In this document: positions 1-64,000 of the stretch, piece by piece
Layout of the letters: each line of letters starts with the position of its first letter
How positions within the stretch are numbered: the first letter of the stretch is position 1
Assembly: GCA_036015235.1 (NCBI GenBank)
Contig: CP107926.1
Span: 372,001-436,000, forward strand
Direction of reading: 5' to 3'
DNA from: Streptomyces sp. NBC_00433
GTDB taxonomy: Bacteria > Actinomycetota > Actinomycetes > Streptomycetales > Streptomycetaceae
Length of the DNA: 64,000 nucleotides
Position numbers and translations under genes: made by a program
The notes under the pieces: model-generated
What the model was told of the DNA's origin: nothing
What the model saw: only the letters and a program-made list of their open reading frames with translations
Database searches by the model: none

Positions 1-648
1 CTGTCCGACGGCGAGGAGCTGGCGTATGAGGGCCGTGTGCTGCGCGGGCGGCACGACTTCGGGGTGATCGAGGAGCGCGCGAGCCTGCTGCCGGTCGCGG
101 GCGACGCGGTGATCGAGGTCGGCAAGCGCGGCGGACACGACATCGTGCGCCCCCGGCACCCGGAGAACGCGCTGCGGCTGGCCTTCCCCGGCACGCCCGC
201 CTACGCGCCCGATCCGGACTGGGCGCTCACCGGCCGCTACGTGCCCTTCGACACGCCCCGGCCGACGACGGTGGGCGCGGTCGTCGAGGGGCTGGAGCAC
301 GTCTACGACGCCATCGGGACGGTCGAGTTCGAGGCCGGCGGCGCCCCTTACCGGCTGACCGCCTTCGACGGCTACACCCCGGGCGGCCTGATGGTGCTGT
401 TCACCGACGCCACCTCCGGGGTGACCACCTACGCCGCCAACCGCTCGCTGTCCATCGCCCCGCCGGAGGCCGACGGCACCGTCCTCATCGACTTCAACCG
501 GGCCACGAACCTGCCCTGCGCGTACACCGACCTGGCGACCTGCCCGCTGCCGCCGGCCGAGAACCGGCTGCCGCTGGCGGTCGAGGCGGGCGAGCGGACG
601 CCGACGACCCCCGCGGGCACGACACCCCGGTCGGTGCCCGCCGCGTAG
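1..648 (+). CDS. DUF1684 domain protein, 5' end cut by window edge
   Basis: The reading frame is open from base 1, so the gene begins upstream of the window; a GTG at 37 is in frame but lies inside the protein. The visible 215 residues carry features of the DUF1684 family: a GGLMVLF segment, then a stretch ending in DFNRATNLPCAY and a TCPLPPAENRLPL block near the C-terminus. Family members are uncharacterised cytosolic proteins of actinobacteria and proteobacteria. The usual motif ends in NP(P/C)CAY-type residues, which agrees well. The last 25 residues are Thr/Pro rich and look like a non-conserved tail. No function beyond family membership can be given. Confidence 0.85.
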   Translation: MSDGEELAYEGRVLRGRHDFGVIEERASLLPVAGDAVIEVGKRGGHDIVRPRHPENALRLAFPGTPAYAPDPDWALTGRYVPFDTPRPTTVGAVVEGLEHVYDAIGTVEFEAGGAPYRLTAFDGYTPGGLMVLFTDATSGVTTYAANRSLSIAPPEADGTVLIDFNRATNLPCAYTDLATCPLPPAENRLPLAVEAGERTPTTPAGTTPRSVPAA

Positions 649-664
649 CCCTGTCCGTGCCGGT

Positions 665-838
665 CTGCATGGTGGCGAACCGGGTCCAGCCGTCGCGCTC
701 CTGGAGGTGGAGGGCCTTGGCGAACTGCCAGGCGGGCATCGAGGGGGCGCCGAGGTAGCGGGCCTTGCCGGACGTCACGACGTCGTGCAGGGCCCGGAGG
801 GCCTCCTCCAGCGGAGTGTCGTTGCCGCCCGCGACCAC
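665..838 (-). pseudogene. aldo/keto reductase remnant
   Basis: The minus-strand translation contains EEALRALHDVVTSGKARYLG followed by SMPAWQFAKALHLQERDGW and TRFATMQ. This is the segment of aldo/keto reductases around the 'GKVRYIGASS ... WQFAKA ... QNHYNL' region. Only about 58 residues resemble the family. The N-terminal barrel strands and everything after the Met-Gln are missing, and the frame runs on antisense to the DUF1684 gene. It is therefore a decayed internal fragment lying between that gene and pyruvate carboxylase. It is not expected to be functional. Confidence 0.75.
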
Positions 839-917
839 GAGGCGGCGGCAGCCGCGCTGACCGGGGACGTGTGGAGCGTCGTCCCAAGGCCCCGGTACAC
901 CGGGCGGACCACGCGCC

Positions 918-3900
918 CTACGTCAGCTCGACGAGCAGGTCGCCGCCTTCGACCTGCTGGATCCGGCCGATGGCGAGGCGGGAGACCGTGCCCGCCCTCG
1001 GGGAGGTGATGGTCGCCTCCATCTTCATCGCCTCGATGGTGGCGACGGTGGCGCCGGCCGCGACCGCGTCCCCCTCCTGGACGGCCAGCGTGACGACGCC
1101 CGCGAAAGGCGCTGCCACATGGCCCGGGTTGGCCTTCTCGGCCTTCTCGGTCGCGGGGATGTCGGAGGCGACCGTGGTGTCGCGCACCTGGATCGGGCGC
1201 AGCTGGCCGTTCAGGGTGGACATGACCATCCGCATGCCGCGTTCGTCGGCCTCGCCGATGGCTTCGAGCTCGATGAGGAGCCGGACACCGGGTTCGAGGT
1301 CGACGGCGTATTCCACGCCGGGACGCAGCCCGTAGAAGAAGTCCCTGCTGTCCAGCACGCTGGTGTCGCCGAAGGTGTGGCGGTGGGTGGCGAAGTCCTT
1401 TGCCGGCCCGGGGAAGAGCAGCCGGTTCAGCGTCGCCCTGCGGTCCTTGTCCAGGTCTTCGCGATCCTGCTCGGACAGTCCGGCGGGCGGCTCGGCGGCG
1501 GGGCGGCCCTGGAGGGCCCTGCTGCGGAAGGGCTCGGGCCAGCCGCCGGGCGGGGTGCCCAACTCGCCGCGCAGGAAGCCGATGACCGAGTCCGGGATGT
1601 CGAACCGCTGCGGCTCGGCCTCGAAGTCGGCCGGTGAGACGCCGGCGCCGACCAGGTGGAGTGCGAGGTCGCCGACCACCTTCGAGGAAGGGGTGACCTT
1701 CACCAGGTGGCCGAGGATGCGGTCGGCGGCGGCGTACATCGCCTCGATCTCCTCGAAGCGGTCGCCGAGGCCGAGGGCGACGGCCTGGGTGCGGAGGTTG
1801 GACAGCTGCCCGCCGGGGATCTCGTGGTGGTAGACGCGCCCGGTGGGCGAGGCCAGCCCCGCCTCGAAGGGTGCGTAGACCTTGCGCACCAGCTCCCAGT
1901 AGGGCTCCAGGTCGCCGACGGCCTTCAGGTCGAGGCCGGTGGGCCGGTCGGAGTGGTCGGTGGCGGCCACGATCGCCGACAGCGACGGCTGGCTGGTGGT
2001 GCCCGCCATGGAGGCCACGGCCCCGTCCACCGCGTCGGCGCCCGCGCCGACCGCCGCCAGGTAGGTGGCGAGCTGGCCGCCGGCGGTGTCGTGGGTGTGG
2101 ATGTGCACGGGAAGGTCGAACTCCCGGCGCAGCGCCGTCACGAGCTTCGCCGCCGCCGGGGCGCGCAGCAGTCCCGCCATGTCCTTGACCGCCAGGACGT
2201 GGGCCCCCGCGGCCACGATCTTCTCGGCGAGCTTCAGGTAGTAGTCGAGGGTGTACAGCTTCTCCGACGGGTCGGACAGGTCGGAGGTGTAGCACAGCGC
2301 GACCTCGGCGATCGCGGTGCCGGTGCGGCGTACGGCGTCGATGGCGGGCCGCATCTGGTCGACGTCGTTGAGGGCGTCGAAGATCCGGAAGACGTCGATA
2401 CCGGTGTCCGTGGCCTCCTGGACGAAGGCGTCGGTCACCTCGGTCGGATACGGCGTGTAGCCCACGGTGTTGCGGCCGCGCAGCAGCATCTGCAGGCAGA
2501 TGTTCGGTACGGCCTCCCGCAGCCGGGCCAGCCGCTCCCAGGGGTCCTCGGCCAGGAACCGCAGCGCGACGTCGTAGGTGGCACCGCCCCAGCACTCCAG
2601 GGACAGCAGTTGCGGCAGCGTCCGCGCCACCGCAGGGGCCACCGCGAGCAGGTCCTTGGTCCGTACGCGGGTGGCCAGCAGCGACTGGTGCGCGTCGCGG
2701 AAGGTGGTGTCGGTCACCCCGATCGTCGGCGAGTCGCGCAGCCACCGCGCGAAGCCCTCCGGGCCGAGGTCGGCGAGCCGCTGCCGGGAGCCGGCGGGCG
2801 GCTCGGCGGAGGGGAGCGCCGGAAGCTTCGTCATGGGCTCGATCAGCGGGGGGCGTTCGCCGTGCGGCTTGTTCACCGTGACGTCGGCGAGGTAGGTGAG
2901 CAGTTTCGTGCCGCGGTCGGCGGAGTGCCGTGCGGTCAGCAGGTGCGGCCGCTGCTCGATGAACGCGGTGGTGACCCGGCCGTCGCGGAAGTCCGGATCG
3001 TCGAGCACGGCCTGCAGGAACGGGATGTTCGTGGCCACGCCGCGAATGCGGAACTCCGCCACCGCGCGCCGGGCGCGGCCGATCGCCGTGGTGAAGTCGC
3101 GCCCCCGGCAGGTCAGCTTGACCAGCATGGAGTCGAAGTGCGCGCTGATCTCCGTGCCCGCGTGGGTCGTACCGCCGTCGAGGCGGATGCCCGAGCCCCC
3201 CGGCGAGCGGTAGGCGCTGATGCGGCCGGTGTCGGGGCGGAAGCCGTTGGCCGGGTCCTCGGTGGTGATCCGGCACTGCAGTGCGGCGCCGCGCAGATAC
3301 ACGGTCTCCTGTGACAGGCCGAGATCGGCCAGCGTCTGTCCGGCGGCGATCCTCAACTGTGCCTGGACGAGGTCGACGTCGGTGACCTCCTCGGTCACCG
3401 TGTGCTCGACCTGGATACGCGGGTTCATCTCGATGAACACGTGCTTCCCTGCCGGGTCGAGCAGGAATTCCACCGTGCCCGCGTTGCGGTATCCGATCTC
3501 CCGGGCGAATTTCACCGCGTCGCGGCAGATCCGCTCGCGCAGCTCCGGGTCCAGGTTGGGCGCGGGCGCCATCTCGATGACCTTCTGGTGCCTGCGCTGC
3601 ACCGAGCAGTCGCGCTCGAACAGATGGATGACGTTGCCCTCGCCGTCCGCGAGGATCTGCACCTCGATGTGCCGCGGGTCGACCACGGCCTTCTCCAGGA
3701 AGACGGTCGGGTCGCCGAAGGCGGAGGCGGCCTCGCGGGATGCCGCCTCGATGGACTCGCGCAGCGCCGCGGCCTCCTCGACCCGCCGCATGCCGCGCCC
3801 TCCACCGCCGGCCACGGCCTTGACGAACACCGGGAAGCCGAGCTCCGCCGCCGCGCTGACCAGCTCGTCCACGTCGGTCGAGGGCTGCGAGGAGGCGAGC

Positions 3901-4292
3901 GCGGGGACCCCGGCCGCCCGGGCCGCGGCCACCGCGCGCGCCTTGTTCCCCGTCAGTTCCAGGATCTCGGCGCTCGGGCCGACGAAGGTGATGCCCGCCT
4001 CCTCGCACGCACGGGCCAGTTCGGGATTCTCGGACAGGAAGCCGTACCCGGGGTAGACCGCGTCCGCGCCCGCCTTCCGCGCCGCGCGGACGATCTCCTC
4101 GACGGAGAGGTAGGCCCGCACCGGATGACCGGGTTCGCCGATCTCGTACGCCTCGTCGGCCTTCAGCCGGTGGAGCGAATTGCGGTCCTCGTGCGGGAAG
4201 ACCGCGACGGTCTTCGCACCCAGCTCGTAGCCGGCGCGGAAGGCCCGAATCGCGATCTCACCGCGGTTGGCAACGAGGATCTTCCGGAGCAT
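918..4292 (-). CDS. pyc: pyruvate carboxylase
   Basis: This 1124-residue protein has full pyruvate carboxylase length and carboxylates pyruvate to oxaloacetate (anaplerosis) in the cytoplasm. Domain order is biotin carboxylase (about 1-450, starting LRKILVANRGEIAIR, with the glycine-rich loop KAVAGGGGRGMR and the EMNPRIQVEHTVTE motif), the carboxyltransferase barrel (about 525-800, GVTDTTFRDAHQSLLATR, with ECWGGATYD and the metal-site-like HIHTHDTAG), the conserved PYC/OADA domain, and a C-terminal biotinyl domain with EAMKME; the biotinylated lysine is about residue 1090. The ATG at 4292 follows a GGGGGA ribosome site at better spacing than the GTG one codon upstream. The gene is monocistronic. 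Confidence is very high from motifs throughout. Confidence 0.98.
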   Translation of the reverse strand: MLRKILVANRGEIAIRAFRAGYELGAKTVAVFPHEDRNSLHRLKADEAYEIGEPGHPVRAYLSVEEIVRAARKAGADAVYPGYGFLSENPELARACEEAGITFVGPSAEILELTGNKARAVAAARAAGVPALASSQPSTDVDELVSAAAELGFPVFVKAVAGGGGRGMRRVEEAAALRESIEAASREAASAFGDPTVFLEKAVVDPRHIEVQILADGEGNVIHLFERDCSVQRRHQKVIEMAPAPNLDPELRERICRDAVKFAREIGYRNAGTVEFLLDPAGKHVFIEMNPRIQVEHTVTEEVTDVDLVQAQLRIAAGQTLADLGLSQETVYLRGAALQCRITTEDPANGFRPDTGRISAYRSPGGSGIRLDGGTTHAGTEISAHFDSMLVKLTCRGRDFTTAIGRARRAVAEFRIRGVATNIPFLQAVLDDPDFRDGRVTTAFIEQRPHLLTARHSADRGTKLLTYLADVTVNKPHGERPPLIEPMTKLPALPSAEPPAGSRQRLADLGPEGFARWLRDSPTIGVTDTTFRDAHQSLLATRVRTKDLLAVAPAVARTLPQLLSLECWGGATYDVALRFLAEDPWERLARLREAVPNICLQMLLRGRNTVGYTPYPTEVTDAFVQEATDTGIDVFRIFDALNDVDQMRPAIDAVRRTGTAIAEVALCYTSDLSDPSEKLYTLDYYLKLAEKIVAAGAHVLAVKDMAGLLRAPAAAKLVTALRREFDLPVHIHTHDTAGGQLATYLAAVGAGADAVDGAVASMAGTTSQPSLSAIVAATDHSDRPTGLDLKAVGDLEPYWELVRKVYAPFEAGLASPTGRVYHHEIPGGQLSNLRTQAVALGLGDRFEEIEAMYAAADRILGHLVKVTPSSKVVGDLALHLVGAGVSPADFEAEPQRFDIPDSVIGFLRGELGTPPGGWPEPFRSRALQGRPAAEPPAGLSEQDREDLDKDRRATLNRLLFPGPAKDFATHRHTFGDTSVLDSRDFFYGLRPGVEYAVDLEPGVRLLIELEAIGEADERGMRMVMSTLNGQLRPIQVRDTTVASDIPATEKAEKANPGHVAAPFAGVVTLAVQEGDAVAAGATVATIEAMKMEATITSPRAGTVSRLAIGRIQQVEGGDLLVELT

Positions 4293-4523
4293 CACTGTCC
4301 CCCGCTTCTTCGGTCGGGCCGTCGGCGGGCGCTCAGCGGCACCTGGCGGCCACCCGAAACACTAGTGGCACCGCGTGCCAAGCGAAAGGGCACGGCGTGC
4401 CCCCATACGGGTGACAGGACCGTTGGGGAGCGCCACGGCGCAGGCCCCCGATGTGATTCGACCGACGCCGTGGCACGTTGTTGGGGCCCTGACGGGCCTG
4501 CAGGCCGCTGCCTGCCGGCGGCA

Positions 4524-5615
4524 CTAGACCGGCGTCGCCTCCAGGATGGACAGCGGTGACGCGGTCTGGATCACGCGGTCCAGGTGGAAGCCGGCCTTGT
4601 CGAGGAGGGTTCTGGTGTCCGCCTCGGTGCGCTCCCGCCCGCCGACGAGCAGCATCATGTCGAGGTCCGCGAGCTTGCCGGGGTGGGAGCCGTTGCCCTC
4701 CGGGATGATCAGCTCGATGACCAGCACGCGCCCTCCGGGGCCGATCGCCTCGCGCACGTTGCGCAGGATCACGACCACTTCCTCGTCGGGCCAGTTGTGG
4801 ATGACGTTCTTCAGCAGATAGCAGTCCCCGCCCCCGGGCACCGTCTCCAGGAACGACCCGGATCTGACCGTGCAGCGGCCTGCGATCCCGGTCGCCCGCA
4901 GCATGTCCTCGGCGCCCGACACCGCCGTCGACAGGTCGAACACGACGCCCGAGGCGTGCGGCGTCCTGGCCAGGATCGCGGCGAGCATGGCGCCCCGGCC
5001 GCCGCCGACGTCGACGATGTTGGCGAACCGGTTGAAGTCGTAGGCGGCCGTGATCGGCGCCAGGGTGAAGTTCGAGAAGTCGGTCATCGCGTCGTTGAAG
5101 ACCTCCGCCAGGTCCTCGTTGTTCTCGAAGAACGTCCATACGTCGACGCCCCGGACCTTCTCCATGATCGGCTCGCCGGTGCGCACGGATTCGAGCAGAT
5201 AGGACCAGTGCTCGCGCTGCTCCGGCGCGTTGGTGAACATCGCGATGGAGCGCATCGGCATCTCGGCGTCCGAGCGCAGCGTGCCGGCGAGCGGGGTCAG
5301 CGCGTAGCGTCCGGACCGGTCGGCGCGGAAGACGCCGTAGCCGGCCAGGGCCCGCAGCAGCCTGTTGACCCCGTCCGGGTCCGCGCCGACCTGCTGGGCG
5401 ATCTCCTCCGCGGTGCGGGGGCCCCCGGCCAGCACGTCGGCGATGCCCAGGCTGGCGGCGGCCTGGATCGCCTGGCTGACCATCCCGGCCGTGATCATCT
5501 CCAGCATGGTCACCGAGGCGGGCATCATCCGCTGGTGCAGACGGTAGACGCGCTCCCGCAGTCTTTCGACGGTCCGCACCAGCCGGGGCGGCGGCATTTT
5601 CTGGCTCTTCGACAT
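4524..5615 (-). CDS. SAM-dependent O-methyltransferase (family 2, small-molecule type)
   Basis: A 363-residue protein with the architecture of plant/actinomycete O-methyltransferases. It has an N-terminal helical dimerisation/winged-helix domain (about 35-110; IADVLAGGPRTAEEIA ... VNRLLRALAGYGVF), then a Rossmann SAM domain with motif I VDVGGGRG (about 200-207) and the catalytic-His segment KNVIHNWPDEE (about 269-279). In this family the His deprotonates a phenolic or hydroxyl group of the substrate. Such enzymes often act in polyketide or other secondary metabolism, but no biosynthetic genes lie alongside, so the substrate is unknown. The ATG at 5615 is preferred over a GTG one codon earlier because a GGGGG run sits 5 bases upstream. 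It is divergent from the STAND regulator at 5799. Confidence 0.9.
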   Translation of the reverse strand: MSKSQKMPPPRLVRTVERLRERVYRLHQRMMPASVTMLEMITAGMVSQAIQAAASLGIADVLAGGPRTAEEIAQQVGADPDGVNRLLRALAGYGVFRADRSGRYALTPLAGTLRSDAEMPMRSIAMFTNAPEQREHWSYLLESVRTGEPIMEKVRGVDVWTFFENNEDLAEVFNDAMTDFSNFTLAPITAAYDFNRFANIVDVGGGRGAMLAAILARTPHASGVVFDLSTAVSGAEDMLRATGIAGRCTVRSGSFLETVPGGGDCYLLKNVIHNWPDEEVVVILRNVREAIGPGGRVLVIELIIPEGNGSHPGKLADLDMMLLVGGRERTEADTRTLLDKAGFHLDRVIQTASPLSILEATPV

Positions 5616-5798
5616 CACAACCCCCTACGGTAAGTAGCCCCACCGCGACTCTGCGGCGCCACGCGCCGACGCGGGCCGACGGTGTCCGTGACACCTCATG
5701 TGGCGGGATCCCGTCCCAGCATGTCCGCGCGCCGATTTGTCAGGCAGAATTGTCGCGGGAGACGAGACAAAGCCGGACTAGTGGTCTGGGGGAGGCCA

Positions 5799-8213
5799 GT
5801 GGGACGCCCGGAGAGATCTGTTGACCCCGCCGCAGGGCCGGTGGCCGAATTCGCGGCGCAGTTACGTGACCTGCGGCAGTCGGCCGGCGGGCCGTCGTAC
5901 CGGACGATGGCGCGTGCGGCACACTACTCCGCCGCCACCCTGGCCCGCGCCGCCGGCGGCAGCGCCCTGCCGACCCTGGATGTCGCCCTGGCCTACGTGG
6001 AGGCCTGCGGCGGGGACTCCGCGGCATGGCGCGACCAGTGGCGCAAGGTGTCCACTACACGACACGGGGCCGCCAGGCGGACGCCGGCTCCGTTCCTGAC
6101 ACCGAGGCCGAGGGGTCCGCTCGGCCTTCCCACGCCACGTCAGCTTCCCGCCGGCACGCGGCACTTCACCGGCCGCGAGGAGGAGCTGGAGCGGATCTCC
6201 TCGCAGCTGTCGACGAATCGCGACGAGGACTCAGCCGTGATCACCACCGTGTGCGGCGGCGGCGGGATGGGCAAGACGAGCCTGGTCCTTGAGTGGGCGC
6301 GGCGCCACGCCGCCTCCTTCCCCGACGGCCAGCTCTACGTCAACCTCCGGGGGTTCGATCCCGGCGGACCTCCCGTGGGCCCGGCCACCGCGCTGCAGGG
6401 GTTCTTGCAGGCCCTGGGGATGTCGCAGGAGACGATCCCGCCCGATCCCGACGCCCAGGCGGCCCTCTACCGCAGCCTGGTGGCCGGCCGCCGGATGCTG
6501 GTGGTGCTCGACGACGCGGCCGACACCCGGCAGGTCGCTCCGCTGCTCCCCGGCAGCGGCCTGATCCCCGTCCTCGTCACGAGCAGGCGGCGGCTCGACG
6601 GACTGGCCACGACGCACGGCGCGCGCCGCATCCGGCTCGACGCGCTGCCCTCCGCGGATGCGAGGAAGCTGCTCAGCCATCGCCTCGGATCCCAGCGGGT
6701 GGCCGCGGAGCCCGAGGCCGCCGAGGAGATCCTCGACCGCTGCGGAGGGCTGCCGCTGGCGCTGACGATAGCGGCGGCGCGGTGGGGCGCCCGTGACGGT
6801 TTCCCGTTGGCGGACCTGGCAGCCGAGCTGCGGGACGAGAGTGCGCGGCTGGACGCGCTGGAGGTCGAGGGGTCACTGGTGGGCCTGCGGGCGGCGCTGG
6901 AGTGCTCCTACCGGGCACTCTCCGGGCCGACCGCGACGCTGTTCGCGCTGCTGGGGTCGGTGCCGTATCCGGAGGTCAGCGCGGAGGCGGCCGCCGCCCT
7001 GGCCGGGCAGCCGCTCCAGACGGCCGGCGCTCTGCTCCGGGAGCTCGACGACGCGCATCTGGTGACCCAGCCGGCTCCCGGGCGCTATCGCATGCACGAC
7101 CTGGTGCGCCTGTACGCCGCCGAGCAGGGCCGGGTGTCCCAGGGTCCGTACGTGGTGGCCGCTCGCACCCGCCTGGCCGAGTTCTACCTGCACTCCCTCT
7201 TTCGTGCCGAGCGGCAGCTGTACCCGCAGCGTGCCGCGATCGCGCTGCCCGACCCCGTCGCCGAGGTCGACCCGCTCCTCTTCGCGGGCATCGCGCAGGC
7301 GCTTGCCTGGCTCGACACCGAGTACGCGAACCTCATGACGGTACGCCAGGAAGCCGTCGCGCGAGGCTGCCACGAGGTGGTCTGGAAGATGGCGTGGGCG
7401 CTGATGACGTACCGCATACGCCGCGGCCGGATGCGGGACGACCTGGCCTCCTGGCGCGACGCGCTGGCCGCCCTGCCCCACCTGACCGGCCGGCCCGAGG
7501 CCGAGTACATGGTGCACTGCGGTTTCGGCGGCGCCTGCGTCCGCGTCGGCCGCCACGCCGAGGGGCTTCCACACCTCCTGCGCGCCAAGATGCTGGCCGA
7601 GGCGGCCGGCGACGTCTTCGGCCGGGCCGAAGCGCACTTCCACCTCGCCGTCGCCTGGCACTACGCCGACGACGGCCACCAGTCCCTGGCCCACGCCCTC
7701 CAGGCGCTGGCCCTCTTCAGAACGATGGGCGACCCGGTCTGGATCGCCCTGTCACTCAACGCCGCGGCCCGCTCCGCCACCGGAGTGGGCGCCCACGGGG
7801 AAGCCCGTGCCCACGCGGAGGCCGCCTTCGCCCTGGCGCGCGCCCACGACCAGACCGACGCCGAGGCGGAGGCCTCGGTCAACCTCGGCTACATCGCCCA
7901 GCGGACCGGGGACCCGGCATCCGCCCTGGAGCACTTCGAGCACGCGGTGCGGATCCACCGCAAGCGCCGCAACGTCTACTTCGAAGCCGACGTCCTCGAA
8001 CAACTGGGTTACGCACACGCCCACCTCGGCCGGGCGACCGCGGCCCGCGACGCCTGGCGCCTGGCGGCCGAATCCTACCGGGCCCAGTGGCGCCTGCCCG
8101 AGGCCGAGCGGCTGGACGACCTGCTGTCCGACGAAGGGCGCCTGCAGTCGGGCGCCGTGCCCGCGAGCCCGACACTGTCGGGGATACTGTGCTTCTCGGT
8201 CGTGAGGACGTGA
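5799..8213 (+). CDS. STAND (NB-ARC) regulator with N-terminal helix-turn-helix and C-terminal TPR repeats
   Basis: An 804-residue signal-transduction ATPase. The N-terminus (about 8-85) is an XRE-like helix-turn-helix region typical of Streptomyces proteins starting MGRPERxxDPxxGPVxxFA. It is followed by an NB-ARC ATPase with P-loop GGGGMGKTS (about 153-161), Walker B RRMLVVLDD (about 231-239) and a GLPLAL motif (about 317-322). The C-terminal third is alpha-helical TPR-like (repeats with AEAHFHLAVAWHYADDG and EASVNLGYIAQRTGD). The frame is open to 5682, but GTG 5799 is chosen because it gives the conserved N-terminus and follows GGGGGAGG closely. Family members relate to AfsR but lack the SARP DNA-binding domain. 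Its targets cannot be read from the sequence; the adjacent methyltransferase and the downstream peptide locus are candidates. Confidence 0.9.
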   Translation: MGRPERSVDPAAGPVAEFAAQLRDLRQSAGGPSYRTMARAAHYSAATLARAAGGSALPTLDVALAYVEACGGDSAAWRDQWRKVSTTRHGAARRTPAPFLTPRPRGPLGLPTPRQLPAGTRHFTGREEELERISSQLSTNRDEDSAVITTVCGGGGMGKTSLVLEWARRHAASFPDGQLYVNLRGFDPGGPPVGPATALQGFLQALGMSQETIPPDPDAQAALYRSLVAGRRMLVVLDDAADTRQVAPLLPGSGLIPVLVTSRRRLDGLATTHGARRIRLDALPSADARKLLSHRLGSQRVAAEPEAAEEILDRCGGLPLALTIAAARWGARDGFPLADLAAELRDESARLDALEVEGSLVGLRAALECSYRALSGPTATLFALLGSVPYPEVSAEAAAALAGQPLQTAGALLRELDDAHLVTQPAPGRYRMHDLVRLYAAEQGRVSQGPYVVAARTRLAEFYLHSLFRAERQLYPQRAAIALPDPVAEVDPLLFAGIAQALAWLDTEYANLMTVRQEAVARGCHEVVWKMAWALMTYRIRRGRMRDDLASWRDALAALPHLTGRPEAEYMVHCGFGGACVRVGRHAEGLPHLLRAKMLAEAAGDVFGRAEAHFHLAVAWHYADDGHQSLAHALQALALFRTMGDPVWIALSLNAAARSATGVGAHGEARAHAEAAFALARAHDQTDAEAEASVNLGYIAQRTGDPASALEHFEHAVRIHRKRRNVYFEADVLEQLGYAHAHLGRATAARDAWRLAAESYRAQWRLPEAERLDDLLSDEGRLQSGAVPASPTLSGILCFSVVRT

Positions 8214-8407
8214 GGAACGCGGCTGTACGCCGGGGACAGTAGCCCGGCCGGGCGGCAGGCTGTCCGACCTGGGATGCCGGCGTGTGCGACCCGGTCCGCT
8301 TCCCTGACCAGGTAGGGATCGCGCAGGCAACGAGCACCTCCCTCGCACGAGCGCACCGCGCATTCGGGATGAACGCCCAGGGCGGGTGAGCAGGAGCCGG
8401 GCGAGGT

Positions 8408-8476
8408 GGCGGGCGCGGTCGGCGTCTCGCGGACGATCGTCGCGGGGATCCCACCCGCGGCGATCTTGGAGAACAG
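8408..8476 (-). pseudogene. HIT-family protein N-terminal remnant
   Basis: A short minus-strand segment translates to LFSKIAAGGIPATIVRET, closely matching the start of HIT nucleotide hydrolases ('CLFCKIVAGEIPATVVRET'). The usual first Cys and the HxHxH catalytic region are not found downstream in any frame. The rest of 8214-8702 shows no recognisable gene, so this is a decayed fragment in a rearranged interval. Confidence 0.55.
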
Positions 8477-8702
8477 GCGGTCCGGCCCGGGGATCTCCCG
8501 CCGTCGCGGGACCCCCTTATCGGGACTTACGGGCTTCGGGGCTCCGCGTGCTACCGGCCCGCGGCCCGTACAAGATCCGCCGTTCCACGCGGTCATCCGG
8601 TCACTGTCGGTGATCGGCGGCTGCGGTGCGGGCGGCCGCCACGGGCACGCGCGAGGGCCGGCGCGACACGGAGGCGGCCTTGCCCCAATCCGGGTATTCG
8701 GC

Positions 8703-9080
8703 TTATACCGGTGCGTCTCGCGTGGTGACTCCCGACACGGCCCGCGCGCGTGCCGCGACCACTATCGCGGCGACCCAGCGCTGCTCGCGGAAGGACGACG
8801 GCTGGTCCTCGGCGCGATCCTGCATCGACCGCCACAGATCCGCCCTGGTCCAGGCGATGAAGCGGCGGTGTGCGGTGGCGGGCGAGACATCGAAGCGTGG
8901 CGGCAGCTGCCGCCACGGACACTCCGACATCAGAACGTAGACGACGGCGGTGAACACCTTGCGCCCGTCCACCGGGGCGGTACCTCCGCCCTGGCGGCGG
9001 AACCCGAAAGCCGGGAGGAGCGGCTCGACCAGTTGCCATAAGTCGTCCGTCACCAATCTCTGAGCCAGATCAAATCCCAT
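8703..9080 (-). mobile_element. IS5-family transposase, truncated N-terminal part
   Basis: The 125-residue frame starts MGFDLAQRLVTDDLWQLVEPLLP and contains GGGTAPVDGRKVFTAVVYV, CPWRQLPPRF and ATAHRRFIAWTRADLW. This is the DUF4096/InsA-type N-terminal half of actinobacterial IS5-group transposases. After WVAAIVVAARARAV, which resembles the 'WSRAIVDAASVRA' join, homology stops and the DDE catalytic half is absent. The element is therefore non-autonomous or dead. It forms the left border of the peptide locus that begins at 9491. I could not identify terminal inverted repeats with confidence. Confidence 0.8.
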
Positions 9081-9295
9081 GCGACACCGTTAAAACATTG
9101 TTCCCATTGAACACAGCCACGTGAGACACCTTCCCCGTCGAAGACTCCCGTCCATTCCGGGACCCAACGCCGACTATGGCACCGGGATCGCGCCGCCGTC
9201 CATCGGTCCTCCCTCATCACGGAACGCACAATGCGGCTTTCCCCAATGTTTTTTGATCATGAGGGGATGTGCTCCGACGCCTCCCCTGGGACCCG

Positions 9296-9301
9296 TTGAC
9301 A
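9296..9301 (+). promoter_or_regulatory. possible -35 element in the leader of the peptide locus
   Basis: The 410-base stretch 9081-9490 has no gene and is less GC-rich than its surroundings. It contains a consensus TTGACA at 9296-9301 on the strand of the peptide gene. No good -10 hexamer stands at 17-18 bases; AAATCT at 9320 and TATGCA at 9315 are the nearest. The interval is the only plausible place for the promoter of the 9491-13672 operon, but the exact site is a guess. Confidence 0.3.
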
Positions 9302-9490
9302 CGCTTCTGTGTTCTATGCAAATCTGACGGAGCCGGGGACAGGTTCAAGACACTGTTTCCGGATAGGACGGGTGAGCGAACCACCGAGTGGCCGATGCAT
9401 TCCCTTTTCTTTCCGAGTCACCCGAGAAATCGGGGCGCCTCCGAATTATCGGACGGCGAAGTTGCACCGCCATGAGAGAAGGAGTCCGCC

Positions 9491-9574
9491 ATGAAGAAGA
9501 TCACCGTCCGCAAGGCCGGCACGGTTCGTCTGACCTCGGCTGCCGCCTCGGCCTACTGCTGCGGCGCCAGCTGA
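9491..9574 (+). CDS. candidate RiPP precursor peptide, 27 residues, C-terminal Cys-Cys
   Basis: A short frame directly behind an excellent ribosome site (AGAAGGAG at 9477-9484, 6 bases before ATG). The N-terminal half reads MKKITVRKAGTVRLT, basic and beta-prone like a leader. The C-terminal part reads SAAASAYCCGAS: small residues, then Tyr-Cys-Cys-Gly-Ala-Ser. It is far too short to be an enzyme. It is followed by a strong hairpin and then by a PqqD-like/M50 protease, a TPR protein and a flavin reductase on the same strand. A leader plus a Cys-rich tail beside a PqqD-like (RiPP recognition element) domain suggests a ribosomal peptide that is modified and cleaved. I do not recognise the peptide family. 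It loosely resembles methanobactin precursors in layout (short basic leader, Ala-rich joint, Cys tail), but no MbnB/MbnC gene is present. Coding status is inferred, not proven. Confidence 0.7.
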   Translation: MKKITVRKAGTVRLTSAAASAYCCGAS

Positions 9575-9579
9575 GCCGC

Positions 9580-9619
9580 CGGCCCGGGCCGCCCGCCTCA
9601 CGGCCGGCGGCCCGGGCCG
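9580..9619 (+). terminator. hairpin behind the precursor gene (partial terminator/attenuator)
   Basis: A perfect 14-bp inverted repeat, CGGCCCGGGCCGCC (9580-9593) against GGCGGCCCGGGCCG (9606-9619), with a 12-base loop, begins 5 bases after the peptide stop. No U-tract follows. In RiPP operons such a hairpin commonly reduces read-through or stabilises the upstream message, so that precursor exceeds enzyme. That role is inferred here from position. Confidence 0.7.
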
Positions 9620-9699
9620 TCAACCGTCCGACCCGTCCCGATCCGCACAGCGCGACCGCAGACCCATAGCAGCCCGCGACCCGTAGCAGTGAGGCAGAC

Positions 9700-10932
9700 A
9701 TGGCAACGGTTTCCCCGGACCTCGACCAGCCGGTGCGACTGCACCCTCTGACCTATCTGGAGGAGGGGGACGAGGTCACCGTCGGGCGCGCGGACATCGA
9801 CTCCTACGGGCTCTTCCCGGTCGACGGCGCCGCGCTGCTGCGCCGCCTGGAGGCCGGCGACTCGCCGAACGCCGCCGCCCGCTGGTACACCAGGCAATAC
9901 GGCGAGCAGGTCGATGTCGCCGAATTCCTCGAAGTCCTCGAAGAACTGGAATTACTCGTCAAGGACGGCGAGCAGACGGCGCAGGCGGCAGGACCGGTGC
10001 GCTGGCAGCGCCTGGGACGCGCGCTGTTCTCCCCCGCGGCCTGGGTCGTCTACGGCCTGCTGGTCGCGGCGACCGCGGCCGCCGTGATCCGCACCCCCGA
10101 GCTGCTGCCGCGCTACCACCACCTGTTCTTCACCCATACCTCGCTGGTGGTGCTCACCTTGGGCATCGTGCTCGGCCAGGTGCCCTGGATCCTCGCGCAC
10201 GAGGCCTTCCACGCCCTCGCGGGCCGCCGGCTCGGTCTGCGCTCGACCCTGTCGATCGGCCGGCGCTTCTACTACATCGTCTTCGTGACCGCGCTGGACG
10301 GCCTGGTGGCCGTGCCCCGCCGCAAGCGCTACCTGCCGATGCTGGCCGGCATGCTGCTGGACGTCCTGGTCATCTGCGGCCTGACCCTCGGCGCGGCCGC
10401 ACTGCACGGCGGCACGGGCGCCACCGGGGTCGTCTACCGCCTGCTGCTGTCGATGGCGTTCGCCGTCGTCCTGCGGCTGGCCTGGCAGTTCTACTTCTTC
10501 TTGCGCACCGACCTGTACTACCTGGCCATCACCGTGCTGGGCTGCAACGACCTGCAGACGGTGGCCCGCCAGCAGTTGCGCAACCGCGTCGTGCGGCTGC
10601 TGCGCATGCCCGAGCGGGCGGTCGACGAGTCCGGCTGGACCGACCGCGACCGCGACGTCGCCCGCTGGTACTCCTGGCTACTGGTCGCCGGCTACGTCTT
10701 CCTGACCACGACGCTGCTGACCGCCGTCATCCCGACCGGCGTCAAGGTGACCCGGATGGCCGTGCACAAGCTCGACTCGAACCTGTCCCTGGCGAATGTC
10801 GCCGATGTGATCGTCTTCCTGATCCTCAACTTCGGCGAGCTGTTCCTCGCCGGCTACCTGGCCGCCCGCAGCTGGCGGCGCAGGACCAGGACGGCGGCCC
10901 CCGCCTCGCCGCCGGCGCAGACCGCGGCCTGA
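9700..10932 (+). CDS. PqqD-like domain fused to M50-type membrane zinc metalloprotease
   Basis: A 410-residue protein. Residues about 10-90 (VRLHPLTYLEEGDEVTVGR ... DVAEFLEVLEELELL) have the winged-helix pattern of PqqD/RiPP recognition domains that hold leader peptides. Residues about 110-390 are polytopic membrane protein with the zinc motif HEAFH (167-171) inside a hydrophobic helix and a candidate third ligand Asp at about 221 (GMLLDVLV), as in site-2-type and YydH-like peptide proteases. It probably binds the 9491 peptide and cleaves or exports it at the membrane. It starts 126 bases after the peptide gene, behind a GTGAGGCAG ribosome site, and precedes the TPR gene by about 100 bases. 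Domain assignment is firm for the metalloprotease and good for the PqqD-like part; substrate identity is inferred. Confidence 0.85.
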   Translation: MATVSPDLDQPVRLHPLTYLEEGDEVTVGRADIDSYGLFPVDGAALLRRLEAGDSPNAAARWYTRQYGEQVDVAEFLEVLEELELLVKDGEQTAQAAGPVRWQRLGRALFSPAAWVVYGLLVAATAAAVIRTPELLPRYHHLFFTHTSLVVLTLGIVLGQVPWILAHEAFHALAGRRLGLRSTLSIGRRFYYIVFVTALDGLVAVPRRKRYLPMLAGMLLDVLVICGLTLGAAALHGGTGATGVVYRLLLSMAFAVVLRLAWQFYFFLRTDLYYLAITVLGCNDLQTVARQQLRNRVVRLLRMPERAVDESGWTDRDRDVARWYSWLLVAGYVFLTTTLLTAVIPTGVKVTRMAVHKLDSNLSLANVADVIVFLILNFGELFLAGYLAARSWRRRTRTAAPASPPAQTAA

Positions 10933-11039
10933 CCGGCCCGGTCCGCGGGGGCGCCGCGCGCGCTCCGGCACCACGCAACCCACGACCGACGGCACCGGCC
11001 CGCTCGCACGCGCGCCGGCCCGTGGAAGGAGACCGCCGT

Positions 11040-13133
11040 ATGGACCAGGCAGAGTTCCGCCACCACTGGGTGCACGGAGGCTCACGACGGGGCCGGGCCG
11101 ACGCCGTACGCTCGCTCGCCGCTCCGCCCGCGCTGCTGCCGTCCGGCCTGCCCGTCGACGCGCACCGCCGGCTGCGCGGCCCGTACACCGCGGCCAACAC
11201 GGTGGCGCGGGCGCTGGTGCCTGAGGTGCTGCGGCGCGACGCGGCCCCGGTACGCCGCTACGACATCGAAGTGCTGTCCGTGGCGCCGGAGCTGAGCGAT
11301 CAGGTGCCCAACTCGCGCGAGACGCTGACGTCGATGGCGCTGCCCGCCGAGCGCACCCGCTACTACGCGCGGCTGCGGACCAAGCGGATCGCCAACGGGC
11401 TCGCCGAGTTCGTCCGTGACGCGCTGCCCTCCGGTGGCCCGCGCACCTTGGTGGTGGAGAACGCCGAGCACGCCGAGGCCACGGACGTCGAGTTCATCGC
11501 CGCCCTGGTGCGGCGGGTGGACCCGGCCCGCCTCACCGTCGTGGTCTGCTCCGGCGGCGACGCGGGGGCGCTGGACGAGCGGCTGCGGTCGGTGCTCGAC
11601 GCCCGCGCTCTGGAAACCACCGTGACGGCCGGGCCGCCCGCGCAACCGGGCGGGGACGCCTGGTCCTATGTGAGCGGCGAGTGCCTGGCCGAGGAGCCCG
11701 CCACGCATGCCGCTTACGAGGCACTGGACGCCGCGGAAAGGGCCGCGCTGCACGACCGCAGGGCCGCGGAGATCCTGGCGGTGGGCGACTTCTCCCACGG
11801 CCTCGGCGCCGTCCCCTACCACCTGGAGCGCGGCACCGATCCGGTCGGCGCCGCCCTGCCTGTGCTTCTCGCCGCCGCCGACCATTGCCTGGTGAACGGC
11901 TTCTACGACGCGGTCGTCGACTACGGCACCCGGGCTTTCGCACTGCTCGACGGCACCGGGAACGACACCCTGTGGTGGAAGTTCGCCGTCAAACAGGGTC
12001 TGGCCCTCTCGATATTGTCCAGGACCCGCGAAGCCGAGGAAATCTACGACCGCGCAAGACTTCTGTCCACAGACCCCGCCGTGCATATGGCGTGCTCTTA
12101 TTCCACGGCAATGCTCTACACCCGGCATAATGACCCCGCCGACCGTGACGAGAAGAAGGCGAAAGCCCTGCTGAACGGCGCGGTCGCCACCGCCTCGCTG
12201 CTGCCCGACAGGGTCGAACGCGCCTTCCAGAGCGCGTTTTACAAAAACGGCCGCGCGCTGGTCGAGGTCAATCTCGGCGACCCTGCGGAAGCGCTCAGGC
12301 TCGTCACCGAGTGCATCGACGACCTCGACAGGCAACTGGCACCCGACGAGCACCGCCTGCACCGCTCTGTGCTCAAGAACAACCGCGCCCGCGTCTATGT
12401 CGGCCTCGGCCGTCTGAACGAGGCGTTGGACGACTACGCCGTCGTCATCGAGCAGGACCCCAACCACGCCGAGCACTACCTCGAACGCGGCAACATCCTG
12501 CGGCGGCTGGGCCGCACCGAGGAGGCCCTCGCCGACTACGCGCGCGCGATGCGGCTCTCCCCGCCCTTCCCCGAGATCTGCTACAACCGCGGCGACCTGC
12601 GGCTGTCGGAGGGCGACACCGCCGGCGCGCTCGCCGACTTCGACTACGTCATCGACCTGGAGCCGGACTTCGTCGACGCCTACGTCAACCGTGCCGGGCT
12701 CTACCTGGACGAGGAGCGGCTCGACGCCGCCCGGCAGGACGCCGAGACCGGGCTCCTGCTCGACGCCGACAACGCCTACCTACACGTGGTGGTGGGCCAG
12801 GTGCACGCGGAGAACGAGGACTTCGCCGCCGCCGAGGAGGCGTACGACCGGGCCGTCGCGGCCGACCCGACCCTGGTCACCGCGCTGTCCGGGCGGGCCG
12901 CGGTCCGCTTCGAGAACGGCAGGGCCGACGCCGCCGTCGAGGACATGGACCGCGCGGTGGACCTGGCCCCCCAGGACCCGGCGCTGCGCTACAACCGGGC
13001 CTTCCTCCACCAGGCCCGCGAGGATTGGCACAGCGCACTGGCCGACCTCGTCGTCGCGGACGCCCTGGCCCCCGACGACGAGGACATCGCCGCCGCCCTC
13101 AAGACCTGTCGCGTGAAGACGGGCCAGGCGTGA
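11040..13133 (+). CDS. TPR-repeat protein with vestigial ATPase-like N-terminus
   Basis: A 697-residue cytoplasmic protein. The N-terminal 220 residues are laid out like a STAND/AAA module. RGPYTAANTVARALVPEVLRR stands where a P-loop would be but lacks the GxGxGK(T/S) signature, while a Walker-B-like strand RTLVVENAEHAE and a following VVVCSGG strand remain. From about residue 320 to the end it is TPR, with eight or more repeats such as EALDDYAVVIEQDPNHAEHY and EALADYARAMRLSPPFPE. TPR arrays bind peptides or partner proteins. In this operon it may act as scaffold, sensor or chaperone for the peptide. ATG 11040 is chosen over an in-frame GTG at 11022 because GGAAGGAG (11024-11031) lies 8 bases before it. 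The stop overlaps the flavin reductase start. Confidence 0.85.
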   Translation: MDQAEFRHHWVHGGSRRGRADAVRSLAAPPALLPSGLPVDAHRRLRGPYTAANTVARALVPEVLRRDAAPVRRYDIEVLSVAPELSDQVPNSRETLTSMALPAERTRYYARLRTKRIANGLAEFVRDALPSGGPRTLVVENAEHAEATDVEFIAALVRRVDPARLTVVVCSGGDAGALDERLRSVLDARALETTVTAGPPAQPGGDAWSYVSGECLAEEPATHAAYEALDAAERAALHDRRAAEILAVGDFSHGLGAVPYHLERGTDPVGAALPVLLAAADHCLVNGFYDAVVDYGTRAFALLDGTGNDTLWWKFAVKQGLALSILSRTREAEEIYDRARLLSTDPAVHMACSYSTAMLYTRHNDPADRDEKKAKALLNGAVATASLLPDRVERAFQSAFYKNGRALVEVNLGDPAEALRLVTECIDDLDRQLAPDEHRLHRSVLKNNRARVYVGLGRLNEALDDYAVVIEQDPNHAEHYLERGNILRRLGRTEEALADYARAMRLSPPFPEICYNRGDLRLSEGDTAGALADFDYVIDLEPDFVDAYVNRAGLYLDEERLDAARQDAETGLLLDADNAYLHVVVGQVHAENEDFAAAEEAYDRAVAADPTLVTALSGRAAVRFENGRADAAVEDMDRAVDLAPQDPALRYNRAFLHQAREDWHSALADLVVADALAPDDEDIAAALKTCRVKTGQA

Positions 13134-13672
13134 CCACCGCCGAGCCGGCCGTGCACGGGGCGGCCGGCCCGGCTGGACGGCCGCTGCACGCGCCGGCCGG
13201 GCAGCGGGCGCTGCGCGACGTACTGGGCCGCTACGCCACCGGTGTCGCGGTGGTCACCACCCGGCACCACGGGCGGCCCGCCGGCGTCACCGTCAACTCC
13301 TTCACCTCGGTGTCCCTCGACCCGCCGCTCGTCCTGTGGTGCCTGAGTTCCTCCTCCGGCAGCCGGTCCGCCTTCACCCGCACCGAGCACTTCGCGGTGA
13401 ACGTGCTCGGCGCGGACCAGCGCGACCTGTGCACCCGTTTCAGCCGCCCCGGCGACCGCTTCGCCGGGCTGCCGGTGCACACCGGACCGCACGGCCTGCC
13501 GCTGCTGCCCGGCGCGATCGCCGTCCTGCTGTGCCGCCGCGTCGATCTGCTGCGGGCCGGCGACCACCTGCTGCTGCTCGGCACCGTGACGGACCACAGC
13601 ATGTCCCCCGGTCCTGCGCTGCTGTTCGCCGACGGCGGCTACCACGCCGGACCGGGCCGCACCGGACCCTAG
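13130..13672 (+). CDS. flavin reductase family protein (FMN-binding split barrel)
   Basis: A 180-residue protein of the two-component monooxygenase reductase family. It contains LRDVLGRYATGVAVVTT, then GVTVNSFTSVSLDPPLVLWCL, SAFTRTEHFAVNVL and a C-terminal HLLLLGTV block with LLFADGGYH, all standard positions for FMN and NAD(P)H binding. Such proteins supply reduced flavin to an oxygenase or halogenase, or act as flavoenzymes themselves. GTG at 13130 overlaps the TPR stop (GTGA), so the two are translationally coupled and belong to one operon. No flavin-dependent partner is encoded nearby. An IS30-like remnant begins within 3 bases of the stop codon, so downstream operon genes may have been lost. 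Confidence 0.9.
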   Translation: MTTAEPAVHGAAGPAGRPLHAPAGQRALRDVLGRYATGVAVVTTRHHGRPAGVTVNSFTSVSLDPPLVLWCLSSSSGSRSAFTRTEHFAVNVLGADQRDLCTRFSRPGDRFAGLPVHTGPHGLPLLPGAIAVLLCRRVDLLRAGDHLLLLGTVTDHSMSPGPALLFADGGYHAGPGRTGP

Positions 13673-13674
13673 GG

Positions 13675-13911
13675 ATCGGGCGCAAGACGGGCTACCGGTG
13701 GCGGCTGAGCGCGACTTTGACCAGGAAGCTCCGCACCGGCCGGCCACCGGGGAAGAAGCGCCGTCGCCCTGACCGCGCAGGCCGAGATGCGTAGCGCCCG
13801 CCGCGCCCATCGACGGCAGACCGTCTGTCATCGAGCTGCGCCAGCGACGCGGCGACCGGGAGGGCGACCTCGTCATGGGCGTCCGCGGCCAGTCCGGCCG
13901 CCCGATCAGGC
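13675..13911 (+). mobile_element. IS30-family transposase remnant, frameshifted
   Basis: Two frames carry pieces of an IS30 transposase: IGRKTGYRWR from 13675, and PSVIELRQRRGDREGDLVMG from 13821, the latter matching the well conserved 'RPxVxExRxRxGDWEGDLV(M/V)G' block. The pieces are in different frames, and the catalytic DDE core after the second is missing. The remnant abuts the flavin reductase stop on one side and the SDR remnant on the other. It is dead, but it marks a recombination border. Confidence 0.7.
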
Positions 13912-13929
13912 GGGGCGCCGGGCCATGCC

Positions 13930-14288
13930 GGTACGCCCTGCGCGAGGCGGGCGACGTGGTCCCGTGCCCGGAACTCCGTGATCCTGCGGTCGTACTCCTC
14001 CCGCAGAGGGTCGATGCCGCCCGTGCCGAAGGGCACGCGCAGTGGCGGGTTGGGGGCGTCGGCGATCGCGAGCAGCGCGTCCGCCGTCGTTGCTGCGTCG
14101 CCGGTGACGAACGGCGCGTCCTTCATCCCGGCCATGAGCGCTTCGCGGACGGGCTCGTACTCCGGCATCGGGTCGACTGCCGGAGCGGCGGCGCCGAGGC
14201 CGGTCGCGAAGGTGAGAGGTTCGATGAGGGTGACCAGGATTCCCTGGTGGGCGACCTCGGCGGCCAGGGAGAGTCGTCGGCGCAGAGC
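13930..14288 (-). pseudogene. short-chain dehydrogenase/reductase C-terminal remnant
   Basis: From about 14288 down, the minus frame reads LSLAAEVAHQGILVTLIEPL, then TFATGLG, MPEYEPVREALMAGMKDA, GDAATTADALLAIADAPNPP and LRVPFG. This is the C-terminal half of the classical SDR type that includes 'EVAPxGIxVTxVEPGxFxT' and the 'DPxxxAxAxLxxxxxxxPPLRLxLG' tail. The Rossmann N-terminus and the catalytic YxxxK region are absent, so only the distal half survives. It lies between an alcohol dehydrogenase fragment and the IS30 remnant. Confidence 0.75.
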
Positions 14289-14343
14289 TGAGTTCCCCCG
14301 GCCCGGTCGCCGGGCCGTAGGTTCCGCACACCCGAGGCGGCCC

Positions 14344-14436
14344 CCTCCCCCACGCCCACGGCCTCGTGGCCGAGCACCCGTCGACCGGACGCGACCGCGA
14401 GGACGATCTCACGGCCGGCGAGTGCCGCGGACGTCA
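14344..14436 (-). pseudogene. zinc-type alcohol dehydrogenase fragment
   Basis: The minus frame shows ALAGREIVLAVASGRRVLGHEAVGVGEG, containing the RVLGHEAVG block of zinc-dependent medium-chain dehydrogenases, where the Glu and His lie at the catalytic zinc. Only about 30 residues are recognisable. It overlaps the last codons of the aquaporin-like gene in another frame, which suggests the channel's C-terminus was rewritten by this junction. Confidence 0.45.
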
Positions 14437-15209
14437 TCCGAGCTGGATTCTGGTTGATAGTTCTGGCTGTACAGGCAATTCTTGAAATGGCACACGTAGG
14501 CGGGGTCGTGGATAAGTTTTCCGCACGGGATGACGTGGTGGCGAAACAGGGTCGCAGCAGCCAATGCGCCCACTGACGGTGCGAGCAGATAAATCCAGAA
14601 ATCCGCCCACGTGTCCCCCACGAGAGCCGGACCGATGCTGCGCGCAGGGTTGGAGCTGCCTCCCGAGATGGGGACTGTGAGGTAAGTGAGAGCGACACCC
14701 AGCACGCCCGCGGCAGCGGCGGTGAAAGGCAGCAGGCGGGGCCGTCGAACGAAGGTCAGGATCAAGGCGACCACCAGGAAAGTGGCACAGAATTCCACTG
14801 CGAGTGCGGGCCAGACGCCTCCGCGGCCCGGCATCGTGGCCCCCACTCGCGCCCTGGAAGCCCTGTGACCCCAAATGGCCGCCACGGCCGCCGTGCCGAA
14901 TGCGGCGCCCCCGAACTGGGCGAGCATGTAGGAGGCGGCGCCCTTGGGGGTGATCTTCCCCAGCCGCAGGAACGCGAGGGTGACGACAGGGTTGATATGA
15001 CCGCCGCTCGTGCGACCGATCGGAGAGTAGATGATCAGAGTCGCCGAAGCCGAAAAGAGCAGCGCCGTCATGAACCTGCGCAGGTCCGCGCTGGGCACCA
15101 TGGAGATCACGGGCGAACCGTGGGAGAAATTGAACACGATGACGCTCAGGCCGACAAGGAGCAGGAGAGCCGTGCCCAGAAACTCCGCAACGAACTCGCG
15201 CCAATACAT
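14409..15209 (-). CDS. MIP-family channel (aquaporin/glycerol facilitator-like)
   Basis: A 266-residue membrane protein with six hydrophobic segments, starting MYWREFVAEFLGTALLLLVG. It has the two half-helix loops of the family: the first reads GGHINPVVT and the second GGSSNPARS. The second NPA is intact, but the first has Val in place of Ala (NPV), a variant known in some MIP proteins that could alter pore selectivity. Water, glycerol or a small neutral solute would be the substrate. The hydrophilic tail after about residue 235 is unusual, with two Cys (VCHFKNCLY), and runs into degraded DNA. The stop may therefore not be the ancestral one. No operon partner is apparent. Confidence 0.88.
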   Translation of the reverse strand: MYWREFVAEFLGTALLLLVGLSVIVFNFSHGSPVISMVPSADLRRFMTALLFSASATLIIYSPIGRTSGGHINPVVTLAFLRLGKITPKGAASYMLAQFGGAAFGTAAVAAIWGHRASRARVGATMPGRGGVWPALAVEFCATFLVVALILTFVRRPRLLPFTAAAAGVLGVALTYLTVPISGGSSNPARSIGPALVGDTWADFWIYLLAPSVGALAAATLFRHHVIPCGKLIHDPAYVCHFKNCLYSQNYQPESSSDDVRGTRRP

Positions 15210-15343
15210 CCGGTACTGATCTCCTCGTCGGGACTGAGGTCGTCGTGAGGCGCAGGCTCCTGTTCACGCGGGCTGCGAGACGGGGCGCACGGTACGCGAT
15301 GCGCCGAGACGCCCGCCGCGCGGAACAGTGGAGCAGATTTCCT

Positions 15344-16291
15344 TCAGGGGGAGGCCGGTCCTGTCGGTGCCACCGGCGGATTGAAGCGTGAATATTGCGG
15401 GTCCGACCCGATGAGAGCACCTTGCGGATAATTGATCTGCACGACCTCGGACACCTCGAATTCAATTGTTCGTTCTGCCCCGGGAATCCCGGCCGCGCCC
15501 TCCGCGCTCCAGTCGATGACCGCTGTGCCTGTCACCTGCAGCGTCGTGCCGGCCTGCCAGTCGATGAACAGCAGACCCGCGTGCGGGTTGACTGTCAGAT
15601 TTCCCAGGGTCATCAGCATCGTGTTGCCCTGGTAGTCGGGCCACCGGATCCGTCGGGGGGAAAGGGTCCGAACGAATCCGGGATTGCCACCGCGGTGGGA
15701 GGCGTCGGCGTCACCCGTCGCGGATGAGGTGGCGACGAAGAACGTGTCTGCGGCGTCGATCAGCCGGCGCTGGTCCGGGAGCAGCTCGCTGCTCGCTTCC
15801 GCCTGGGATTGCGGAGCGGAGGACGGCCCCTTCCTGACGTGCCTGCTCTGGATGTACTTGGGGCAGTTTCCGTACGCCTGGTCGACAGCGAGTGTGAGCC
15901 CGTCCGGTCCGGCAACGGTTCGACCGTTGATCCTCAGGCGGCGGCGGTTGAGGAGGTCGACAGCGACGGTCCCCACATGCGCGGGGGCGGCCAGGACCGC
16001 CGCCAGCGGGTCCGTGTCCGGAAGGCGCGCTCCGACGGACAGCTTCCGGGGGCCGAGCACCTGCAGGAATCCGGGGTCTCCGAAGATCATGGACGCCCAC
16101 ATCCGGCCGTCCGACGCGGCGGCGCCTACGATGAGGAATCGGAGTTCCGCAAGGAAACCATCCGCCCCCCGGGGAAGGGTGCCGCTGATGATCGGACGCA
16201 GGCGTTCGGCCTCCTCACTCAGTCCCGCACGCTCCTGAGCCGCCAGCTCGCCTTCGTGGTACGAGGTCTGGGGCGATGAACTGCTCGGCAT
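15344..16291 (-). CDS. pyridoxamine 5'-phosphate oxidase-like (split-barrel flavin) protein
   Basis: A 315-residue protein with two FMN-binding split-barrel halves. Around residue 70 it reads FLIVGAAASDGRMWASMIFG and then DPLAAVLAAPAHVGTVAVDL. In the second half TFFVATSSATGDADASHRGG, GNTMLMTLGNLTVNPHAGLLFIDW and TLQVTGTAVIDW are the classical PNPOx strand motifs. CPKYIQSRH between the halves is typical of this family. It is likely a cytosolic flavin- or heme-binding oxidoreductase; its reaction is unknown. ATG 16291 is used, although the frame stays open further upstream. It is divergent from the MOSC/ferredoxin-reductase fusion at 16794, and homologues often sit beside such fusions, so they may share an electron pathway. 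Confidence 0.85.
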   Translation of the reverse strand: MPSSSSPQTSYHEGELAAQERAGLSEEAERLRPIISGTLPRGADGFLAELRFLIVGAAASDGRMWASMIFGDPGFLQVLGPRKLSVGARLPDTDPLAAVLAAPAHVGTVAVDLLNRRRLRINGRTVAGPDGLTLAVDQAYGNCPKYIQSRHVRKGPSSAPQSQAEASSELLPDQRRLIDAADTFFVATSSATGDADASHRGGNPGFVRTLSPRRIRWPDYQGNTMLMTLGNLTVNPHAGLLFIDWQAGTTLQVTGTAVIDWSAEGAAGIPGAERTIEFEVSEVVQINYPQGALIGSDPQYSRFNPPVAPTGPASP

Positions 16292-16559
16292 TGTCGATCC
16301 TGACTTTCGTCGGCACCTCGCGCGGGGAAGCCGAGAATGGGATGAAACAGCCCGGATGGAATTCAGCCTAGACCCGAGGGACCAGCGGTGCGGCTGCCAG
16401 GCCGAGTGTCCTGCCAAGCCTCCGGTGAAGTTGCCGGAGCCGATCCTCAGGTCTAGCGTAGCCAGGGTATGGGGTGGTCTCCGCAGCGCGAGGTTAGACA
16501 CACGAAGCGGGTTGCGAGCCTCCGTCGGCGGCCCCCCGGCAGGGCTCTCAAAAGGGAAC

Positions 16560-16715
16560 CCGTCAGCGGCTGCATTCACGGATTCATGGGCCGCCTTCTT
16601 CAAGTTGCTCGGTAAAGGCGACGTCGATGTCGTGGCGAATCTCTTCAGCGAAGAGATCGACTGGTTCGCGCCGGGGAACGGGAAGTCGATTCCCCGGGCC
16701 GGCCGGCGGACACGA
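16560..16715 (+). pseudogene. SnoaL-like domain remnant
   Basis: The translation shows FTDSWAAFFKLLGKGDVDVV and then ANLFSEEIDWFAPGNGKSIP, the first helix and strand of SnoaL/NTF2-like proteins ('F...L..GD.D....LF...I.W..PG'). The rest of the roughly 130-residue fold is missing. The frame then runs, without a stop, into the MOSC gene start at 16794, so an automated caller could wrongly fuse the two. Confidence 0.65.
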
Positions 16716-16793
16716 CGTGAGCAAGCCGATGACCCACGCGAGGCTCCCCCGGGACCGGATCCGCAGCGGAGTCGCCGCAAGAAAGGTGGCGGG

Positions 16794-18566
16794 ATGACCA
16801 CATTGACAGCGGTGAACGTGGGGATGCCGAAAGACACGCCGTGGCATGGCAAGACCGTGTACACCGGCGTGTACAAGGAGACCGTGTCCGGGCCGCGGAT
16901 GGTGCGCCGGCTGAACATCGACGGCGACGGCCAGGGCGACCTGGGCGGACACGGTGGTGAGCAGCGGGCGGTACTTGTCTACCAGCTGGACTCCTACCGC
17001 CACTGGGCCAAGGAACTGGGCCGCGACGATCTCACACCGGGCAATTTCGGGGAGAACTTCACCGTTGAGGGACTGCCGGACGACGAGGTCTGCATCGGCG
17101 ACCGCTACCGCATCGGCGGCGCGCTCTTCGAGGTCACGCAGCCGCGGGTCACCTGCTACCGGGTGGGCCTGCGGATGGGAGAGCCGCAGATGGCGGCGCT
17201 GCTGGTGGCGCACCACCGCCCCGGCTTCTACCTGCGGGTGATCGAGGAGGGCGAGGTCGAGGCCGGGCAGGAGATCGTCAAGGTGTCCACCGGCCCCGAG
17301 GCGATGACCGTCGAGGAGATCGACCGCGTGCTCTACCTGCCCGGACACACCCGCGAGCAGATCGAGCGCGCCCTGCGGATCCCCGCGCTCAGCCCCGGCT
17401 GGCAGACCTCCATGCGGACCCTGCACGACCAGGCCGACAAGGCGCCGGCCGGCGCCTCCGGCAGCGCCGGGCTGAACACCGCGGCGACCGCCCCGCCGCC
17501 CGCCTGGCCGGGCTTCCGCCCGCTGACGGTCACCCGCGTCGAGACCGAGAGCCGCACCGTGTTCTCCCTCTACCTGGCGGCCGCCGACGGCGCTGAACTG
17601 CCGGAAGCGCTCCCGGGGCAGTTCCTCACCGTCAAGGTCCAACCCGAAGGGGACGCGCCGCCGCTGATCCGCAGCTACTCGCTGTCCGGCGAACCGGGCA
17701 CCGGCACGTACCGCATCAGCGTGAAGGTAGAGCCCCACGGCGCCGCCAGCAACGAACTGCGCGACCACATCCGGGTCGGCGACCACCTGGAGGCCGCGGC
17801 ACCCCGCGGCACCTTCTGCCTGGCAGACGGCGACAACCCGGTGGTCCTCCTGTCGGCCGGAGTCGGGGTCACCCCCGTCCTGGCCATGCTGCACGCCCTC
17901 GCCCGCGACCGGTCCGCCCGCCAGGTGTGGTGGCTGCACGGCGCCCACGACAGCACCGAGCACCCCTTCGCCCAGGAGAGCCTGGACCTTGTCGGCGCGC
18001 TCCCCGACGCCCGGTCGACCGTCTACTACAGCAAACCTGCCGCGGGGGACCGTCTGGGCGTCAACTACGCGGACACCGGCCGCATCTCGGCCGACCACAT
18101 CTCGGGCCTGGGCCTGCCGACCGACGCCGACGCCTACCTGTGCGGACCTGACGCCTTCATGACCAGCGTCACCAACGCTCTCGTCGACGCGGGGCTGGAC
18201 GCCTCCCGCGTCCACAGCGAGAACTTCGGGGCGGGTCCCTCCCTCACCCCCGGCGTCAAAGGCTCCGCGGCCGCGACCGCCCCGCACCAGCCCGCAGGTA
18301 CGCCCGGCACCGGCCCCGAGGTCTCCTTCGCCCGCAGCGGCCTCAACGTCCCGTGGAACGACGCGCAGGAATCGCTGCTCGAACTCGCCGAAGCCTGCGA
18401 CGTCCCCGTCCAGTGGTCGTGCCGTACCGGCGTTTGCCACACCTGTGAGCTCGCGCTGATGTCCGGATCGGTGGCCTACTCCCCCGACCCGGTCGAACCC
18501 CCGGCCGACGGCAACATCCTCATCTGCTGTTCCATGCCCGCCGAGGATGTCGTCCTGGATCTGTAG
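16794..18566 (+). CDS. MOSC domain-ferredoxin reductase-[2Fe-2S] ferredoxin fusion oxidoreductase
   Basis: A 590-residue three-part redox protein. Residues 1 to about 215 are a MOSC/3-alpha domain (QRAVLVYQLDSYRHWAKELG, NFGENFTVEGL, TQPRVTCYRVG with the conserved Cys), as in YiiM-type proteins that may bind molybdenum cofactor sulfur. About 245-480 is a ferredoxin-NADP reductase module (IRSYSLSGEPG for FAD, LLSAGVGVTPVLAM and YLCGPDAFM for NAD(P)). The C-terminus is a plant-type ferredoxin (CRTGVCHTC plus a distal Cys). It probably passes electrons from NAD(P)H to an acceptor at the MOSC site. ATG 16794 follows AAGGTGGCGGG. The frame is open upstream into a SnoaL remnant, which is not part of the protein. 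Confidence 0.92.
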   Translation: MTTLTAVNVGMPKDTPWHGKTVYTGVYKETVSGPRMVRRLNIDGDGQGDLGGHGGEQRAVLVYQLDSYRHWAKELGRDDLTPGNFGENFTVEGLPDDEVCIGDRYRIGGALFEVTQPRVTCYRVGLRMGEPQMAALLVAHHRPGFYLRVIEEGEVEAGQEIVKVSTGPEAMTVEEIDRVLYLPGHTREQIERALRIPALSPGWQTSMRTLHDQADKAPAGASGSAGLNTAATAPPPAWPGFRPLTVTRVETESRTVFSLYLAAADGAELPEALPGQFLTVKVQPEGDAPPLIRSYSLSGEPGTGTYRISVKVEPHGAASNELRDHIRVGDHLEAAAPRGTFCLADGDNPVVLLSAGVGVTPVLAMLHALARDRSARQVWWLHGAHDSTEHPFAQESLDLVGALPDARSTVYYSKPAAGDRLGVNYADTGRISADHISGLGLPTDADAYLCGPDAFMTSVTNALVDAGLDASRVHSENFGAGPSLTPGVKGSAAATAPHQPAGTPGTGPEVSFARSGLNVPWNDAQESLLELAEACDVPVQWSCRTGVCHTCELALMSGSVAYSPDPVEPPADGNILICCSMPAEDVVLDL

Positions 18567-18658
18567 AACGGCCAGGCCGTGAGCCCGGGGGCTGTGTGTC
18601 CCCGGTTCGGGGACTTGCGGACAGGGGCTCGTCCCGGTGGACAGGAAGGCGTGACGTG

Positions 18659-20065
18659 ATGGACGGATTCGACGAGGTGACGGGGACGGACGCGGCAGTC
18701 GAGGACGTCGACCTTCTCGTCTTCGGCGGAGGCAAGGGCGGCAAGACGCTGGCGATGGACACCGCCCGCGCGGGCCGCAACGTCGCCATGGTGGAGCGCG
18801 GCATGATCGGAGGCAGCTGCATCAACGTCGCATGCATCCCGACGAAGGCCCTGGTCAGCAGCGCCCGCCTGCTGGGCCGGCTGGCCGACGCCGGCGCCTT
18901 GGGCATCCGCGGGACTGATGCCGATGTCGATCTGTCCCTGCTCCGTGCCCACAAGGAGGGCGTCGTCGACGGCATGGTCGAGCTCAACCACCGCCAGTTC
19001 CTGGACAGCGGCATGGACCTGGTGCTGGGGACCGCGCACTTCGTCGCCGAGCGGACGGTCGAGGTCGCGCTCAACAGCGGCGGCCAACGGCTCCTGCGCG
19101 GCGCCGACGTCGTGATCAACACCGGCACGGTCCCCCGGATCCCCGACATCCCCGGACTGGCGGAAGCCGGCCCGCTCACCAGCGAGAGCCTGCTGCGGCT
19201 CGAACGCCTCCCGGACCGTCTGGTGGTGCTCGGCGCCGGGCACGTCGGCCTGGAGTTCGCCCACATGTTCGCCGTTTTCGGCAGCCGTGTGACCGTCCTG
19301 CAGCACGGCCCGCGCCTGCTGCCCCGGGAGGACCAGGAAATCGTCGACCTCCTCGCCGGGTATCTGCGCGAAGACGGCGTCGAGATCCTCACGGAGGCGG
19401 CAGTCGCACGGGTGGAGGCCGGGGAAGGATCGGTGACCGTCCATCTTGGGGACGGCCGGCAGGTGCCCGGTTCCGACATCCTCGTAGCCGTCGGCCGGGA
19501 CCCGGTCACCCGGGAACTGGACCTGGAGGCCGCAGGCGTGCGGACCGACGCCCGCGGCTTCGTCCGGGTGGACGATCGCCTCGCGACCGACGCGCCGCAC
19601 ACCTGGGCTGTCGGCGACGTGGCCGGCAGCCCGCAGTTCACCCACGTCTCACTCGACGACTACCGCATCGTCAAGGCGAACATAGCCGGGGGCGACCGTC
19701 GCACCACAGGGCGTCTCGTCCCGTCCAACCTCTTCACCACGCCGGAATTCGCCCGAGTCGGCCTCACCGAGGCGGAAGCCCGTGCGTCCGGGCACCGGGT
19801 CAGGGTGGCCAGACTGCCGGTTGCGGCCATTCCCCGCGCTCGTACGATGCGCGAGACCCGCGGGCTGTGGAAGGCCGTGGTGGACCAGGACAGCGAGCAG
19901 ATCCTGGGAGCGTCGCTGCTCGGCGCCGAGTCCTCCGAAGTCCTCGCCGTGCTCCACACCGCCATGCAGGCAGGCCTGCCCTACCCGGCACTTCGCGACT
20001 CGATCATCACCCACCCGACAATGGCAGAAGGCCTGAACCTGTTGTTCGCCTCCTGGGCCGACTGA
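18659..20065 (+). CDS. pyridine nucleotide-disulfide oxidoreductase (RclA/MerA/Lpd-like flavoprotein)
   Basis: A 468-residue FAD- and NAD(P)-binding enzyme. It has the FAD motif LVFGGGKGGKTLA, the redox-active disulfide SCINVACIPTKA near residue 50, the NAD(P) motif LVVLGAGHVGLEFA near 185, the second FAD block HTWAVGDVAGSPQFTH near 310, and a C-terminal dimer domain with IITHPTMAEGL that supplies the catalytic His. The C(x4)C pair and the C-terminal His-Pro-Thr match mercuric reductase/RclA-type enzymes rather than lipoamide dehydrogenase, because no lipoyl complex genes are adjacent. A role in reactive-species or metal stress is plausible. ATG 18659 is used; a GTG one codon earlier follows the same AGGAAGG site. 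It lies about 90 bases after the fusion gene and may be co-transcribed. Confidence 0.9.
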   Translation: MDGFDEVTGTDAAVEDVDLLVFGGGKGGKTLAMDTARAGRNVAMVERGMIGGSCINVACIPTKALVSSARLLGRLADAGALGIRGTDADVDLSLLRAHKEGVVDGMVELNHRQFLDSGMDLVLGTAHFVAERTVEVALNSGGQRLLRGADVVINTGTVPRIPDIPGLAEAGPLTSESLLRLERLPDRLVVLGAGHVGLEFAHMFAVFGSRVTVLQHGPRLLPREDQEIVDLLAGYLREDGVEILTEAAVARVEAGEGSVTVHLGDGRQVPGSDILVAVGRDPVTRELDLEAAGVRTDARGFVRVDDRLATDAPHTWAVGDVAGSPQFTHVSLDDYRIVKANIAGGDRRTTGRLVPSNLFTTPEFARVGLTEAEARASGHRVRVARLPVAAIPRARTMRETRGLWKAVVDQDSEQILGASLLGAESSEVLAVLHTAMQAGLPYPALRDSIITHPTMAEGLNLLFASWAD

Positions 20066-20225
20066 GCACTCGACCTGGAAGAAGCGCCGCGCGGAGGAGC
20101 ACGGTCCGGCCGGCGCACCGGCTGTCAGAAGGGCACGCCCGCCGGAGCCGTTTCATCGGGGTCCAGGATCCGCTCCGCCCAGGTAACGGCCCGAATCCCC
20201 GGCAGCCTCCAGGGACACGGCCTTC

Positions 20226-20255
20226 GGGGCCGGGCCGGGATTCCGGCCCAGCCCC
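20226..20255 (-). terminator. hairpin at the end of the feruloyl-esterase-like gene
   Basis: A 13-position stem with one mismatch (GGGGCCGGGCCGG against CCGGCCCAGCCCC) and a GATT loop lies just downstream of the minus-strand stop at 20266. It is consistent with a factor-independent terminator without a clear U-tract. Confidence 0.6.
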
Positions 20256-20265
20256 TCGGACGCGG

Positions 20266-21633
20266 TCAGCTGCGCAGACTCCACAGCTGGTTCGTACCTC
20301 CGGTGCAGCTCCAGAGTTGGACCTTCGTGCCGTTCGCCGTGCCCGCCCCGCTTGCGTCGAGGCAGAGACCGGACTGCACGCCTGTGATCGTGCCGTTCGA
20401 ATTCACGTTCCACTGCTGGTTCGCCTGGCCGTTGCAGTCCCAGATCACGGCCGCGGTGCCGTTACCGGTTCCCTGGCCTGAGGCGTCCAGGCATTTGTTG
20501 CCGTAGACCATGAGTTGCTTGTTCGAGGTGTAGGTCCACTTCTGGTTCGCGCCGCCGTTGCAGTCCCACAGCTGAGCCTGCGTACCGTTCGTCGTCGACG
20601 AGCTGTTGACGTCGACGCAGCGGCCGGACTGCTGGCCCACGATCCCCTGGCTGCCGGACGTCGGCGGCGTGGTGGGCGGGGTGGTGGGAGGGGTGGTGGG
20701 GGGGTTCGAGGAGCCGAACTGGGTGAAGAAGTTCCACACCACTCCCGAGGTCCAGGTGTGCCAGCCGTCCCCGGTCGACCCGTCGATGGGACCCGGGTCG
20801 TGGCCGGCTCCGTCGAAGGCCGCCCATACCACCGGGTATCCGGACTTGCAGCCGGAGTAGGCGGTGATGATGTGGGTCAGGCTGCCGTACGCCGGCTCGG
20901 GCGGGTTCTGTGAGGTGCAGCCGTTGTTCCTGACGAACGTGTCGCGCAACGCCCGGCCTGACGCGATCGGCAGGACGTTGTCCCGGATGCCGTGGAGCCC
21001 GATGTAGGCGACGGGCTGGGTGCCGCCGCTGCATCCGCTCAGGTTGGCGCCGGAGTAGACCGCGACCGCGCGGAAGACCGTCGGGCGGGCACAGGCCAGC
21101 GCGTACGTCATCGAGGCGCCGTAGCTGAAGCCTGAGGAGAAGACCTGTCCCGTGTCGACGCACAGGCCGCCCTCCAGCTGGCTGAGCATGTTGTCGACGA
21201 ACGTGACGTCCTGCCCGTTGGAGTTGGCCCAGCCGTTGCTGATGCCCTGGGGCGCGACGAAGATGGTCCCGTTGCCGGCGCTGTCCGCCAGTCGCCTCAG
21301 GCCGTAGTAGGACCAGTTGTATCCGTCGGTGCCGCCGGAGTCGACGTCGTTGGCGGTGCCGCCGACCCAGTGGAAGCCGAAGACCAGCCGGTAGGGGTGG
21401 TTCTGGTCGTAGTTGGCGGGGACCCGGAGGATGTAGCTGCGGTTCTGGCCGCTGCTCGTGATCGTGTGCGTGCCGCTCGTCAGCGTCGGCGCCTTGCCGC
21501 AACCGCCGGTAGCCGCTGCGGGGGTCGGGGCGGACCAGGCGGTCGCGCTGAATCCGCTGACGGACATGCCGACAGCAGCCAGAACGATGGCCAACGCGGC
21601 GAGAAGCGGCGCGAACAGGGATCGGCGTCTCAT
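20266..21633 (-). CDS. secreted feruloyl esterase/PHB-depolymerase-like CE1 esterase with C-terminal CBM13
   Basis: A 455-residue exported enzyme. Residues 1-35 form a signal peptide (MRRRSLFAPLLAALAIVLAA). The catalytic alpha/beta domain (about 45-305) has the nucleophile elbow GFSYGASM (Ser about 170), a FVAPQGISNGW oxyanion-side loop and a late His in FDGAGHDPG; this is the LpqC/feruloyl-esterase group of CE1. A Pro-Thr linker (PPTTPPTTPPTTPP) leads to a ricin-type beta-trefoil (about 325-455) with QKW, QQW and QLW repeats and paired Cys, a CBM13 that binds xylan or galactose. It would free ferulate from arabinoxylan. It is in tandem behind the GH5 gene, from which it is separated by a perfect palindrome, so it probably has its own promoter. 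Confidence 0.9.
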   Translation of the reverse strand: MRRRSLFAPLLAALAIVLAAVGMSVSGFSATAWSAPTPAAATGGCGKAPTLTSGTHTITSSGQNRSYILRVPANYDQNHPYRLVFGFHWVGGTANDVDSGGTDGYNWSYYGLRRLADSAGNGTIFVAPQGISNGWANSNGQDVTFVDNMLSQLEGGLCVDTGQVFSSGFSYGASMTYALACARPTVFRAVAVYSGANLSGCSGGTQPVAYIGLHGIRDNVLPIASGRALRDTFVRNNGCTSQNPPEPAYGSLTHIITAYSGCKSGYPVVWAAFDGAGHDPGPIDGSTGDGWHTWTSGVVWNFFTQFGSSNPPTTPPTTPPTTPPTSGSQGIVGQQSGRCVDVNSSSTTNGTQAQLWDCNGGANQKWTYTSNKQLMVYGNKCLDASGQGTGNGTAAVIWDCNGQANQQWNVNSNGTITGVQSGLCLDASGAGTANGTKVQLWSCTGGTNQLWSLRS

Positions 21634-21662
21634 GGCGTGCCTTTCTGTGTGGGGGGACAGGA

Positions 21663-21696
21663 GGGTGTGTCCGGCGGGATCCCGCCGGACACACCC
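21663..21696 (-). terminator. 34-bp perfect palindrome between GH5 and esterase genes
   Basis: The sequence from 21663 to 21696 is fully self-complementary (left arm GGGTGTGTCCGGCGGGA, centre AT). It lies 11 bases after the GH5 stop and 30 bases before the esterase start. A terminator for GH5 is the likeliest role; an operator cannot be excluded. Confidence 0.75.
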
Positions 21697-21706
21697 CGGT
21701 GGCCTG

Positions 21707-25220
<3,514 letters not shown>

Positions 25221-25491
25221 CGACTTCCTCCTATGGATGGCCGTCACTGCACTGTGACGGGACGTACGGGACGGTGAGATCCGGGGCTGTGCACCCCACG
25301 CGGTACCCGTGGTCCGCTGCGGACCGGCCGGACCGAGGTACGCCGGCGAACGGCTCGGTCGGCGGACAACCGTTGGTGCCGGATGGCTGTGGAGTACGTG
25401 ACAGCGCGTGCCCGGTCTCCAGAAGCCGTCCACGAATACCGAGCACGGTCGGTGCCCAGGCTCTCGCATCATGCGACTGTGAAGTGGACCT

Positions 25492-25521
25492 GTCGAACCG
25501 ATTGGCGGGAATCGGTTCGAC
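25492..25521. promoter_or_regulatory. perfect 12-bp inverted repeat, probable LacI-family operator
   Basis: GTCGAACCGATT (25492-25503), a 6-base spacer, then AATCGGTTCGAC (25510-25521). The left arm recurs exactly at 26945-26956 on the other side of the lacI gene, in front of the sugar importer. The repeat lies about 270 bases upstream of the GH39-like start. Shared arms flanking a LacI gene suggest that its own product binds here. Confidence 0.75.
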
Positions 25522-25615
25522 GGATATTACGACTGGAGGTCGTCACGGTCAATGAGGTGTTGCGTGCCAACAGCCCATACCTGTGGGGGCCTTCGGCTCC
25601 TGGGGAGTGACCCGC

Positions 25616-25632
25616 CGGCGAATCGATTGCCG
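25616..25632. promoter_or_regulatory. weaker AATCGATT-centred palindrome near the lacI 3' end
   Basis: CGGCGAATCGATTGCCG is near-symmetric around ATCGAT and resembles the CGAATCGATTCG site at 26812. It lies between the lacI stop and the GH39-like gene in the otherwise gene-free interval 25221-25700. It may be an auxiliary operator or chance. Confidence 0.35.
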
Positions 25633-25700
25633 ACCACCGGCAGTTGGGCCACCGGGACCGGTCGCGGTGCGGACACCGCTCCGCGTGGGGACGCGGGCGG

Positions 25701-26768
25701 TCAGGCGCGGGCGGCGGCGCCGAGGCCGCCCGGGGAGGGAACAGCGGCACCGGTGCGGTGAGCGGGGGCAGCGCCGGTGCTGGAGCGGAGGGAGATGGGT
25801 GGGGCGAGCAGGATGTGGTGGGGCGGCGTCTGCGGGGCTGCGATGCGCTCGATGAGCAGGGAGACGGCTTTCTCGCCCATGTCGAGGGCCGGCACATCGG
25901 CCGCGGTGAGGGGCGGCCGGAAGTCGTCGGACCACAGCTTGCCCGCGACGCCGGTGACCGAGAAGTCGTGCGGCACGCTCAAACCCGCGTCGGCCAGCGC
26001 CCGCTGGATACCGGGCAGGGCCGCCTCGTTGACGGTGGTGACGGCGGTGAGGTCCGGGTGCTCCCGCAGCAGGCCCTCGATACTCTCCTGGCCGGAGCGG
26101 GCGTCGTCCCCGCACGCGACTTCGACCCCCTCCATGCCTCGCTCGCCGACCGCCGCGGTGAACCCCTCCCGGGCCCTGATCGCGGGGCCGTAGCCCGCGG
26201 CGACGAGTTCGGGCGAGCGGCTGATCAGTGCCACCTTCCGGTGGCCGAGGTCGGCCAGGTGGCGGACGGTATGGCGGATCAGGCCGGCGTAATCGATGTC
26301 GATCCAGCACATCGCCTGGTCGTCCACCGTGTGCCCGATCCCGACGAAGGGCAGTCCTGCTTTCAACAGCCGGCTCACCCGGGCGTCCTCCAGGCGGATT
26401 TCCATGAGGATGACACCGTCGACGCGGCTTTCCGAGATGAGCCGTTCGAAGGACCGGTCGTGGTCGCCGCCGGACGGGGAGAGCAGCACGTCCAGGTCGG
26501 CACCGGCTGCGGAGTCGACGACACTGGCGACGAAGTCCAGTTGCATGTGGGTGAGCCGGTTGCCGGCCGGCGGGATCACCAGCCCGATCGTGCGGGTCCT
26601 GCCCTCTTTCAGCGCCCGCGCCGTCGCGTTGGGCCGGTAGCCCAGCTCGTCGATGACGTGCTGGATACGTTTACGGGTGCCGGCGGCGACGGGGCGTTTG
26701 CCGCTGAGCGCGTACGAGACCGTGCTGCGCGACACGCCCGCTCGCTGCGCGATCTCGCCGATGTTCAT
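25701..26768 (-). CDS. LacI-family transcriptional regulator of the sugar importer/hydrolase island
   Basis: A 355-residue repressor. The N-terminal helix-turn-helix and hinge read MNIGEIAQRAGVSRSTVSYA, then LSGKRPVAAGTRKRIQHVI and ELGYRPNATARALKEG. A periplasmic-binding-protein-like effector domain follows (TRTIGLVIPPAGN ... DGVILMEIRLED ... HTVDDQAMCWIDIDYAGLI ... VTTVNEAALPGIQRAL). It would bind a sugar and release DNA. ATG 26768 has a GAGGAG site 4 bases upstream and gives the conserved family start, so it is preferred over ATG 26786. The gene is divergent from the substrate-binding protein at 27051, and candidate operators lie in the intergenic space and behind the gene. The last about 25 residues are low-complexity. 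Confidence 0.92.
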   Translation of the reverse strand: MNIGEIAQRAGVSRSTVSYALSGKRPVAAGTRKRIQHVIDELGYRPNATARALKEGRTRTIGLVIPPAGNRLTHMQLDFVASVVDSAAGADLDVLLSPSGGDHDRSFERLISESRVDGVILMEIRLEDARVSRLLKAGLPFVGIGHTVDDQAMCWIDIDYAGLIRHTVRHLADLGHRKVALISRSPELVAAGYGPAIRAREGFTAAVGERGMEGVEVACGDDARSGQESIEGLLREHPDLTAVTTVNEAALPGIQRALADAGLSVPHDFSVTGVAGKLWSDDFRPPLTAADVPALDMGEKAVSLLIERIAAPQTPPHHILLAPPISLRSSTGAAPAHRTGAAVPSPGGLGAAARA

Positions 26769-26811
26769 GCCGCTCCTCACACCCATACGCCATAAGGGAT
26801 CATACTAGCCA

Positions 26812-26823
26812 CGAATCGATTCG
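26812..26823. promoter_or_regulatory. CGAATCGATTCG palindrome, probable LacI operator (autoregulatory)
   Basis: A perfect 12-bp palindrome lies 44 bases upstream of the lacI start and about 230 bases upstream of the substrate-binding protein. It shares the AATCG core with the operators at 25492 and 26945 and is well placed for autoregulation. Confidence 0.6.
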
Positions 26824-26944
26824 GGACACAGGGGCCACTGTCGTCCTCCACGGTCGGGGCCGCAGTAACGGTGAAATGTCCTCGTGTAGCGGGAAGGTTG
26901 CCGCAGCAGTCTTGACGGCCATGCGCGGGGGTTCTACGTTCGCG

Positions 26945-26970
26945 GTCGAACCGATTCGCTGAATCGGCGA
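26945..26970. promoter_or_regulatory. probable LacI operator in front of the sugar ABC importer
   Basis: GTCGAACCGATT (26945-26956), identical to an arm of the 25492 palindrome, is followed after 5 bases by AATCGGCGA, which matches the opposite arm for its first six bases. The site lies about 80 bases upstream of the ATG of the substrate-binding protein, where it would repress the importer operon. Confidence 0.65.
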
Positions 26971-27050
26971 TATATCCCGTCCCGCAGCCGCCAGCGGCAC
27001 CGCCGTTCCAACGGTGGGGGGCGGGCAACCAAGCGAAAGGGAAGAGCGCC

Positions 27051-28301
27051 ATGAACACTTCCGCCCGGCGGCGGTTTGCTGTCGCGTCGCTGGCCGCCGT
27101 GGTGGCGGCGTCCACGGCCACCGCGTGCGGGTCGTCGTCCTCGGACGGGTCGTCCGGCTCGACCGCGGCAGGCGGCACTTACACCGTCTGGGACCCCTAC
27201 CCGCAGTTCGACGGCACCTCCGACTGGGTGAAGCTGTTGGAGAGCTGCGGCAGCCAGGCCGGGGTGAAGGTGAAGCGGACGAGCTTCGACACCACGGATC
27301 TGACCAACAAGACGCTGCTCGCGGCGCAGCAGGGCGACTCTCCCGACGTCCTGATCGTCGACAATCCCGTCGTCTCCACGCTCGCCGACGCGGGTGTCCT
27401 GACGACCGCGGACGAGAACAAGATCGACACCTCCCAGGCGGAGCCGAACCTGCTGGCCGCGGGCCAGAGCGGCGGCAAGACCTACGGCACGCCCATCGGG
27501 GCGAACACCCTGGCGCTCTACTACAACAAGGACGTCCTGAAGGCCGCGGGCGTGGATCCGGCCTCGGTCAAGGACTGGACAACACTCAACGCGGCGCTGG
27601 CCAAGGTGAAGGCCGCGGGCAAGAAGGGCATCACCTTCTCCGCGATCGGCACCGAGGAAGGCAGTTTCCAGTTCCTGCCCTGGTTCTGGGGGGCGGGCGC
27701 GAAGCTGACGGACCTCGCCTCGGACCAGGCCGTCTCCGCCGTCACGCTGTGGAAGGACTGGCTGAAGGAGGGCTACGCGCCCAACTCGGTCATCAACAAC
27801 ACCCAGACCACCAGTTGGCAGGAGTTCGCCTCCGGTCAGTACGCCTTCGCCGAGAACGGCACCTGGCAGATGGCGAACGCCAAGAAGGCGGGCTTCGGCT
27901 ACGGAACGATCGCCATCCCCGCGGCTGACGGCAGCAACGCGCCCGCACCGACCGGCGGTGAGTTCGTCACCGTGCCCGTGCAGAAGGACACCGGGCGCTA
28001 CGCCGCCTCGGACAAGATCGTGACCTGCCTGACCGACGCGAAGAACCTGCTGGCCACCGACACGACGCTGTCCTACGTCGGGCCGACGAAGCAGGTCCAG
28101 GACCAGCAGGCCGCCGCCACACCCGAGCTGAAGATATGGGTGCAGGCGGTGCAGTCGGCCAAGGGGCGTACGAGCGACGACCTCGGCACGAAGTACCCCA
28201 AGATATCGGAACAGCTGTGGGGTGCCGTGCAGGCGGCACTGACCGGGAGCAAGTCGCCGAAGGACGCCCTTTCCGCCGCGCAGTCCTCCGCCTCCAAGTA
28301 G
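27051..28301 (+). CDS. carbohydrate ABC transporter, substrate-binding lipoprotein
   Basis: A 416-residue exported lipoprotein. The signal sequence ends in a lipobox (STATAC, lipidated Cys about 25) followed by a Ser/Gly-rich tether. The fold is the extracellular solute-binding protein family 1 type, with TYTVWDPYPQF at the start, NKTLLAAQQGDSPDVLIVDNP and TYGTPIGANTLALYYNKDVL as family landmarks, and aromatic residues (PWFWGAG) suited to sugar stacking. It captures oligosaccharides outside the membrane and hands them to the two permeases encoded next (28403 and 29392). It is the first gene of the operon behind the LacI-type site. No ATPase gene is present, so a shared MsiK-type ATPase encoded elsewhere is likely, as is usual in Streptomyces. 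Confidence 0.95.
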   Translation: MNTSARRRFAVASLAAVVAASTATACGSSSSDGSSGSTAAGGTYTVWDPYPQFDGTSDWVKLLESCGSQAGVKVKRTSFDTTDLTNKTLLAAQQGDSPDVLIVDNPVVSTLADAGVLTTADENKIDTSQAEPNLLAAGQSGGKTYGTPIGANTLALYYNKDVLKAAGVDPASVKDWTTLNAALAKVKAAGKKGITFSAIGTEEGSFQFLPWFWGAGAKLTDLASDQAVSAVTLWKDWLKEGYAPNSVINNTQTTSWQEFASGQYAFAENGTWQMANAKKAGFGYGTIAIPAADGSNAPAPTGGEFVTVPVQKDTGRYAASDKIVTCLTDAKNLLATDTTLSYVGPTKQVQDQQAAATPELKIWVQAVQSAKGRTSDDLGTKYPKISEQLWGAVQAALTGSKSPKDALSAAQSSASK

Positions 28302-28402
28302 TACCCGACCCAGCGCGTCGGACCGCGGCGCGGGCGGGGGCGTGGACGAACGGCCCCGCCCGCGCCGCCGACCGGCCTGCCCACAGAAGGACCGCGCCAT
28401 CG

Positions 28403-29395
28403 ATGAACAGCACCGCACCGATACCGGACGCCCCCGCGGGGTCCGGCGGAACGGGACCCGGCACCGTGCCGTCGCCCCCGCCCGGAGCGACGGGCCCACG
28501 CGGGCACGGCCCGCGCTCGCAGCAGTGGGCCGCCTGGGGCTTTCTGACTCCCGTCGTGATCTACCTCGGGGCCTTCTACGCCTACCCGCTCTACCGGAAC
28601 CTCGACCTGTCGCTGCGCGACTACACGGTCCGCTCCTTCGTGCAGGGCGACGCACCCTTCACCGGCCTGGCGAACTACCGCAAGGTCCTCGACGACCCGA
28701 CCTTCCTGCCGGCCCTGGAGCACACCGTCTTCTTCACCGGCGTCTCCCTCCTCTTCCAGTACGCGCTCGGGCTGGCCCTGGCGGTCTTCTTCGCACAGCA
28801 CTTCCGGCTGTCGGCCACGCTGCGCGCGCTGTTCCTGGTGCCCTGGCTGCTGCCGCTGATCGTGTCGGCGTCCACCTGGTCGTGGATGCTCAACAGCGAG
28901 TCCGGGATCGCCAACACCGCGCTGGGATGGCTGGGGATCGGGCCGGTGAACTGGCTGACCTCGCCCTCGTGGTCCCTCGCGTCGGTGACCATCGCCAACA
29001 TCTGGATCGGGATCCCGTTCAACCTCGTCGTCCTCTACAGCGGCCTCCAGGCGATTCCCGCGTCGCTGAACGAGGCTGCGGCCATTGACGGGGCGAACGC
29101 CTGGCAGCGCTTCTGGCGGGTGACCTTCCCGCTGCTGCGACCGGTCTCCGCGATCACCCTCCTGCTGGGCCTGGTCTACACGCTCAAGGTCTTCGACATC
29201 ATCTGGATCATGACCAAGGGAGGTCCCAGCGACTCCTCGACCACCTTCGCCACCTGGTCCTACCGGCTCGGCTTCGGCAATCTGCTGCCGGAGTTCGGCC
29301 CCGGGGCCGCGGTGGGCAACCTTCTCGTCGTGATCGCCCTCGTCTTCGGCCTGGTGTACATCCGCGCCCAGCGAAAGCAGGAGGTCAGCGCATGA
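28403..29395 (+). CDS. carbohydrate ABC transporter permease (first subunit)
   Basis: A 330-residue inner-membrane protein of the MalF/UgpA type. A Pro/Gly-rich cytoplasmic N-terminus of about 45 residues is followed by about six membrane helices, beginning WGFLTPVVIYLGAFYAYPLY. The ATPase-contact EAA loop reads EAAAIDGANAWQRFWRVTFP near residue 235. It pairs with the next gene, whose start overlaps this stop by four bases (ATGA), to form the translocation channel for the sugar delivered by the lipoprotein. Confidence 0.95.
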   Translation: MNSTAPIPDAPAGSGGTGPGTVPSPPPGATGPRGHGPRSQQWAAWGFLTPVVIYLGAFYAYPLYRNLDLSLRDYTVRSFVQGDAPFTGLANYRKVLDDPTFLPALEHTVFFTGVSLLFQYALGLALAVFFAQHFRLSATLRALFLVPWLLPLIVSASTWSWMLNSESGIANTALGWLGIGPVNWLTSPSWSLASVTIANIWIGIPFNLVVLYSGLQAIPASLNEAAAIDGANAWQRFWRVTFPLLRPVSAITLLLGLVYTLKVFDIIWIMTKGGPSDSSTTFATWSYRLGFGNLLPEFGPGAAVGNLLVVIALVFGLVYIRAQRKQEVSA

Positions 29396-30282
29396 GCGCC
29401 CACGCCGACACGGCCGCACGTCCCGAGCGTCCCGTCCGTCCCGGACGTGAGCCACGCCGCCGGCGCGTCACGGCAGGAGGCGGATGGAGGACGGCGCTGG
29501 GCCTGCTGTTCACCGGCGTGATGCTCTTCCCCGTGTACTGGATGGTCAACGTTTCCCTGACCCGCGACCAGGACATGCGCAAGACCCCGCCGGACCTCTT
29601 CCCCCGGCACATCACGCTCAAGGGCTACCGCGAGGTGCTCGACCAGCAACTGCCTTACCTCGGCACCAGTCTGGCCATCGGACTGGGCACCATCGCGGTC
29701 ACCGTCCTCCTCGCCGCACCGGCCGGTTTCGCGCTGGCCAAACTGCGGCCGCGCGGCGGAGGGCTCGTCAGCTTCCTGATGCTCGTGGCCCAGATGATCC
29801 CCGGGATCATCATGGCGATGGGCTTCTACGCCATCTACCTCAGCCTGGGGTTCCTGCACTCGGTTCCCGGCCTGATCGTCGCCGATTCCACCCTGGCCGT
29901 GCCGTTCGCCGTGCTCATCTTCACGGCCTTCATGTCCGGCATCCCCGCCGAACTGCTGCAGGCCGCGAGGGTGGACGGCGCCGGATCGCTGCGCGTCTTC
30001 TGGTCCATCGTGCTTCCGATGAGCCGCAACGCGATCATCACCGTGTCGCTGTTCGCCTTCCTGTGGTCCTGGTCGGACTTCGTCTTCGCCAGCACCCTGG
30101 ACAGCGGCGGCGCCCACCAGCCCATCACCCTGGGCATCTACCACTACATCGGCAACAACAACCAGGAGTGGAACGCCATCATGGCCACCGCGGTCGTGGC
30201 GTCACTGCCGGCCGCCGTGATCCTGGTCCTCGCCCAGCGGTACGTCGCCGCCGGCGTCACGGCCGGAGCCGTCAAAGACTGA
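29392..30282 (+). CDS. carbohydrate ABC transporter permease (second subunit)
   Basis: A 296-residue MalG/UgpE-type permease. After an Arg-rich N-terminus it has a GLLFTGVMLFPVYWMVNVSL first helix, AAPAGFALAKLRPRG in the second, and the EAA loop LQAARVDGAGSLRVFWSIVLP near residue 195. It overlaps the first permease by ATGA, so synthesis is coupled. With the 28403 product it forms the membrane channel of a CUT1-type importer. The cytoplasmic glycosidase at 30350 follows after about 70 bases. Confidence 0.95.
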   Translation: MSAHADTAARPERPVRPGREPRRRRVTAGGGWRTALGLLFTGVMLFPVYWMVNVSLTRDQDMRKTPPDLFPRHITLKGYREVLDQQLPYLGTSLAIGLGTIAVTVLLAAPAGFALAKLRPRGGGLVSFLMLVAQMIPGIIMAMGFYAIYLSLGFLHSVPGLIVADSTLAVPFAVLIFTAFMSGIPAELLQAARVDGAGSLRVFWSIVLPMSRNAIITVSLFAFLWSWSDFVFASTLDSGGAHQPITLGIYHYIGNNNQEWNAIMATAVVASLPAAVILVLAQRYVAAGVTAGAVKD

Positions 30283-30349
30283 CGGCAGGCTTCTCCACGC
30301 CGTGTCTTGGCTGAAACGCCCACATCCGAGAAGGATCGAGTTCACACCG

Positions 30350-32092
30350 ATGACCCTCACCCCGGACCGCAACGCCTTCGCGATTCAGGAGATACCTTTC
30401 AGCCGCCAGGGATCATGGTTCAACATCTCGCCGGTCCTCTCCCAGCACACCCGGGCCGAGGACCTGCATCTGGTCTCCCACCAGAACGGCATGCACGCGG
30501 TCCTGCGCTTCCTACCGCTCCATCCGGACACCGGTGAGCGCGCGGAGACCGTCTGGAAGGCGACTCCCACCACACTGGACTGGGAGTCCGACGGCGGCCG
30601 GATCTCGCTCGTCTACGAGAGCCCCGACACGGTCCGGTTGCGCGGTGAACACCTGGGCCTCGCGATCACGCCCGCGGACCGGGAGCTGACGCCCTTCACC
30701 GGCACCTACCTCTACCGCGACCCCGTCGACGGTTCCCACCAGTTCACCTCCTACGAGACGGGCCGCCGCTACCGCATCACCCTCCTGACGGGCGTGATCG
30801 CCGCCGCGGAAGGACTGGAGGGGCTTGCCGGCGTCGAACGCCGACTGGTCCTGTCCGGCCTGGCGGGCTGGGAAGCCGTCATCGAGGAGATCGACAGTGC
30901 ACGGCAGCCCTACACCGCCCCGGCGGACTTCGACGCCGCGGCGGTCTCACACGCCGGGTCCTTCCGCGAGTTCGCCGACGCGGTGGCTCCGCTGCCTGCC
31001 GCCACGGCACCGGCTGCCGAACTGGCGGCCTACGTCCTGTGGTCGGCGACCGTGCGTCCCGCCGGATTCCTGCGGCGCCCTGCCGTCCTGATGTCCAAGC
31101 ACTGGATGGACAAGGTGTGGAGCTGGGACCACTGCTTCAACGCCCTCGCGCTGGCCCCGGGCCTGCCGGATCTCGCGTGGGACCAGTTCCAGATCCCGTT
31201 CGACCACCAGGACGAGACCGGAGCCCTGCCGGACTCCATCACGCACTCCGAGGTGCTGTACAACTTCGTCAAGCCGCCCATCCACGGCTGGGCACTGCGA
31301 CGGCTGCGCGAACGCCTCCCCCGCCCGCTGGGGCCCGGCGAGCTGGGCGAGACCTACCGGCGCCTCGGGCGGTGGACCGACTTCTGGCTCCAGGCCCGCA
31401 CCGCACCCGGGGAAAGCCTGCCGCACTACCAGCACGGCAACGACAGCGGCTGGGACAATGCCACCGCCTTCGACGACCGGCGGGTGCTGATCACCGCAGA
31501 CCTGGCGGCCTTCCTCGTCCTCCAGCTGGCCGAACTGGCCGTGCTGGCCGACGACCTCGGGGACACCGAGGCCGCCGCCCGGCACCGGGGCAGGGCGGAC
31601 GGCCTCCAGGACGCGCTGCTCGCGGACCTGTGGTCGGGCGACCGGTTCCACAGCCGCTCTCCCCTCTCCCCTGACCCGTCCACCAGCCGCAGCCTGCTGG
31701 ACCTCATGCCGATCGTGCTCGGCGAGCGGCTCCCGCGCGACATCGGCGACCGCCTCGCCGAGCGAATCGCCTCGCACCTGACGCCGCACGGCCTGGCCAC
31801 CGAGCACATCGACTCGCCGCACTACGAATCGAACGGCTACTGGCGCGGCCCCATCTGGGCGCCGGCCACCGTCCTCATCGAGGACGGCCTGCGCAGGAGC
31901 GGCCACACCGACCTCGCCGACGACATCAGCCGACGATTCCGTGCCCTGTGCGAGAAATCCGGCTTCGCCGAGAACTTCGACGCCCTCACCGGCGAAGGGC
32001 TGCGCGACCGCGCCTACACCTGGACCGCCGGCAGCTACCTGCTCCTTGCCGACGACCACCACCGGCGTACGCGGGCAACGCCGCCGCTTTAG
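30350..32092 (+). CDS. cytoplasmic (alpha/alpha)6-barrel glycoside hydrolase (GH63/amylo-glucosidase-like)
   Basis: A 580-residue protein without signal peptide. The N-terminal 200 residues are beta-rich. About 225-575 is an (alpha/alpha)6 barrel with SKHWMDKVWSWDHCFNALAL, ALPDSITHSEVLYNFVKPP, HYQHGNDSGWDNATAF, SPHYESNGYWRGPIWAP and RAYTWTAGSYLLL, the pattern of MGH1-like/GH63-type glycosidases and glycogen-debranching relatives. The acid and base are probably the Asp of GNDSGWDN and a Glu/Asp of the late helices. It is the last gene of the importer operon, so it most likely hydrolyses the imported oligosaccharide in the cytoplasm. The linkage it cuts cannot be fixed from sequence. Confidence 0.82.
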   Translation: MTLTPDRNAFAIQEIPFSRQGSWFNISPVLSQHTRAEDLHLVSHQNGMHAVLRFLPLHPDTGERAETVWKATPTTLDWESDGGRISLVYESPDTVRLRGEHLGLAITPADRELTPFTGTYLYRDPVDGSHQFTSYETGRRYRITLLTGVIAAAEGLEGLAGVERRLVLSGLAGWEAVIEEIDSARQPYTAPADFDAAAVSHAGSFREFADAVAPLPAATAPAAELAAYVLWSATVRPAGFLRRPAVLMSKHWMDKVWSWDHCFNALALAPGLPDLAWDQFQIPFDHQDETGALPDSITHSEVLYNFVKPPIHGWALRRLRERLPRPLGPGELGETYRRLGRWTDFWLQARTAPGESLPHYQHGNDSGWDNATAFDDRRVLITADLAAFLVLQLAELAVLADDLGDTEAAARHRGRADGLQDALLADLWSGDRFHSRSPLSPDPSTSRSLLDLMPIVLGERLPRDIGDRLAERIASHLTPHGLATEHIDSPHYESNGYWRGPIWAPATVLIEDGLRRSGHTDLADDISRRFRALCEKSGFAENFDALTGEGLRDRAYTWTAGSYLLLADDHHRRTRATPPL

Positions 32093-32258
32093 CACACCAG
32101 GGCCGACATCGCGGGAGCGTTCAGCAGCGCCGCTATCGGACGCCTACGGCTGACACCCGCACCTGCCGCGGGATCCTCCTCCGGATTCGGGCCACAGGTA
32201 AGACCTGCGGCAGATACGTGCCAACCCGTCTCCGGCGAGGATCGCCTGCGACGGCGGA

Positions 32259-32278
32259 CTATGGGAGCGCTCCCATAG
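32259..32278. promoter_or_regulatory. CebR-type box, 20-bp perfect palindrome
   Basis: CTATGGGAGCGCTCCCATAG contains TGGGAGCGCTCCCA, the published consensus for the Streptomyces cello-oligosaccharide repressor CebR. It lies after the glycosidase stop and before the 32321 hairpin, almost 0.9 kb upstream of the next recognised gene. The repressor is not encoded in the window. Confidence 0.85.
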
Positions 32279-32320
32279 ACGGTAGTGAGTTGGAGGCGAT
32301 TCGACAAGACTCCTGCCACC

Positions 32321-32370
32321 GGCGGCCTCCTGCGGTGCGCCTGACCAGGGCCGCACCGCAGGAGGCCGCC
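32321..32370 (+). terminator. strong 19-bp-stem hairpin
   Basis: GGCGGCCTCCTGCGGTGCG (32321-32339) pairs perfectly with 32352-32370 around a 12-base loop. It probably ends the importer operon, although the CebR-type box lies between the operon's last gene and this hairpin. Confidence 0.75.
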
Positions 32371-32516
32371 GCGTCCCGAACCGCTCGGGAGCGGACCCGT
32401 GGGGGCCCTGCGACCTGAGGGGCCTGTCGCGGCAAGGGTTGACACCGCACACCCCGGGGTGCAAAGTGCCGTCGTCGGAGCTGACCCGTTTACCGCAGAC
32501 AGGCATGTGCGGCATC

Positions 32517-32532
32517 GTGTTAGCGCTAACAC
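32517..32532. promoter_or_regulatory. GTGTTAGCGCTAACAC palindrome, LacI-family operator type
   Basis: A perfect 16-bp palindrome with the GCGC-type centre typical of LacI-family operators. It differs from the CebR-type box, from the 35074 site and from the AATCG-core sites near lacI. It lies about 40 bases before an AAGGAG ribosome site. Confidence 0.65.
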
Positions 32533-32581
32533 CCGCCCTCGCGCCGCCCTTGCCCACCCCCCACTGCAAGGAGAACCCCGC

Positions 32582-32707
32582 GTGAACACCCGAGATCCGC
32601 GACCGCCCAGAGATCGCACCGCGCGATATCGAGTCGGCCCGTGTCCGCCGGTGGAACCCTCGCCGACGGTGTCACCGTGCGAGCCGGCCTCGCACGTCCC
32701 CGGCTGA
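32582..32707 (+). other. short orphan frame behind an operator and ribosome site
   Basis: GTG at 32582 follows GCAAGGAG by about 7 bases and opens a 41-codon frame (VNTRDPRPPRDRT...), with no signal peptide and no recognisable family. Its placement after a LacI-type operator mimics the start of the other secreted enzyme genes. It is best read as the stub of a truncated gene rather than as a real peptide gene. Confidence 0.3.
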
Positions 32708-33171
32708 GAGCACACACGCACGGAAGCCACCCTCCTTCCATGCGTCACCGGTGACTGCGGTGTCCGGCAGAACGGCCGCTGTGTCGACCGACACGGCTCG
32801 CCGTGACCGCCTCTCGCCGTCACTGCTTCTTGCCGTCACCGTGTCCGGGCTCTACCGGGCCGATCACCGGCACGGCATGTGCAGGACCTCGACCGCCGCC
32901 ACGTCGCCGCGGAGCCGGACCATGCGCACGGCTCCGGCTGCGGCTGCGGCTGCGACGTCGCGGCCGACGGCAGCTGCGCCACCGCGTCTGCCGCTCCGCG
33001 CTGCGCAGAGGTCGGCCTGCCCTGACGAGCGAACGCCTGCGAAGCGCCAGTGATCCGACATCGCCTTTCCTCCGAAGGCACCCGATGCGGGCTCTCGGAA
33101 CCGGACACAGCAGTCCGAGCCCGACCGACCGTCTTTCGAAGCTCCACCGACTCGACATTCCGGAGGGACCC

Positions 33172-35061
33172 GTGCGCAGATCCGCGCGTATTTTCCGTCA
33201 CCCCGTCCTGCTGGCCGCTGCCGGGACCTTCGCACTCCTGGGGACAAGCGTGGGGATGATCCCCAGCGCCTCGGCCGCCGTCACCGCGTCGGTCTCGGTC
33301 AACGCCGGAACGAAGCTCGCGACGATCCCGACCACCGGCGTCGGGACGAACGTCGCGGTCTACGACGGGAACATGAACGGCTCCGCCATCCCCGGACTGC
33401 TCAGCGCCGCAGGCATCAAGACCGTGCGCTACCCGGGTGGCTCCTACGCCGACATCTACCACTGGCAGACCAACACCACCGAGGGCGGCTACGTCGCCCC
33501 CAACACCGACTTCGACACCTACATGGGCACGGTGAAGGCCGCCGGCGCCCAGCCCATCATCATCGCCGACTACGGGTCGGGCACCCCCCAGGAAGCCGCG
33601 GACTGGGTGCGGTACGCCAACGTCACCAAGGGCTACGGGGCGAAGTACTGGGAGATCGGGAACGAGGTCTACGGCAACGGCGAATACGGCTCCAACTGGG
33701 AGACCGACAAACACTCCAGCCACAGTGCCACGACCTACGCGACCAACCTGCTGCAATACGCCTCCGCCATGAAAGCCGTGGACCCGACCGTCAAGATCGG
33801 TGCGGTACTGACCACACCGGGGAGCTGGCCGGACGGCATCACCGGCCCCGGTGACACCCAGGACTGGAACCACACCGTGCTGTCCATCGCCGGCTCGAAG
33901 ATCGACTTCGTCATCGTGCACCACTATCCGACCGCGACCAGCCAGGCAGACCTGCTGGGCAGGCCGAAGGCCGAGATCCCGGGCATGGCGAGCACACTGC
34001 ACTCGCTGATCAATCAGTACGCGGGCGCCAACGCGGCCAACGTGGGCATCGCGGTGACCGAGGCCAACGCCACCTCCTACAAGGACACCGCGCCGAACGG
34101 CCTGTTCGCCCCGGACGAATACCTCACCTGGATGGAGAACGGCGCCTTCACCCTCGACTGGTGGGACATGCACAACGGCACCGACTGCAGCAAGGTGACC
34201 ACCGTCGAGGGCGCCACGGACTACGACGACTACGGGATGCTCTCCAGCGGGGCGTCCTGCGAACCGCCGCTCAACACCCCGTTCGCGCCCTACTACGGCA
34301 CCCAGATGATCACCAAGCTGGGGGCTCCCGGTGACACGCTGGTCCAGACGGGCAGTTCGGCTTCGCTGCTGACGGCGCACGCGGTGAAGCGGTCGAACGG
34401 CGACGTCGACGTCATGCTCATCAACAAGGACCCCAACAACGCCGCCACCGTGTCCCTGTCCTTCAGCGGCTTCGCCCCGTCCTCGTCCACGCCCACGGTG
34501 TACACCTACGCCAAGAACGCCGCCTCGATCACCTCCGCGGCCACGGGAACCGCCGCATCCCAGACCGTACCGGCCTACTCGATCGTCGTCGTGCAGCTGC
34601 ACCCCGCCACCGGGACGACCACCGGCGGCACCACCACCGGGACGACGACCGGGGGCACCACCACCGGGTCCACCACCGGCGGCACCACGACCGGGACGAC
34701 CACCGGCACCACCACGGGTACGACGACCGGCGGCACCACCACCGGGACGACGACCGGGGGCACCACGTCCGGGTGCACGGCCACCTACACCACCACGAAC
34801 TCCTGGTCCGGCGGCTTCCAGGGCGAAGTCAAGGTCACCGCCGGCAGCACCGCCGTCAACGGCTGGACCGTGCGTTGGACCCTCGGCAGCGGACAGACCA
34901 TCACCCAGGTCTGGAACGGCACCCTGACCACCAGCGGATCAACCGCAACCGTCAAGAACGCCACCTACAACGGCTCGCTCGCACCCGCCGCCTCCACCAC
35001 CTTCGGCTTCCTCGCCAACGGCACACCGAACACCCCCACCCCCACCTGCACCAGCCCCTGA
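33172..35061 (+). CDS. secreted GH51/GH44-like (clan GH-A) glycosidase with Thr-Gly linker and CBM2
   Basis: A 629-residue enzyme. GTG 33172 follows GGAGGGA and starts a signal peptide (RRSARIFRHPVLLAAAGTFALLG ... SASA, about 35). The barrel (about 45-370) has KTVRYPGGSYADIYHWQTN, the acid/base in KYWEIGNEVYGNGEYG and the nucleophile in GIAVTEANATSY, with VHHYPT near the active site. A beta-sandwich follows (about 380-475). The pattern resembles alpha-L-arabinofuranosidases of GH51 or cellulases of GH44, and the family is not settled. A repetitive GGTTTGTTTG linker joins a C-terminal CBM2 (about 535-629, TNSWSGGFQGEVKVT, W residues for cellulose/xylan). The CBM2 DNA is identical to that of the 36881 gene. 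Confidence 0.85.
   Translation: MRRSARIFRHPVLLAAAGTFALLGTSVGMIPSASAAVTASVSVNAGTKLATIPTTGVGTNVAVYDGNMNGSAIPGLLSAAGIKTVRYPGGSYADIYHWQTNTTEGGYVAPNTDFDTYMGTVKAAGAQPIIIADYGSGTPQEAADWVRYANVTKGYGAKYWEIGNEVYGNGEYGSNWETDKHSSHSATTYATNLLQYASAMKAVDPTVKIGAVLTTPGSWPDGITGPGDTQDWNHTVLSIAGSKIDFVIVHHYPTATSQADLLGRPKAEIPGMASTLHSLINQYAGANAANVGIAVTEANATSYKDTAPNGLFAPDEYLTWMENGAFTLDWWDMHNGTDCSKVTTVEGATDYDDYGMLSSGASCEPPLNTPFAPYYGTQMITKLGAPGDTLVQTGSSASLLTAHAVKRSNGDVDVMLINKDPNNAATVSLSFSGFAPSSSTPTVYTYAKNAASITSAATGTAASQTVPAYSIVVVQLHPATGTTTGGTTTGTTTGGTTTGSTTGGTTTGTTTGTTTGTTTGGTTTGTTTGGTTSGCTATYTTTNSWSGGFQGEVKVTAGSTAVNGWTVRWTLGSGQTITQVWNGTLTTSGSTATVKNATYNGSLAPAASTTFGFLANGTPNTPTPTCTSP
34613..34770 (+). repeat. low-complexity Thr-Gly linker DNA
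   Basis: Tandem units of the ACGACCGGCGGCACC kind encode (GGTTTGTTTG)n between the catalytic part and the CBM2. Shorter versions occur at about 36284-36360 and 37595-37705. The repeat makes slippage and recombination between the three genes likely. Confidence 0.85.
34742..35053 (+). repeat. 312-bp CBM2 repeat, copy A
   Basis: Compared base by base with 37677-37988, this segment shows no difference over 312 bp. It covers the end of the linker and nearly the whole CBM2. The two parent genes are otherwise unrelated (glycosidase and SGNH esterase). Recent duplication or gene conversion is the likely cause. Confidence 0.9.
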
Positions 35062-35073
35062 GGTGTACCGATA

Positions 35074-35087
35074 TGTGAGCGCTCACA
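35074..35087. promoter_or_regulatory. TGTGAGCGCTCACA perfect palindrome, LacI-family operator
   Basis: A 14-bp perfect palindrome equal to the core of the symmetric lac operator. It lies 12 bases after the stop of the GH51/44-like gene and about 120 bases before the GH54 start, so it probably controls the latter. A degenerate version stands before GH5 (23227). Confidence 0.75.
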
Positions 35088-35206
35088 GCATGTCCCGGCG
35101 GCTCTCGGCGCCTGTCGCGGAGCCACCTGTCACCTCGACCGGCCATGTCCGGCAAGCGCCGCTCCGTGCGGCAACTCCCCCACACGACCCTCCAAGGAGG
35201 ACGCTG

Positions 35207-36667
35207 ATGTCGTCATCAGCAACTGCCTGGCTCTCACACCACGCCAGACGATGGGCACTCGCCGCTTGCGCGGCCGTGGCTCTCGTGGCCGGACTGCTCG
35301 TCGGTGGCACGACCACTTCGCAGGCGGCCGATACCCAGCCCTGCGACATCTACGCGTCAGGTGGCACGCCCTGCGTGGCGGCGCACAGCACGACGCGGGC
35401 GTTGTACTCGTCGTACAACGGGCCTCTGTACCAGGTCAGGCGTTCCTCGGACAACAGCACCCGCGACATCGGGGTGCTGAGTGCCGGTGGTTACGCCGAC
35501 GCGGCCTCGCAGGACTCCTTCTGCTCCGGGACCTCGTGCGTGATCACCGTGATCTACGACCAGTCCGGGCGGAGCAACAACCTGACCCAGGCGCCCGCCG
35601 GCAGTGCCGCCGGCGGCCCGGACAACCTCGCGAACGCGACCGCGGCGCCGACGATGCTGGGCGGGCACAAGGCGTACGGCGTGTTCGTCGCCCCCGGCAC
35701 CGGCTACCGCAACAACCACACCAACGGCATCGCCACGGGTGACAACCCCGAGGGCATGTACGCGATCTTCGACGGCACCCACTACAACGGCGGCTGCTGC
35801 TTCGACTACGGCAACGCCGAGACCGACAGCCGCGACGACGGCAACGGCACGATGGAAGCCATCTACTTCGGCAACATCAAGGTCTGGGGCTACGGTTCCG
35901 GGAACGGCCCGTGGATCATGGCCGACCTGGAGAACGGCCTGTTCTCCGGCGTCAACCAGCACCTCAACTCCAACGACCCGACCATCAACTACCGCTACAC
36001 CACCGCCATCATCAAGGGCAAGCAGAACCACTGGGCCATCCGCGGCGGCAACGCGCAGTCGGGGAACCTGTCGACCTTCTACGACGGGGTACGCCCCAAC
36101 GTCTCGGGCTACAACCCGATGAGGAAGCAGGGCGCCATCATCCTCGGCACCGGCGGCGACAACAGCAAGGGCGCCCAGGGCACCTTCTACGAAGGCGTCA
36201 TGACCTCCGGCTACCCGACGGACGCCACCGAGAACGCCGTCCAGGCCAACATCACCGCGGCCGGATACGGGTCGAACACCGGGGGCACCACCACCGGCGG
36301 GACGACCACCGGCACCACGACGGGCGGGACGACCACGGGCGGGTCCACCCAGGGCAGCACCGGCGGCACCTCAAGCGGGTGCACGGCCACCTACAGCACC
36401 ACCAACTCCTGGTCCGGCGGCTTCCAGGGCGAAGTCAAGGTCACCGCCGGCAGCACCGCCGTCAACAGCTGGACGGTCACCTGGACCCTCGGCAGCGGAC
36501 AGACCATCACCCAGGTCTGGAACGGCACCCTGACCACCAGCGGATCGACCGCGACCGTCAAGAACGCCTCCTACAACGGCTCGGTCCCACCCTCTACCTC
36601 AACCACCTTCGGCTTCCTCGCCAACGGCACACCGAACACCCCCACCCTCACCTGCACCAGCGCCTGA
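35207..36667 (+). CDS. secreted GH54 alpha-L-arabinofuranosidase (AbfB type) with CBM2
   Basis: A 486-residue exported enzyme. ATG 35207 follows AAGGAGG by 6 bases. The signal peptide ends at SQAADT (about 41). The catalytic beta-sandwich (about 43-370) is of the ArabFuran-catal family: PCDIYASGGTPCVAAHSTTR, then ALYSSYNGPLYQVRR, DSFCSGTSCVITVIYDQSG, the GGCCFDYGNAET block that carries the nucleophile Glu and the rare vicinal disulfide, and YNPMRKQGAIILGTGGDNS. The fungal C-terminal arabinose-binding domain (CBM42) is replaced here by a GGTTTGG linker and a CBM2. It would remove arabinose side chains from arabinoxylan or arabinan. An operator-like palindrome lies upstream. Confidence 0.93.
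   Translation: MSSSATAWLSHHARRWALAACAAVALVAGLLVGGTTTSQAADTQPCDIYASGGTPCVAAHSTTRALYSSYNGPLYQVRRSSDNSTRDIGVLSAGGYADAASQDSFCSGTSCVITVIYDQSGRSNNLTQAPAGSAAGGPDNLANATAAPTMLGGHKAYGVFVAPGTGYRNNHTNGIATGDNPEGMYAIFDGTHYNGGCCFDYGNAETDSRDDGNGTMEAIYFGNIKVWGYGSGNGPWIMADLENGLFSGVNQHLNSNDPTINYRYTTAIIKGKQNHWAIRGGNAQSGNLSTFYDGVRPNVSGYNPMRKQGAIILGTGGDNSKGAQGTFYEGVMTSGYPTDATENAVQANITAAGYGSNTGGTTTGGTTTGTTTGGTTTGGSTQGSTGGTSSGCTATYSTTNSWSGGFQGEVKVTAGSTAVNSWTVTWTLGSGQTITQVWNGTLTTSGSTATVKNASYNGSVPPSTSTTFGFLANGTPNTPTLTCTSA
36377..36660 (+). repeat. diverged CBM2 repeat, copy B
   Basis: The CBM2 of the GH54 gene aligns with copies A and C along its whole length. Long runs are identical (for example 36407-36460, and the stretch around GGACAGACCATCACCCAGG), with clusters of differences such as AACAGCTGGACGGTCACC. 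This mosaic pattern suggests partial gene conversion. Confidence 0.8.
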
Positions 36668-36812
36668 CACGGAAGCGCGGGTGAGTGCTCCGGCACTCAC
36701 ACACGGCCTGGAGCCGAAGCAGCAAAGGCCCAGCTCCGGGAGCAGTCCGTCGAGATCCGGCCGGCAACGGCCGACCCGTTCAAGCGATGAAGCGCGATCC
36801 GCATCACCCGAT

Positions 36813-36856
36813 GGCCGGGCGGTCCCGCCCCGCACAACAGGCAGGACCGCCCGGCC
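36813..36856 (+). terminator. 13-bp-stem hairpin between GH54 and CE3-like genes
   Basis: GGCCGGGCGGTCC (36813-36825) pairs perfectly with GGACCGCCCGGCC (36844-36856) around an 18-base loop. It lies just before the ribosome site of the next gene and may terminate GH54 transcription or fold in the leader of the esterase mRNA. Confidence 0.65.
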
Positions 36857-36880
36857 CTCTCCAGCAGACGAGGAAGCCCT

Positions 36881-37996
36881 ATGAAAAGAACTCTGACCGC
36901 TCTCCTGCTCGGCGTGACGGCAGCGTTGTGCGTCCCCGCCATCGTGTCGACGCCGGTCTCGGCGGCGCCCGCGGCGTCCACGACCCCTCTGAAACTGATG
37001 CCCCTCGGCGATTCGATCACCTGGGGAGTCGGAAGCAGCACGGGCAACGGATACCGTGCCGCGCTGCACGACGAACTCACAGCCGACGGCCACCCTCTCG
37101 ACTTCGTCGGTTCGCTGCGCGGTGGCAGCATGTCCGATCCCGACAACGAAGGGCACTCCGGCTACCGCATCGACCAGATCGCCGCCCTGGCCGACGCAGC
37201 CCTGGCCCGCTACCAGCCCGACGTGGTGACCCTGGAGATCGGGACCAACGACCTGAACGGCAACTACCAGGTCTCCACCGCCACCACACGGCTCCGATCG
37301 CTGGTCGACCAGATCACCCACGACGTCCCGAACGCCACCGTACTGGTCGCCTCGCTCGTCGTCTCCACAAGCGGAACGGAGGAGCGGTACCGCACCGCCT
37401 ACAACCAGGCCATCCCCGGCCTCGTGCAAAGCGAACAAGCCGCAGGCAAGCATGTCGGCTACGTGGACATGGGCGCGGTGACCACCTCGGACCTCTACGA
37501 CACCCTGCACCCGAACGACACCGGCTATCGGAAGATGGCCGACGCCTTCCACAAGGGCGTCCAGACCGCGGACAGTGCCGGATGGCTCGGCGGCGGGACC
37601 ACCGGCGGCACCACGACCGGGGGCACCACCACCGGCGGGACGACCACCGGCGGGACGACGACCGGGGGCACCACGTCCGGGACGACGACCGGGGGCACCA
37701 CGTCCGGGTGCACGGCCACCTACACCACCACGAACTCCTGGTCCGGCGGCTTCCAGGGCGAAGTCAAGGTCACCGCCGGCAGCACCGCCGTCAACGGCTG
37801 GACCGTGCGTTGGACCCTCGGCAGCGGACAGACCATCACCCAGGTCTGGAACGGCACCCTGACCACCAGCGGATCAACCGCAACCGTCAAGAACGCCACC
37901 TACAACGGCTCGCTCGCACCCGCCGCCTCCACCACCTTCGGCTTCCTCGCCAACGGCACACCGAACACCCCCACCCCCACCTGCACCAACGCCTGA
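36881..37996 (+). CDS. secreted SGNH/GDSL esterase (CE3 acetylxylan esterase-like) with CBM2
   Basis: A 371-residue exported esterase. The signal peptide is MKRTLTALLLGVTAALCVPA... to about 31. The SGNH domain (about 35-230) has block I MPLGDSITWG (nucleophile Ser), block III EIGTNDLNG and block V DTLHPNDTGY with the catalytic Asp and His, plus the Gly of VGSLRGG; this arrangement fits CE3 acetylxylan esterases. A GGTTTGG linker and a CBM2 form the C-terminus. It would deacetylate xylan so that the xylanases can act. ATG follows GAGGAAG. It is separated from the GH30 gene by only 12 bases, which suggests co-transcription. Confidence 0.92.
   Translation: MKRTLTALLLGVTAALCVPAIVSTPVSAAPAASTTPLKLMPLGDSITWGVGSSTGNGYRAALHDELTADGHPLDFVGSLRGGSMSDPDNEGHSGYRIDQIAALADAALARYQPDVVTLEIGTNDLNGNYQVSTATTRLRSLVDQITHDVPNATVLVASLVVSTSGTEERYRTAYNQAIPGLVQSEQAAGKHVGYVDMGAVTTSDLYDTLHPNDTGYRKMADAFHKGVQTADSAGWLGGGTTGGTTTGGTTTGGTTTGGTTTGGTTSGTTTGGTTSGCTATYTTTNSWSGGFQGEVKVTAGSTAVNGWTVRWTLGSGQTITQVWNGTLTTSGSTATVKNATYNGSLAPAASTTFGFLANGTPNTPTPTCTNA
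37677..37988 (+). repeat. 312-bp CBM2 repeat, copy C
   Basis: Identical over its full length to 34742-35053. The sequences diverge immediately outside (AACGCC against AGCCCC at the 3' edge, and different linker units at the 5' edge). Confidence 0.9.
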
Positions 37997-38008
37997 GAAG
38001 AGAGAGCC

Positions 38009-39943
38009 ATGACATCACTGCAGGACGCATCGAAGAGCGCAGGACCGAAGTCCCCGAGCCGGAGGTCTGTGCTGGTGGCGTTGGGGGTGCTGCCGGTCCT
38101 TTCCGTCGCGTTGCCGCATTCCAGTGCGGCAGCCGCGGCGGCGGCCGTGGTCGTCGACCCGTCCGCGCGGCGGCAGACGATCCGGGGCTTCGGCGGTATG
38201 AACCACCCGGCCTGGGCGGGTGACCTGACAGCTGCCCAGCGGGACACCGCCTTCGGGAACGGCACCGGCCAGCTGGGATTCTCGATCCTGCGCATCCACG
38301 TCGACGAGAACAAGGCGAACTGGGGTGCGGAGGTGGCGACCGCGCAGCGGGCGGTGGCCGACGGGGCGATCGTCTTCGCATCGCCGTGGAATCCCCCTGC
38401 CAGCATGGTCGAGACGTTCACCCACGGGAGCCAGACCGACGCCAAGCGCCTGCGGCACGACATGTACGCCGCCTACGCGCAGCATCTGAACGACTTCACC
38501 GCGTTCATGAAGAGCAACGGGGTGGATCTGTACGCCATCTCGATCCAGAACGAGCCCGACTACGCCTCGACGTGGACATGGTGGACCGCGAGCGAGATCG
38601 TCACCTTCCTGCGCAACAACGCCGGCTCGATCAGCACCAGGGTCATCGCCCCGGAGTCCTTCCAGTACATCAAGAGCATGTCGGATCCGATCCTCAACGA
38701 CTCCACAGCCCTCGCCAACATGGACATCCTCGGCGCCCACCTCTACGGCACGGCGTTCTCGAACTTCCCCTACCCCCTGTTCCAGCAGAAGGGGCAGGGC
38801 AAGGAACTGTGGATGACCGAGGTCTACTACCCCAACAGCACCGACTCCGCCGACTTGTGGCCCGCGGCACTCGGCGTCGGGGAACACATGCACCACGCGA
38901 TGGTGGACGCCGAATTCCAGGCGTACGTGTGGTGGTACATCCGGCGCAGCTACGGCCCGATGCGCGAGGACGGGCAGATCAGCAAGCGGGGCGCCATGAT
39001 GGCGCACTTCTCGAAGTACATCCGCCCCGGATACGTGCGCATCAACGCGACCTCCAACCCCCAGACCAACGTGTACACCTCGGCCTACACCGGTGGCTCC
39101 AAGGTGGTCATCGTGGCCGTGAACAAGGCGACCGGCGCGGTCAGCCAGCAGTTCACCCTGGCGAACACCACGGCGACCGGCCTGGCCTCCTACGTCACGG
39201 ACTCCAGCAGGACCCTCGCGACCCTGAGCGGGCCCAGCCTGTCGGGCGGCACCCTGTCCGCGACGCTCCCCGCGCAGAGCATCACCACCTTCGTCGTCAC
39301 CGTAGGCACCTCCGGGGGAACGGACACCACCGCGCCCACCGCACCCGGCACCCCCACCGCCGGCGCGGTCACGTCCACCTCGGTCGCTCTGAGCTGGGGA
39401 GCCTCCACCGACAACACGGGTGTGACCGGCTACGACGTGGTGCAGGTCAGCGGCAGCACCGAGACCACCGCCGCGACCTCCACCACCACCGGAGCCACCG
39501 TCACCGGTCTGAGCGCCGGCACCGCCTATACCTTCGCCGTCTACGCACGCGACGCGGCCGGCAACCGCTCCACCCGCAGCGGCACCGTCACCGCCACCAC
39601 CAGCAGCACCGGCGGCTCGACAGGCACCTGCGGGATCGGCTACCAGGTCACGGGAAGCTGGAGCGGCGGCTTCCAGGGCGAGATCGTCATCAACAACACC
39701 GGCAGCGCCGCACTCACCGGCTGGACCCTGGCCTTCACCTTCACCGCCGGCCAGACCATCACCCAGATGTGGGGCGGCACCCCCGCACAGAGCGGCAGCA
39801 GCGTGACCGTGACGCCGGTGGACTACACCCGCACCATCCCCGCCGGCGGCTCCGTCAGCGTGGGCTTCCTCGCCAACCAGGGCAGCACCAACCCCGCCCC
39901 GACCACCTTCACACTCAACGGCGGCACCTGCACCACCACCTGA
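38009..39943 (+). CDS. secreted GH30 xylanase-like enzyme with FN3 and CBM2 domains
   Basis: A 644-residue enzyme. The N-terminus has a Tat-like SRRSVLVALGVLPVLSVAL signal ending near residue 47. The GH30-type barrel plus beta-sandwich (about 50-435) shows IRGFGGMNHPAW, SILRIHVDENK, SPWNPPASM, the acid/base in SIQNEPDYA, the nucleophile in LWMTEVYYP and WWYIRRSYGPMREDG. These resemble the glucuronoxylanase subfamily XynC, where an Arg near the active site binds glucuronate. A fibronectin type III domain (about 440-530, TAPGTPTAGAVTSTSVALSW) and a CBM2 of a different, more diverged type follow. It should cleave substituted xylan. It is 12 bases behind the esterase and followed by a strong hairpin. 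Confidence 0.92.
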   Translation: MTSLQDASKSAGPKSPSRRSVLVALGVLPVLSVALPHSSAAAAAAAVVVDPSARRQTIRGFGGMNHPAWAGDLTAAQRDTAFGNGTGQLGFSILRIHVDENKANWGAEVATAQRAVADGAIVFASPWNPPASMVETFTHGSQTDAKRLRHDMYAAYAQHLNDFTAFMKSNGVDLYAISIQNEPDYASTWTWWTASEIVTFLRNNAGSISTRVIAPESFQYIKSMSDPILNDSTALANMDILGAHLYGTAFSNFPYPLFQQKGQGKELWMTEVYYPNSTDSADLWPAALGVGEHMHHAMVDAEFQAYVWWYIRRSYGPMREDGQISKRGAMMAHFSKYIRPGYVRINATSNPQTNVYTSAYTGGSKVVIVAVNKATGAVSQQFTLANTTATGLASYVTDSSRTLATLSGPSLSGGTLSATLPAQSITTFVVTVGTSGGTDTTAPTAPGTPTAGAVTSTSVALSWGASTDNTGVTGYDVVQVSGSTETTAATSTTTGATVTGLSAGTAYTFAVYARDAAGNRSTRSGTVTATTSSTGGSTGTCGIGYQVTGSWSGGFQGEIVINNTGSAALTGWTLAFTFTAGQTITQMWGGTPAQSGSSVTVTPVDYTRTIPAGGSVSVGFLANQGSTNPAPTTFTLNGGTCTTT

Positions 39944-39949
39944 CCACCA

Positions 39950-39994
39950 GCGGTGCTGTACAGAGCGCCGGCCCGGCACCCTGTACAGCACCGC
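39950..39994 (+). terminator. 14-bp-stem terminator after the GH30 gene
   Basis: GCGGTGCTGTACAG (39950-39963) pairs perfectly with CTGTACAGCACCGC (39981-39994). It begins 7 bases after the GH30 stop and closes the polysaccharide island. Confidence 0.85.
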
Positions 39995-40191
39995 AGCCGT
40001 GTGCGCGGGTCCGAAGCCTGCCGGGGCACCCGTATAAGGCTCTGACCAGTAGGAATGCCGGACACATGCCGGCCTTGGGACGGCCTGGCCAGCGACCCGG
40101 TGGGGTGAGACAGCTCTTGCGTCACGTCGATTTGCTGACAAACTGGAAACGGAGCCAGAAAATCCCCCACTTGCCGGAGGGAGTCGATGGC

Positions 40192-42561
40192 ATGGGCGGC
40201 CCCGAGGAGGACGGCCGGGGAAGCTCCGCAACTGGACCGGTCGCAGGGGCGGAGATCGTGGTAGACGCGCGCGGTCGGATCGTTCACTGGAGCGAGCAGG
40301 CCGAAAAGCTCCTCGGCTACCGGTCTTCGGCGGTTTCGGGGCGACCTGCCGCCGAGTTCTTCGTGGCGCGGGACCGGGGGGACGGTGGAGTGGCCGGACT
40401 CCCGCAGTCGGGCACGGAGGCCGTCCTCCGTTCCAGCGGCGGCGCCGGTATTCGCTGCGCGGTGCGGATCCGGCCGACTCCCGCGGGAGAGCGTGGTGCC
40501 TGGTCGGTGGACCTCACCCCGGTGGCTTCGGACGCGCACGAAGTGGACGACGCCACTCTCGAAGCTCTGTTCCAGGAATCCCCCATCGGGCTCGCGGTCT
40601 TCGGTCCCGATCTCCGGCTGCGGCGTTACAACCCCTCGGCGGAGAACCTGAAGGGGATATTCACGCCTCAGTCCCTCGGTCTCCGCCCTTCGGAGATATG
40701 GCCTCGGTCCAACGCCGCTTCGCAGGAGCCTCTGCTGTCCGACCTGCTGGCGACCGGAAAGCCCATGATCGGCTTCGAGAAGCGCGGCTACCCGCCCGAC
40801 GACCCCGACCACGAGTACGTCTTCTCGGCGTCAGCCTTCCGTCTCCACGATCGCGAGGGCCACGTGATCGGGTTCGCCAGCACAGCGTTCGACATCACCG
40901 CACGACGGCTGGCCGAGGAGCGGCTCGCGCTGCTGGCACGGGCGAGCGGCACGGTGGGCTCCACACTCGACGTCATGCGCACCGGCCAGGAGTTGGCCGA
41001 CATCGTGGTGCCTGACTTCGCGGACGCGGCAGCGGTGGATGTGGTCGACTCGGTGCTGCACGGCAGGGAGCCGGATCCGGGCGGGAACGTCGAATCCGAC
41101 TTCCGGAGAATCGGCCTGCGGTATTCGCCCGGCGTCCCGGCAGCCGCCGACGACCGTCCACTCGGAGCCGCGGTCTTCCCTTTCCCGTCGTCAGCCGTCG
41201 ACTGCCTGACCGAACTGGCGCCATCACTCGGCTCGGACGAAGGGCCTCCGCAAGGGGATCCTGTCGGCGGGACGATACGAAGGAACCTCGTCGTGCCCCT
41301 GTGCGCCCGCGGGGTCAAGCTCGGTGTGTTGGCCTTCTACCGGTACGGCCGCGCATTCGACGAAGGCGACATCCTCACCGCGAACGAACTCGCGACGCGT
41401 GCGGCCCTCGCGATCGACAACGCCCGTCGGTACACCCAGGAGCACACCATCGCTCGGGCCCTGCAACTCGACCTGCTCCCGAGTCGGTTGCCTCGTCAAA
41501 GCGCGGTGGAGACCGCCCACCGGGTGGTCGCCGCCGGGGCCGGCACGGACTGGATGGATGTCATCCCCGTCTCGGGTGCCCGTGTCGCGCTGGTTGTCGG
41601 TTCCCTGAAAGGCGCGGGTCTGTACGCGGCTGCCGCCATGGGGCGACTGCGCACTGTCGTGCACGCGTTGGCCGCGCTCGACCTCAGCCCCGACGAAGTG
41701 CTCGCCAGACTCGACGCGCTCGTGAGCCGCATCACGCTGGAGCGCGGCTCAGGACCGCACGGCGAGACCGATCAGCTCGACGGAGCCTTGGCAGGGGCCA
41801 CTTGCCTGTACGCGATCTACGATCCGACGTCGGGTCAGTTGACGCTGTCCAGCGCGGGGCATCCGGTCCCCGCCGTGGCACCGCCCGACGGGGAGCCGTG
41901 GACGACCGAAGTCCCGGTGGGTGGCCGGCTGGGGAGTGGGCACACCGAGTTCGGCACTGTCACGGTGGACGTCTCACGCGGCAGCACGCTGGGTCTCTAT
42001 ACGCCCGGCCTACTGGCATCGTCCGGCGTCGACGAGTTCCTGGGCCTGATGGCCGCGCTCGTTTCGTCCCCGGGCACACGGACCCTGCAGATTCTCGGCG
42101 ACAAGGCCATCGGCGCACTGCTGCCCGAGCACCCGGACCGCGATGCGACCCTCCTGCTGGCCCGGACCCATATCCTCGGCGAGGACCAGGTCGCCACATG
42201 GGACCTGCCGAGCGATCCCGCCGTCGTCGCGACGGCGCGCACCCTCGTGGACCGGCAGCTCACCGCCTGGCATATCGACGAGCTCAATTTCCCGTCCCAA
42301 TTGATCACGAGTGAACTCGTCACCAATGCGATCCGGCACGGGAAGGACCCCATCACGTTGCGTCTCCTCCGCGACGAAGCCCTGATCTGCGAAGTATCCG
42401 ACGGAAGCACGATCGCCCCGCACCTTCGTCACGCAGCGATCAGCGATGAGGGCGGGCGTGGCCTGTTCATGACGGCAGAGCTGACGCAACGCTGGGGCAC
42501 GCGGTACACAGAGCGCGGAAAGACGATATGGACCGAACAGGACCTGCCCGTTCAGGGGTGA
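40192..42561 (+). CDS. PAS-PAS-GAF-SpoIIE-HATPase regulator with a degenerate phosphatase motif
   Basis: A 789-residue cytosolic sensor. Order: a PAS domain (about 20-115, IVVDARGRIVHWSEQAEKLLGY), a second PAS (about 120-235, ALFQESPIGLAVFGPDLRL), GAF (about 245-420), SpoIIE/PP2C (about 430-640) and an anti-sigma-type HATPase (about 650-789, with N-box ELVTNAIRHG, EVSDGS and DEGGRGL). Such proteins switch sigma factors by phosphorylating and dephosphorylating anti-sigma antagonists. The PP2C metal motif, normally GDVxGHG, reads GSLKGAG here, so a metal-binding Asp is lost and phosphatase activity is doubtful; DWMDV and the late Asp remain. ATG 40192 follows GGAGGGA. No partner antagonist gene is adjacent. 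Confidence 0.88.
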   Translation: MGGPEEDGRGSSATGPVAGAEIVVDARGRIVHWSEQAEKLLGYRSSAVSGRPAAEFFVARDRGDGGVAGLPQSGTEAVLRSSGGAGIRCAVRIRPTPAGERGAWSVDLTPVASDAHEVDDATLEALFQESPIGLAVFGPDLRLRRYNPSAENLKGIFTPQSLGLRPSEIWPRSNAASQEPLLSDLLATGKPMIGFEKRGYPPDDPDHEYVFSASAFRLHDREGHVIGFASTAFDITARRLAEERLALLARASGTVGSTLDVMRTGQELADIVVPDFADAAAVDVVDSVLHGREPDPGGNVESDFRRIGLRYSPGVPAAADDRPLGAAVFPFPSSAVDCLTELAPSLGSDEGPPQGDPVGGTIRRNLVVPLCARGVKLGVLAFYRYGRAFDEGDILTANELATRAALAIDNARRYTQEHTIARALQLDLLPSRLPRQSAVETAHRVVAAGAGTDWMDVIPVSGARVALVVGSLKGAGLYAAAAMGRLRTVVHALAALDLSPDEVLARLDALVSRITLERGSGPHGETDQLDGALAGATCLYAIYDPTSGQLTLSSAGHPVPAVAPPDGEPWTTEVPVGGRLGSGHTEFGTVTVDVSRGSTLGLYTPGLLASSGVDEFLGLMAALVSSPGTRTLQILGDKAIGALLPEHPDRDATLLLARTHILGEDQVATWDLPSDPAVVATARTLVDRQLTAWHIDELNFPSQLITSELVTNAIRHGKDPITLRLLRDEALICEVSDGSTIAPHLRHAAISDEGGRGLFMTAELTQRWGTRYTERGKTIWTEQDLPVQG

Positions 42562-42652
42562 GCGAGAGAGGCGGCCCGGACCGGATGGGGACCGTCCGGC
42601 ACCGCACAGCGGTGCCGGACGCCACCCTGCGCCCGGCCGCCTCACCCTCGGC

Positions 42653-43552
42653 TCAGGCGGGGGTGGTGTGGACGAAGGCGCTCACTGCGGCTGCGAACTC
42701 CTCCGGCTCTTCCAGATGGCCGAGGTGCCCGCTGTCCTCGAGCAGGACCATCCGGGATCCGGGGATGAGCGCGTGGAGTTCCTCCGCCCATCGCGGCCCG
42801 CAGATCACGTCGTACCGTCCGGCGACGACCAGAGTCGGCACCGCGAGCGCCGGGAGGGCGGCCCGGTCGTCGATGAGGTCGGGCTCCCCGTCCTCGCCGA
42901 GGGAGGAAATGTACGTGCAGGTGATCGTCTCGCGCAGCTCGCGGAACGTCTCCTCGCGGTCCCAGTAGTGCGCGAGGTAGACCGGCAGGAGGGCGCGCAG
43001 CGCCGCTGTGATCCGCTCGTCGTCGGTGGCGCTCCCAGCCGCCTGCAGCCCGGCGAGGGCCTCGGGCAGGCCGGGCCGGTCCTGGTTGCGGTCGACGAAC
43101 TCCGCGACCTTGGCGGCGGCCTCCGCCATGTGCTCGGGGCCCGTCACCGGGGCGCTCTCGTACAGCACCAGGCCCCGCACGCGGTCCGGGTGGTGCAGCG
43201 CCGTGTGCTGGGCTACGAAACCGCCGTGCGAGTGGCCGAGGAGAAAGACGCGGCGCAGCGAGAGCCGGTCGAGCAGGCCCACCAGGCTGCGGGTGTAACG
43301 GGCTCGGGTGTAACCGTGGGGGTGCGTCGGAAGGCGCTGCGAACCGCCGGAGCCCAGCGGCTCGACGTACACCATGGTCAGGAACGTCTCGAGCGCCGGC
43401 GCGCGCAAGGACTCCCAGCTCACGCCCGGCCCGCCGGGCACGGCAAGGCAGACCGGACCGGAGCCGTACACGTGGTAGCGCTGGCCCAGGTCATCCACCT
43501 CGACCTCGTGGGCACCCGGCGACAGCAGGTTTTCGCGCCGATCGCTCTTCAT
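42653..43552 (-). CDS. alpha/beta hydrolase (proline iminopeptidase-like)
   Basis: A 299-residue cytosolic alpha/beta-fold hydrolase. It has the oxyanion motif VPGGPGVSWESL, the nucleophile elbow LGHSHGGFVAQ (Ser about 115), a late Asp in AGRYDVICG and the catalytic His in DSGHLGHLEEP. The GGPG motif is characteristic of prolyl iminopeptidases, but many relatives are general esterases or lactonases. ATG 43552 is preferred over the open upstream frame because of a GGGAGAA site. A 9-bp inverted repeat stands just upstream (43562-43591). The ECF sigma factor at 43643 reads toward it, 90 bases away. Confidence 0.88.
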   Translation of the reverse strand: MKSDRRENLLSPGAHEVEVDDLGQRYHVYGSGPVCLAVPGGPGVSWESLRAPALETFLTMVYVEPLGSGGSQRLPTHPHGYTRARYTRSLVGLLDRLSLRRVFLLGHSHGGFVAQHTALHHPDRVRGLVLYESAPVTGPEHMAEAAAKVAEFVDRNQDRPGLPEALAGLQAAGSATDDERITAALRALLPVYLAHYWDREETFRELRETITCTYISSLGEDGEPDLIDDRAALPALAVPTLVVAGRYDVICGPRWAEELHALIPGSRMVLLEDSGHLGHLEEPEEFAAAVSAFVHTTPA

Positions 43553-43561
43553 CGGTTCTCC

Positions 43562-43591
43562 CTTGTGGGTAGTGCTGTTCACACCCACAAG
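43562..43591. promoter_or_regulatory. inverted repeat upstream of the hydrolase gene
   Basis: CTTGTGGGT (43562-43570) and ACCCACAAG (43583-43591) are perfect complements spaced by 12 bases, centre to centre about two helical turns. They lie 10-40 bases upstream of the hydrolase ATG. This suits a dimeric regulator site or promoter operator. Confidence 0.45.
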
Positions 43592-43642
43592 ACGAAGCGG
43601 ATCCGGGGAAGTTCGATCACCGGGAGGTGACGCGCGCCACAG

Positions 43643-44617
43643 TCACGCGGCCGGTGTCCCGGCGTCCGGACTTCCGCCGCCGGGGGCGTGGAAGAGCCGC
43701 AGCTGGTGCATCCGCCCGTCCTTCATGGACATGAGCCACGCGACGGCCGGCGGGCAGTGCCCCGGCCTGTCCGGCGGATTCACCAGCTCCATCTCCCAGA
43801 TCGTCGTGTCCCGGCTGGTGACGGCACCGACGAAGCGCTGGCGCACCCCCGCTTCGAGGTCGCCGGCCATGCCGCGGACGAGGAAGCCCCGGTCGCCCAC
43901 CCGCTGCCGCCCCACGTAGTAGCCGGCGTCCGGCGTCCACCGCTCGGCCACCAGTTCCGCGAAACGTCCCTCCTCGGCCGCGGCCAGCGTCGCTGCCGCG
44001 TCCCGGGCGGTCGCCCTGGCCAGCGCGCGGGCGTCGGCATGCGCCGAGTCCGCGGTCGCCGCCATCGACTGGGCCAGCTTCCGCCGGGCCTCTGCGAGCC
44101 TGCTGCGCACCGTCCCGACCGGTATTCCGCACAAGGCGGCGATCTGCTCGTAGGAGGGGGTCCGGGGACTGAAATGCCTGAGCATCACGGTCATGCGCAG
44201 AGCAGGGGACAGTTCGTCGATCGCCTGCCATATCCAGTCGCGTGTCCAGTGCCGGTCGACGACCTTCTCGGGATCCGTCTCGGCCACGGCCACGGCCAGG
44301 TCCGGGAGCGGTGTCGTCGGTGGAGCCGAGCGCAGCCGGGAGCGGCAGACGTTGCGCACGACCATGCGCAGCCACGCACCCACGGATTCCGGCTGCCGCA
44401 CGTCGGCGACGTGCCGCAGGGCGATGAGCGACGCCTCCTGGACCGCGTCCTCCGTGTCGGGCCGGTTGCCCAGCAGGCTCAGCGCCACGGCGTGCATACC
44501 GGCCCGGTGGCGCTCGATCAGCGCGCCGACCGCGGCGACCTCGCCGTCACGCGCGATGCTCAGGAGCTGCGCGTCGGTCGGGTCGCCGGCCTGGGCGGTT
44601 GCGTAAGGCGGGAACAT
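43643..44617 (-). CDS. ECF-type sigma factor with C-terminal SnoaL-like domain
   Basis: A 324-residue protein. Region 2 (about 15-85, IARDGEVAAVGALIERHRAG, EDAVQEASLIALRHV) and region 4 (about 120-185, LRMTVMLRHFSPRTPSYEQIAALCGIPVGTVRSRLAEARRKL) are clear. The last about 130 residues form a SnoaL/NTF2-like domain (FAELVAERWTPDAGYYVGRQ), as in ECF41/SigJ-type factors where the extension controls activity without a dedicated anti-sigma factor. It directs RNA polymerase to unknown promoters. A carboxymuconolactone decarboxylase partner, common beside ECF41, is not adjacent. Confidence 0.9.
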   Translation of the reverse strand: MFPPYATAQAGDPTDAQLLSIARDGEVAAVGALIERHRAGMHAVALSLLGNRPDTEDAVQEASLIALRHVADVRQPESVGAWLRMVVRNVCRSRLRSAPPTTPLPDLAVAVAETDPEKVVDRHWTRDWIWQAIDELSPALRMTVMLRHFSPRTPSYEQIAALCGIPVGTVRSRLAEARRKLAQSMAATADSAHADARALARATARDAAATLAAAEEGRFAELVAERWTPDAGYYVGRQRVGDRGFLVRGMAGDLEAGVRQRFVGAVTSRDTTIWEMELVNPPDRPGHCPPAVAWLMSMKDGRMHQLRLFHAPGGGSPDAGTPAA

Positions 44618-44699
44618 CAGGGCGGATCACCTCGTTCGGTCGTGCCGCGGGCGGAGCCGCTCGGCCGCGGCGTGTGCGAGCGCGGTTCCGGCCGCGCTC

Positions 44700-45305
44700 T
44701 CATACGGCGCCGGGCGGGCTCGCGGCGGCCGCGTGCGCGTCGTCGGCGGATGGTCCTCCGGCGGGCTTCGTCGCGGCTTCTCCCACCGCGGTGAGGATCC
44801 GGGTCGACAGCCCCGTCCCCGACGTGGCTCGGGCAAGCAGTATGCCGCCCACGAGGGTGGCCAGGGCCGCCAGCCCCGCGTTCCCGGGCGCTATCCACGC
44901 CGCCATCTCCTCGACGCCCGCGGCGTAGGTCCCCCTGTGCTCGGGGTGGCGCGCGGTGTCGCCGGCGAAGCCGGCGGTGGGGCAGCCGCCGCCGGGGTCG
45001 TCACGGTGCTCGACGGAGAGGTAGGACTCGACCAGCGACCTCCATGCCGCTCCGTGGTCGCCGGCGACCTCGTCCAAGGACACCAGATCCCGGATGTTGT
45101 CGGCAAGGCCCTTGGCGATCGCCTCGTCGACGAGCGCGGACTTCGAGGCGAACTGCTTGTAGAAGCCGCCCTGGGTGAGGCCGATCGACTGCATCACATC
45201 GACGATGCCGACCTCGGCGACGCCCCTCTCCCGTATCAGGCGGGAGGCGGCCTCCACCACCCGCTCCCGGTTGGCCTTCGCTTCCGCTTGTGAGACGCGG
45301 CCCAT
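44700..45305 (-). CDS. TetR-family transcriptional regulator
   Basis: A 201-residue regulator. The N-terminal helix-turn-helix reads RERVVEAASRLIRERGVAEV, then VMQSIGLTQGGFYKQFASKSALV, typical of TetR. The ligand domain has the TetR_C form seen in AcrR/NemR-like proteins (GGGCPTAGFAGD). It lies just downstream of the small DUF1330 gene at 45405 on the same strand. ATG 45305 follows GAAGGGTGA; a GTG one codon earlier is possible. Confidence 0.9.
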   Translation of the reverse strand: MGRVSQAEAKANRERVVEAASRLIRERGVAEVGIVDVMQSIGLTQGGFYKQFASKSALVDEAIAKGLADNIRDLVSLDEVAGDHGAAWRSLVESYLSVEHRDDPGGGCPTAGFAGDTARHPEHRGTYAAGVEEMAAWIAPGNAGLAALATLVGGILLARATSGTGLSTRILTAVGEAATKPAGGPSADDAHAAAASPPGAV

Positions 45306-45404
45306 CACTCACCCTTCGTAGCCCCGACGGTCACCTGGCATACGGGTACCGCCGCGAGGCTGGTGGCCGGTGTCCGCGATGGTAAGGCCTGCTCTTCCCG
45401 TTGC

Positions 45405-45770
45405 TCAGTCCCGGGACCCGGATGCCGCCTGGACGGCAGCCCTGACCTGCTGGGCGAATCCCCGCACCGTATAGCCCTCGGGGAGGCTGTCGATCAGCAC
45501 GAGGTCGGCGATCGAACTGTTGACGCGCAGGGGCCGGATCGCCTGGTATTCCGGCGAGTTGTACCAGGCGTCGGCGGCGGCACGGTCGGGGAACTCCATG
45601 AGGACGACCAGGCCCGGCCACGCCCCTTCCACGACATCGGCCTCGCCGTTGGCAAGCCACCTGCCGCCGTAGGGCTGCACCGTGGCCTCGACCTGTTCGA
45701 GGTAGGACAGCCCCGCCTCGTTCGGGACGCCGCCGGGGATGCGGAGGTGGTTGATCAGGTATGTGCTCAT
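45405..45770 (-). CDS. DUF1330 family protein
   Basis: A 121-residue protein of the dimeric alpha-beta barrel fold: STYLINHLRIPGG, YLEQVEATVQPYGGRWLANG, VLMEFPDRAAADAWYNSPEY and IRPLRVNSSIADLVLIDS are DUF1330 landmarks. Its function is unknown; relatives include monooxygenase-like small proteins. ATG 45770 follows AAGGGACC. It is upstream of and co-directional with the TetR gene, and may be its target. Confidence 0.88.
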   Translation of the reverse strand: MSTYLINHLRIPGGVPNEAGLSYLEQVEATVQPYGGRWLANGEADVVEGAWPGLVVLMEFPDRAAADAWYNSPEYQAIRPLRVNSSIADLVLIDSLPEGYTVRGFAQQVRAAVQAASGSRD

Positions 45771-45822
45771 GTCGGTCCCTTCACGGAGCTGCTCGGTCGG
45801 GGGTCCCTCCACGCTCTTTAAG

Positions 45823-45828
45823 ATTATA
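45823..45828 (-). promoter_or_regulatory. possible -10 element for the DUF1330 gene
   Basis: On the minus strand TATAAT occurs 53 bases upstream of the ATG at 45770, inside an AT-rich patch (ACACGTATAATCTTAAAGAG) that stands out in this GC-rich DNA. No convincing -35 hexamer is seen. Confidence 0.45.
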
Positions 45829-45942
45829 CGTGTCATCCATTTTCCGCCAGCTGCCCCCTCGTCCGCTGCTCCGCTGCCACGCCACCGTCGCGTTTGAGTG
45901 GCGGCCGGCCGACTCTGCCGGCCTCCTGGCGTCGGGGAGGAA

Positions 45943-45969
45943 GGGGGAGGGGCGTGCAGCCCCTCCCCC
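45943..45969 (-). terminator. hairpin after the subtilase gene
   Basis: GGGGGAGGGGC (45943-45953) pairs perfectly with GCCCCTCCCCC (45959-45969) around a 5-base loop, about 46 bases downstream of the minus-strand stop at 46016. Confidence 0.75.
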
Positions 45970-46015
45970 GGGGTCCAGCCGACGGGCCCCTCAGTTCGGT
46001 CTCACCTCGGCTTGC

Positions 46016-49000
46016 TCACGGTGTGAGACCGAAGGCCCGGGTGATGGTCTGAGTGACGCCGCCGCCACTCCGCTGCCCGGCGGTGACCCGGAGCGAGACG
46101 TACTGCGCTGCGGACGGCGCGGTCAGCGACGCCTGCCAGGTTCCCTTCTTCTCCTTCAGTTTCTGCGGGTGCCAGGTCTTCCCGTCGTCGTAGGAGACGT
46201 CGAGCAGGACCGAGGAGACCGTGTCCTTCGCGGAGGATTCGCCGACCACCGTGGGCCTGATGGCGATGTCCGTCCTGTGCTTCGCCCGGCCCTGAAGGTC
46301 GAGGTCCGTCTCGTAGTCCAGCTGGGCCAGGGGGATCGGCTGCGGTTCGGTGACCGCGCCGGAGGTGAACCGCCACTCGGTGTGGGTGGTGGAGGAGTAG
46401 GGGCCGCCTCCCAGGTCGCCGGTGGTGTCGACGACCAGCCGGTACGGAAGCCTCTCCGGTGCCAGGTCGCTGGCGCCGACGCTGGGGAAGGGGGTCTCGG
46501 TCAGCTCCCGGTCGCCCTGGTACAACGAGGTCATCTGCCTGGCCGTGCCGTTGTGCGCGGATCCCGCGTCACCGCCCCCGTCGATGTCGGCGAAGAGCGT
46601 CCCTTCCGGGAAGCGGTGCAGAAGGTCGTCGCTGAGCAGGCGCGGCCGGGTGACGGGACCGAACCAACGGTCCTCCTGCTCGCTGCCCGGCTTGTAGGTC
46701 ACCGTGTCGGTGTGCGTCGTGTACGAGTCCACCGCGCCGAACTCCTGCCACCGGACACCGTTGGTGGAGACCCAGTCGGTGCGCGTCCCCGGGGCGACAG
46801 GCAACGCCGGGAACGGAAGGTTCACGGCGCCCGCCCACTGAAGCCCGGACTCGCCCGGCCACCGGTAGGGGGGATAGTCGTTCCGCTTCTCGACGCCGGC
46901 CTGGCCGGGGGCCGCCCTGAAGTCGAGACCGATCCGGGCGAGGTCGCGGGAATCGGTGTCGGCGGAGGGATCCTCGGGCACCGCGCCGATGTGGTAATCG
47001 GCCAGGTCGTACAGGTAAGCGGGCGTGGCATGAACCTCCACCGCCAGTTTCACCTGCTTCTTGCCGACCTTGGAAAGCTCCTTGATCAGCTCCTCGCCCT
47101 CGTCCAGGGTCACCGACGCGACCGGGACCGGCCCGGTCGTCCTGAAGTCCGGCTTGCCGTACCACATGTCGCCCAGGCGGCCGGATTCCTTGTTGACGAC
47201 CACGAGCATCGCGGCGCCGGCCTCCGCGGCCGCCGCTTCCTGGTCCGTGGAGACCACGTCGCCGAGGCGCACGACCACGGCCTTGCCGCGTGCGGACAGA
47301 CCGGCGTAGGCGGCCCGCGAACCGTCTCCGGCGAAGACGGCGTCCAGGTGGGAGGTGCCGTCAGGCAGCGCCTCGGTGCCGGGTTGCAGCACCGCGTCAT
47401 CGAGGTGTTGTCCGCCGTACGACACCGCCAGTGGCGCCTGAACCGCGCGGAGCCTGGTGCCGAAGGCGAAACTGCCCTTCTTCACCTTGCCCTTGGTCGG
47501 CAGAGCCCACAGGCTGTCGTAGGCGACAGGGGGGAACACCGCGTCGAACATGTCCTCGGCGGCCGGGTCGGGCTCGGTCGAGGTGAAGGAGCGCCAGACG
47601 TCGACCCTGCTCTGGACGACGGCGGTCGGCTCGGGTGTCGCCACCTTCACCTGGCGGGCCTGCGAGGCGTCGAGCACCACCGTCCGGTCGGACGTCAGAT
47701 CGACCTCCGGATCGATGAGCACGGCCTCCCCCAGCGAGTGCGGCCCGTGCAGGCCCCGCACGTCCGCATAGCTGCGGAGGGTGTACGTGCCGGGGATCCA
47801 GCGGCTGGTGAGCGTCCCGTCCTCGGGTACATACACACTGGAGTCGACACCGTTGTCACCCGTGATCAGAACCCCACCGCTCATCGGCCGGCCCGAACGG
47901 TCCTTCAGTTTGATGGTGAGGTTGCGCTTCTGGGGCTCGACGGAGACGCCCGCGACCGTGTGCAGGGTGACGCGGCCGGCCAGACCGCGGCCGCTCGCCA
48001 CGACCTGTGCGGAGTACTGACCCGGGGCGAGCCCCTCCGGGTCCACCACCAGCTCGGTCCGCGCGGTCCCGTGCGCCGGCACGGTGACGTGGCCGGCGCC
48101 CAGCGCGAAGGCCGTCGCGGGAGAGCTGCCCGCGTCGACGGAGAGATCCAGCCCGAGAGGGCTGCCCGTGACGTTGGTGTAGGTGATCTCGCGCGAGATC
48201 GGCCGGCGGTCAGCCTTCGGCGACCAGGAGACGAGCCCCGCGTCCACCGCACCGGTGGCGAAGGCCTCGGCGTCGTAGGCGGCGGGCAGCTGCACCCGGC
48301 CGCTGCCGGCCTGGTAGGGGGTGTAGTCGGGGGTCCGCGTGCTGGTGCTCATCAAGGTGTTCTTGATGTCCTGCGCGGTCCACTCGGGATGCTTCTGCGC
48401 CAGCAGAGCAGCGGCCCCGGCGACGTGCGGCGTCGCCATGGAGGTGCCGTCGAGGGACCTGTAGTAGTCCTCGCTCCCGTCGTTGAGGTAGTGCGAACGC
48501 GCCGCCAGCACACCCACACCGGGCGCGGTGATGTCGGGCTTGAGGGCGTCGTCGAGCAGACGCGGCCCGGCGCTGGAGAACGCGGCGAGCTTGTCGGACT
48601 GGTCCACCGCACCGACGGTGAGCGCGGCGTCCGCGGTCCCCGGCGCGCCCAGGGTGTAGGCGTCGGGGCCTCCGTTGCCCGCGGCGACGACGAAGAGCGC
48701 TCCGGTCTCGGCGCTCAGCTTGTTCAGTGCCTGGCTGACCGGATCGTTCTGGCCGTGCCGGGTCGAGTCGCCGAGACTCATGCTGATCACCTTGGCGTGC
48801 TCGGTCCGTGCCGCCCACTCCATGCCTGCGATGATCCAGGAGTCCTGCCCGTACCCCTGGTTGTTGAGGACCTTGCCCACCAGCAGATCGGCCTCGGGGG
48901 CGACGCCCCGTTCCGTGCCGCCGGACGCGGCGCCGGTCCCCGCGACGGTGGAAGCGGTGTGGGTGCCGTGCCCTTCCACGTCAGCGGTGCTCTCGCCCGG

Positions 49001-49867
49001 GATGAAACTCCGGGACGCCACGATGCGCTTCGCGAAGTCGGGATGCTCGGCGTCGATGCCCGTGTCCAGGACGGCGACGCGGACCCCGGCGCCGGTGCCT
49101 CCGGCAGCCCAGACAGCGGGGGCACCGATCTGCGCCGTGGAGTCGGCGAGGGTGGCCTTCGCCTTGCCGTCGAGCCAGACCTGGTCGACGCCTGCGGCGA
49201 AGGGGGGCGCCACCGCGGTGTCCGGTGTGCCGCTGTCCCGGTCCGTCGACGGCTTGACCTGGTGCCGGGCCGGACCGGTGAGCGCCGACCAGAAGGCGGC
49301 AGCCTTCGACCGGTGGGTACGGACCGCTTCGCCGTGGACGGCGGGAAGGCTCAGCGTGGTCTCGGTGCCCGGAAGCGCCGCGTCGGGCTCCTGGGTGGTC
49401 CTGCTCTTCGCGGCACCGTCCGCGAGGGTGGCTGAATCCTTCGTGTGGGTGAGGATCAGCGGGAGTTCACCGGTGTGCTTGTCGTCATAGCCCAGGGATA
49501 TGAGCTGGGTGACGTTGAAGAGCTCCTTGTCGAGCCGGCCGGCCGCGACGTAGGCCGTGGCCTCGTCCGGGTACACATAGGTGCTCGCGCCCTCGGTGGA
49601 GACGCGAACCGAGCCCGTCGCACCCGGTGCGCGCTTGACGCTCACCTCGGGAGCCGTCCCGGCGGCTCCCGGAGTCACCGTCACCGTGTCGCCGGTGATC
49701 AGTGTCACCGTGGCCGGTGCGTGGGGCGTGCTGTCGCTCGCGGCCGTCGGCGCTGTGGGCGATTGCGTAAGTGCAGCAGCACTGTGGGCCGTGAGAGGTG
49801 GCGCTAGAGCGACGAGAAGGACGACGCCCGCACACATCGCGTGTCTTCGGGCATGGGAAAGCCTCAC
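46016..49867 (-). CDS. large secreted subtilisin-family (S8) serine protease with PA-like insertion
   Basis: A 1283-residue exported protease. The signal peptide ends near TAHSAAA (about 31) and a propeptide of about 200 residues follows. The catalytic triad stands in VAVLDTGIDAEHPDF (Asp about 268), GHGTHTASTVAG (His about 303) and GTSMATPHVAGAAALL (Ser about 485). After a beta-sandwich and a TVHTLPD-like region there is a protease-associated-like segment (RGKAVVVRLGDVVSTDQEAAAAEAGAAM), then C-terminal beta-rich domains ending in a strand that repeats WHPQKL-type residues. It probably degrades extracellular protein. Its length is typical of Streptomyces multi-domain subtilases. A terminator follows; the small I36-like inhibitor gene lies upstream on the same strand. 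Confidence 0.95.
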   Translation of the reverse strand: MRLSHARRHAMCAGVVLLVALAPPLTAHSAAALTQSPTAPTAASDSTPHAPATVTLITGDTVTVTPGAAGTAPEVSVKRAPGATGSVRVSTEGASTYVYPDEATAYVAAGRLDKELFNVTQLISLGYDDKHTGELPLILTHTKDSATLADGAAKSRTTQEPDAALPGTETTLSLPAVHGEAVRTHRSKAAAFWSALTGPARHQVKPSTDRDSGTPDTAVAPPFAAGVDQVWLDGKAKATLADSTAQIGAPAVWAAGGTGAGVRVAVLDTGIDAEHPDFAKRIVASRSFIPGESTADVEGHGTHTASTVAGTGAASGGTERGVAPEADLLVGKVLNNQGYGQDSWIIAGMEWAARTEHAKVISMSLGDSTRHGQNDPVSQALNKLSAETGALFVVAAGNGGPDAYTLGAPGTADAALTVGAVDQSDKLAAFSSAGPRLLDDALKPDITAPGVGVLAARSHYLNDGSEDYYRSLDGTSMATPHVAGAAALLAQKHPEWTAQDIKNTLMSTSTRTPDYTPYQAGSGRVQLPAAYDAEAFATGAVDAGLVSWSPKADRRPISREITYTNVTGSPLGLDLSVDAGSSPATAFALGAGHVTVPAHGTARTELVVDPEGLAPGQYSAQVVASGRGLAGRVTLHTVAGVSVEPQKRNLTIKLKDRSGRPMSGGVLITGDNGVDSSVYVPEDGTLTSRWIPGTYTLRSYADVRGLHGPHSLGEAVLIDPEVDLTSDRTVVLDASQARQVKVATPEPTAVVQSRVDVWRSFTSTEPDPAAEDMFDAVFPPVAYDSLWALPTKGKVKKGSFAFGTRLRAVQAPLAVSYGGQHLDDAVLQPGTEALPDGTSHLDAVFAGDGSRAAYAGLSARGKAVVVRLGDVVSTDQEAAAAEAGAAMLVVVNKESGRLGDMWYGKPDFRTTGPVPVASVTLDEGEELIKELSKVGKKQVKLAVEVHATPAYLYDLADYHIGAVPEDPSADTDSRDLARIGLDFRAAPGQAGVEKRNDYPPYRWPGESGLQWAGAVNLPFPALPVAPGTRTDWVSTNGVRWQEFGAVDSYTTHTDTVTYKPGSEQEDRWFGPVTRPRLLSDDLLHRFPEGTLFADIDGGGDAGSAHNGTARQMTSLYQGDRELTETPFPSVGASDLAPERLPYRLVVDTTGDLGGGPYSSTTHTEWRFTSGAVTEPQPIPLAQLDYETDLDLQGRAKHRTDIAIRPTVVGESSAKDTVSSVLLDVSYDDGKTWHPQKLKEKKGTWQASLTAPSAAQYVSLRVTAGQRSGGGVTQTITRAFGLTP

Positions 49868-50504
49868 AGTGACTCCGGAGTTGATGAACGCTGAACGATC
49901 AGCCCTGCGCGGAGTAATGTACTGGCCTTGAGTTGGCTAAATTCACACCAAGTTGACACGTAGTCGACGTTGTTTCCGGAAGATGGCCCAGCCGGAGACG
50001 CCACGCCCCGACCACTGGCCCACCTGGGCAGGTCACCCCCGATGTCCGATTGTTCCGGAAGTAGCGTCAGGGACACCGTCCCTTTTCGTCACGGCTGTGC
50101 AGGTTGTGATCACCTCGCACACAAGCCGCAGCCCTCCCGCACATCCTCAGGGGAGCCTCGACGGCTGAGGGTTCGGCTGTCTCACTTGCTGTCAGCGGGA
50201 ACCGGCATGCAACCGAACGGACTTGAGAAATTTACCTGCCGAGACCACGACGAGCCCATGGCTCGCGGGTCGTGAGCAGGGCTTTGTCGTTCTCGCGATC
50301 GACCGGGACGATGCTGTCGCCCCACAGCGCGATCAGCAGGTGGACACGGCGGCCGGCGGCGCGGGAGGCGTCCGCGCGTCGCCCGGCAAGGCCGATCCGG
50401 CTCCTGCGGCGCGGCCCCGCAGGGGAGGGGGAAGCCGATGGTCCGAGGCCGGAGCCAGGACCGAGCAGGCGGCCGAGAAAGCCGCAGAACCTTCATCTCC
50501 CGCA
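49868..50504. other. 637-base interval without a recognised gene
   Basis: The interval must hold the subtilase promoter. A minus-strand frame around 50230-50350 gives LIALWGDSIVPVDRENDKALLT, which reads like coding sequence, but I cannot match it to a family, and it has neither a start with a ribosome site nor a reasonable length. Otherwise nothing is recognised. Confidence 0.5.
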
Positions 50505-50527
50505 CAGCGCCGCATCATGCGGCGCTG
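50505..50527 (-). terminator. hairpin after the I36-like gene
   Basis: CAGCGCCGCAT (50505-50515) and ATGCGGCGCTG (50517-50527) are perfect complements, about 50 bases downstream of the minus-strand stop at 50577. It is a probable terminator. Confidence 0.65.
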
Positions 50528-50576
50528 CACCTCCATCAACCTCGCCCCCACGCCCGTGGCGCACTTGAACGGCAGA

Positions 50577-50954
50577 CTAAGGCTGATTCAATTCCACGAA
50601 GTTGATCAAATCCAGGGGGTAATAAGCGGATTGTCCCGAGTTGAGCGTGAGGACGCAGTTCGCGTTGTAGTCCCTGCATATCACGGCCGTGGCGCCGCTG
50701 ACCTGGTTGTTGATGAGCCAGTGGTACCCGGTCTGGTTGGTCAGGTAATGGGTGCCGTAGCCCGAGTAGAATCCGCCCAGCACCGGGCTGACCGGGGGGT
50801 TCTGGCCTTGTGCGTAGACGCAGAAGTCTCCGTACGGGCAGTTGTGCAGTGAACCGCCACGGGTCGCGGCTTCGGTCGGGGTGAGCGCTGCCAGGCTCGA
50901 TGCCGCCAACAGCACCGCGGTCATGGCGATGCGTCGTAACGTGTGGTTGCGCAT
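50577..50954 (-). CDS. small secreted peptidase inhibitor I36-like protein
   Basis: A 125-residue exported protein. The signal peptide MRNHTLRRIAMTAVLLAASS... is cleaved near PTEA-ATR (about 29). The mature part starts CPYGDFCVYAQ and has GGFYSGYGTHYLTNQTGYHW and a single later Cys pair partner (AVICRDYNANC), matching the beta/gamma-crystallin-like peptidase inhibitor family I36 common in Streptomyces. It may inhibit an extracellular protease or simply be a structural secreted protein. It lies between the subtilase gene and the LanC-like gene, all on the minus strand. Inhibitory activity is inferred from the family only. Confidence 0.78.
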   Translation of the reverse strand: MRNHTLRRIAMTAVLLAASSLAALTPTEAATRGGSLHNCPYGDFCVYAQGQNPPVSPVLGGFYSGYGTHYLTNQTGYHWLINNQVSGATAVICRDYNANCVLTLNSGQSAYYPLDLINFVELNQP

Positions 50955-51086
50955 GGGTCGCCTTCCAGTCAGATATCACGTCGCAGTGTCCGTACAGACA
51001 TCAAGTTGACATCGCCCTGTTGTCCCGTCAAGAAAAGCTTTCTCGACAACGGCACCGCAGTCGGCAGCCTGTCCGAAACGGATGTG

Positions 51087-52571
51087 TCAGAACAACGGCT
51101 GATCTTGGTTATCGGTTTCAGCTGCCGGCCGGAATGCGTCGGAATTCGAAGGCGAACTGGAACGCGTCGAGGGGCGCCTGCCGGCGCGTGATCCACCGCT
51201 TGCGAGCCCCGGCGAGATCAACGGTGAGGACGTACCGCCCAGGGGCCCGGCGGGCCAGGTGCGCAGGTGCGCGGGCAGCGCCCACCACTGGTCCGGGCGG
51301 TCGACGACGGGGGCGTCGGGGCCGGTCTCGTCGAACCGGGCGAGGCGCAGGAGGTAGGCCGCGATGCCTGACGCACCCTGCATCCATGCGGTGCCCGGGG
51401 GCAGCAGGGGCGGGTCCTTGCGGTGTTCCAGGAAGCGCCAGTAGACGCCTGAGGTGTCGGTGATCGCCCGCTCCACCAGGGCGTCGCCCATGGTGCGCGC
51501 CCCTTGTTCCAGGATCTGCCTGGGCTCCGGGTCAAGGCAGTCCTGAGCCGCGTCCAGGAGGACGTCCCCGACGCCCGCTGTTCCGCAGCAGCGGCCGTCG
51601 TTGTCCCAGAAACCCGGACGCAGGCGCTCCGGCAGCCCGGAGGTGAGAATCGACGTCAGGCAGCGCTGCCGCAACTCCCCCACGTCGAGACCCGCCACCT
51701 CGGTCACCCCCGCGTGGGCGAGTGCCGTGAACAAGTGCGAGGTGCCCGCCGGACCGTGGCACCAGGTGTACGTCACCGGCTCCACCTCCCGGCTCGACGG
51801 TGGCAGGGTGTGCGGGACGACGAATCCGCCGTCCGCCGACGAACCGAGCGACAGCAGGTGCCGGGCTCCCCGCGCCGCGGCTTCGACGAAGTCCTCCCGG
51901 TCCAGGGCGGCACCCGCGATGGCCAGCGCGGTCGCCGTCCCGGCGGTCCCATGGGAGTAGTTCGGCATCCGCGACTGTGACCGCGGCGCCATCCCCCAGT
52001 CCAGGCCCGCCGGGGTACGGTCCGCGGCCCGCAGCAGCGCCTCGCCGCCGACCGCGGCGATCACCTCGCTGAACTCGCTCTTCGCCCAGACCGCGGTCAG
52101 GACGACGCCTGCGGTCCCCCCGATGATGTCGTTCAGCGGCGCGTCGGAATCCTTCTCGAACCCGAGCGTGCTCTTCCAGCCGTCGGCGGTCGCCAGTTCG
52201 GCCAGCCGCCGCAGCGGCACCGCTTCCTCCCCCGACGCGAGCAGCCTCAAAGCCGTCGCGTAACCCGCGAGGCCGTCGTACAACGACGGCTCCGTCGTGC
52301 TCCCGGACGCCATGGCCAGCCTGCTCACGATCCCCGCGGCCAGAGCCCGTTCTCTCCCGTTCAGCTCCCGGTACTGTGCGATCTCGGCCAGCACGGGGGC
52401 CAGGCCGGCGATCCCCGCGTACAGCGAGTCGCGGTCCGCGGCCGGTGCCGGGGCACCGTCCTCGTCCGGCACCGTCCCCGGCAGCCACGGACCTTCGTCC
52501 TCGCGCACCTGGTCAAGCACCCACGACCACGCGGCCTCGGCCGTTTCCCGGTACACCTCACCGCTCGCCAT
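51087..52571 (-). CDS. stand-alone LanC-like lanthionine synthetase C family protein
   Basis: A 494-residue protein with the (alpha/alpha) toroid of LanC proteins: [49 protein letters not shown], the zinc-site [12 protein letters not shown] (about 275) and [17 protein letters not shown] (about 335), then [18 protein letters not shown]. In LanC cyclases the second motif is Cys-His-Gly; here it is Cys-Cys-Gly, so the third zinc ligand would be Cys. No LanB/LanM or lanthipeptide precursor lies nearby. It may act in glutathione or peptide thiol chemistry, as LanC-like proteins do. The last about 50 residues after TWPAG look unlike the family; a +1/-1 shift near 51240 would give a more protein-like tail ([15 protein letters not shown]), so a frameshift is possible. 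Confidence 0.88.
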
Positions 52572-52734
52572 CCGACCACGCTACAAGCCGCCGGCAGGTA
52601 TCGACCACGGGGTCAAGCCGCTTCCGGCAGTCCCCCCATCGGCTGACGTCCCGGCGTGGCTGGCGGGTAGCGACGGGCGGATGTCGAGAGTCTGCTCCCA
52701 TGCTGAAATTCCTTGCGAGCGGGCGGAGCGGATC

Positions 52735-54462
52735 GTGACGACGAGTAACACCGCGGGGCCGGACCTCGATGAGCCGTACCAGGACGAAGTACCGGCCAAG
52801 CGCAAGCGCCCCGGCAGCCTGATCGTGAACTGGGCGGTCAGCACCGACCACAAGACGATCGGCACGCTGTACCTGACCACGTCGTTCGGCTTCTTCCTCG
52901 TAGCCGGGGTCATGGCGCTGCTGATGCGGGCCGAGCTGGCACGGCCCGGGACCCAGTTCCTGTCGAACGAGCAGTACAACCAGGCGTTCACGATGCACGG
53001 CACCGCCATGCTGCTGATGTTCGCGACACCGCTGTTCGCCGGGTTCACCAACTGGATCATGCCGCTGCAGATCGGCGCGCCCGACGTGGCCTTCCCGCGG
53101 CTGAACATGCTCGCCTACTGGTTCTACCTGTTCGGCTCGCTCATCGCGGTCGGCGGCTTCGTCACCCCGCAGGGTGCGGCCGACTTCGGCTGGTTCGCGT
53201 ACTCGCCGCTGTCCAGTGCGGTCAACTCGCCCGGCGTCGGCGGCGACATGTGGGTCATGGGTCTGGCGCTCTCCGGCTTCGGCACCATCCTCGGCGCGGT
53301 CAACTTCACCACGACGATCATCTGCATGCGGGCGCCGGGCATGACGATGTTCCGCATGCCGATCTTCGTGTGGAACGTGCTGCTGACGTCCGTGCTGGTC
53401 CTTCTCGCGTTTCCCGTACTGGCCGGCGCTCTGCTGGCGCTGGAGGCCGACCGAAAATTCGGCGCGCACATCTTCGACTCCGCCAACGGCGGGGCGCTGC
53501 TGTGGCAGCACCTCTTCTGGTTCTTCGGCCACCCGGAGGTGTACATCATCGCGCTGCCGTTCTTCGGCATCGTCACGGAGATCCTCCCGGTCTTCAGCCG
53601 GAAGCCGGTGTTCGGCTACATCGGCCTGGTCGCGGCGACCATCTCCATCGCGGGCCTGTCCATGACGGTGTGGGCGCACCACATGTACGTCACCGGCGGT
53701 GTGCTGCTGCCGTTCTTCTCGTTCATGACCTTCCTGATCGCGGTGCCGACAGGTGTGAAGTTCTTCAACTGGATCGGCACCATGTGGACGGGATCGCTGA
53801 GTTTCGAAACGCCCATGCTCTGGTCGGTCGGCTTCCTCGTGACGTTCCTTTTCGGAGGTCTGACCGGTGTCATCCTGGCTGCGCCGCCGCTGGACTTCCA
53901 TGTGTCAGACTCCTACTTCGTGGTGGCGCACTTCCACTACGTGGTCTTCGGCACGGTCGTCTTCGCGATGTTCGCCGGCTTCCACTTCTGGTGGCCGAAG
54001 ATGACCGGCAAGATGCTCGACGAACGGCTCGGGAAGATCACCTTCTGGACGCTCTTCTTCGGCTTCCACGGCACCTTCCTCGTCCAGCACTGGCTGGGTG
54101 TCGAGGGCATGCCGCGCCGGTACGCCGACTACCTGGCCGCCGACGGCTTCACCACGCTGAACACGGTCTCCACGATCAGCTCGTTCCTGCTCGGCCTGTC
54201 GGTCCTTCCGTTCTTCTACAACGTGTGGAGGACCGCGAAGTACGGCAAGAAGGTCGAGGTCGACGACCCGTGGGGCTACGGCCGCTCGCTGGAGTGGGCG
54301 ACCTCCTGCCCGCCGCCGCGGCACAACTTCACCTCGCTGCCGCGCATCCGTTCCGAATCCCCGGCGTTCGACCTGCACCACCCCGAGATCTCGGCCATCG
54401 ACTTCACCACGAACCGCCCCGACAAGTCGATCACCATCGCACCGGGCGACAAGCAGAAATGA
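52735..54462 (+). CDS. ctaD: cytochrome c oxidase subunit I
   Basis: A 575-residue integral membrane protein with 12 predicted helices and the heme-copper oxidase landmarks: [19 protein letters not shown] (heme a ligand), [19 protein letters not shown] (CuB His and the cross-linked Tyr), [10 protein letters not shown] (His pair) and [19 protein letters not shown] (heme a/a3 His). It is the catalytic subunit of the aa3-type terminal oxidase, which reduces oxygen and pumps protons. GTG 52735 is followed by an Actinobacteria-type N-terminus ([19 protein letters not shown]). It is isolated here, away from ctaC/ctaE, so it is probably a second copy in this genome. It is divergent from the LanC-like gene. 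Confidence 0.96.
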
Positions 54463-54488
54463 GCGGCCGGCCGGACCGAGGACCTTTG

Positions 54489-54830
54489 ATGGACGCCGAT
54501 AGCAACAGCAAGCGCGGACTGGAACAGCTGACCGACTTCCTGCTCTGGAACGCCGAGATCGAACAGGCACGCCGGCAGGCAGCCGCCTTCGCCTCCCACC
54601 TGACATGGCTGACAACCCCGCAGCGCGAGGACGTCGAACGCGTCTACGTGGCAGACCGGATCGAGTCCTCACGCGCCATACTCCGACGAAACCAGGACCG
54701 GGCCGCCGAACTGCGCAGCGAATACAGCGCGCGCTACCAGGCGCTGAAAATGCGTTGCGTGGCAGCGGCCCTCGGAGCCGTCGCCGTCGCCACCGGCCTG
54801 GCGGCGGCCATCGTCCTCGTCCTCACCTGA
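54489..54830 (+). CDS. small helical protein with one C-terminal membrane segment
   Basis: A 113-residue protein beginning 26 bases after the ctaD stop. Residues about 8-90 are charged and helical, probably coiled coil (LEQLTDFLLWNAEIEQARRQ, IESSRAILRRNQDRAAELRS). The last about 23 residues are hydrophobic (AAALGAVAVATGLAAAIVLV), so it is a tail-anchored membrane protein. I do not recognise a family. Its position suggests co-expression with the oxidase subunit, perhaps as an assembly or accessory factor, but that is conjecture. Confidence 0.65.
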   Translation: MDADSNSKRGLEQLTDFLLWNAEIEQARRQAAAFASHLTWLTTPQREDVERVYVADRIESSRAILRRNQDRAAELRSEYSARYQALKMRCVAAALGAVAVATGLAAAIVLVLT

Positions 54831-54908
54831 CGCCGCGGAAAGCCGCTCTGCCAGGTGCGTGTCTTCGACGGGGGGAAGACCGGCATATCTGCGGGCAGCC
54901 GCGCGGGA

Positions 54909-55229
54909 TCAGGGAGTCTGCGTCGGCGGCGGGGCGTGCTCGTCGGCTACCGGCTGTCCGGCTCGGAGCGCTGCTGTGATCTCGTCGACCATCTCCTCGG
55001 TGAGCGCGCCCGACGGCGCCGACCAGGTGCGCCGCCGGCCGTTCACCAGCACGGCCACGTCGACGTTCTGCCCGGCCTCCCGGCGGCGCAGGTGATCGAG
55101 GATGCTCCGTACGCCCTTCACGCCCGACGCCACGGCGACCACTGCCGAAGCGACGTCCTTGATGACGATCGCCACCTGCACCATCTCGTGCGGGTCCAGC
55201 GACCTGGAGTCGCTCTCCGGCGTGCCCAT
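54909..55229 (-). CDS. hypothetical protein (weak resemblance to EACC1-type effector-associated proteins)
   Basis: A 106-residue protein containing VVAVASGVKGVRSILDHLRR, then a two-strand segment NVDVAVLVNGRRRTWSAP, and a helix LTEEMVDEITAALRAG. This short alpha/beta arrangement is reminiscent of the C-terminal part of effector-associated constant component 1, found in actinobacterial conflict-system gene trios, but no trypsin-like, CASPASE or kinase effector gene stands beside it. Composition and codon use look like a real gene. Function unknown. Confidence 0.6.
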   Translation of the reverse strand: MGTPESDSRSLDPHEMVQVAIVIKDVASAVVAVASGVKGVRSILDHLRRREAGQNVDVAVLVNGRRRTWSAPSGALTEEMVDEITAALRAGQPVADEHAPPPTQTP

Positions 55230-55675
55230 TCGCTGTCAGGGAGTCCCGGCACGCACTCACCTACAATCTGCGATCACGGAGGTGGCGTCGGCCGCACCGC
55301 GTTCCCGGACAATTCTGCCGTTGCGCGGACACCGACGTGCGGGAAACGGGTGCGGTGGGTTCGCGCAGGAAAAGGCGCGCGACCTGCCACGAGGGCCGCA
55401 ACGCCGTCCCCACGTCCGTCCGCCCCCAGCGCATCGCCGTGCCCTGGTTCGTTACGGAGTCTCGGGCGCTCGCGGTGGCCTGCGGCCGGCCGCGCGGCAT
55501 CTCGACCACTTGTCCCGCTCGACCCGACTCGAGAAGAGTGCAGACCGTGGCTGCGACGTCCTCGGGCAGGACAAGCGGACCGGCTTCGTCGCGCTCGGGT
55601 TCGGACAGCGCAGGGCGCCCGTCGAGCCGCTGCTGCCGGTCGTCCCGCCCAATCCGCAGCGGGCCTGTCGCAGCG
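55230..55675. other. 446-base interval without a recognised gene
   Basis: No protein of normal length is credible. One plus-strand patch near 55610-55665 translates to APVEPLLPVVPPNPQRA, faintly like the N-terminus of IS5-type transposases, but it is too short to call. Otherwise nothing is seen. Confidence 0.4.
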
Positions 55676-56419
55676 TCACATCCGGGATCGCGGCACGTCG
55701 ACCTCGCAGCCCGGTGTGAACGGGTCGAAGCCGTAGTCGGCCAGCCGGCGAACGTTCAGCAGGCTTCGTAGCGACCACCACGCGCGGACCACGTCGAGGT
55801 CGACGCCGGTGCCGTAGCCGATGACGACGTCACCGAGGTGCTCCTCGTGTCCGAGGGTCAGGGTGGCGAGGTCTGACAGGGCGTCACCCGGGCCCGCTTC
55901 GGACCAGTCGATGATGCCGGTGACCTCGTCATCATCGACGAACACGTGCGTGATCTGCAGGTCGCCGTGCGTGAACAACGGGGTCCACGGGCGGAGCGCG
56001 GCCTCGGCGACCTGGCGGTTGCGGGTGACCAGGTCGGCGGGCAGGACGCCGTTCGCCACGAGCTGCCCGCACTCGACGTCGAGGTCCGCCGCCAACGCCT
56101 CGGGGCCCTTTCCCCGGGCGGGCCAGGGCGGCAAGGGTACGTCGTGCAACCTCCGGACGGCGGCACCCGCCGCGGCCCACGCCGCCGGGGACGCGGTCGA
56201 CGGCTCGCCGAGGCGGCCGAGCGCCGTCCCCGGGACCGCGGCGATCGCGAGCGCGGGCGGCTTGCGCCACAGGACCTCCGGCGTCGGGACCGGCGCCAGG
56301 GCCATCGCCGCGACCTCGACGTCGAGCCGCGCCTGATCGGCGTCCACCTTCAGGAACACATCGCCGACGCGCAGAGTCGCACGCTCGGAATGCGCGACGA
56401 CAACTCCCACCTCGTCCAT
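55676..56419 (-). CDS. aminoglycoside phosphotransferase (APH)-family kinase-like protein
   Basis: A 247-residue protein with a kinase-like fold: VFLKVDAD with the ATP-binding Lys, PEVLWRKPPALAIAAVPG, the catalytic loop FTHGDLQITHVFVDDD and the metal-binding GIIDWSEAG, all APH positions. Substrates range from aminoglycosides to small hydroxylated metabolites; homoserine-kinase-like relatives exist, so resistance is not implied. ATG 56419 follows a GAGG-like region and gives the conserved N-terminus. It is monocistronic. Confidence 0.88.
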   Translation of the reverse strand: MDEVGVVVAHSERATLRVGDVFLKVDADQARLDVEVAAMALAPVPTPEVLWRKPPALAIAAVPGTALGRLGEPSTASPAAWAAAGAAVRRLHDVPLPPWPARGKGPEALAADLDVECGQLVANGVLPADLVTRNRQVAEAALRPWTPLFTHGDLQITHVFVDDDEVTGIIDWSEAGPGDALSDLATLTLGHEEHLGDVVIGYGTGVDLDVVRAWWSLRSLLNVRRLADYGFDPFTPGCEVDVPRSRM

Positions 56420-56731
56420 GGGCGACCACTGTCCCGGGCACAACCGTCCGCGTCGCCGGGTTCGTCGACCGCCCCGGACGGGCGAGCGGTCGGATCGACC
56501 ACCGACCGCGGTGGCAGGCCAGGTGTATTCGAACTCGGGACGCCCGAATCCCCGTTGGCGTTCGGCGAGCAGGGGACCATCCAGGTACTGCGCGGGGAAC
56601 AGCGCCGCGCAGGCCCTTCGCCGGCTGGCCGTGTGCGGCTCGGCGACGGCGTGCGGTGATCACCCACCAGCCAACCTCCCAGGTCACCGAGCCCCGACCT
56701 CGATCGCGCACGACGCCACTAGTCTCGCGAC
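56420..56731. other. 312-base intergenic region
   Basis: This is the divergent space between the APH-like and DinB-like genes, so it should hold both promoters. No clear promoter, palindrome or gene remnant was recognised. Confidence 0.5.
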
Positions 56732-57253
56732 ATGACGTCATGCCAGGAATGCGGGTTCGGCTACGTGCTCGAAACCCCGGAAGTCTTCGCCGGGCAGGTC
56801 CGGGCGGCCGCCGACACGTATGCGGAGATCCTGCTCACCGCGCCGGAGGAGGCGCTGCGGCGGCGGCCCGAACCGGGCACGTGGTCGCCGCTGGAGTACG
56901 CCTGCCACGTACGCGACGTGCTGCTCGTCCAGCGCGAGCGCGTCCTGGCCGCGCGGCGGACCGTGACGCCGGTGGCCGAGCCGATGGGACGCGACGAGCG
57001 GGTGGAGCACGACGGGTACGCAGGCCAGCGCCCCGCCGATGTGGCGCGGCAGCTCCGGGACGCGGCCCTGCTCTTCGGACACGCTCTCGACCGCCTGGCC
57101 CCCGGCGACTGGGACCGCACCCTCGTTTACACCTACCCCGAGCGGGCGGAGCGCCCGCTGCGCTGGCTCGCCGCCCACACCTTCCACGAACTGTCCCACC
57201 ACCTGCGGGACATCGAGCGCCAGCTCCCTGCCGGCGAGCCCGCGGTGTCCTGA
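56732..57253 (+). CDS. DinB-family (DUF664-like) protein
   Basis: A 173-residue four-helix-bundle protein of the DinB/MDMPI superfamily. It begins CQECGFGYVL and shows RRRPEPGTWSPLEYACHVRD with the first metal His, and AAHTFHELSHHLRDIERQL with the HELxHH-like pair of the third helix, so a divalent-metal site is present. Such proteins include thiol-dependent S-transferases (bacillithiol and mycothiol types). Mycothiol-dependent activity would be natural in this organism, but the substrate is unknown. Confidence 0.85.
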   Translation: MTSCQECGFGYVLETPEVFAGQVRAAADTYAEILLTAPEEALRRRPEPGTWSPLEYACHVRDVLLVQRERVLAARRTVTPVAEPMGRDERVEHDGYAGQRPADVARQLRDAALLFGHALDRLAPGDWDRTLVYTYPERAERPLRWLAAHTFHELSHHLRDIERQLPAGEPAVS

Positions 57254-57280
57254 TACGGGCGGCGGGCCGTCAGCTTCCGT

Positions 57281-58561
57281 TCACGCCGCGGCGGCCGTGT
57301 CCTTCGCGGCGGGCGTCCGGAGGAGGGCTGCGGCGGGGAGGCCGCGGCTCATGCCGAGGACGGCGGCGCAGGCGAGGACGAGGACGGTGGCCAGCACGGC
57401 CCACAGCAGCCAGCCCGCGGTGTCGATCAGCACGGAGAACCCGGCGGGCGCGGCGACGGCGGCTACCGCCCAGGTCATCTGGTGGACGGCGAGGTAGCGG
57501 CCGCGGACCGCGGGCGGTGCGAGGGCGGCGGCGAGCGCGGACGACGGGGCGGTGTGCAGGAGCTCGCCCGCCGTGTAGACGAGGGTGGCCACCACGAGTC
57601 CGGTGATCTGCCAGGCCCCGCGCGGCAGATGGCCCGCGGCGGCGTAGGCGGCCATGGACACGGCGAAGACCAGGCCGCCCAGGGCGAGGGCGTGGGTGCG
57701 GCGGGCGCGGCTCTGGAGGCGCCGGACGGGCAGCTGGCCCACCACGAGCAGGGCTGTGTTGAGGGTGAAGAGCACTCCGAGGAGGGCCGGAGGCGTGTGC
57801 AGCACGGTCACCGCGTAGAGGGGCAGCGCGACGGGCAGAGCGGAGTGGGCCAGGGTGAACGCCTGCTCCGCGGCGACCAGGCGCAGGAAGGGGCGGTCGG
57901 CGAACACGGCACGGTAGCCGCCGCGCCGTGGTGTGGCCGCGTCCTCGGGCGTGCCGGGCCCGGTGGTGGCGTGGCCTGCCGGGCGGGGGCCGGCCAGGGC
58001 CAGGGTGGTGGCGGCCGCGAGGAAGCTGGCGGCGTTGACCAGGGCGAGCATGCCGAAGCCGTGGGTCCCTGCCACTGCCAGGGCCGCAGCGGACAGCAGC
58101 CCGCCCAGCCCGAAGCCGACATTGCGGGCCATGGCGACCCAGGCGTACAGGCGGTCGCGGTCGGCCCCGTGCGCGACGGCCGCGGTGTAGCTGGAGGTGG
58201 CCGGGTAGTAGGCACGGTCGCCGAGCGCCACCAGGGCGGCGACGGCGAGCAGTGCGGGGAAGGTCCCGACCAGCGGGTAGAGGGCGAAGCCGAGCGCGCG
58301 TACGAGGTAGGTGCCGATCAGGACCGGGCGGGGCCCGAACCGGTCGACGAGGATTCCGGCCAGCGGGTTGGCGGCCGTGCCGACCGCGGCCGCCACCGTG
58401 ACCCCCAGACCCACGGTGGCCGTGGACAGCCCGGTGACGTCGCGGATGAAGATCAGGGTCAGCGGGAGGTAGAGCCCGGACCCCAGGGCGTCGACGAACA
58501 GGGCGGCCGGATAGGCCGGCCCGCCGGGAAGGCGGCGTCGTGGAGCGGCTGGTATGTGCAT
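57281..58561 (-). CDS. major facilitator superfamily (MFS) transporter
   Basis: A 426-residue integral membrane protein with about 12 hydrophobic segments. The first helix has YPAALFVDALGSGLYLPLTL, and NPLAGILVDRFGPRPVLIGTY is the A-motif between helices 2 and 3. It belongs to the drug/proton antiporter-like group of actinobacterial MFS exporters. The substrate cannot be deduced. It is transcribed toward the DinB gene and divergent from the truncated oxidoreductase at 58640. Confidence 0.92.
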   Translation of the reverse strand: MHIPAAPRRRLPGGPAYPAALFVDALGSGLYLPLTLIFIRDVTGLSTATVGLGVTVAAAVGTAANPLAGILVDRFGPRPVLIGTYLVRALGFALYPLVGTFPALLAVAALVALGDRAYYPATSSYTAAVAHGADRDRLYAWVAMARNVGFGLGGLLSAAALAVAGTHGFGMLALVNAASFLAAATTLALAGPRPAGHATTGPGTPEDAATPRRGGYRAVFADRPFLRLVAAEQAFTLAHSALPVALPLYAVTVLHTPPALLGVLFTLNTALLVVGQLPVRRLQSRARRTHALALGGLVFAVSMAAYAAAGHLPRGAWQITGLVVATLVYTAGELLHTAPSSALAAALAPPAVRGRYLAVHQMTWAVAAVAAPAGFSVLIDTAGWLLWAVLATVLVLACAAVLGMSRGLPAAALLRTPAAKDTAAAA

Positions 58562-58639
58562 GCCCCGACTATCGGCAAGCCGCAGGCCCGGAGGCCACGG
58601 CCTCCGGTCGGAGAAGCGCCGGGTTTCCGGTAGGTCGCT

Positions 58640-59222
58640 GGCCCTAGTCCTCCCTCACGCCGCCGGCAAGCTGCCGGCCGTCGGGCAGACCGCGTACACC
58701 GCGCTGGAGCAGATCGGCGGCGTCGGAGAAGGCGAGACCCTGCTCGTACTCGCCGCCGCGGGCGGGGTCGGTACGGTCGCGGTGCAGATCGCCCGGCTGC
58801 GGGGCGCGACGGTCATCGGCACGGCGAGCGAGGGCAACCACGACTACCTGCGCTCCCTGGGCGCCGTCCCGGTGGCCTACGACGGTCCCGGCCCGGTCGA
58901 CCGGGTGCGCGCGCTGGCACCCGGCGGCGTCGACGCGGCCCTCGACGCGGTGGGCGGCGACGCCACGGCGGTGTCGCCGGCGCTGGTCGCCGACCGGCAG
59001 CGGATCGGCACGACCGTCGACGCCGCGGCCGCCGAGGCGCACGGATTCCTGCGGGCGGGAGGGCGTACGACGCCGGGCCTGCGGCAGCTGGCCCAGTGGT
59101 GCGGCACCGGCGCCGTCGTCCTGCCCAGCGTCACCGGCTACCCGCTCGACCAGGTGGCCGCCGCCCACCGCCATGTCGGGACGGGCCACACCCGCGGCGA
59201 GGTCGTGCTGCGGGTCGGATGA
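58640..59222 (+). pseudogene. quinone oxidoreductase (zinc-type MDR) lacking its N-terminal domain
   Basis: The frame from about 58640 reads AVGQTAYTALEQIGGVGEGE, then LLVLAAAGGVGTVAVQIARL (NADPH motif AAGGVG) and ends QVAAAHRHVGTGHTRGEVVL. These are the nucleotide-binding and C-terminal parts of QOR-type medium-chain dehydrogenases. About 100 N-terminal residues of the GroES-like domain are absent. The open frame continues up to 58554 but is unrelated there. It is probably a 5'-truncated gene, perhaps cut by the rearrangement that placed the MFS gene here. Confidence 0.75.
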
Positions 59223-59243
59223 GCGGCGGGCCGCACGGGCCGG

Positions 59244-59774
59244 TCAGCCGACCCGCTGGGCCAGCACCTGTCCCGGCCAAGTGCCGGCCGTGAAGCGGTC
59301 GGTGGGGGTGAAGCCGTTGCGCTCGTAGAAGGCGACGAGCTCTCCCCCGCCGCCCGCCCAGCAGTCCACCCGCAGCAGCTCCACGCCCGCCCGCCGGGTC
59401 TGCTCGACGGCGTGCGCGAGCAGCGCGGCCCCGACGCCCTGCCCCGCATACCGCCGGTCGGAGACCAGCAGCCTTACGTACAGCTCCGGTTCGTCGGCGG
59501 GTGCGACGGCCACCTGCGGGCTGGGCCCCGAGTCGAGCACCAGGGTTCCGACGGGGGCGCCGTCCAGCTCGGCGACGAAGGGGGTGTTCTCGGTCAGGTA
59601 CCGCTCGACCCGCTCCACCCCGCCGGGCTTGCGCGAATAGGGGGTCGTGCCCCACTGCTCGGTATTGCCGCGGGCGTTCATCCAGACGATCGCGCCGTCG
59701 AGCATGTCGAGCGTGGCCGTGATGTCGGCGGGGCCACCGGGCCTGATCCGTATGTCGTGTGTCGTGTCGTTCAC
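59244..59774 (-). CDS. GNAT-family N-acetyltransferase
   Basis: A 176-residue protein with the GNAT fold: IRPGGPADITATLDMLDGA at the start, the acetyl-CoA motif A with ELYVRLLVSDRRYAGQGVGAALL, and FYERNGFTPTDRF as motif B. It transfers an acetyl group from acetyl-CoA to an unknown amine. It lies 9 bases downstream of the methyltransferase at 59784 on the same strand and could be co-transcribed. Confidence 0.9.
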   Translation of the reverse strand: MNDTTHDIRIRPGGPADITATLDMLDGAIVWMNARGNTEQWGTTPYSRKPGGVERVERYLTENTPFVAELDGAPVGTLVLDSGPSPQVAVAPADEPELYVRLLVSDRRYAGQGVGAALLAHAVEQTRRAGVELLRVDCWAGGGGELVAFYERNGFTPTDRFTAGTWPGQVLAQRVG

Positions 59775-59783
59775 GGCGAAAGC

Positions 59784-60536
59784 CTAGGCCTGGCCACCGG
59801 CGTCCCGCGTCCGGCGCAGCACGAGGGTGACGAAGCCGAAGGTGTCGCGGTAGCCGCGCAGCCACTCGGTGCGGCGGGTGCCGGCTGTGGCCAGTACCCC
59901 GGCCGCGTCCGGGTCGCCGGGGTGGTCGAGCGCCCAGCCGGCCAGGGTGCCCCAGCAGGCCCATTCGTAGTCGTCCAGCTCCTGGCGGGTGCTGACGTGC
60001 CCGTGGACCGGCGTCCATCCCTCGGCGACGACGCGGTCCACGGTGGTGGCCAGGTCGCCGAAGTCGCCGAGCATCTCGATCGACTCGGGCGTCGGCGTGC
60101 TCTCCCAGAAGCCGTCGCCGACCAGGACCCGGCCGCCGGGGGCGAGATGCCTGCGGGCCGCCGCGAGGGTGGGCAGCAGGCCGCCGAAGGCGTGCGCGGC
60201 ACCGACGCTGAGCACCAGGTCGAAGGGCTCGGGTGAGGCGAATTCGGCGGCGTCCCGGTCGTGCAGCACCAGCCGCTCCCGGAGTCCGCGGCTGCTCGCC
60301 GCCTCGGCGGCCTGGGCCAGCGCCTCGGCGGAGACGTCCACTCCCTCGGCGTGCGCCCGGGGCCTCATGGCCAGTGCGCGCAGCAGCCATTCGGCCGTCC
60401 CGCAGCCGAGGTCGAGCACTCGCTCGTCACCGCGCGGGAGGGCCTTCTCCAGCAAGTGGCGCACCGAACCGTCATCGAGCGGCGCTTTGATCGGGTGGTC
60501 GGCGTGGGCGATCCTGGAAAGCTCTTCACGGTTCAC
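59784..60536 (-). CDS. class I SAM-dependent methyltransferase
   Basis: A 250-residue Rossmann methyltransferase with SAM motif ERVLDLGCGTAEWLLRAL, acidic motif AEGVDVSAEAL, LVLSVGAAHAFGG and HLAPGGRVLVGDGFW. The substrate is unknown. GTG 60536 is selected because VNREELSRIAHADHP is the conserved start of related proteins; an ATG at 60572 also reads in frame. No ribosome site is convincing for either. It is upstream of and co-directional with the GNAT at 59244. Confidence 0.85.
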   Translation of the reverse strand: MNREELSRIAHADHPIKAPLDDGSVRHLLEKALPRGDERVLDLGCGTAEWLLRALAMRPRAHAEGVDVSAEALAQAAEAASSRGLRERLVLHDRDAAEFASPEPFDLVLSVGAAHAFGGLLPTLAAARRHLAPGGRVLVGDGFWESTPTPESIEMLGDFGDLATTVDRVVAEGWTPVHGHVSTRQELDDYEWACWGTLAGWALDHPGDPDAAGVLATAGTRRTEWLRGYRDTFGFVTLVLRRTRDAGGQA

Positions 60537-60622
60537 CGGCGCAGCCTGCCAAGGAAGCCCCCTGCCGCGCATCCGGTTTTCACCGGGGCCGCGCGACCCC
60601 TCCCACCTGCCGGGAAACCGGT

Positions 60623-60642
60623 GGACCCCCGGACGGGGGTCC
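60623..60642. repeat. short perfect hairpin between divergent genes
   Basis: GGACCCCC (60623-60630) and GGGGGTCC (60635-60642) around GGAC form an 8-bp hairpin 15 bases before the GNAT start at 60658. It would fold in that gene's leader or serve as an operator half-site pair. Significance is uncertain. Confidence 0.4.
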
Positions 60643-60657
60643 GGGCATGCTGGGCGG

Positions 60658-61146
60658 ATGTTGATCAGGGAAGCCACCGCGGAGGACTGGCCCGCCATCT
60701 GGCCGTTCTTCCACCGCATCGTCGCCGAGGGCGAGACCTTCACCTATCCCCTGGACCTCACCGAGGACCAGGCCGCCCAGTGGTGGCTGCTGCCGGCGCC
60801 CTTCCGCACGGTCGTCGCCGTCGACGAGGCGGGGGCGGTCCTGGGGACGGCGAAGATGAACCGCAACCACATGGGCAACGGCTCGCACATCGCGAGCGCC
60901 AGCTACATGGTCGACCCGGCGCACTCCCGGCAGGGCGTGGGGCGCGCGCTGTGCGCCCACTCGGTCGCCTGGGCGCGGGAAGCGGGTTACCGGGCGATGC
61001 AGTTCAACGCGGTGGTGGAGTCCAACGCGCACGCCGTGAAGCTCTACCGCTCGCTCGGCTTCGAGGTGATCGGCACCCTGCCGGAGGGCTTCCTGCACCC
61101 CCGGCTGGGCTACGTCGGGCTGCACATCATGCACCTCGCGCTCTGA
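60658..61146 (+). CDS. GNAT-family N-acetyltransferase
   Basis: A 162-residue acetyltransferase: LIREATAEDWPAIWPFFHRI at the start, SASYMVDPAHSRQGVGRALC as the acetyl-CoA motif and MQFNAVVESNAHAVKLYRSL as motif B. It is similar to the phosphinothricin/YhhY-like subgroup, with substrate unknown. ATG 60658 follows a GGGCGG stretch. It is divergent from the methyltransferase at 59784. Confidence 0.9.
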   Translation: MLIREATAEDWPAIWPFFHRIVAEGETFTYPLDLTEDQAAQWWLLPAPFRTVVAVDEAGAVLGTAKMNRNHMGNGSHIASASYMVDPAHSRQGVGRALCAHSVAWAREAGYRAMQFNAVVESNAHAVKLYRSLGFEVIGTLPEGFLHPRLGYVGLHIMHLAL

Positions 61147-61167
61147 AGCACTGACGCGGGCGGGGCG

Positions 61168-61749
61168 TCACGCGGGTGGTGAGAAGCGGTCGATCAGCAT
61201 GGCCAGGCGCAGGTCGTGGCTCTCGCGGCGGAGGCGGCCGCTGCGCATCAGGGTGAGCAGGCCGTGCAGGCCGCTCCATACGGTCTCGGTGAGCACGCCG
61301 GGGTCGTCGCCGGGCGCGGCCAGCGGCACGGCGGCCGCGCGCAGTTCGCCGAAGGCGTCGCGCAGGGCGGCGGGGGCCTGCGGGGTCGCGAACGGCAGGT
61401 CGACGGCGTGGGTGAACATCGCGTCGTAGGTGGCGGGGCACCGCTCGGCAAAGGCGGCGTAGGCGCCGGCGACGGCGGTGAGGGCCGCGCGCGGGTCCTG
61501 CGCCGCGATACGGGCCGCCCGCAGCTCGTCGGCCAGTTCGGCGAAGCCCTGGACCGCGACGGCGGCCATGATGGCGTCCTTGCCCTTGAAGTGGCTGTAG
61601 AGCACCGGCTGGCTGTACTCGATCCCGGCGGCGAGGCGGCGGGTGGTGACCGACTCCCAGCCGTCGGCCTCGGCCATCTCCCGGGCGGCCGTGATGATCA
61701 GGAGTTCACGTTCGGCTCGTTCGCGCTCCCGGCGCGTCTGGATCGACAT
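61168..61749 (-). CDS. TetR-family transcriptional regulator
   Basis: A 193-residue regulator. The helix-turn-helix lies at about 15-60 (LLIITAAREMAEADGWESVT, RRLAAGIEYSQPVLYSHFKG, KDAIMAAVA). It is followed by a TetR_C (WHG-type) ligand domain (ATYDAMFTHAVDLPFA, GLHGLLTLMRSG). It is divergent from the DUF4267 gene at 61845, with repeated TAGCACTG/GCTAGCG motifs in the 95 bases between them. It almost certainly controls that gene and itself. Confidence 0.93.
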   Translation of the reverse strand: MSIQTRRERERAERELLIITAAREMAEADGWESVTTRRLAAGIEYSQPVLYSHFKGKDAIMAAVAVQGFAELADELRAARIAAQDPRAALTAVAGAYAAFAERCPATYDAMFTHAVDLPFATPQAPAALRDAFGELRAAAVPLAAPGDDPGVLTETVWSGLHGLLTLMRSGRLRRESHDLRLAMLIDRFSPPA

Positions 61750-61757
61750 GCTTGGGA

Positions 61758-61820
61758 TTCTAGCACTGCTAGCGCTCGTGTCGACGCTATGCTAGCGTTG
61801 CTTTCGTTCCTAGCACTGAC
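61758..61820. promoter_or_regulatory. cluster of repeated TetR-type half-sites
   Basis: TAGCACTG occurs at 61761-61768 and 61811-61818, and GCTAGCG at 61768-61774 and 61791-61797. These repeats lie in the short divergent space between the tetR gene and the DUF4267 gene, the usual place of TetR operators. The motif is AT-richer than its surroundings. Confidence 0.7.
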
Positions 61821-61844
61821 AGAAAACATCGCGAGGAGACCGTC

Positions 61845-62216
61845 GTGCTCACGCCCACCGCCTACAGCCTGGCCATCGTGCTCGACCTGTTCGTCCTGCT
61901 GATCGGCGCCCGCTTCCTGCTCGCACCGCAGCCCGCCGCCGCCGGCTACGGGGTGCCGGCGCAGGGCGACGGCGACCCCGCGTACCTGACCGTCAAGGGC
62001 CTCAGGGACGCCACCTTCGGCGTCATGGGCCTGGCACTGCTCGCCTTCTCCGGCGCCCACGCCGAGGCCTGGTTCATGCTGGTCGTCGCCCTCGTGCCGC
62101 TCGGCGACACGCTGATCGTGCTGCGGCACGGCGGCACCAGGGCCGCCGCCTTCGGCATCCACTTCGCGACCGCCGTCATAGTCCTGGTCAGCGCGGGCCT
62201 GCTGTTCGCCGTCTGA
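61845..62216 (+). CDS. DUF4267 family membrane protein
   Basis: A 123-residue protein with about four hydrophobic segments (SLAIVLDLFVLLIGARFLL, AEAWFMLVVALVPLGDTLIV, FATAVIVLVSAGLLFAV) and the DUF4267 pattern GYGVPAQGDGDPAYLTVKGL and RDATFGVMGLAL. Function unknown. GTG 61845 follows GAGGAG at good spacing. It is the probable target of the divergent TetR gene and may be co-transcribed with the cupin gene 106 bases downstream. Confidence 0.9.
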   Translation: MLTPTAYSLAIVLDLFVLLIGARFLLAPQPAAAGYGVPAQGDGDPAYLTVKGLRDATFGVMGLALLAFSGAHAEAWFMLVVALVPLGDTLIVLRHGGTRAAAFGIHFATAVIVLVSAGLLFAV

Positions 62217-62322
62217 CCACCGCCGCAAAAGCCCTCTCCATCGCCGGTCAGCACGCCCGGCGACCTTCGCCCGCCTCCGCAGCACCGACCTGCCGACCGC
62301 ACCACCACCGAGGAGCCCCGCA

Positions 62323-62814
62323 ATGTCGCTGATCGTGCCGAAGTTCGACGAATCCGTGGTCGTCCGCTCCGCGGAGGCCGAGGTGATCGGCAGAGCGCCG
62401 ACCACCGTCAGGCTGCTGGCCGACAGCAGCGCGACCGGCGGCGCCCTGTCGACGCAGCGGGTCACCCTCGCCGACGGCGCCGCCGGTGCCACCCCGCACC
62501 GCCACGACGGCTCCGCCGAGCTGTTCTACCTGCTCGACGGCACCGCCCAGCTCCTGTCGGGCGAGCAGGTCGTCACCGCCGAGCGCGGCGACCTGGTCGT
62601 CGTCCCGCCCGGCCTCCCGCACGCCTTCGCGGCCGCCCCCGGGCACGACGCCGACATCCTCATCGTCATCACCCCGGGCGTCGAGCGCTTCGAATACTTC
62701 CGCCACCTGGAGCGCATCGCCTACGGCAAGGTCCCGCCGGAGAGCCTGCTCGATGTGCAGGAGCTGTACGACACGTACTTCCTGCAGAGCAAGGCGTGGG
62801 AGGAACGGCACTGA
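62323..62814 (+). CDS. cupin domain protein
   Basis: A 163-residue protein with a single cupin beta-barrel: TPHRHDGSAELFYLLDGTAQ carries the His-x-His...Glu metal ligands and DLVVVPPGLPHAFAAA the second motif with the last His. A metal-dependent dioxygenase, isomerase or sensor role is possible. ATG follows GAGGAGCC. It is probably in the TetR-controlled unit with DUF4267. Confidence 0.9.
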   Translation: MSLIVPKFDESVVVRSAEAEVIGRAPTTVRLLADSSATGGALSTQRVTLADGAAGATPHRHDGSAELFYLLDGTAQLLSGEQVVTAERGDLVVVPPGLPHAFAAAPGHDADILIVITPGVERFEYFRHLERIAYGKVPPESLLDVQELYDTYFLQSKAWEERH

Positions 62815-62861
62815 CGCAGGCCGTGGTGGGGCCGTGGGCGGAGACGGCTGCAGGCCGCCGG

Positions 62862-63350
62862 TCAGGGCGCGCCGGCGCCGCTCCGGGGCGGAAGGTCCCG
62901 GCCGGCCGGGCGCCACAGCATGAGGTAGTTCGTCCGCTCCGCCTGGAAGGACTGCTCCTGGACGGACCGCATCCGCGCGGCCGGCCGTCGCGCGCCTTCG
63001 GGCACCTCGCGGTGCGGTGCGAGCAGCTCGGTCAGCTCGTCGTGGCGTGCGTCGACCCCGCCGTTGCGGGGGTTGCTGTCGCGGTCGGCCTCGCCGGCCT
63101 GCAGGCGCCGCTCCCACGCGGTGGTGATCGCGTACAGCTCGCGCTCCAGGGCGAACACCGCGGCGGTCACGGGCCGTACCAGGAAGTCGCCGGCCTCGCC
63201 GGCCTCGCCGAAGGTCGAGCTGAAGTAGTGCGGCACCCCGCCGATGTCGCCGATCCCCTCGCGGGGACCGTCCCAGCGGGCCAGCTCGACGTGGACCTGC
63301 TCGTAGCCCGCGGCCTCCAACTCCCGTCTGTCCGGGCGTGTCGCGCTCAC
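62862..63350 (-). CDS. hypothetical protein
   Basis: A 162-residue cytosolic protein that I cannot assign. It has an RRELEAAGYEQVHVELARWD start, a GVPHYFSSTF segment, a helical stretch LVRPVTAAVFALERELYAIT and AWERRLQAGEADRDSNPRNG, then a C-terminal QEQSFQAERTNYLMLWRP. Codon use is normal for the window. GTG 63350 gives the start. It faces the cupin gene tail to tail, with 47 bases between. Confidence 0.65.
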   Translation of the reverse strand: MSATRPDRRELEAAGYEQVHVELARWDGPREGIGDIGGVPHYFSSTFGEAGEAGDFLVRPVTAAVFALERELYAITTAWERRLQAGEADRDSNPRNGGVDARHDELTELLAPHREVPEGARRPAARMRSVQEQSFQAERTNYLMLWRPAGRDLPPRSGAGAP

Positions 63351-63447
63351 GGCCGGATGCTATCCGTGCCGCCGGCTGCGCCGGTTCTCGGCCCCGCGCG
63401 GGAAATCCCGGTGCGGGGCCGGTCGCGGGCGTGATAGGCCGGACGGC

Positions 63448-63969
63448 ATGGACGATCTTGTGACGGCCCGTCTGGTGCTGCACCCGCTGAGCGTCGCCGA
63501 GGCCGAGCGGGTGCGGGACGGCACGCGGGGCGAAGGGGCGCGCTGGGCGGACGGCTATCCTTCGGAAGGCGACGTGTCGGCGATGACGCGGTTCCTGCGG
63601 AACCGCGCGCACGACGGTGGTCCGCGGCCGTTCGGCACGTACGAGATACGGCTGCGCGCGGACGGGACCACCATCGGCGGGGCGGACTTCCACGGACCGC
63701 CCGACGAGGACGGCGGGGTCACCGTCGGCTACGGCCTCGTGCCGTCGGCGCGGGGCAAGGGCTACGCCTCCGAGGCGCTGCGCGCCCTGTTGGACTTCGC
63801 CCGCGCGCAGGGCGCCGGCAGCGTCGCGGGCGACACCGACGTCGGCAACACCGCCTCGCAGCGGGTGATGGCGGCCGCCGGGATGCGGCTGGTGGCGACG
63901 ACCGAGCAGCTGAAGTTCTACCTGATCGCCTGGGACGGCGCTGTGGGGAGAAGACCTGCGGGCGCGTAG
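63448..63969 (+). CDS. RimJ/RimL-type GNAT acetyltransferase
   Basis: A 173-residue acetyltransferase of the GNAT type 3 group: DLVTARLVLHPLSVAEAERV at the start, GGADFHGPPDEDGGVTVGYG, then the acetyl-CoA loop VPSARGKGYASEALRALLDF and GDTDVGNTASQRVMAAAGM. It may acetylate a protein N-terminus or an antibiotic-like amine; the target is unknown. It is immediately followed by the partial gene at 63980. Confidence 0.9.
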   Translation: MDDLVTARLVLHPLSVAEAERVRDGTRGEGARWADGYPSEGDVSAMTRFLRNRAHDGGPRPFGTYEIRLRADGTTIGGADFHGPPDEDGGVTVGYGLVPSARGKGYASEALRALLDFARAQGAGSVAGDTDVGNTASQRVMAAAGMRLVATTEQLKFYLIAWDGAVGRRPAGA

Positions 63970-63979
63970 GGTCGGCCGC

Positions 63980-64000
63980 ATGCTGGTGTGGATCAACGGG
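63980..64000 (+). CDS. start of a probable P-loop nucleotide-binding protein, cut by window edge
   Basis: ATG 63980 opens a frame that reads MLVWING up to the last base. This is the typical beginning of TmrB-like AAA/P-loop proteins ('MLVWINGPFGxGKT'), but the P-loop itself lies outside the window. It starts 10 bases after the GNAT stop. Confidence 0.5.

Follow-up and report, generated by a model that had tools for sequence, protein, structure and literature searches.

Daptide clusters are marked by an RRE fused to the intramembrane site-2 protease MpaP, which acts as the leader peptidase, and their precursors carry an ELExMEAP leader and a C-terminal Thr (PMC10036551). Membrane proteases of the M50 type also serve the epipeptides (EpeX/EpeE/EpeP) and the pearlins (TglG, TmoG) (PMC10885120). 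Here we describe an operon of Streptomyces sp. NBC_00433 in which an RRE/site-2-protease fusion is combined with a short peptide and a TPR protein. The operon lies in a stretch of 64,000 nucleotides (the window), positions 372001–436000 of an 8.99-Mb single-contig genome, and among named organisms Actinacidiphila bryophytorum and A. cocklensis come closest to the strain at this locus. We consider it likely that the operon directs the biosynthesis of RiPPs from a family that has so far gone undescribed and is related to daptides in its peptidase.

The operon comprises, in this order, the precursor gene of 27 codons, a hairpin, the RRE/site-2-protease fusion, the TPR protein and a flavin reductase (Table 1). 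A preliminary description of this DNA, made from the letters alone, had reported a peptide gene with a strong ribosome site and three co-directional genes behind it, the final pair overlapping by GTGA, and this account is accurate. Two further genes lie upstream. A DUF4096 (IS4/5-type) transposase fragment is located just before the operon (window 8703–9080, minus strand), and upstream ORFs at two of the other loci analysed (L035, L036) are of the same family. An HTH-NB-ARC-TPR regulator (window 5682–8213, plus strand) is related to SARP-NB-ARC regulators that occur near loci bearing an old-yellow-enzyme FMN oxidoreductase (OYE). Elsewhere in the same genome (L177:1936–2121, plus strand), a 61-residue peptide ending in ...GSSTSCSSTSTCSSTTSTTSCTA resembles a thiopeptide precursor.

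Table 1. Features of the operon, in window positions
Feature	Position	Strand	Basis or remark
Ribosome-binding site of precursor gene, AAGGAG	9479–9484	+	sequence
Precursor peptide gene, ATG at 9491, 27 aa	9491–9574 (stop included)	+	sequence; homologue in 47/47 group-1 loci
Hairpin directly behind precursor gene	9580–9619	+	folding energy; no T-run
RRE/site-2-protease (M50) fusion, 410 aa, predicted multi-pass membrane protein	9700–10932	+	
RRE (PqqD-like) domain, residues 18–82 of fusion protein	9751–9945	+	AlphaFold bbb-aaa; VIA-align
HEAFH zinc-protease motif, residues 167–171	10198–10212	+	H167, E168, H171 invariant
TPR protein, 697 aa: conserved N-terminal domain of ~250 aa plus TPR solenoid	11040–13133	+	
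Flavin reductase-like protein PF01613, 180 aa, accessory	13130–13672	+	Pfam; overlaps TPR gene by GTGA

The arrangement is real and exceeds chance, because a homologous peptide sits at the same place in 46 other loci. One of them is a second copy in the same genome, where the peptide MKKIKIRKAGSVRLTTSASLYGGPPCDLA, which has a different core, stands together with a protease 53% identical to that of the window and a TPR protein. When 84,980 species genomes were scanned, close relatives of the protease turned up at 16 loci, each with the peptide 160–335 bases upstream, and searches of class and order genomes supplied further ones, so that 47 loci are known in total: the window, its paralogue and 45 others. 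Peptide, RRE-protease and TPR protein occur together in all 47 loci with a protease identity of at least about 38%, and these loci (group 1) form a single clade (support 98/99), apart from more distant proteases. The preliminary description had proposed to look for co-occurrence of the peptide with homologues of the two large proteins, and had held that homologous loci without a similar peptide would speak against its reading; a similar peptide was always present beside both. A DNA pattern of the leader gave 22 matches in 395 class genomes. Twenty of them adjoin a TPR homologue, none was found alongside the remaining two, and the reversed pattern, used as a control, had zero matches among the genomes listed. 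The distribution is patchy: of 392 order genomes, 25 were positive at a strict threshold that also admitted the distant group-3 relatives discussed below, and an even but thin draw of 396 phylum genomes yielded no further strong match outside the class. In public plasmid records, related proteases are mostly labelled 'hypothetical protein'.

The peptide encoded in the window, MKKITVRKAGTVRLTSAAASAYCCGAS, belongs to no Pfam or NCBIfam family and can be divided, at a putative boundary, into the leader MKKITVRKAGTVRLT and the core region SAAASAYCCGAS. The 47 loci encode 39 distinct peptides with the leader consensus MKKIxVRKAGxVRLT. Mean pairwise identity among them is 69% for the last 13 leader residues and 37% for the region after 'LT', and codon differences, counted within groups of similar length, are distributed correspondingly (leader, 123 synonymous versus 32 nonsynonymous; core, 95 versus 108). 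The 39 peptides thus have what is expected of RiPP precursors, a conserved leader followed by a variable core. The window peptide ends in YCCGAS, and its tail had been proposed as the core, with Cys-Cys as its hallmark. The division held, with a conserved leader and a varying tail, but the Cys-Cys pair itself is not kept: it is not general among the 39 peptides and was rejected as a conserved core feature. The conserved feature is instead that no core lacks either Tyr or Cys. The Tyr usually occupies position 6 or 7 after LT, and the spacing between it and the Cys varies. When the cores are grouped into 20 types (60% identity), background composition alone would give this pattern with a probability near 10^-30 in a simple independence model, which takes no account of shared descent. 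One core is rich in Cys (AMACYCYGCCCCGGRAAI), and many contain a single one. Tyr plus Cys as a rule without exception was likewise rejected, since a more divergent plasmid locus (L175) combines RRE-protease and TPR protein with MRKISVRRTEPIKVTSAPFSHQPAIVPV, which has neither residue. L175 belongs to a linear plasmid of Streptomyces sp. NBC_01450, where the RRE-M50 and TPR genes lie among IS elements and the peptide ends in ...IKVTSAPFSHQPAIVPV.

The hairpin noted earlier right behind the peptide gene is present and has a folding energy of -43.5 kcal/mol (z = -4.4 against dinucleotide shuffles). Across group 1, the 60 bases 3' of the peptide stop reach z < -1.5 in 43 of 47 loci (median -4.1), and the hairpin sequences differ between lineages though the folding is kept. 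The window hairpin was absent from the intrinsic-terminator list of a terminator scan, and it is no textbook intrinsic terminator because no T-run follows it. Probably, it acts as an attenuator or mRNA stabiliser.

The fusion protein of the window matched neither Pfam nor NCBIfam. Its relatives gave weak matches to PqqD (best E 0.00077) and Peptidase_M50 (E 0.016), and the only PDB sequence match of the protease profile was the lasso RRE TbiB1 (E 0.91). The AlphaFold model (mean pLDDT 76) contains the bbb-aaa fold of an RRE, which VIA-align superimposed on leader-bound TbiB1 with Z 10.0 and on PqqD with Z 8.0. The membrane part aligned with SpoIVFB (Z 7.3) and the archaeal site-2 protease mjS2P (Z 6.6), values that are moderate for helical proteins. 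Hydropathy indicates several membrane segments, and alignments of homologues show the HExxH motif and D271 to be invariant. According to the model, the protein therefore has the leader-recognition domain of RiPP pathways, with leader binding predicted, joined to the fold of a membrane HExxH zinc protease, and we regard it as a putative M50/site-2 protease. The PqqD-M50 fusion of the preliminary description is thereby borne out, as an RRE fold with an S2P-like membrane domain.

TPR and Flavin_Reduct are solid Pfam matches. The model of the TPR protein (mean pLDDT 88) matches TPR solenoids, and TPR and similar helical-repeat proteins were the only ones among the Foldseek matches listed. For the N-terminal part, no relative was found. 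A Walker-B-like stretch had suggested a degenerate STAND NTPase; this was rejected, as the profile comparison with STAND regulators aligned the TPR repeats only. A defence-system reading was dropped as well, because the match given by PADLOC was weak and confined to the TPR repeats.

The position behind the TPR gene is variable. A flavin reductase occupies it in 18 of the 47 loci, an OYE in five, all with one core type (...ACSIYK...), and a short-chain dehydrogenase (SDR) in one, while at two loci, L133 and L134, a gene overlapping the TPR gene encodes a radical-SAM C-methyltransferase of RiPP pathways, TIGR03975 (scores of 605 and 619 bits against a cut-off of 282). In the other 21 loci, three of which break off at a contig end, no such enzyme was recognised; gene calls were heuristic, and this count is no proof of absence. 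The proposed four-gene set is accordingly constant in peptide, protease and TPR protein, but other enzymes can take the place of its flavin reductase. A flavin reductase acting on its own is not known as an established tailoring enzyme of RiPPs, which speaks against the RiPP reading. The RiPP reading advanced in the preliminary description is supported by the RiPP maturase found directly after the TPR gene at the two sister loci. A further TIGR03975 enzyme is encoded elsewhere in the Streptomyces sp. NBC_00433 genome (L176:5980–8130, plus strand; 605 bits), and its start resembles those of the L133 and L134 enzymes.

The window locus shares with daptides an N-terminal RRE joined to a site-2 protease, short precursors and the occurrence in Actinomycetota; leader removal, performed there by MpaP, is predicted here. 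That the protease is MpaP itself and the locus a reduced daptide cluster is extremely improbable, even though the daptide model NF041824 (daptide_HExxH) is the NCBIfam model matched by most members (4 of 17). These matches stay far under the cut-off (E 0.03 at best), the window locus is absent from the whole-genome matches, and neither NF041824 nor NF041823, the RRE-bearing partner protein of daptides, exceeds its cut-off anywhere in the genome. Moreover, the leader is MKKIxVRKAGxVRLT rather than ELExMEAP, there is one precursor instead of several, and the 39 distinct peptides have Tyr and Cys in the core and include none that ends in Thr. A TPR protein is the partner, and the aminotransferase, alcohol dehydrogenase and methyltransferase of daptide modification were not recognised in the operon. 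On this evidence, the window locus is therefore not a daptide, although its protease may, by analogy, work like the daptide peptidase. The earlier statement that the locus fits no nameable class has to be qualified by the MpaP precedent for the RRE/site-2-protease fusion, which gives the machinery a known relative. With epipeptides and pearlins, the operon has in common an M50 membrane protease for a RiPP precursor (cleavage being predicted here); it differs in its precursor, in the fusion of the RRE to the protease and in having no recognised radical SAM or PEARL enzyme. The FxSxx-COOH system (FxsA/FxsB/FxsT) pairs a short actinobacterial peptide with a TPR protein and the radical SAM enzyme FxsB. 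The same pairing of peptide and TPR protein is found in the window, but none of the 39 peptides has an FxSxx C-terminus, no FxsB was recognised in the operon, and the FxSxx TPR model was not among the 25 best of 28 NCBIfam matches. A link to the TIGR03975 RiPPs of proteusin-type clusters is given by L133 and L134; the window operon itself lacks this enzyme, and its leader of about 15 residues is not nitrile-hydratase-like. Keyword searches of open-access papers returned daptides, epipeptides and pearlins as precedents and no description of this operon. Leader strings likewise had no match in open-access papers, which is weak evidence of absence, as supplements and closed journals lay outside the search, and the decRiPPter main text does not mention TPR, PqqD or ThiF. 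Surveys in the style of RRE-Finder may hold related proteins without comment.

Two more distant groups of loci contain parts of the system. In group 2 (L138–L152, 15 loci), a TPR homologue of 41–47% identity is accompanied in 12 loci by a 24-residue peptide, and no RRE-protease was found. This peptide (for example at L140:9343–9417, minus strand) is nearly invariant, MKKIIVRKPGTTRLSGASSVIHKG with variants ending in SPRHLT and SPKHVG. As sampled, group 2 is confined to one family of the class and appears as a simpler relative of the same system. Group 3 (L058–L070 and L135–L137, 16 loci) has RRE-M50 homologues of about 30% identity and no TPR protein that could be found. Thirteen of its loci have a gene from one family either adjoining the protease or close by, and the two members scanned (L063, L135) are ThiF/E1-like; group 3 is possibly a second RiPP group. 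At L060 (9674–9751, minus strand) and L067 (10117–10194, minus strand), the peptides MKKLVVRKLEPIKTSANADCVPAAA and MKKLIVRRLESVKTSAATSCSVVVA directly precede the group-3 proteases, with no gene of the ThiF-like family. Their leaders resemble that of the window peptide.

The protease-less loci of group 2 bear on the question of whether the peptide is a signal rather than a product, namely a pheromone that is cut by the site-2 protease, sensed by the TPR protein in the RRNPP manner and modified little or not at all. Eep, which processes enterococcal pheromones, is a precedent, no other partner accompanies the leader as constantly as the TPR protein, and group 2 retains TPR protein and near-invariant peptide (...SVIHKG) where the protease is missing. 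Moreover, a tailoring enzyme next to the TPR gene was recognised in only about half of the group-1 loci, which points in the same direction. Nevertheless, we regard this explanation as unlikely. RRNPP receptors join a DNA-binding domain to the TPR repeats, and Pfam recognised no HTH or other DNA-binding family in the TPR protein of the window. An RRE domain and radical-SAM, OYE and flavin-reductase partners are traits of RiPPs and not of pheromones, and a pheromone matched to its receptor would not be expected to diverge in its core while keeping Tyr and Cys. The same two residues, the Cys-rich core and the redox enzyme partners could instead fit a metal- or redox-active thiol/phenol ligand that acts inside the cell and is no secreted natural product. 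Strong core divergence, the patchy distribution and the many single-Cys cores all argue against it, and we judge it very improbable.

The RiPP reading is favoured because peptide, RRE-protease and TPR protein co-occur at all 47 loci of one supported clade, because the leader is conserved and the core variable, with codon substitution counts to match, and because the paralogue in the same genome has a different core. It is further favoured because the RRE fold matches PqqD and leader-bound lasso RREs and is joined to an S2P-like domain with invariant HExxH, because the hairpin persists despite differing sequence and SARP-type (BTAD) regulators adjoin several loci, because the slot after the TPR gene holds a flavin reductase, OYE, SDR or TIGR03975 enzyme, and because the proteases of daptides, epipeptides and pearlins set precedents. 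Two observations count against it: about half of the loci have no recognised tailoring enzyme next to the TPR gene, and the surroundings of the window operon showed no exporter. In addition, the TPR protein may serve another purpose, for example sensing, since it is also found with a near-invariant peptide and no protease.

For a RiPP pathway, we propose the following sequence of events, the order of which is itself tentative. The 27-residue precursor would be translated from its strong ribosome site, with the hairpin probably holding its output above that of the downstream genes. The predicted RRE of the membrane protease would then capture the leader, probably in the form of a beta strand, and the TPR protein would presumably bind and present the peptide or scaffold the enzymes. 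The core with its Tyr and Cys would be the target of whichever accessory redox enzyme the lineage has, in the window the flavin reductase; we infer that the core is modified and not just cleaved. Finally, the protease would cut behind the leader, around the S/T-A-A stretch, and free the core at the membrane, much as MpaP does with daptides or as has been proposed for EpeP with epipeptides. A more specific and rather doubtful idea is that the loci represent a new RiPP class, with the obligatory Tyr and Cys as the substrate of a shared but so far unrecognised chemistry, such as a Cys-Tyr cross-link of variable ring size, performed or organised by TPR protein and RRE-protease, with flavin reductase, OYE, SDR and radical-SAM enzymes being secondary.

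With 47 loci and 39 distinct precursors, the likely RiPP family is well bounded, had no published description that we found and occurs in a bacterial group prized for its antibiotics. The protease-less relatives that combine a TPR protein with a constant peptide raise the question of the role of the TPR protein. Because the peptides are at about the minimum length that gene callers accept, or shorter, and the proteases are mostly labelled hypothetical, the family may be missed when genomes are mined with known modification enzymes as the starting point. The Tyr-plus-Cys rule, in turn, points to the residues worth inspecting in the mass spectrum.

Follow-up and report, generated by a model that had tools for sequence, protein, structure and literature searches.

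What does a 27-residue frame at positions 9491–9574 encode, and which genes belong with it? The 64,000-nucleotide stretch of actinobacterial DNA analysed here (the window) contains this short frame, which a sequence-only reading proposed as an unannotated gene with a leader-like and a core-like half, laid out vaguely like a methanobactin precursor. The gene, its ribosome site and the genes that follow it are:

9477–9484, forward strand: Shine-Dalgarno AGAAGGAG, read in the sequence, with a 6-base spacer to the ATG
9491–9574, forward strand: 27-aa precursor-like peptide gene encoding MKKITVRKAGTVRLTSAAASAYCCGAS, with a leader at about residues 1–15 and a variable tail at about residues 16–27
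9700–10932, forward strand: 410-aa membrane protein with a predicted N-terminal RRE (PqqD-like) at about residues 10–90, followed by a site-2-protease-like domain
11040–13133, forward strand: 697-aa TPR protein whose N-terminal domain resembles a degenerate NTPase, with an GGAAGGAG ribosome site before its ATG at 11040
13130–13672, forward strand: flavin reductase (FMN/FAD reductase-like; Pfam Flavin_Reduct, E 7.8e-40)

Conservation of the peptide gene

The gene runs from the ATG at 9491 to the TGA at 9572–9574, and the coordinates, peptide and ribosome site given by the sequence-only reading were all exact. Its claim that the ribosome site is one of the best in the window holds roughly, as the anti-Shine-Dalgarno duplex energy of -8.8 ranks ninth against the 52 called genes. 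A site as strong was also found at 10 of the 271 ATG-initiated frames of 20–60 aa in the window, so the ribosome site alone is weak evidence for coding. Good ribosome-binding sites precede the orthologous peptide genes too.

Peptide matches at E ≤ 0.01 were found in 27 of 61 related genomes, and the identical 27-residue peptide (100%) is encoded in four genomes of the same genus. Five bases vary among these four orthologs, every one a synonymous third-position change, and the flanks carry indels and more change. Synonymous third-base change had been put forward as proof of coding, with frame-disrupting indels or stops in close relatives as its refutation; all 5 of the 5 variable sites show the former, and none of the four orthologs carries the latter. 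Family-wide, several synonymous codons are in use for the conserved residues of the leader.

The very short length of the frame and the frequency of comparable ribosome sites among small frames would suit a frame that arose by chance, or a regulatory leader that precedes the protease gene without coding for a peptide. However, protein-level conservation across genera with third-position change and the strict synteny of the peptide gene with its partners make this explanation so improbable that we consider it ruled out by codon pattern and synteny. At the level of sequence comparison, conservation confirms that the overlooked gene is real and coding, on the basis of the orthologs, the 27 of 61 genomes and the synteny in 58 of 58 loci described below. 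A second copy of the peptide (MKKIKIRKAGSVRLTTSASLYGGPPCDLA) lies ~2.2 Mb away in the window's own genome, and another genome (L059) has two tandem copies.

A near-invariant leader and a variable tail

Aligned relatives, which come from soil actinobacteria, share the near-invariant leader MKKIxVRKxGxVRLT, followed by a highly variable tail. Tail sequences include SAAASAYCCGAS (window), SAAASCYCGGTPVLA, SSAYYCCSAL, SSAPLYCTDCC, TSASLYGGPPCDVA, SVAAAMYGDPQSCPIWIA and SAALCPYTCVCSAA, among others. They are rich in C, Y, G and P, and Tyr and Cys recur in most of them. The strict set contains 35 distinct full-length peptides with the leader fixed, and the extended set contains more. A short gene with a conserved leader and a variable core is the pattern of a RiPP precursor. 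The leader/core division read from the single sequence is borne out by the alignment, and the next gene is predicted to carry a RiPP-leader-binding fold.

A three-gene cassette

Neighbour clustering placed the same two genes, in the same order, directly 3' of the peptide in 36 of 36 loci. In the extended set, peptide, protease and TPR gene occur together in all 58 loci; since many of these were retrieved through the protease rather than the peptide, the association is not a search artefact. The two downstream genes, which the sequence-only reading had passed over, are thus obligate partners of the peptide. The system is common in the host genus, with the protease in 22 of its 33 good genomes.

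The GTG start of the flavin reductase overlaps the TPR stop codon (GTGA) in the window. Among the 54 cassettes with enough flanking sequence, this gene lies 3' of 20, which rules it out as a universal fourth gene. Apart from the flavin reductase, nothing in the window cassette is an obvious tailoring enzyme; the cassettes share no dedicated exporter, and PADLOC reported no relevant defence system.

Several other features of the surroundings were observed. A short IS5-family transposase-like ORF (DUF4096; 8703–9080, reverse strand) lies just 5' of the peptide, and its equivalent is kept at the same place in another species (L048). Upstream of the cassette, positions 5682–8213 encode an AfsR/HaaT-like HTH NB-ARC TPR regulator, and similar regulators recur near other copies. 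Positions 16356–18566 encode a protein in which MOSC, FAD/NAD-binding and 2Fe-2S domains are fused. On a plasmid of Streptomyces sp. NBC_01450 (L107), a cassette copy at 5731–9368 is flanked by numerous transposases; its peptide is longer and ends in MRKISVRRTEPIKVTSAPFSHQPAIVPV, its protease is annotated as hypothetical, and a TPR gene is present. This transposase-flanked copy hints at a mobile cassette. Most plasmid relatives of the protease carry the annotation "hypothetical protein".

The membrane protease and the TPR protein

The window protease has its HEAFH at residue 167, and six TM segments are predicted. In an alignment of 12 homologs, H167, E168, H171 and D200 are invariant, giving HExxH followed by LDG. 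The S2P/M50 signature, an HExxH in a TM segment with a downstream Asp, is thus seen in the motif and the TM estimate, and it is from the HExxH/LDG motifs, together with the topology, that the protein is putatively assigned to the site-2 proteases. Pfam and NCBIfam gave no match for the window peptide or the window protease, Pfam M50 included, and a PDB sequence profile search with the protease gave none either. Weak profile matches were to PqqD (E 0.029), a lasso PqqD-like model and the daptide intramembrane metalloprotease.

The AlphaFold2 model of the protease has a mean pLDDT of 74, with residues 186–207 below 50. Its N-terminal domain is modelled as three strands and three helices (bbb-aaa) at residues 18–82. 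The best structural matches in VIA-align were 5v1v (Z 9.4, 2.2 A over 79 residues) and 6jx3 (Z 9.3), both lasso RREs solved with leader peptides; further RRE-bearing RiPP enzymes and PqqD ranked next. The N-terminus is therefore predicted to be an RRE fold, and the leader-binding RRE expected in a protein neighbouring a RiPP precursor is present here by predicted fold only. For the TM half, a moderate-confidence model, the VIA/Foldseek fold search listed no solved site-2 protease, which is not evidence that this half differs from site-2 proteases.

In the TPR protein (predicted structure at pLDDT 88), Pfam placed TPR repeats in the C-terminal part, together with a weak AAA_16 match, and found no HTH. 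A fold search with the model returned generic TPR superhelices only. The P-loop position reads GPYTAANT or GPYTAAGT; GK[ST] is absent, and none of 12 sequences has a P-loop lysine. The N-terminal part resembles an NTPase from which this lysine has been lost.

Accessory enzymes in sister loci

Three sister loci (L062, L063, L067) encode a B12 radical-SAM protein and a DUF5825 protein 3' of the cassette. Two of the three radical-SAM proteins (L062, L067) were scanned against TIGR03975, "RiPP maturation radical SAM C-methyltransferase", and both pass its curated cut-off (E 1e-181). The tails at these loci contain Y...C motifs, and the three cassettes are good first targets for product discovery.

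Another four loci (L044, L049, L061, L069) encode a flavoprotein from a single cluster ~0.8 kb upstream, and each of the four peptides has Cys as its last residue. Three of the four flavoproteins were scanned and gave PF02441; relatives of the protein are phosphopantothenoylcysteine decarboxylase and, by weak similarity, CypD-type peptide-cysteine decarboxylases. The overlap between Cys-ending peptides and the flavoprotein has a hypergeometric P of 0.0011, with identical peptides collapsed and phylogeny uncorrected. Peptides ending WPWC and WPFC occur without the flavoprotein gene, which rules out a strict rule that a C-terminal Cys means a flavoprotein. The accessory enzymes of these sister loci, TIGR03975 radical SAM or PF02441 flavoprotein, support the RiPP reading; in the window, the flavin reductase is the only candidate for a modifying enzyme.

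Protease-free and distant relatives

TPR homologs without the protease are also directly preceded by a peptide, e.g., MKKIIIRKPGTTKLSGTSSVIHKG and MKPVIVHKPGTVALTGAASPKHVG. This protease-free peptide was matched in 48 of 120 genomes and 25 of 68 genera of another family of the class, and the TPR gene adjoins it in 28 of 30 checked loci. Its tail, SSVIHKG, is nearly invariant. Across the protease-free peptide and TPR pairs of this different actinobacterial family (L168–L178, L188, L190–L192, L211–L240), the nearly invariant tails are SSVIHKG, SPKHVG and SPRHLT, and one subtype lies directly after apparent smc and ftsY genes. For protease-free loci with a fixed tail, a ligand or small-protein role fits better than a variable natural product.

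Distant protease relatives are accompanied by other leader-like peptides (MKKLVVRKLEPIKTSANADCVPAAA; KTKITIRLLDKIETTNASNSVGN), often with a ThiF-type adenylyltransferase. Loci of the latter kind (L179, L181, L182, L108 and L109, as well as L087 and L104) are possibly pantocin-like pathways: one has a weak PaaA-like N-terminal match, and most have a different short leader-like peptide. In another four loci (L095, L098, L180, L185), the only companion seen for the RRE-protease gene is a short peptide (MKKLVVRKLEPIKTSANADCVPAAA, MKKLIVRRLESVKTSAATSCSVVVA); the vicinity showed neither a TPR nor a ThiF gene.

Proposed mechanism and alternatives

With moderate confidence, we favour the reading that the peptide gene encodes the precursor of a RiPP-like (ribosomal, leader-guided) system, in which the leader docks on the RRE-protease and the protease releases the tail. 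The basic, beta-strand-prone leader MKKITVRKAGTVRLT would dock on the N-terminal RRE of the membrane metalloprotease, and the TPR protein may hold or present the peptide, assisting or sensing the process. In the window, the flavin reductase might help alter the Cys/Tyr-containing tail; in sister loci, the Cys-decarboxylase-related flavoprotein or the B12 radical-SAM methyltransferase might do so, as optional redox or methyl tailoring. The membrane HExxH site would then cut near the RLT/S boundary and yield a short tail peptide of ~10–12 residues. We infer the leader–RRE binding, cleavage site, modifications, release and biological role from the combined pattern. The reading is drawn from the synonymous-only change, the fixed leader, the 58 of 58 loci, the predicted RRE fold, the invariant HExxH and LDG and the RiPP enzymes of sister loci, and from the fact that an RRE–site-2-protease fusion is already established in daptides (PMC10036551). 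Counting against it are the limitation of tailoring enzymes in the window to the flavin reductase, the lack of a conserved exporter, the Cys-ending WPWC and WPFC tails without a flavoprotein, the protease-free loci of another family with their nearly invariant tail, and the moderate quality of a protease model for which the fold search gave no solved site-2 protease.

The main rival is a peptide signalling pair, in which trimming by the protease turns the peptide into a short signal for export and the TPR protein serves as its intracellular receptor, as in streptococcal SHP/Eep/Rgg and other RRNPP systems. It owes this position to the protease-free form, whose invariant tail argues that part of the family is a ligand of the TPR protein; the constant pairing of peptide and TPR gene, in all cassettes and in 28 of 30 protease-free loci, points the same way, as do the putative regulators (SARP/NB-ARC-like, LuxR-like) often found nearby. 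We nevertheless judge signalling unlikely as the main function, given that the TPR protein showed no HTH, that the peptide is not hydrophobic in the manner of SHP (maximum 15-residue KD 0.9), and that TPR-only loci lack a protease nearby that could produce the signal. The RRE fusion and the tailoring enzymes of sister loci point instead to leader-guided modification. More improbable again is an unprocessed small protein acting as a structural subunit or regulator of a TPR/protease complex, with a functional leader and a drifting tail. Such a protein would agree with the greater conservation of the N-terminal half and with the small conserved peptide of the TPR-only form, which has no processing enzyme, but the tails depart from randomness, in that Tyr and Cys are found again and again and certain tails pair with accessory enzymes; in addition, the tail codons of the four orthologs change only synonymously.

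Beyond the RiPP-like reading of the window locus, a wider picture is conceivable, and we offer it with more doubt than conviction. The family may be a new actinobacterial leader-peptide class whose core is the peptide and the degenerate-NTPase TPR protein, comprising a protease-free form with an invariant tail and an RRE-protease form whose diversified tails recruit RiPP enzymes. The TPR protein would then be a previously unrecognised leader- or tail-binding factor that links peptide signalling with RiPP making.

Comparison with known systems

The cassette has the appearance of a system, so far undescribed, that makes short peptides, either modified or serving as signals. The peptide and protease are unnamed in the family libraries searched, and no description of the cassette was found in the searched passages of open-access papers, including RRE-Finder and a 2025 RRE paper; prior notice elsewhere is possible. 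MKKIxVRKxGxVRLT is a ready search motif, and the family offers a matched set of diverse tails and a protease whose leader specificity is directly testable. Related leaders with the protease, without it and with other enzymes form a natural experiment. If the tails are released, they would form a large and still unread collection of Cys/Tyr peptides, made by a bacterial group known for antibiotics.

The methanobactin-like layout suggested by the sequence-only reading did not survive the comparison. The likeness is confined to a short leader and a Cys-containing tail; the conserved partners differ, and the genome's only MbnB-type (PF05114) gene lies ~450 kb from the peptide, which rules this identity out. 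Lasso peptide B1/RRE proteins (TbiB1) share the RRE fold and supplied the best structural matches, but no lasso cyclase or B2-type protease is among the conserved neighbours of the cassette. Rgg/SHP with Eep, and other RRNPP systems, likewise combine a short peptide, a membrane metalloprotease and a TPR protein. Here the TPR protein resembles a receptor beside its propeptide by adjacency only: the peptide is not hydrophobic or signal-bearing, no HTH was found, and an RRE domain and, in sister loci, RiPP enzymes are present instead. An HTH is not required of Rap-type RRNPP receptors.

Membrane proteases of RiPP pathways come closer. TMcins (TmcA/TmcP) use a leader peptidase of the site-2-protease clan (PMC13252029), but their precursors hold a transmembrane helix, which the cassette peptides do not, and TmcP is a DUF3267 protein. 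The epipeptide protease EpeP and the pearlin proteases TglG/TmoG are membrane M50 enzymes that process RiPP precursors (PMC10885120). They share the pairing of membrane protease and RiPP precursor, but no epimerase or PEARL enzyme is among the conserved partners here, and the passages of that review that were consulted describe no TPR partner for them.

In daptides, an RRE is fused to an intramembrane site-2 protease, a fusion that was used to find them (PMC10036551). As in the cassette, an N-terminal RRE and a membrane HExxH protease lie beside short precursor genes in Actinomycetota (PMC10036551); in the cassette, the placement of the RRE N-terminal to the site-2 protease is indicated by motif and predicted fold. 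One member of the protease family weakly matches NF041824 (daptide_HExxH). The leader, however, is MKKIxVRKxGxVRLT rather than the daptide ELExMEAP, the invariant C-terminal Thr is absent, and a TPR gene is always present. The daptide MpaB/C/D/M enzymes (dehydrogenase, aminotransferase, methyltransferase) and ABC transporter are not conserved around the 36 cassettes, nor were they seen among the scanned window neighbours. Leader, C-terminus and enzymes thus rule out daptide membership, with the RRE-protease architecture shared. What the cassette has in common with these protease-bearing RiPP systems is the protease idea only, as leader motif, tail, TPR partner and enzyme set all differ, and its closest described architecture is the daptide RRE–site-2 protease.

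Follow-up and report, generated by a model that had tools for sequence, protein, structure and literature searches.

Two CBM2 modules carried by neighbouring genes with unrelated catalytic parts in the window (the whole 64,000-nucleotide stretch analysed here) shared an identical 312-bp tract, very probably the product of recent homologous recombination between neighbours that have only the Thr/Gly linker and the CBM2 in common. Either gene conversion would have taken place, or an exchange in which the genes lying between the repeats were gained or lost as well. The features of the locus, with their evidence in brackets, were the following.

33172..35061, + strand: gene for a GH51-like alpha-L-arabinofuranosidase that has a Thr/Gly linker and, at its C-terminus, a CBM2 (copy 1, c1) (open reading frame; CBM_2 1.1e-23)
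34612..34773, + strand: Thr/Gly repeat linker of copy 1, GC 0.77 (translation)
34742..35053, + strand: exact 312-bp tract, left copy (pairwise comparison)
34774..35058, + strand: CBM2 copy 1 (Pfam search and CBM alignment)
35207..36667, + strand: gene for a GH54 arabinofuranosidase (ArabFuran-catal) that carries a TG linker plus CBM2 copy 2 (c2) (PF09206 1.1e-161; CBM_2 3e-23)
36380..36664, + strand: CBM2 copy 2, with 93.3% identity to both other copies, 1 and 3 (alignment)
36881..37996, + strand: gene for a GDSL/SGNH esterase that carries a TG linker plus CBM2 copy 3 (c3) (PF13472 3e-24; CBM_2 5.2e-24)
37595..37708, + strand: Thr/Gly repeat linker of copy 3, GC 0.80 (translation)
37677..37988, + strand: exact 312-bp tract, right copy (pairwise comparison)
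37709..37993, + strand: CBM2 copy 3 (Pfam search and CBM alignment)
38009..39943, + strand: gene for a XynC-type GH30 glucuronoarabinoxylan endoxylanase that has an FN3 and a more divergent CBM2 (NF052681 1.2e-220; fn3 and CBM_2 in Pfam)
39626-39940, + strand: CBM2 of the GH30 gene, sharing about 64% identity with copies 1-3 (CBM2 comparison)

The identity over 312 bp claimed in an earlier note was reproduced by pairwise comparison (0/312 mismatches between 34742-35053 and 37677-37988). The match was maximal, no further base matching on either side, and spanned the end of the Thr/Gly linker and nearly the whole CBM2 in both host genes. Upstream of the tract, the linkers of the two copies had unlike lengths and phases; on the other side, two mismatches fell within the 8 bases that end with the stop codon (GCCCCTGA vs ACGCCTGA), and the sequences past the stop codons of copies 1 and 3 were unrelated. 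The window genome harbored 43 CBM2 copies, forming 903 pairs, of which only two reached an identity of 1.000 over the Pfam-defined CBM, while the median identity of far pairs was 0.595. The 312-bp match therefore lies far beyond chance, and chance identity was rejected.

The host enzymes were indeed unrelated, as the same note had proposed: a GH51-like arabinofuranosidase and a GDSL/SGNH esterase, each with a CBM_2 above the Pfam cut-off (82.5-100 bits in the four window genes, for a cut-off of 24). The catalytic part of the GH51-like gene, whose GTG start at 33172 is a choice made in this analysis, matched arabinofuranosidase structures in PDB weakly (7e-9), gave 29.9 bits against NCBIfam ArfA (cut-off 625), and returned no catalytic family in the Pfam search. 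The nearest solved structure of the esterase was 2vpt (3.4e-31), and the enzyme is probably an acetyl-xylan esterase. The CBM2 of the GH54 gene between them (266/285 identical, 93.3%) had been overlooked in the earlier note, as had the more divergent CBM2 of the GH30 gene.

Comparison with relatives pointed to a transfer into the esterase. Related SGNH esterases ended in a C-terminal Ricin_B_lectin without CBM2 in 8/8 scanned proteins, so that the window esterase acquired its CBM2 through module exchange; related GH54 proteins also had a Ricin_B_lectin end and no CBM2 (4/4 scanned). Copies 1 and 3 agreed at 283/285 positions, whereas copy 1 agreed with its own counterpart in genome G021 at only 266/285. 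The tree test rejected placing the three CBMs attached to GH51 genes in one clade (p-AU 0.0037), and forcing the three window copies into one clade was neither supported nor rejected (p 0.499). Counterparts of the GH51-like gene in G021 and G006 carried its CBM2 type and related esterases did not, which makes the arabinofuranosidase gene the probable donor of the window tract. The esterase was absent from this locus in the other genomes compared. Together with a second neighbour pair, homogenised in all eight relatives that carry both genes adjacent, these results give good support to the claim of module exchange by recombination.

The age of the exchange differed between copies. The epithet "recent" suits the event linking copies 1 and 3 and does not extend to copy 2, since c1-c2 identity (93.3%) is no closer than that between c1 and G021 (93.3%); ongoing homogenisation of all three window copies was rejected on the same grounds. 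Copy 2, although adjacent and TG-linked, was thus not freshly homogenised, which speaks against the conversion view, and the CBM2 of the GH30 gene, which adjoins the c3 gene, was not homogenised either (about 64%). Homogenisation of all neighbouring copies is what an array would be expected to display, and does not define a pair.

The order of genes in relatives suggested another route to the same identity, in which copies 1 and 3 are the ends of an insertion or deletion event that recombined at CBM2 and placed the GH54 gene and the esterase gene between a GH51-CBM2 gene and the GH30 gene, the identity being a by-product of duplication rather than of later conversion. In G021, which lacks the two genes bracketed by the repeats in the window, the GH51-CBM2 gene stood directly before the GH30 gene, separated from it by 12 bases that were those following copy 3 in the window; a similar leader (GAAGGGAGAGCC) followed the GH51-CBM2 stop codon in G006. 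However, the two mismatches in the final 8 bases, after 312 bases without any, imply that copies 1 and 3 are not one clean duplication. G016 also carried a GH54-CBM2 gene before GH30, with an upstream region aligning to the region after copy 1, so that a GH54 gene may have stood here for longer, and an inverted GH10/esterase pair (described below) would be left unexplained. This insertion or deletion route is conceivable, and on balance rather doubtful.

The sister-genome check advised in the earlier note, on whether the copies evolve together, gave a stronger outcome at this other pair, a divergent GH10 xylanase and esterase in the same genome. Eight genomes in which both genes were found adjacent formed the comparison set, and exact inverted repeats were present in 8/8 (335, 406, 313, 204, 363, 142, 220 and 66 bp). 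Within genomes, the CBM2s of the two enzymes were 97-100% identical in seven cases and 91% in the eighth (290/291, 291/291, 290/291, 284/294, 297/297, 287/294, 296/297 and 263/288), against 0.677-0.866 for the same enzyme between genomes (among the 16 comparisons listed). In the CBM tree the copies paired by genome in 8/8, and grouping by enzyme was rejected (delta lnL 749, p-AU 4e-5). The GH10/esterase CBM2s show concerted evolution through gene conversion confined to the domain; gene conversion is a term used here for an exchange whose non-reciprocity is not visible from sequence. An inversion switch of the segment was rejected: the order LacI/cupin, GH10, esterase, PGRP was constant and never inverted in the six genomes where it could be read (G000, G006, G021, G012, G016 and G023; G005 and G007 were without flank match). 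No pair orthologous to the window pair occurred in the other species compared, and repeated conversion was therefore seen only for the GH10/esterase pair. The exchange can accordingly be called continuing, as had been proposed, for that pair; in the window trio, just c1-c3 is clearly recent.

Strong purifying or codon-usage selection could in principle keep CBM2s alike without DNA exchange, as both enzymes probably share a kind of substrate. Third codon positions of the GH10/esterase pair, however, agreed at 80/96 to 99/99 sites within genomes (91-99 of 97-99 in 7/8), while those of the same enzyme were only 0.567-0.804 (57-80%) identical between G000 and other species. Protein-level selection is therefore insufficient for this pair; purifying selection alone was rejected, and selection as the source of the likeness is scarcely credible. 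An assembly artefact, one copy being overwritten by the other in assembly or polishing, finds some footing in G009, an example of a draft broken at identical repeats, where two contigs both matched the GH10/esterase-type CBM2 at contig bases 88-360, close to where each contig starts. The window genome is nevertheless a single 8.99-Mb contig, the tract is flanked by unlike linkers and 3' ends, and the same pattern recurred at the GH10/esterase pair in 8 assemblies with 8 distinct sequences. As the repeat is short and its flanks unique, a collapse is unlikely, and an artefact is highly improbable for the window pair, which represents the assembled sequence of one strain of the species.

Across three genomes, CBM2 pairs with at least 0.88 identity made up 6/27 of near pairs vs 2/1579 of far pairs, both thresholds (6 kb and 0.88) having been set after the data were inspected and the pairs not being independent. 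Near pairs with a TG linker on both sides (runs with a threshold of 25 residues) were homogenised in 4/5 cases (2/3, 1/1 and 1/1), and two more near pairs at 0.936 involved copy 2, with a TG run of 24. The suggestion that exchange was helped by Thr-Gly repeat DNA amounts to a correlation, and is countered by two exceptions: the near pair 1312728/1314174, at 0.545 despite TG runs 43 and 45 residues long, and a far pair, likewise TG-linked, at 0.910. This correlation suggests that repetitive linker DNA may aid exchange.

The linker and CBM2 might instead form a dedicated mobile element or cassette. A 338-bp piece, comprising the GH30 CBM2 and its 3' flank, did recur 1.18 Mb away at 95.6% without the GH30 catalytic part. 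Yet the tracts lay inside open reading frames, ending in the linker or near the stop codon, and no terminal repeats were apparent by eye at their ends, which leaves such an element very unlikely. 

In the recombination between neighbours favoured here, copying would proceed by RecA-type gene conversion, with pairing promoted by the GC-rich repetitive linker DNA. The effect is a single binding module shared by several arabinoxylan-acting enzymes of one locus, each with a catalytic part that evolves on its own. More tentatively, Thr/Ser-Gly linker DNA and CBM2 may constitute a recombination unit in the genus, drawing linker-bearing neighbours into one re-copied module. If so, substrate targeting would belong to the locus and catalysis to the gene, and the linker repeat would play a part at the DNA level besides that of flexible tether.

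The usual account of modular enzymes invokes shuffling that was rare and ancient. At the GH10/esterase pair, one module has been re-homogenised repeatedly between unrelated, inverted neighbours in 8 species, with catalytic parts diverging normally, offering natural replicates for the rate of domain-limited conversion in GC-rich actinobacteria. Near such genes, binding-module phylogenies, short-read assemblies and orthology calls can mislead. In the open-licence literature, none of the titles listed matched the conversion of binding modules, and no paper combined the genus name with xylanase.

A report of neighbouring xylan genes with identical binding domains dates from 1990: xylanase B and an arabinofuranosidase of Pseudomonas fluorescens subsp. 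cellulosa are reported to be encoded by adjacent genes with identical cellulose-binding domains (Kellett et al. 1990, Biochem J 272:369). The window genes are likewise adjacent or near-adjacent, with unrelated catalytic domains and an identical CBM; the present case differs in that the module is a CBM2 preceded by a Thr/Gly linker, that the host is an actinobacterium, and that two neighbour sets are involved, of which one is inverted and has been homogenised in each species separately. Gene conversion and concerted evolution of duplicates in mammalian gene pairs (PMC2720389) similarly leave paralogues of one genome more alike than orthologues across species, whereas here a single domain was homogenised in otherwise unrelated proteins. 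Domain shuffling in host adherence receptors, for which gene conversion seems to be discussed (PMC8860441), shares with the present loci the exchange of single domains between genes, and concerns animal receptors where the present case concerns unrelated bacterial enzymes.

Pairwise comparison confirmed the identity over 312 bp claimed by the earlier note between positions 34742-35053 and 37677-37988 (312/312 bases equal, a maximal match), and the two carriers are indeed unrelated in their catalytic parts. The left limit of the tract lay within the Thr/Gly linker and the right limit 8 bases short of the gene end (GCCCCTGA vs ACGCCTGA), the DNA past the two gene ends being unrelated. A third CBM2 copy (266/285), absent from that note, was found in the GH54 gene between them. 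The CBM2 of the following GH30 gene was only about 64% like these three copies.

Genes of the cluster (window positions)
33172-35061: GH51-like arabinofuranosidase gene (weak match to arabinofuranosidase structures); CBM2 copy 1 at 34774-35058, + strand
35207-36667: GH54 arabinofuranosidase gene (PF09206, which we take to be the GH54 catalytic domain); CBM2 copy 2 at 36380-36664, + strand
36881-37996: GDSL/SGNH esterase gene (nearest structure 2vpt, 3.4e-31, presumably a member of esterase family CE3); CBM2 copy 3 at 37709-37993, + strand
38009-39943: GH30 xylanase gene

An extracellular solute-binding protein gene and an MGH1-like/trehalase-like glycosidase gene were located upstream (27051-32092), and together with the cluster they look like one arabinoxylan-use locus. 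Palindromes TGGGAGCGCTCCCA (presumably the CebR box) and TGTTAGCGCTAACA resembled LacI-type operators and may jointly regulate the cluster; they occurred at 32262-32275, 32518-32531, 35074-35087 and 23227-23240, TGTTAGCGCTAACA having two relatives with 2 mismatches (3 matches vs 0.01 expected).

The window genome, assembled as a single 8.99-Mb contig in which the window occupies bases 372001-436000, carried 43 CBM2 copies, and only 2 of the 903 pairs reached an identity of 1.000 over the Pfam-defined CBM: window copies 1 and 3, and the modules of a divergent GH10 xylanase/PHB-depolymerase-like esterase gene pair (4557318, - strand; 4560615, + strand). Separately, 338 bp of the GH30 CBM2 and its 3' flank (39614-39951) recurred 1.18 Mb away at 95.6% (L264 3106-3443 = G000:C1:1592105-1592442), without the GH30 catalytic part and behind an upstream frame that looks unrelated.

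Across three single-contig genomes, CBM2 pairs with at least 0.88 identity accounted for 6/27 near pairs (gap under 6 kb) vs 2/1579 far ones, with thresholds chosen after viewing the data and pairs sharing members. The suggestion that Thr-Gly repeat DNA helps the exchange corresponds to a correlation that has counter-examples. Diverged near pairs such as the N-terminal CBM2s 6349871/6350709 with their counterparts in G006 and G021 (0.593, 0.582, 0.593) and the GH30 CBM2 against the window trio (0.64-0.65), were without long TG runs. Pair 1312728/1314174, at 0.545 identity, speaks against a linker role, as both of its members have TG linkers.

The window gene pair was found in none of the other genomes examined, and the GH10/esterase pair was therefore used for the sister-genome test. 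Relatives were sought with the esterase catalytic part, CBM excluded (E up to 1e-60), and were present in 14 genomes of the genus including the window genome (G000). GH10 adjoined the esterase in 8 of the 14 (G000, G005, G006, G007, G012, G016, G021, G023; L276 7298-10909 = G000:C1:4557297-4560908, others L277, L278, L266-L270). No GH10 was found in the stretch examined of G008 and G050, the GH10 query had no match near the G048 esterase, G009 contigs break at the repeat, and G014 and G045 were left out of this check. Two draft G009 contigs matched the query CBM2 near their starts (C44:88-360, C23:88-360), an example of homogenised modules disrupting assemblies.

In all eight genomes the two genes pointed apart, with exact inverted repeats at their outer ends (335, 406, 313, 204, 363, 142, 220 and 66 bp). 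Flanking LacI, cupin, PGRP and PBP genes kept their side wherever found, thus giving no sign of inversion. Within genomes, GH10 and esterase CBMs matched at 290/291 (G000), 291/291 (G006), 290/291 (G021), 284/294 (G012), 297/297 (G005), 287/294 (G007), 296/297 (G023) and 263/288 (G016) bases; the same enzyme's CBM was 0.677-0.866 identical between genomes (in the 16 comparisons listed), and catalytic DNA was 0.75-0.95 identical to G000. The tree paired the CBMs by genome in 8/8 cases. Forcing GH10 CBMs into one clade cost 749 log-likelihood units (p-AU 4e-5). Copies thus evolve together, as the earlier note had proposed checking in sister strains, for this pair; the window pair itself had no counterpart in the other genomes examined. 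This homogenisation, separate in eight genomes, is a stronger finding than that of the window.

Homogenised tracts took in the CBM and reached upstream as far as the linker, with the outer end 0-19 bases after the stop codon; that of G016 was shorter (only the last 108 bases at 95% or more). CBM2 diverged faster between species than catalytic parts (G012: GH10 catalytic DNA 0.951, CBM 0.845), as if new versions repeatedly entered and then spread to both genes. Among 20 further loci compared (19 outside the genus, plus G048), both genes were seen only in G300 and G073, members of the family outside the genus, where they are neighbours, with CBMs 0.60 identical in G300 (divergent genes, short linkers) and 0.70 in G073 (same strand, TG linker only on GH10).

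The favoured explanation is gene conversion, or an equivalent homologous recombination between neighbouring genes, restricted to the sole homology they share, linker and CBM2. Tract limits, by-genome pairing, synonymous identity and constant gene order are direct observations; the enzyme machinery, copying direction and linker help we infer.

Exchange of modules by recombination was also borne out in the window. All eight scanned SGNH relatives (seven from other genomes and a second copy in the window genome, with 75-84% identity over the catalytic part) had a ricin-type lectin domain at their end, CBM2 being detected in none of them; the ricin-type domain also ended 4/4 scanned GH54 relatives, and a GH54 of G016 carries a CBM2 of the window type. 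Because relatives mostly end otherwise, sequence comparison indicates that the window esterase has gained its linker-CBM2 tail, absent from most relatives, and that the GH54 gene probably did likewise. The GH51-like gene is a plausible local source: its relatives in G021 and G006 carried window-type CBM2, and others scanned had a different CBM2 (3 proteins) or a ricin-type domain (2). The CBM tree joined copies 1 and 3 (98/96) and did not resolve copy 2; grouping the three CBMs attached to GH51 as one clade was rejected (p-AU 0.0037).

In G021, the GH51-CBM2 gene is followed by GH30 through the same 12-base leader as after window copy 3, without the GH54 and esterase genes, the two flanked by identical repeats in the window; this block was either lost in G021 or gained in the window lineage. 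In G016, GH54-CBM2 precedes GH30, and the DNA upstream of this GH54 gene can be aligned to that after window copy 1; there, L060 3800-3930 resembles the 3' end of a decayed CBM2 gene and aligns with the same DNA. Conversion and insertion/deletion at CBM2 are hard to tell apart in the window, and both may have happened.

A search of the open-licence literature, which says little on absence, found no paper describing such a module as homogenised across a genus, separately in each species. By its title, Kellett et al. 1990 described an adjacent xylanase and arabinofuranosidase with identical cellulose-binding domains, which means that neighbouring xylan genes with identical modules were, as far as that title tells, already known. 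That pair and the window would share identical binding domains in neighbouring xylan genes; homogenisation species by species, in eight genomes, is the feature of the GH10/esterase pair described here.
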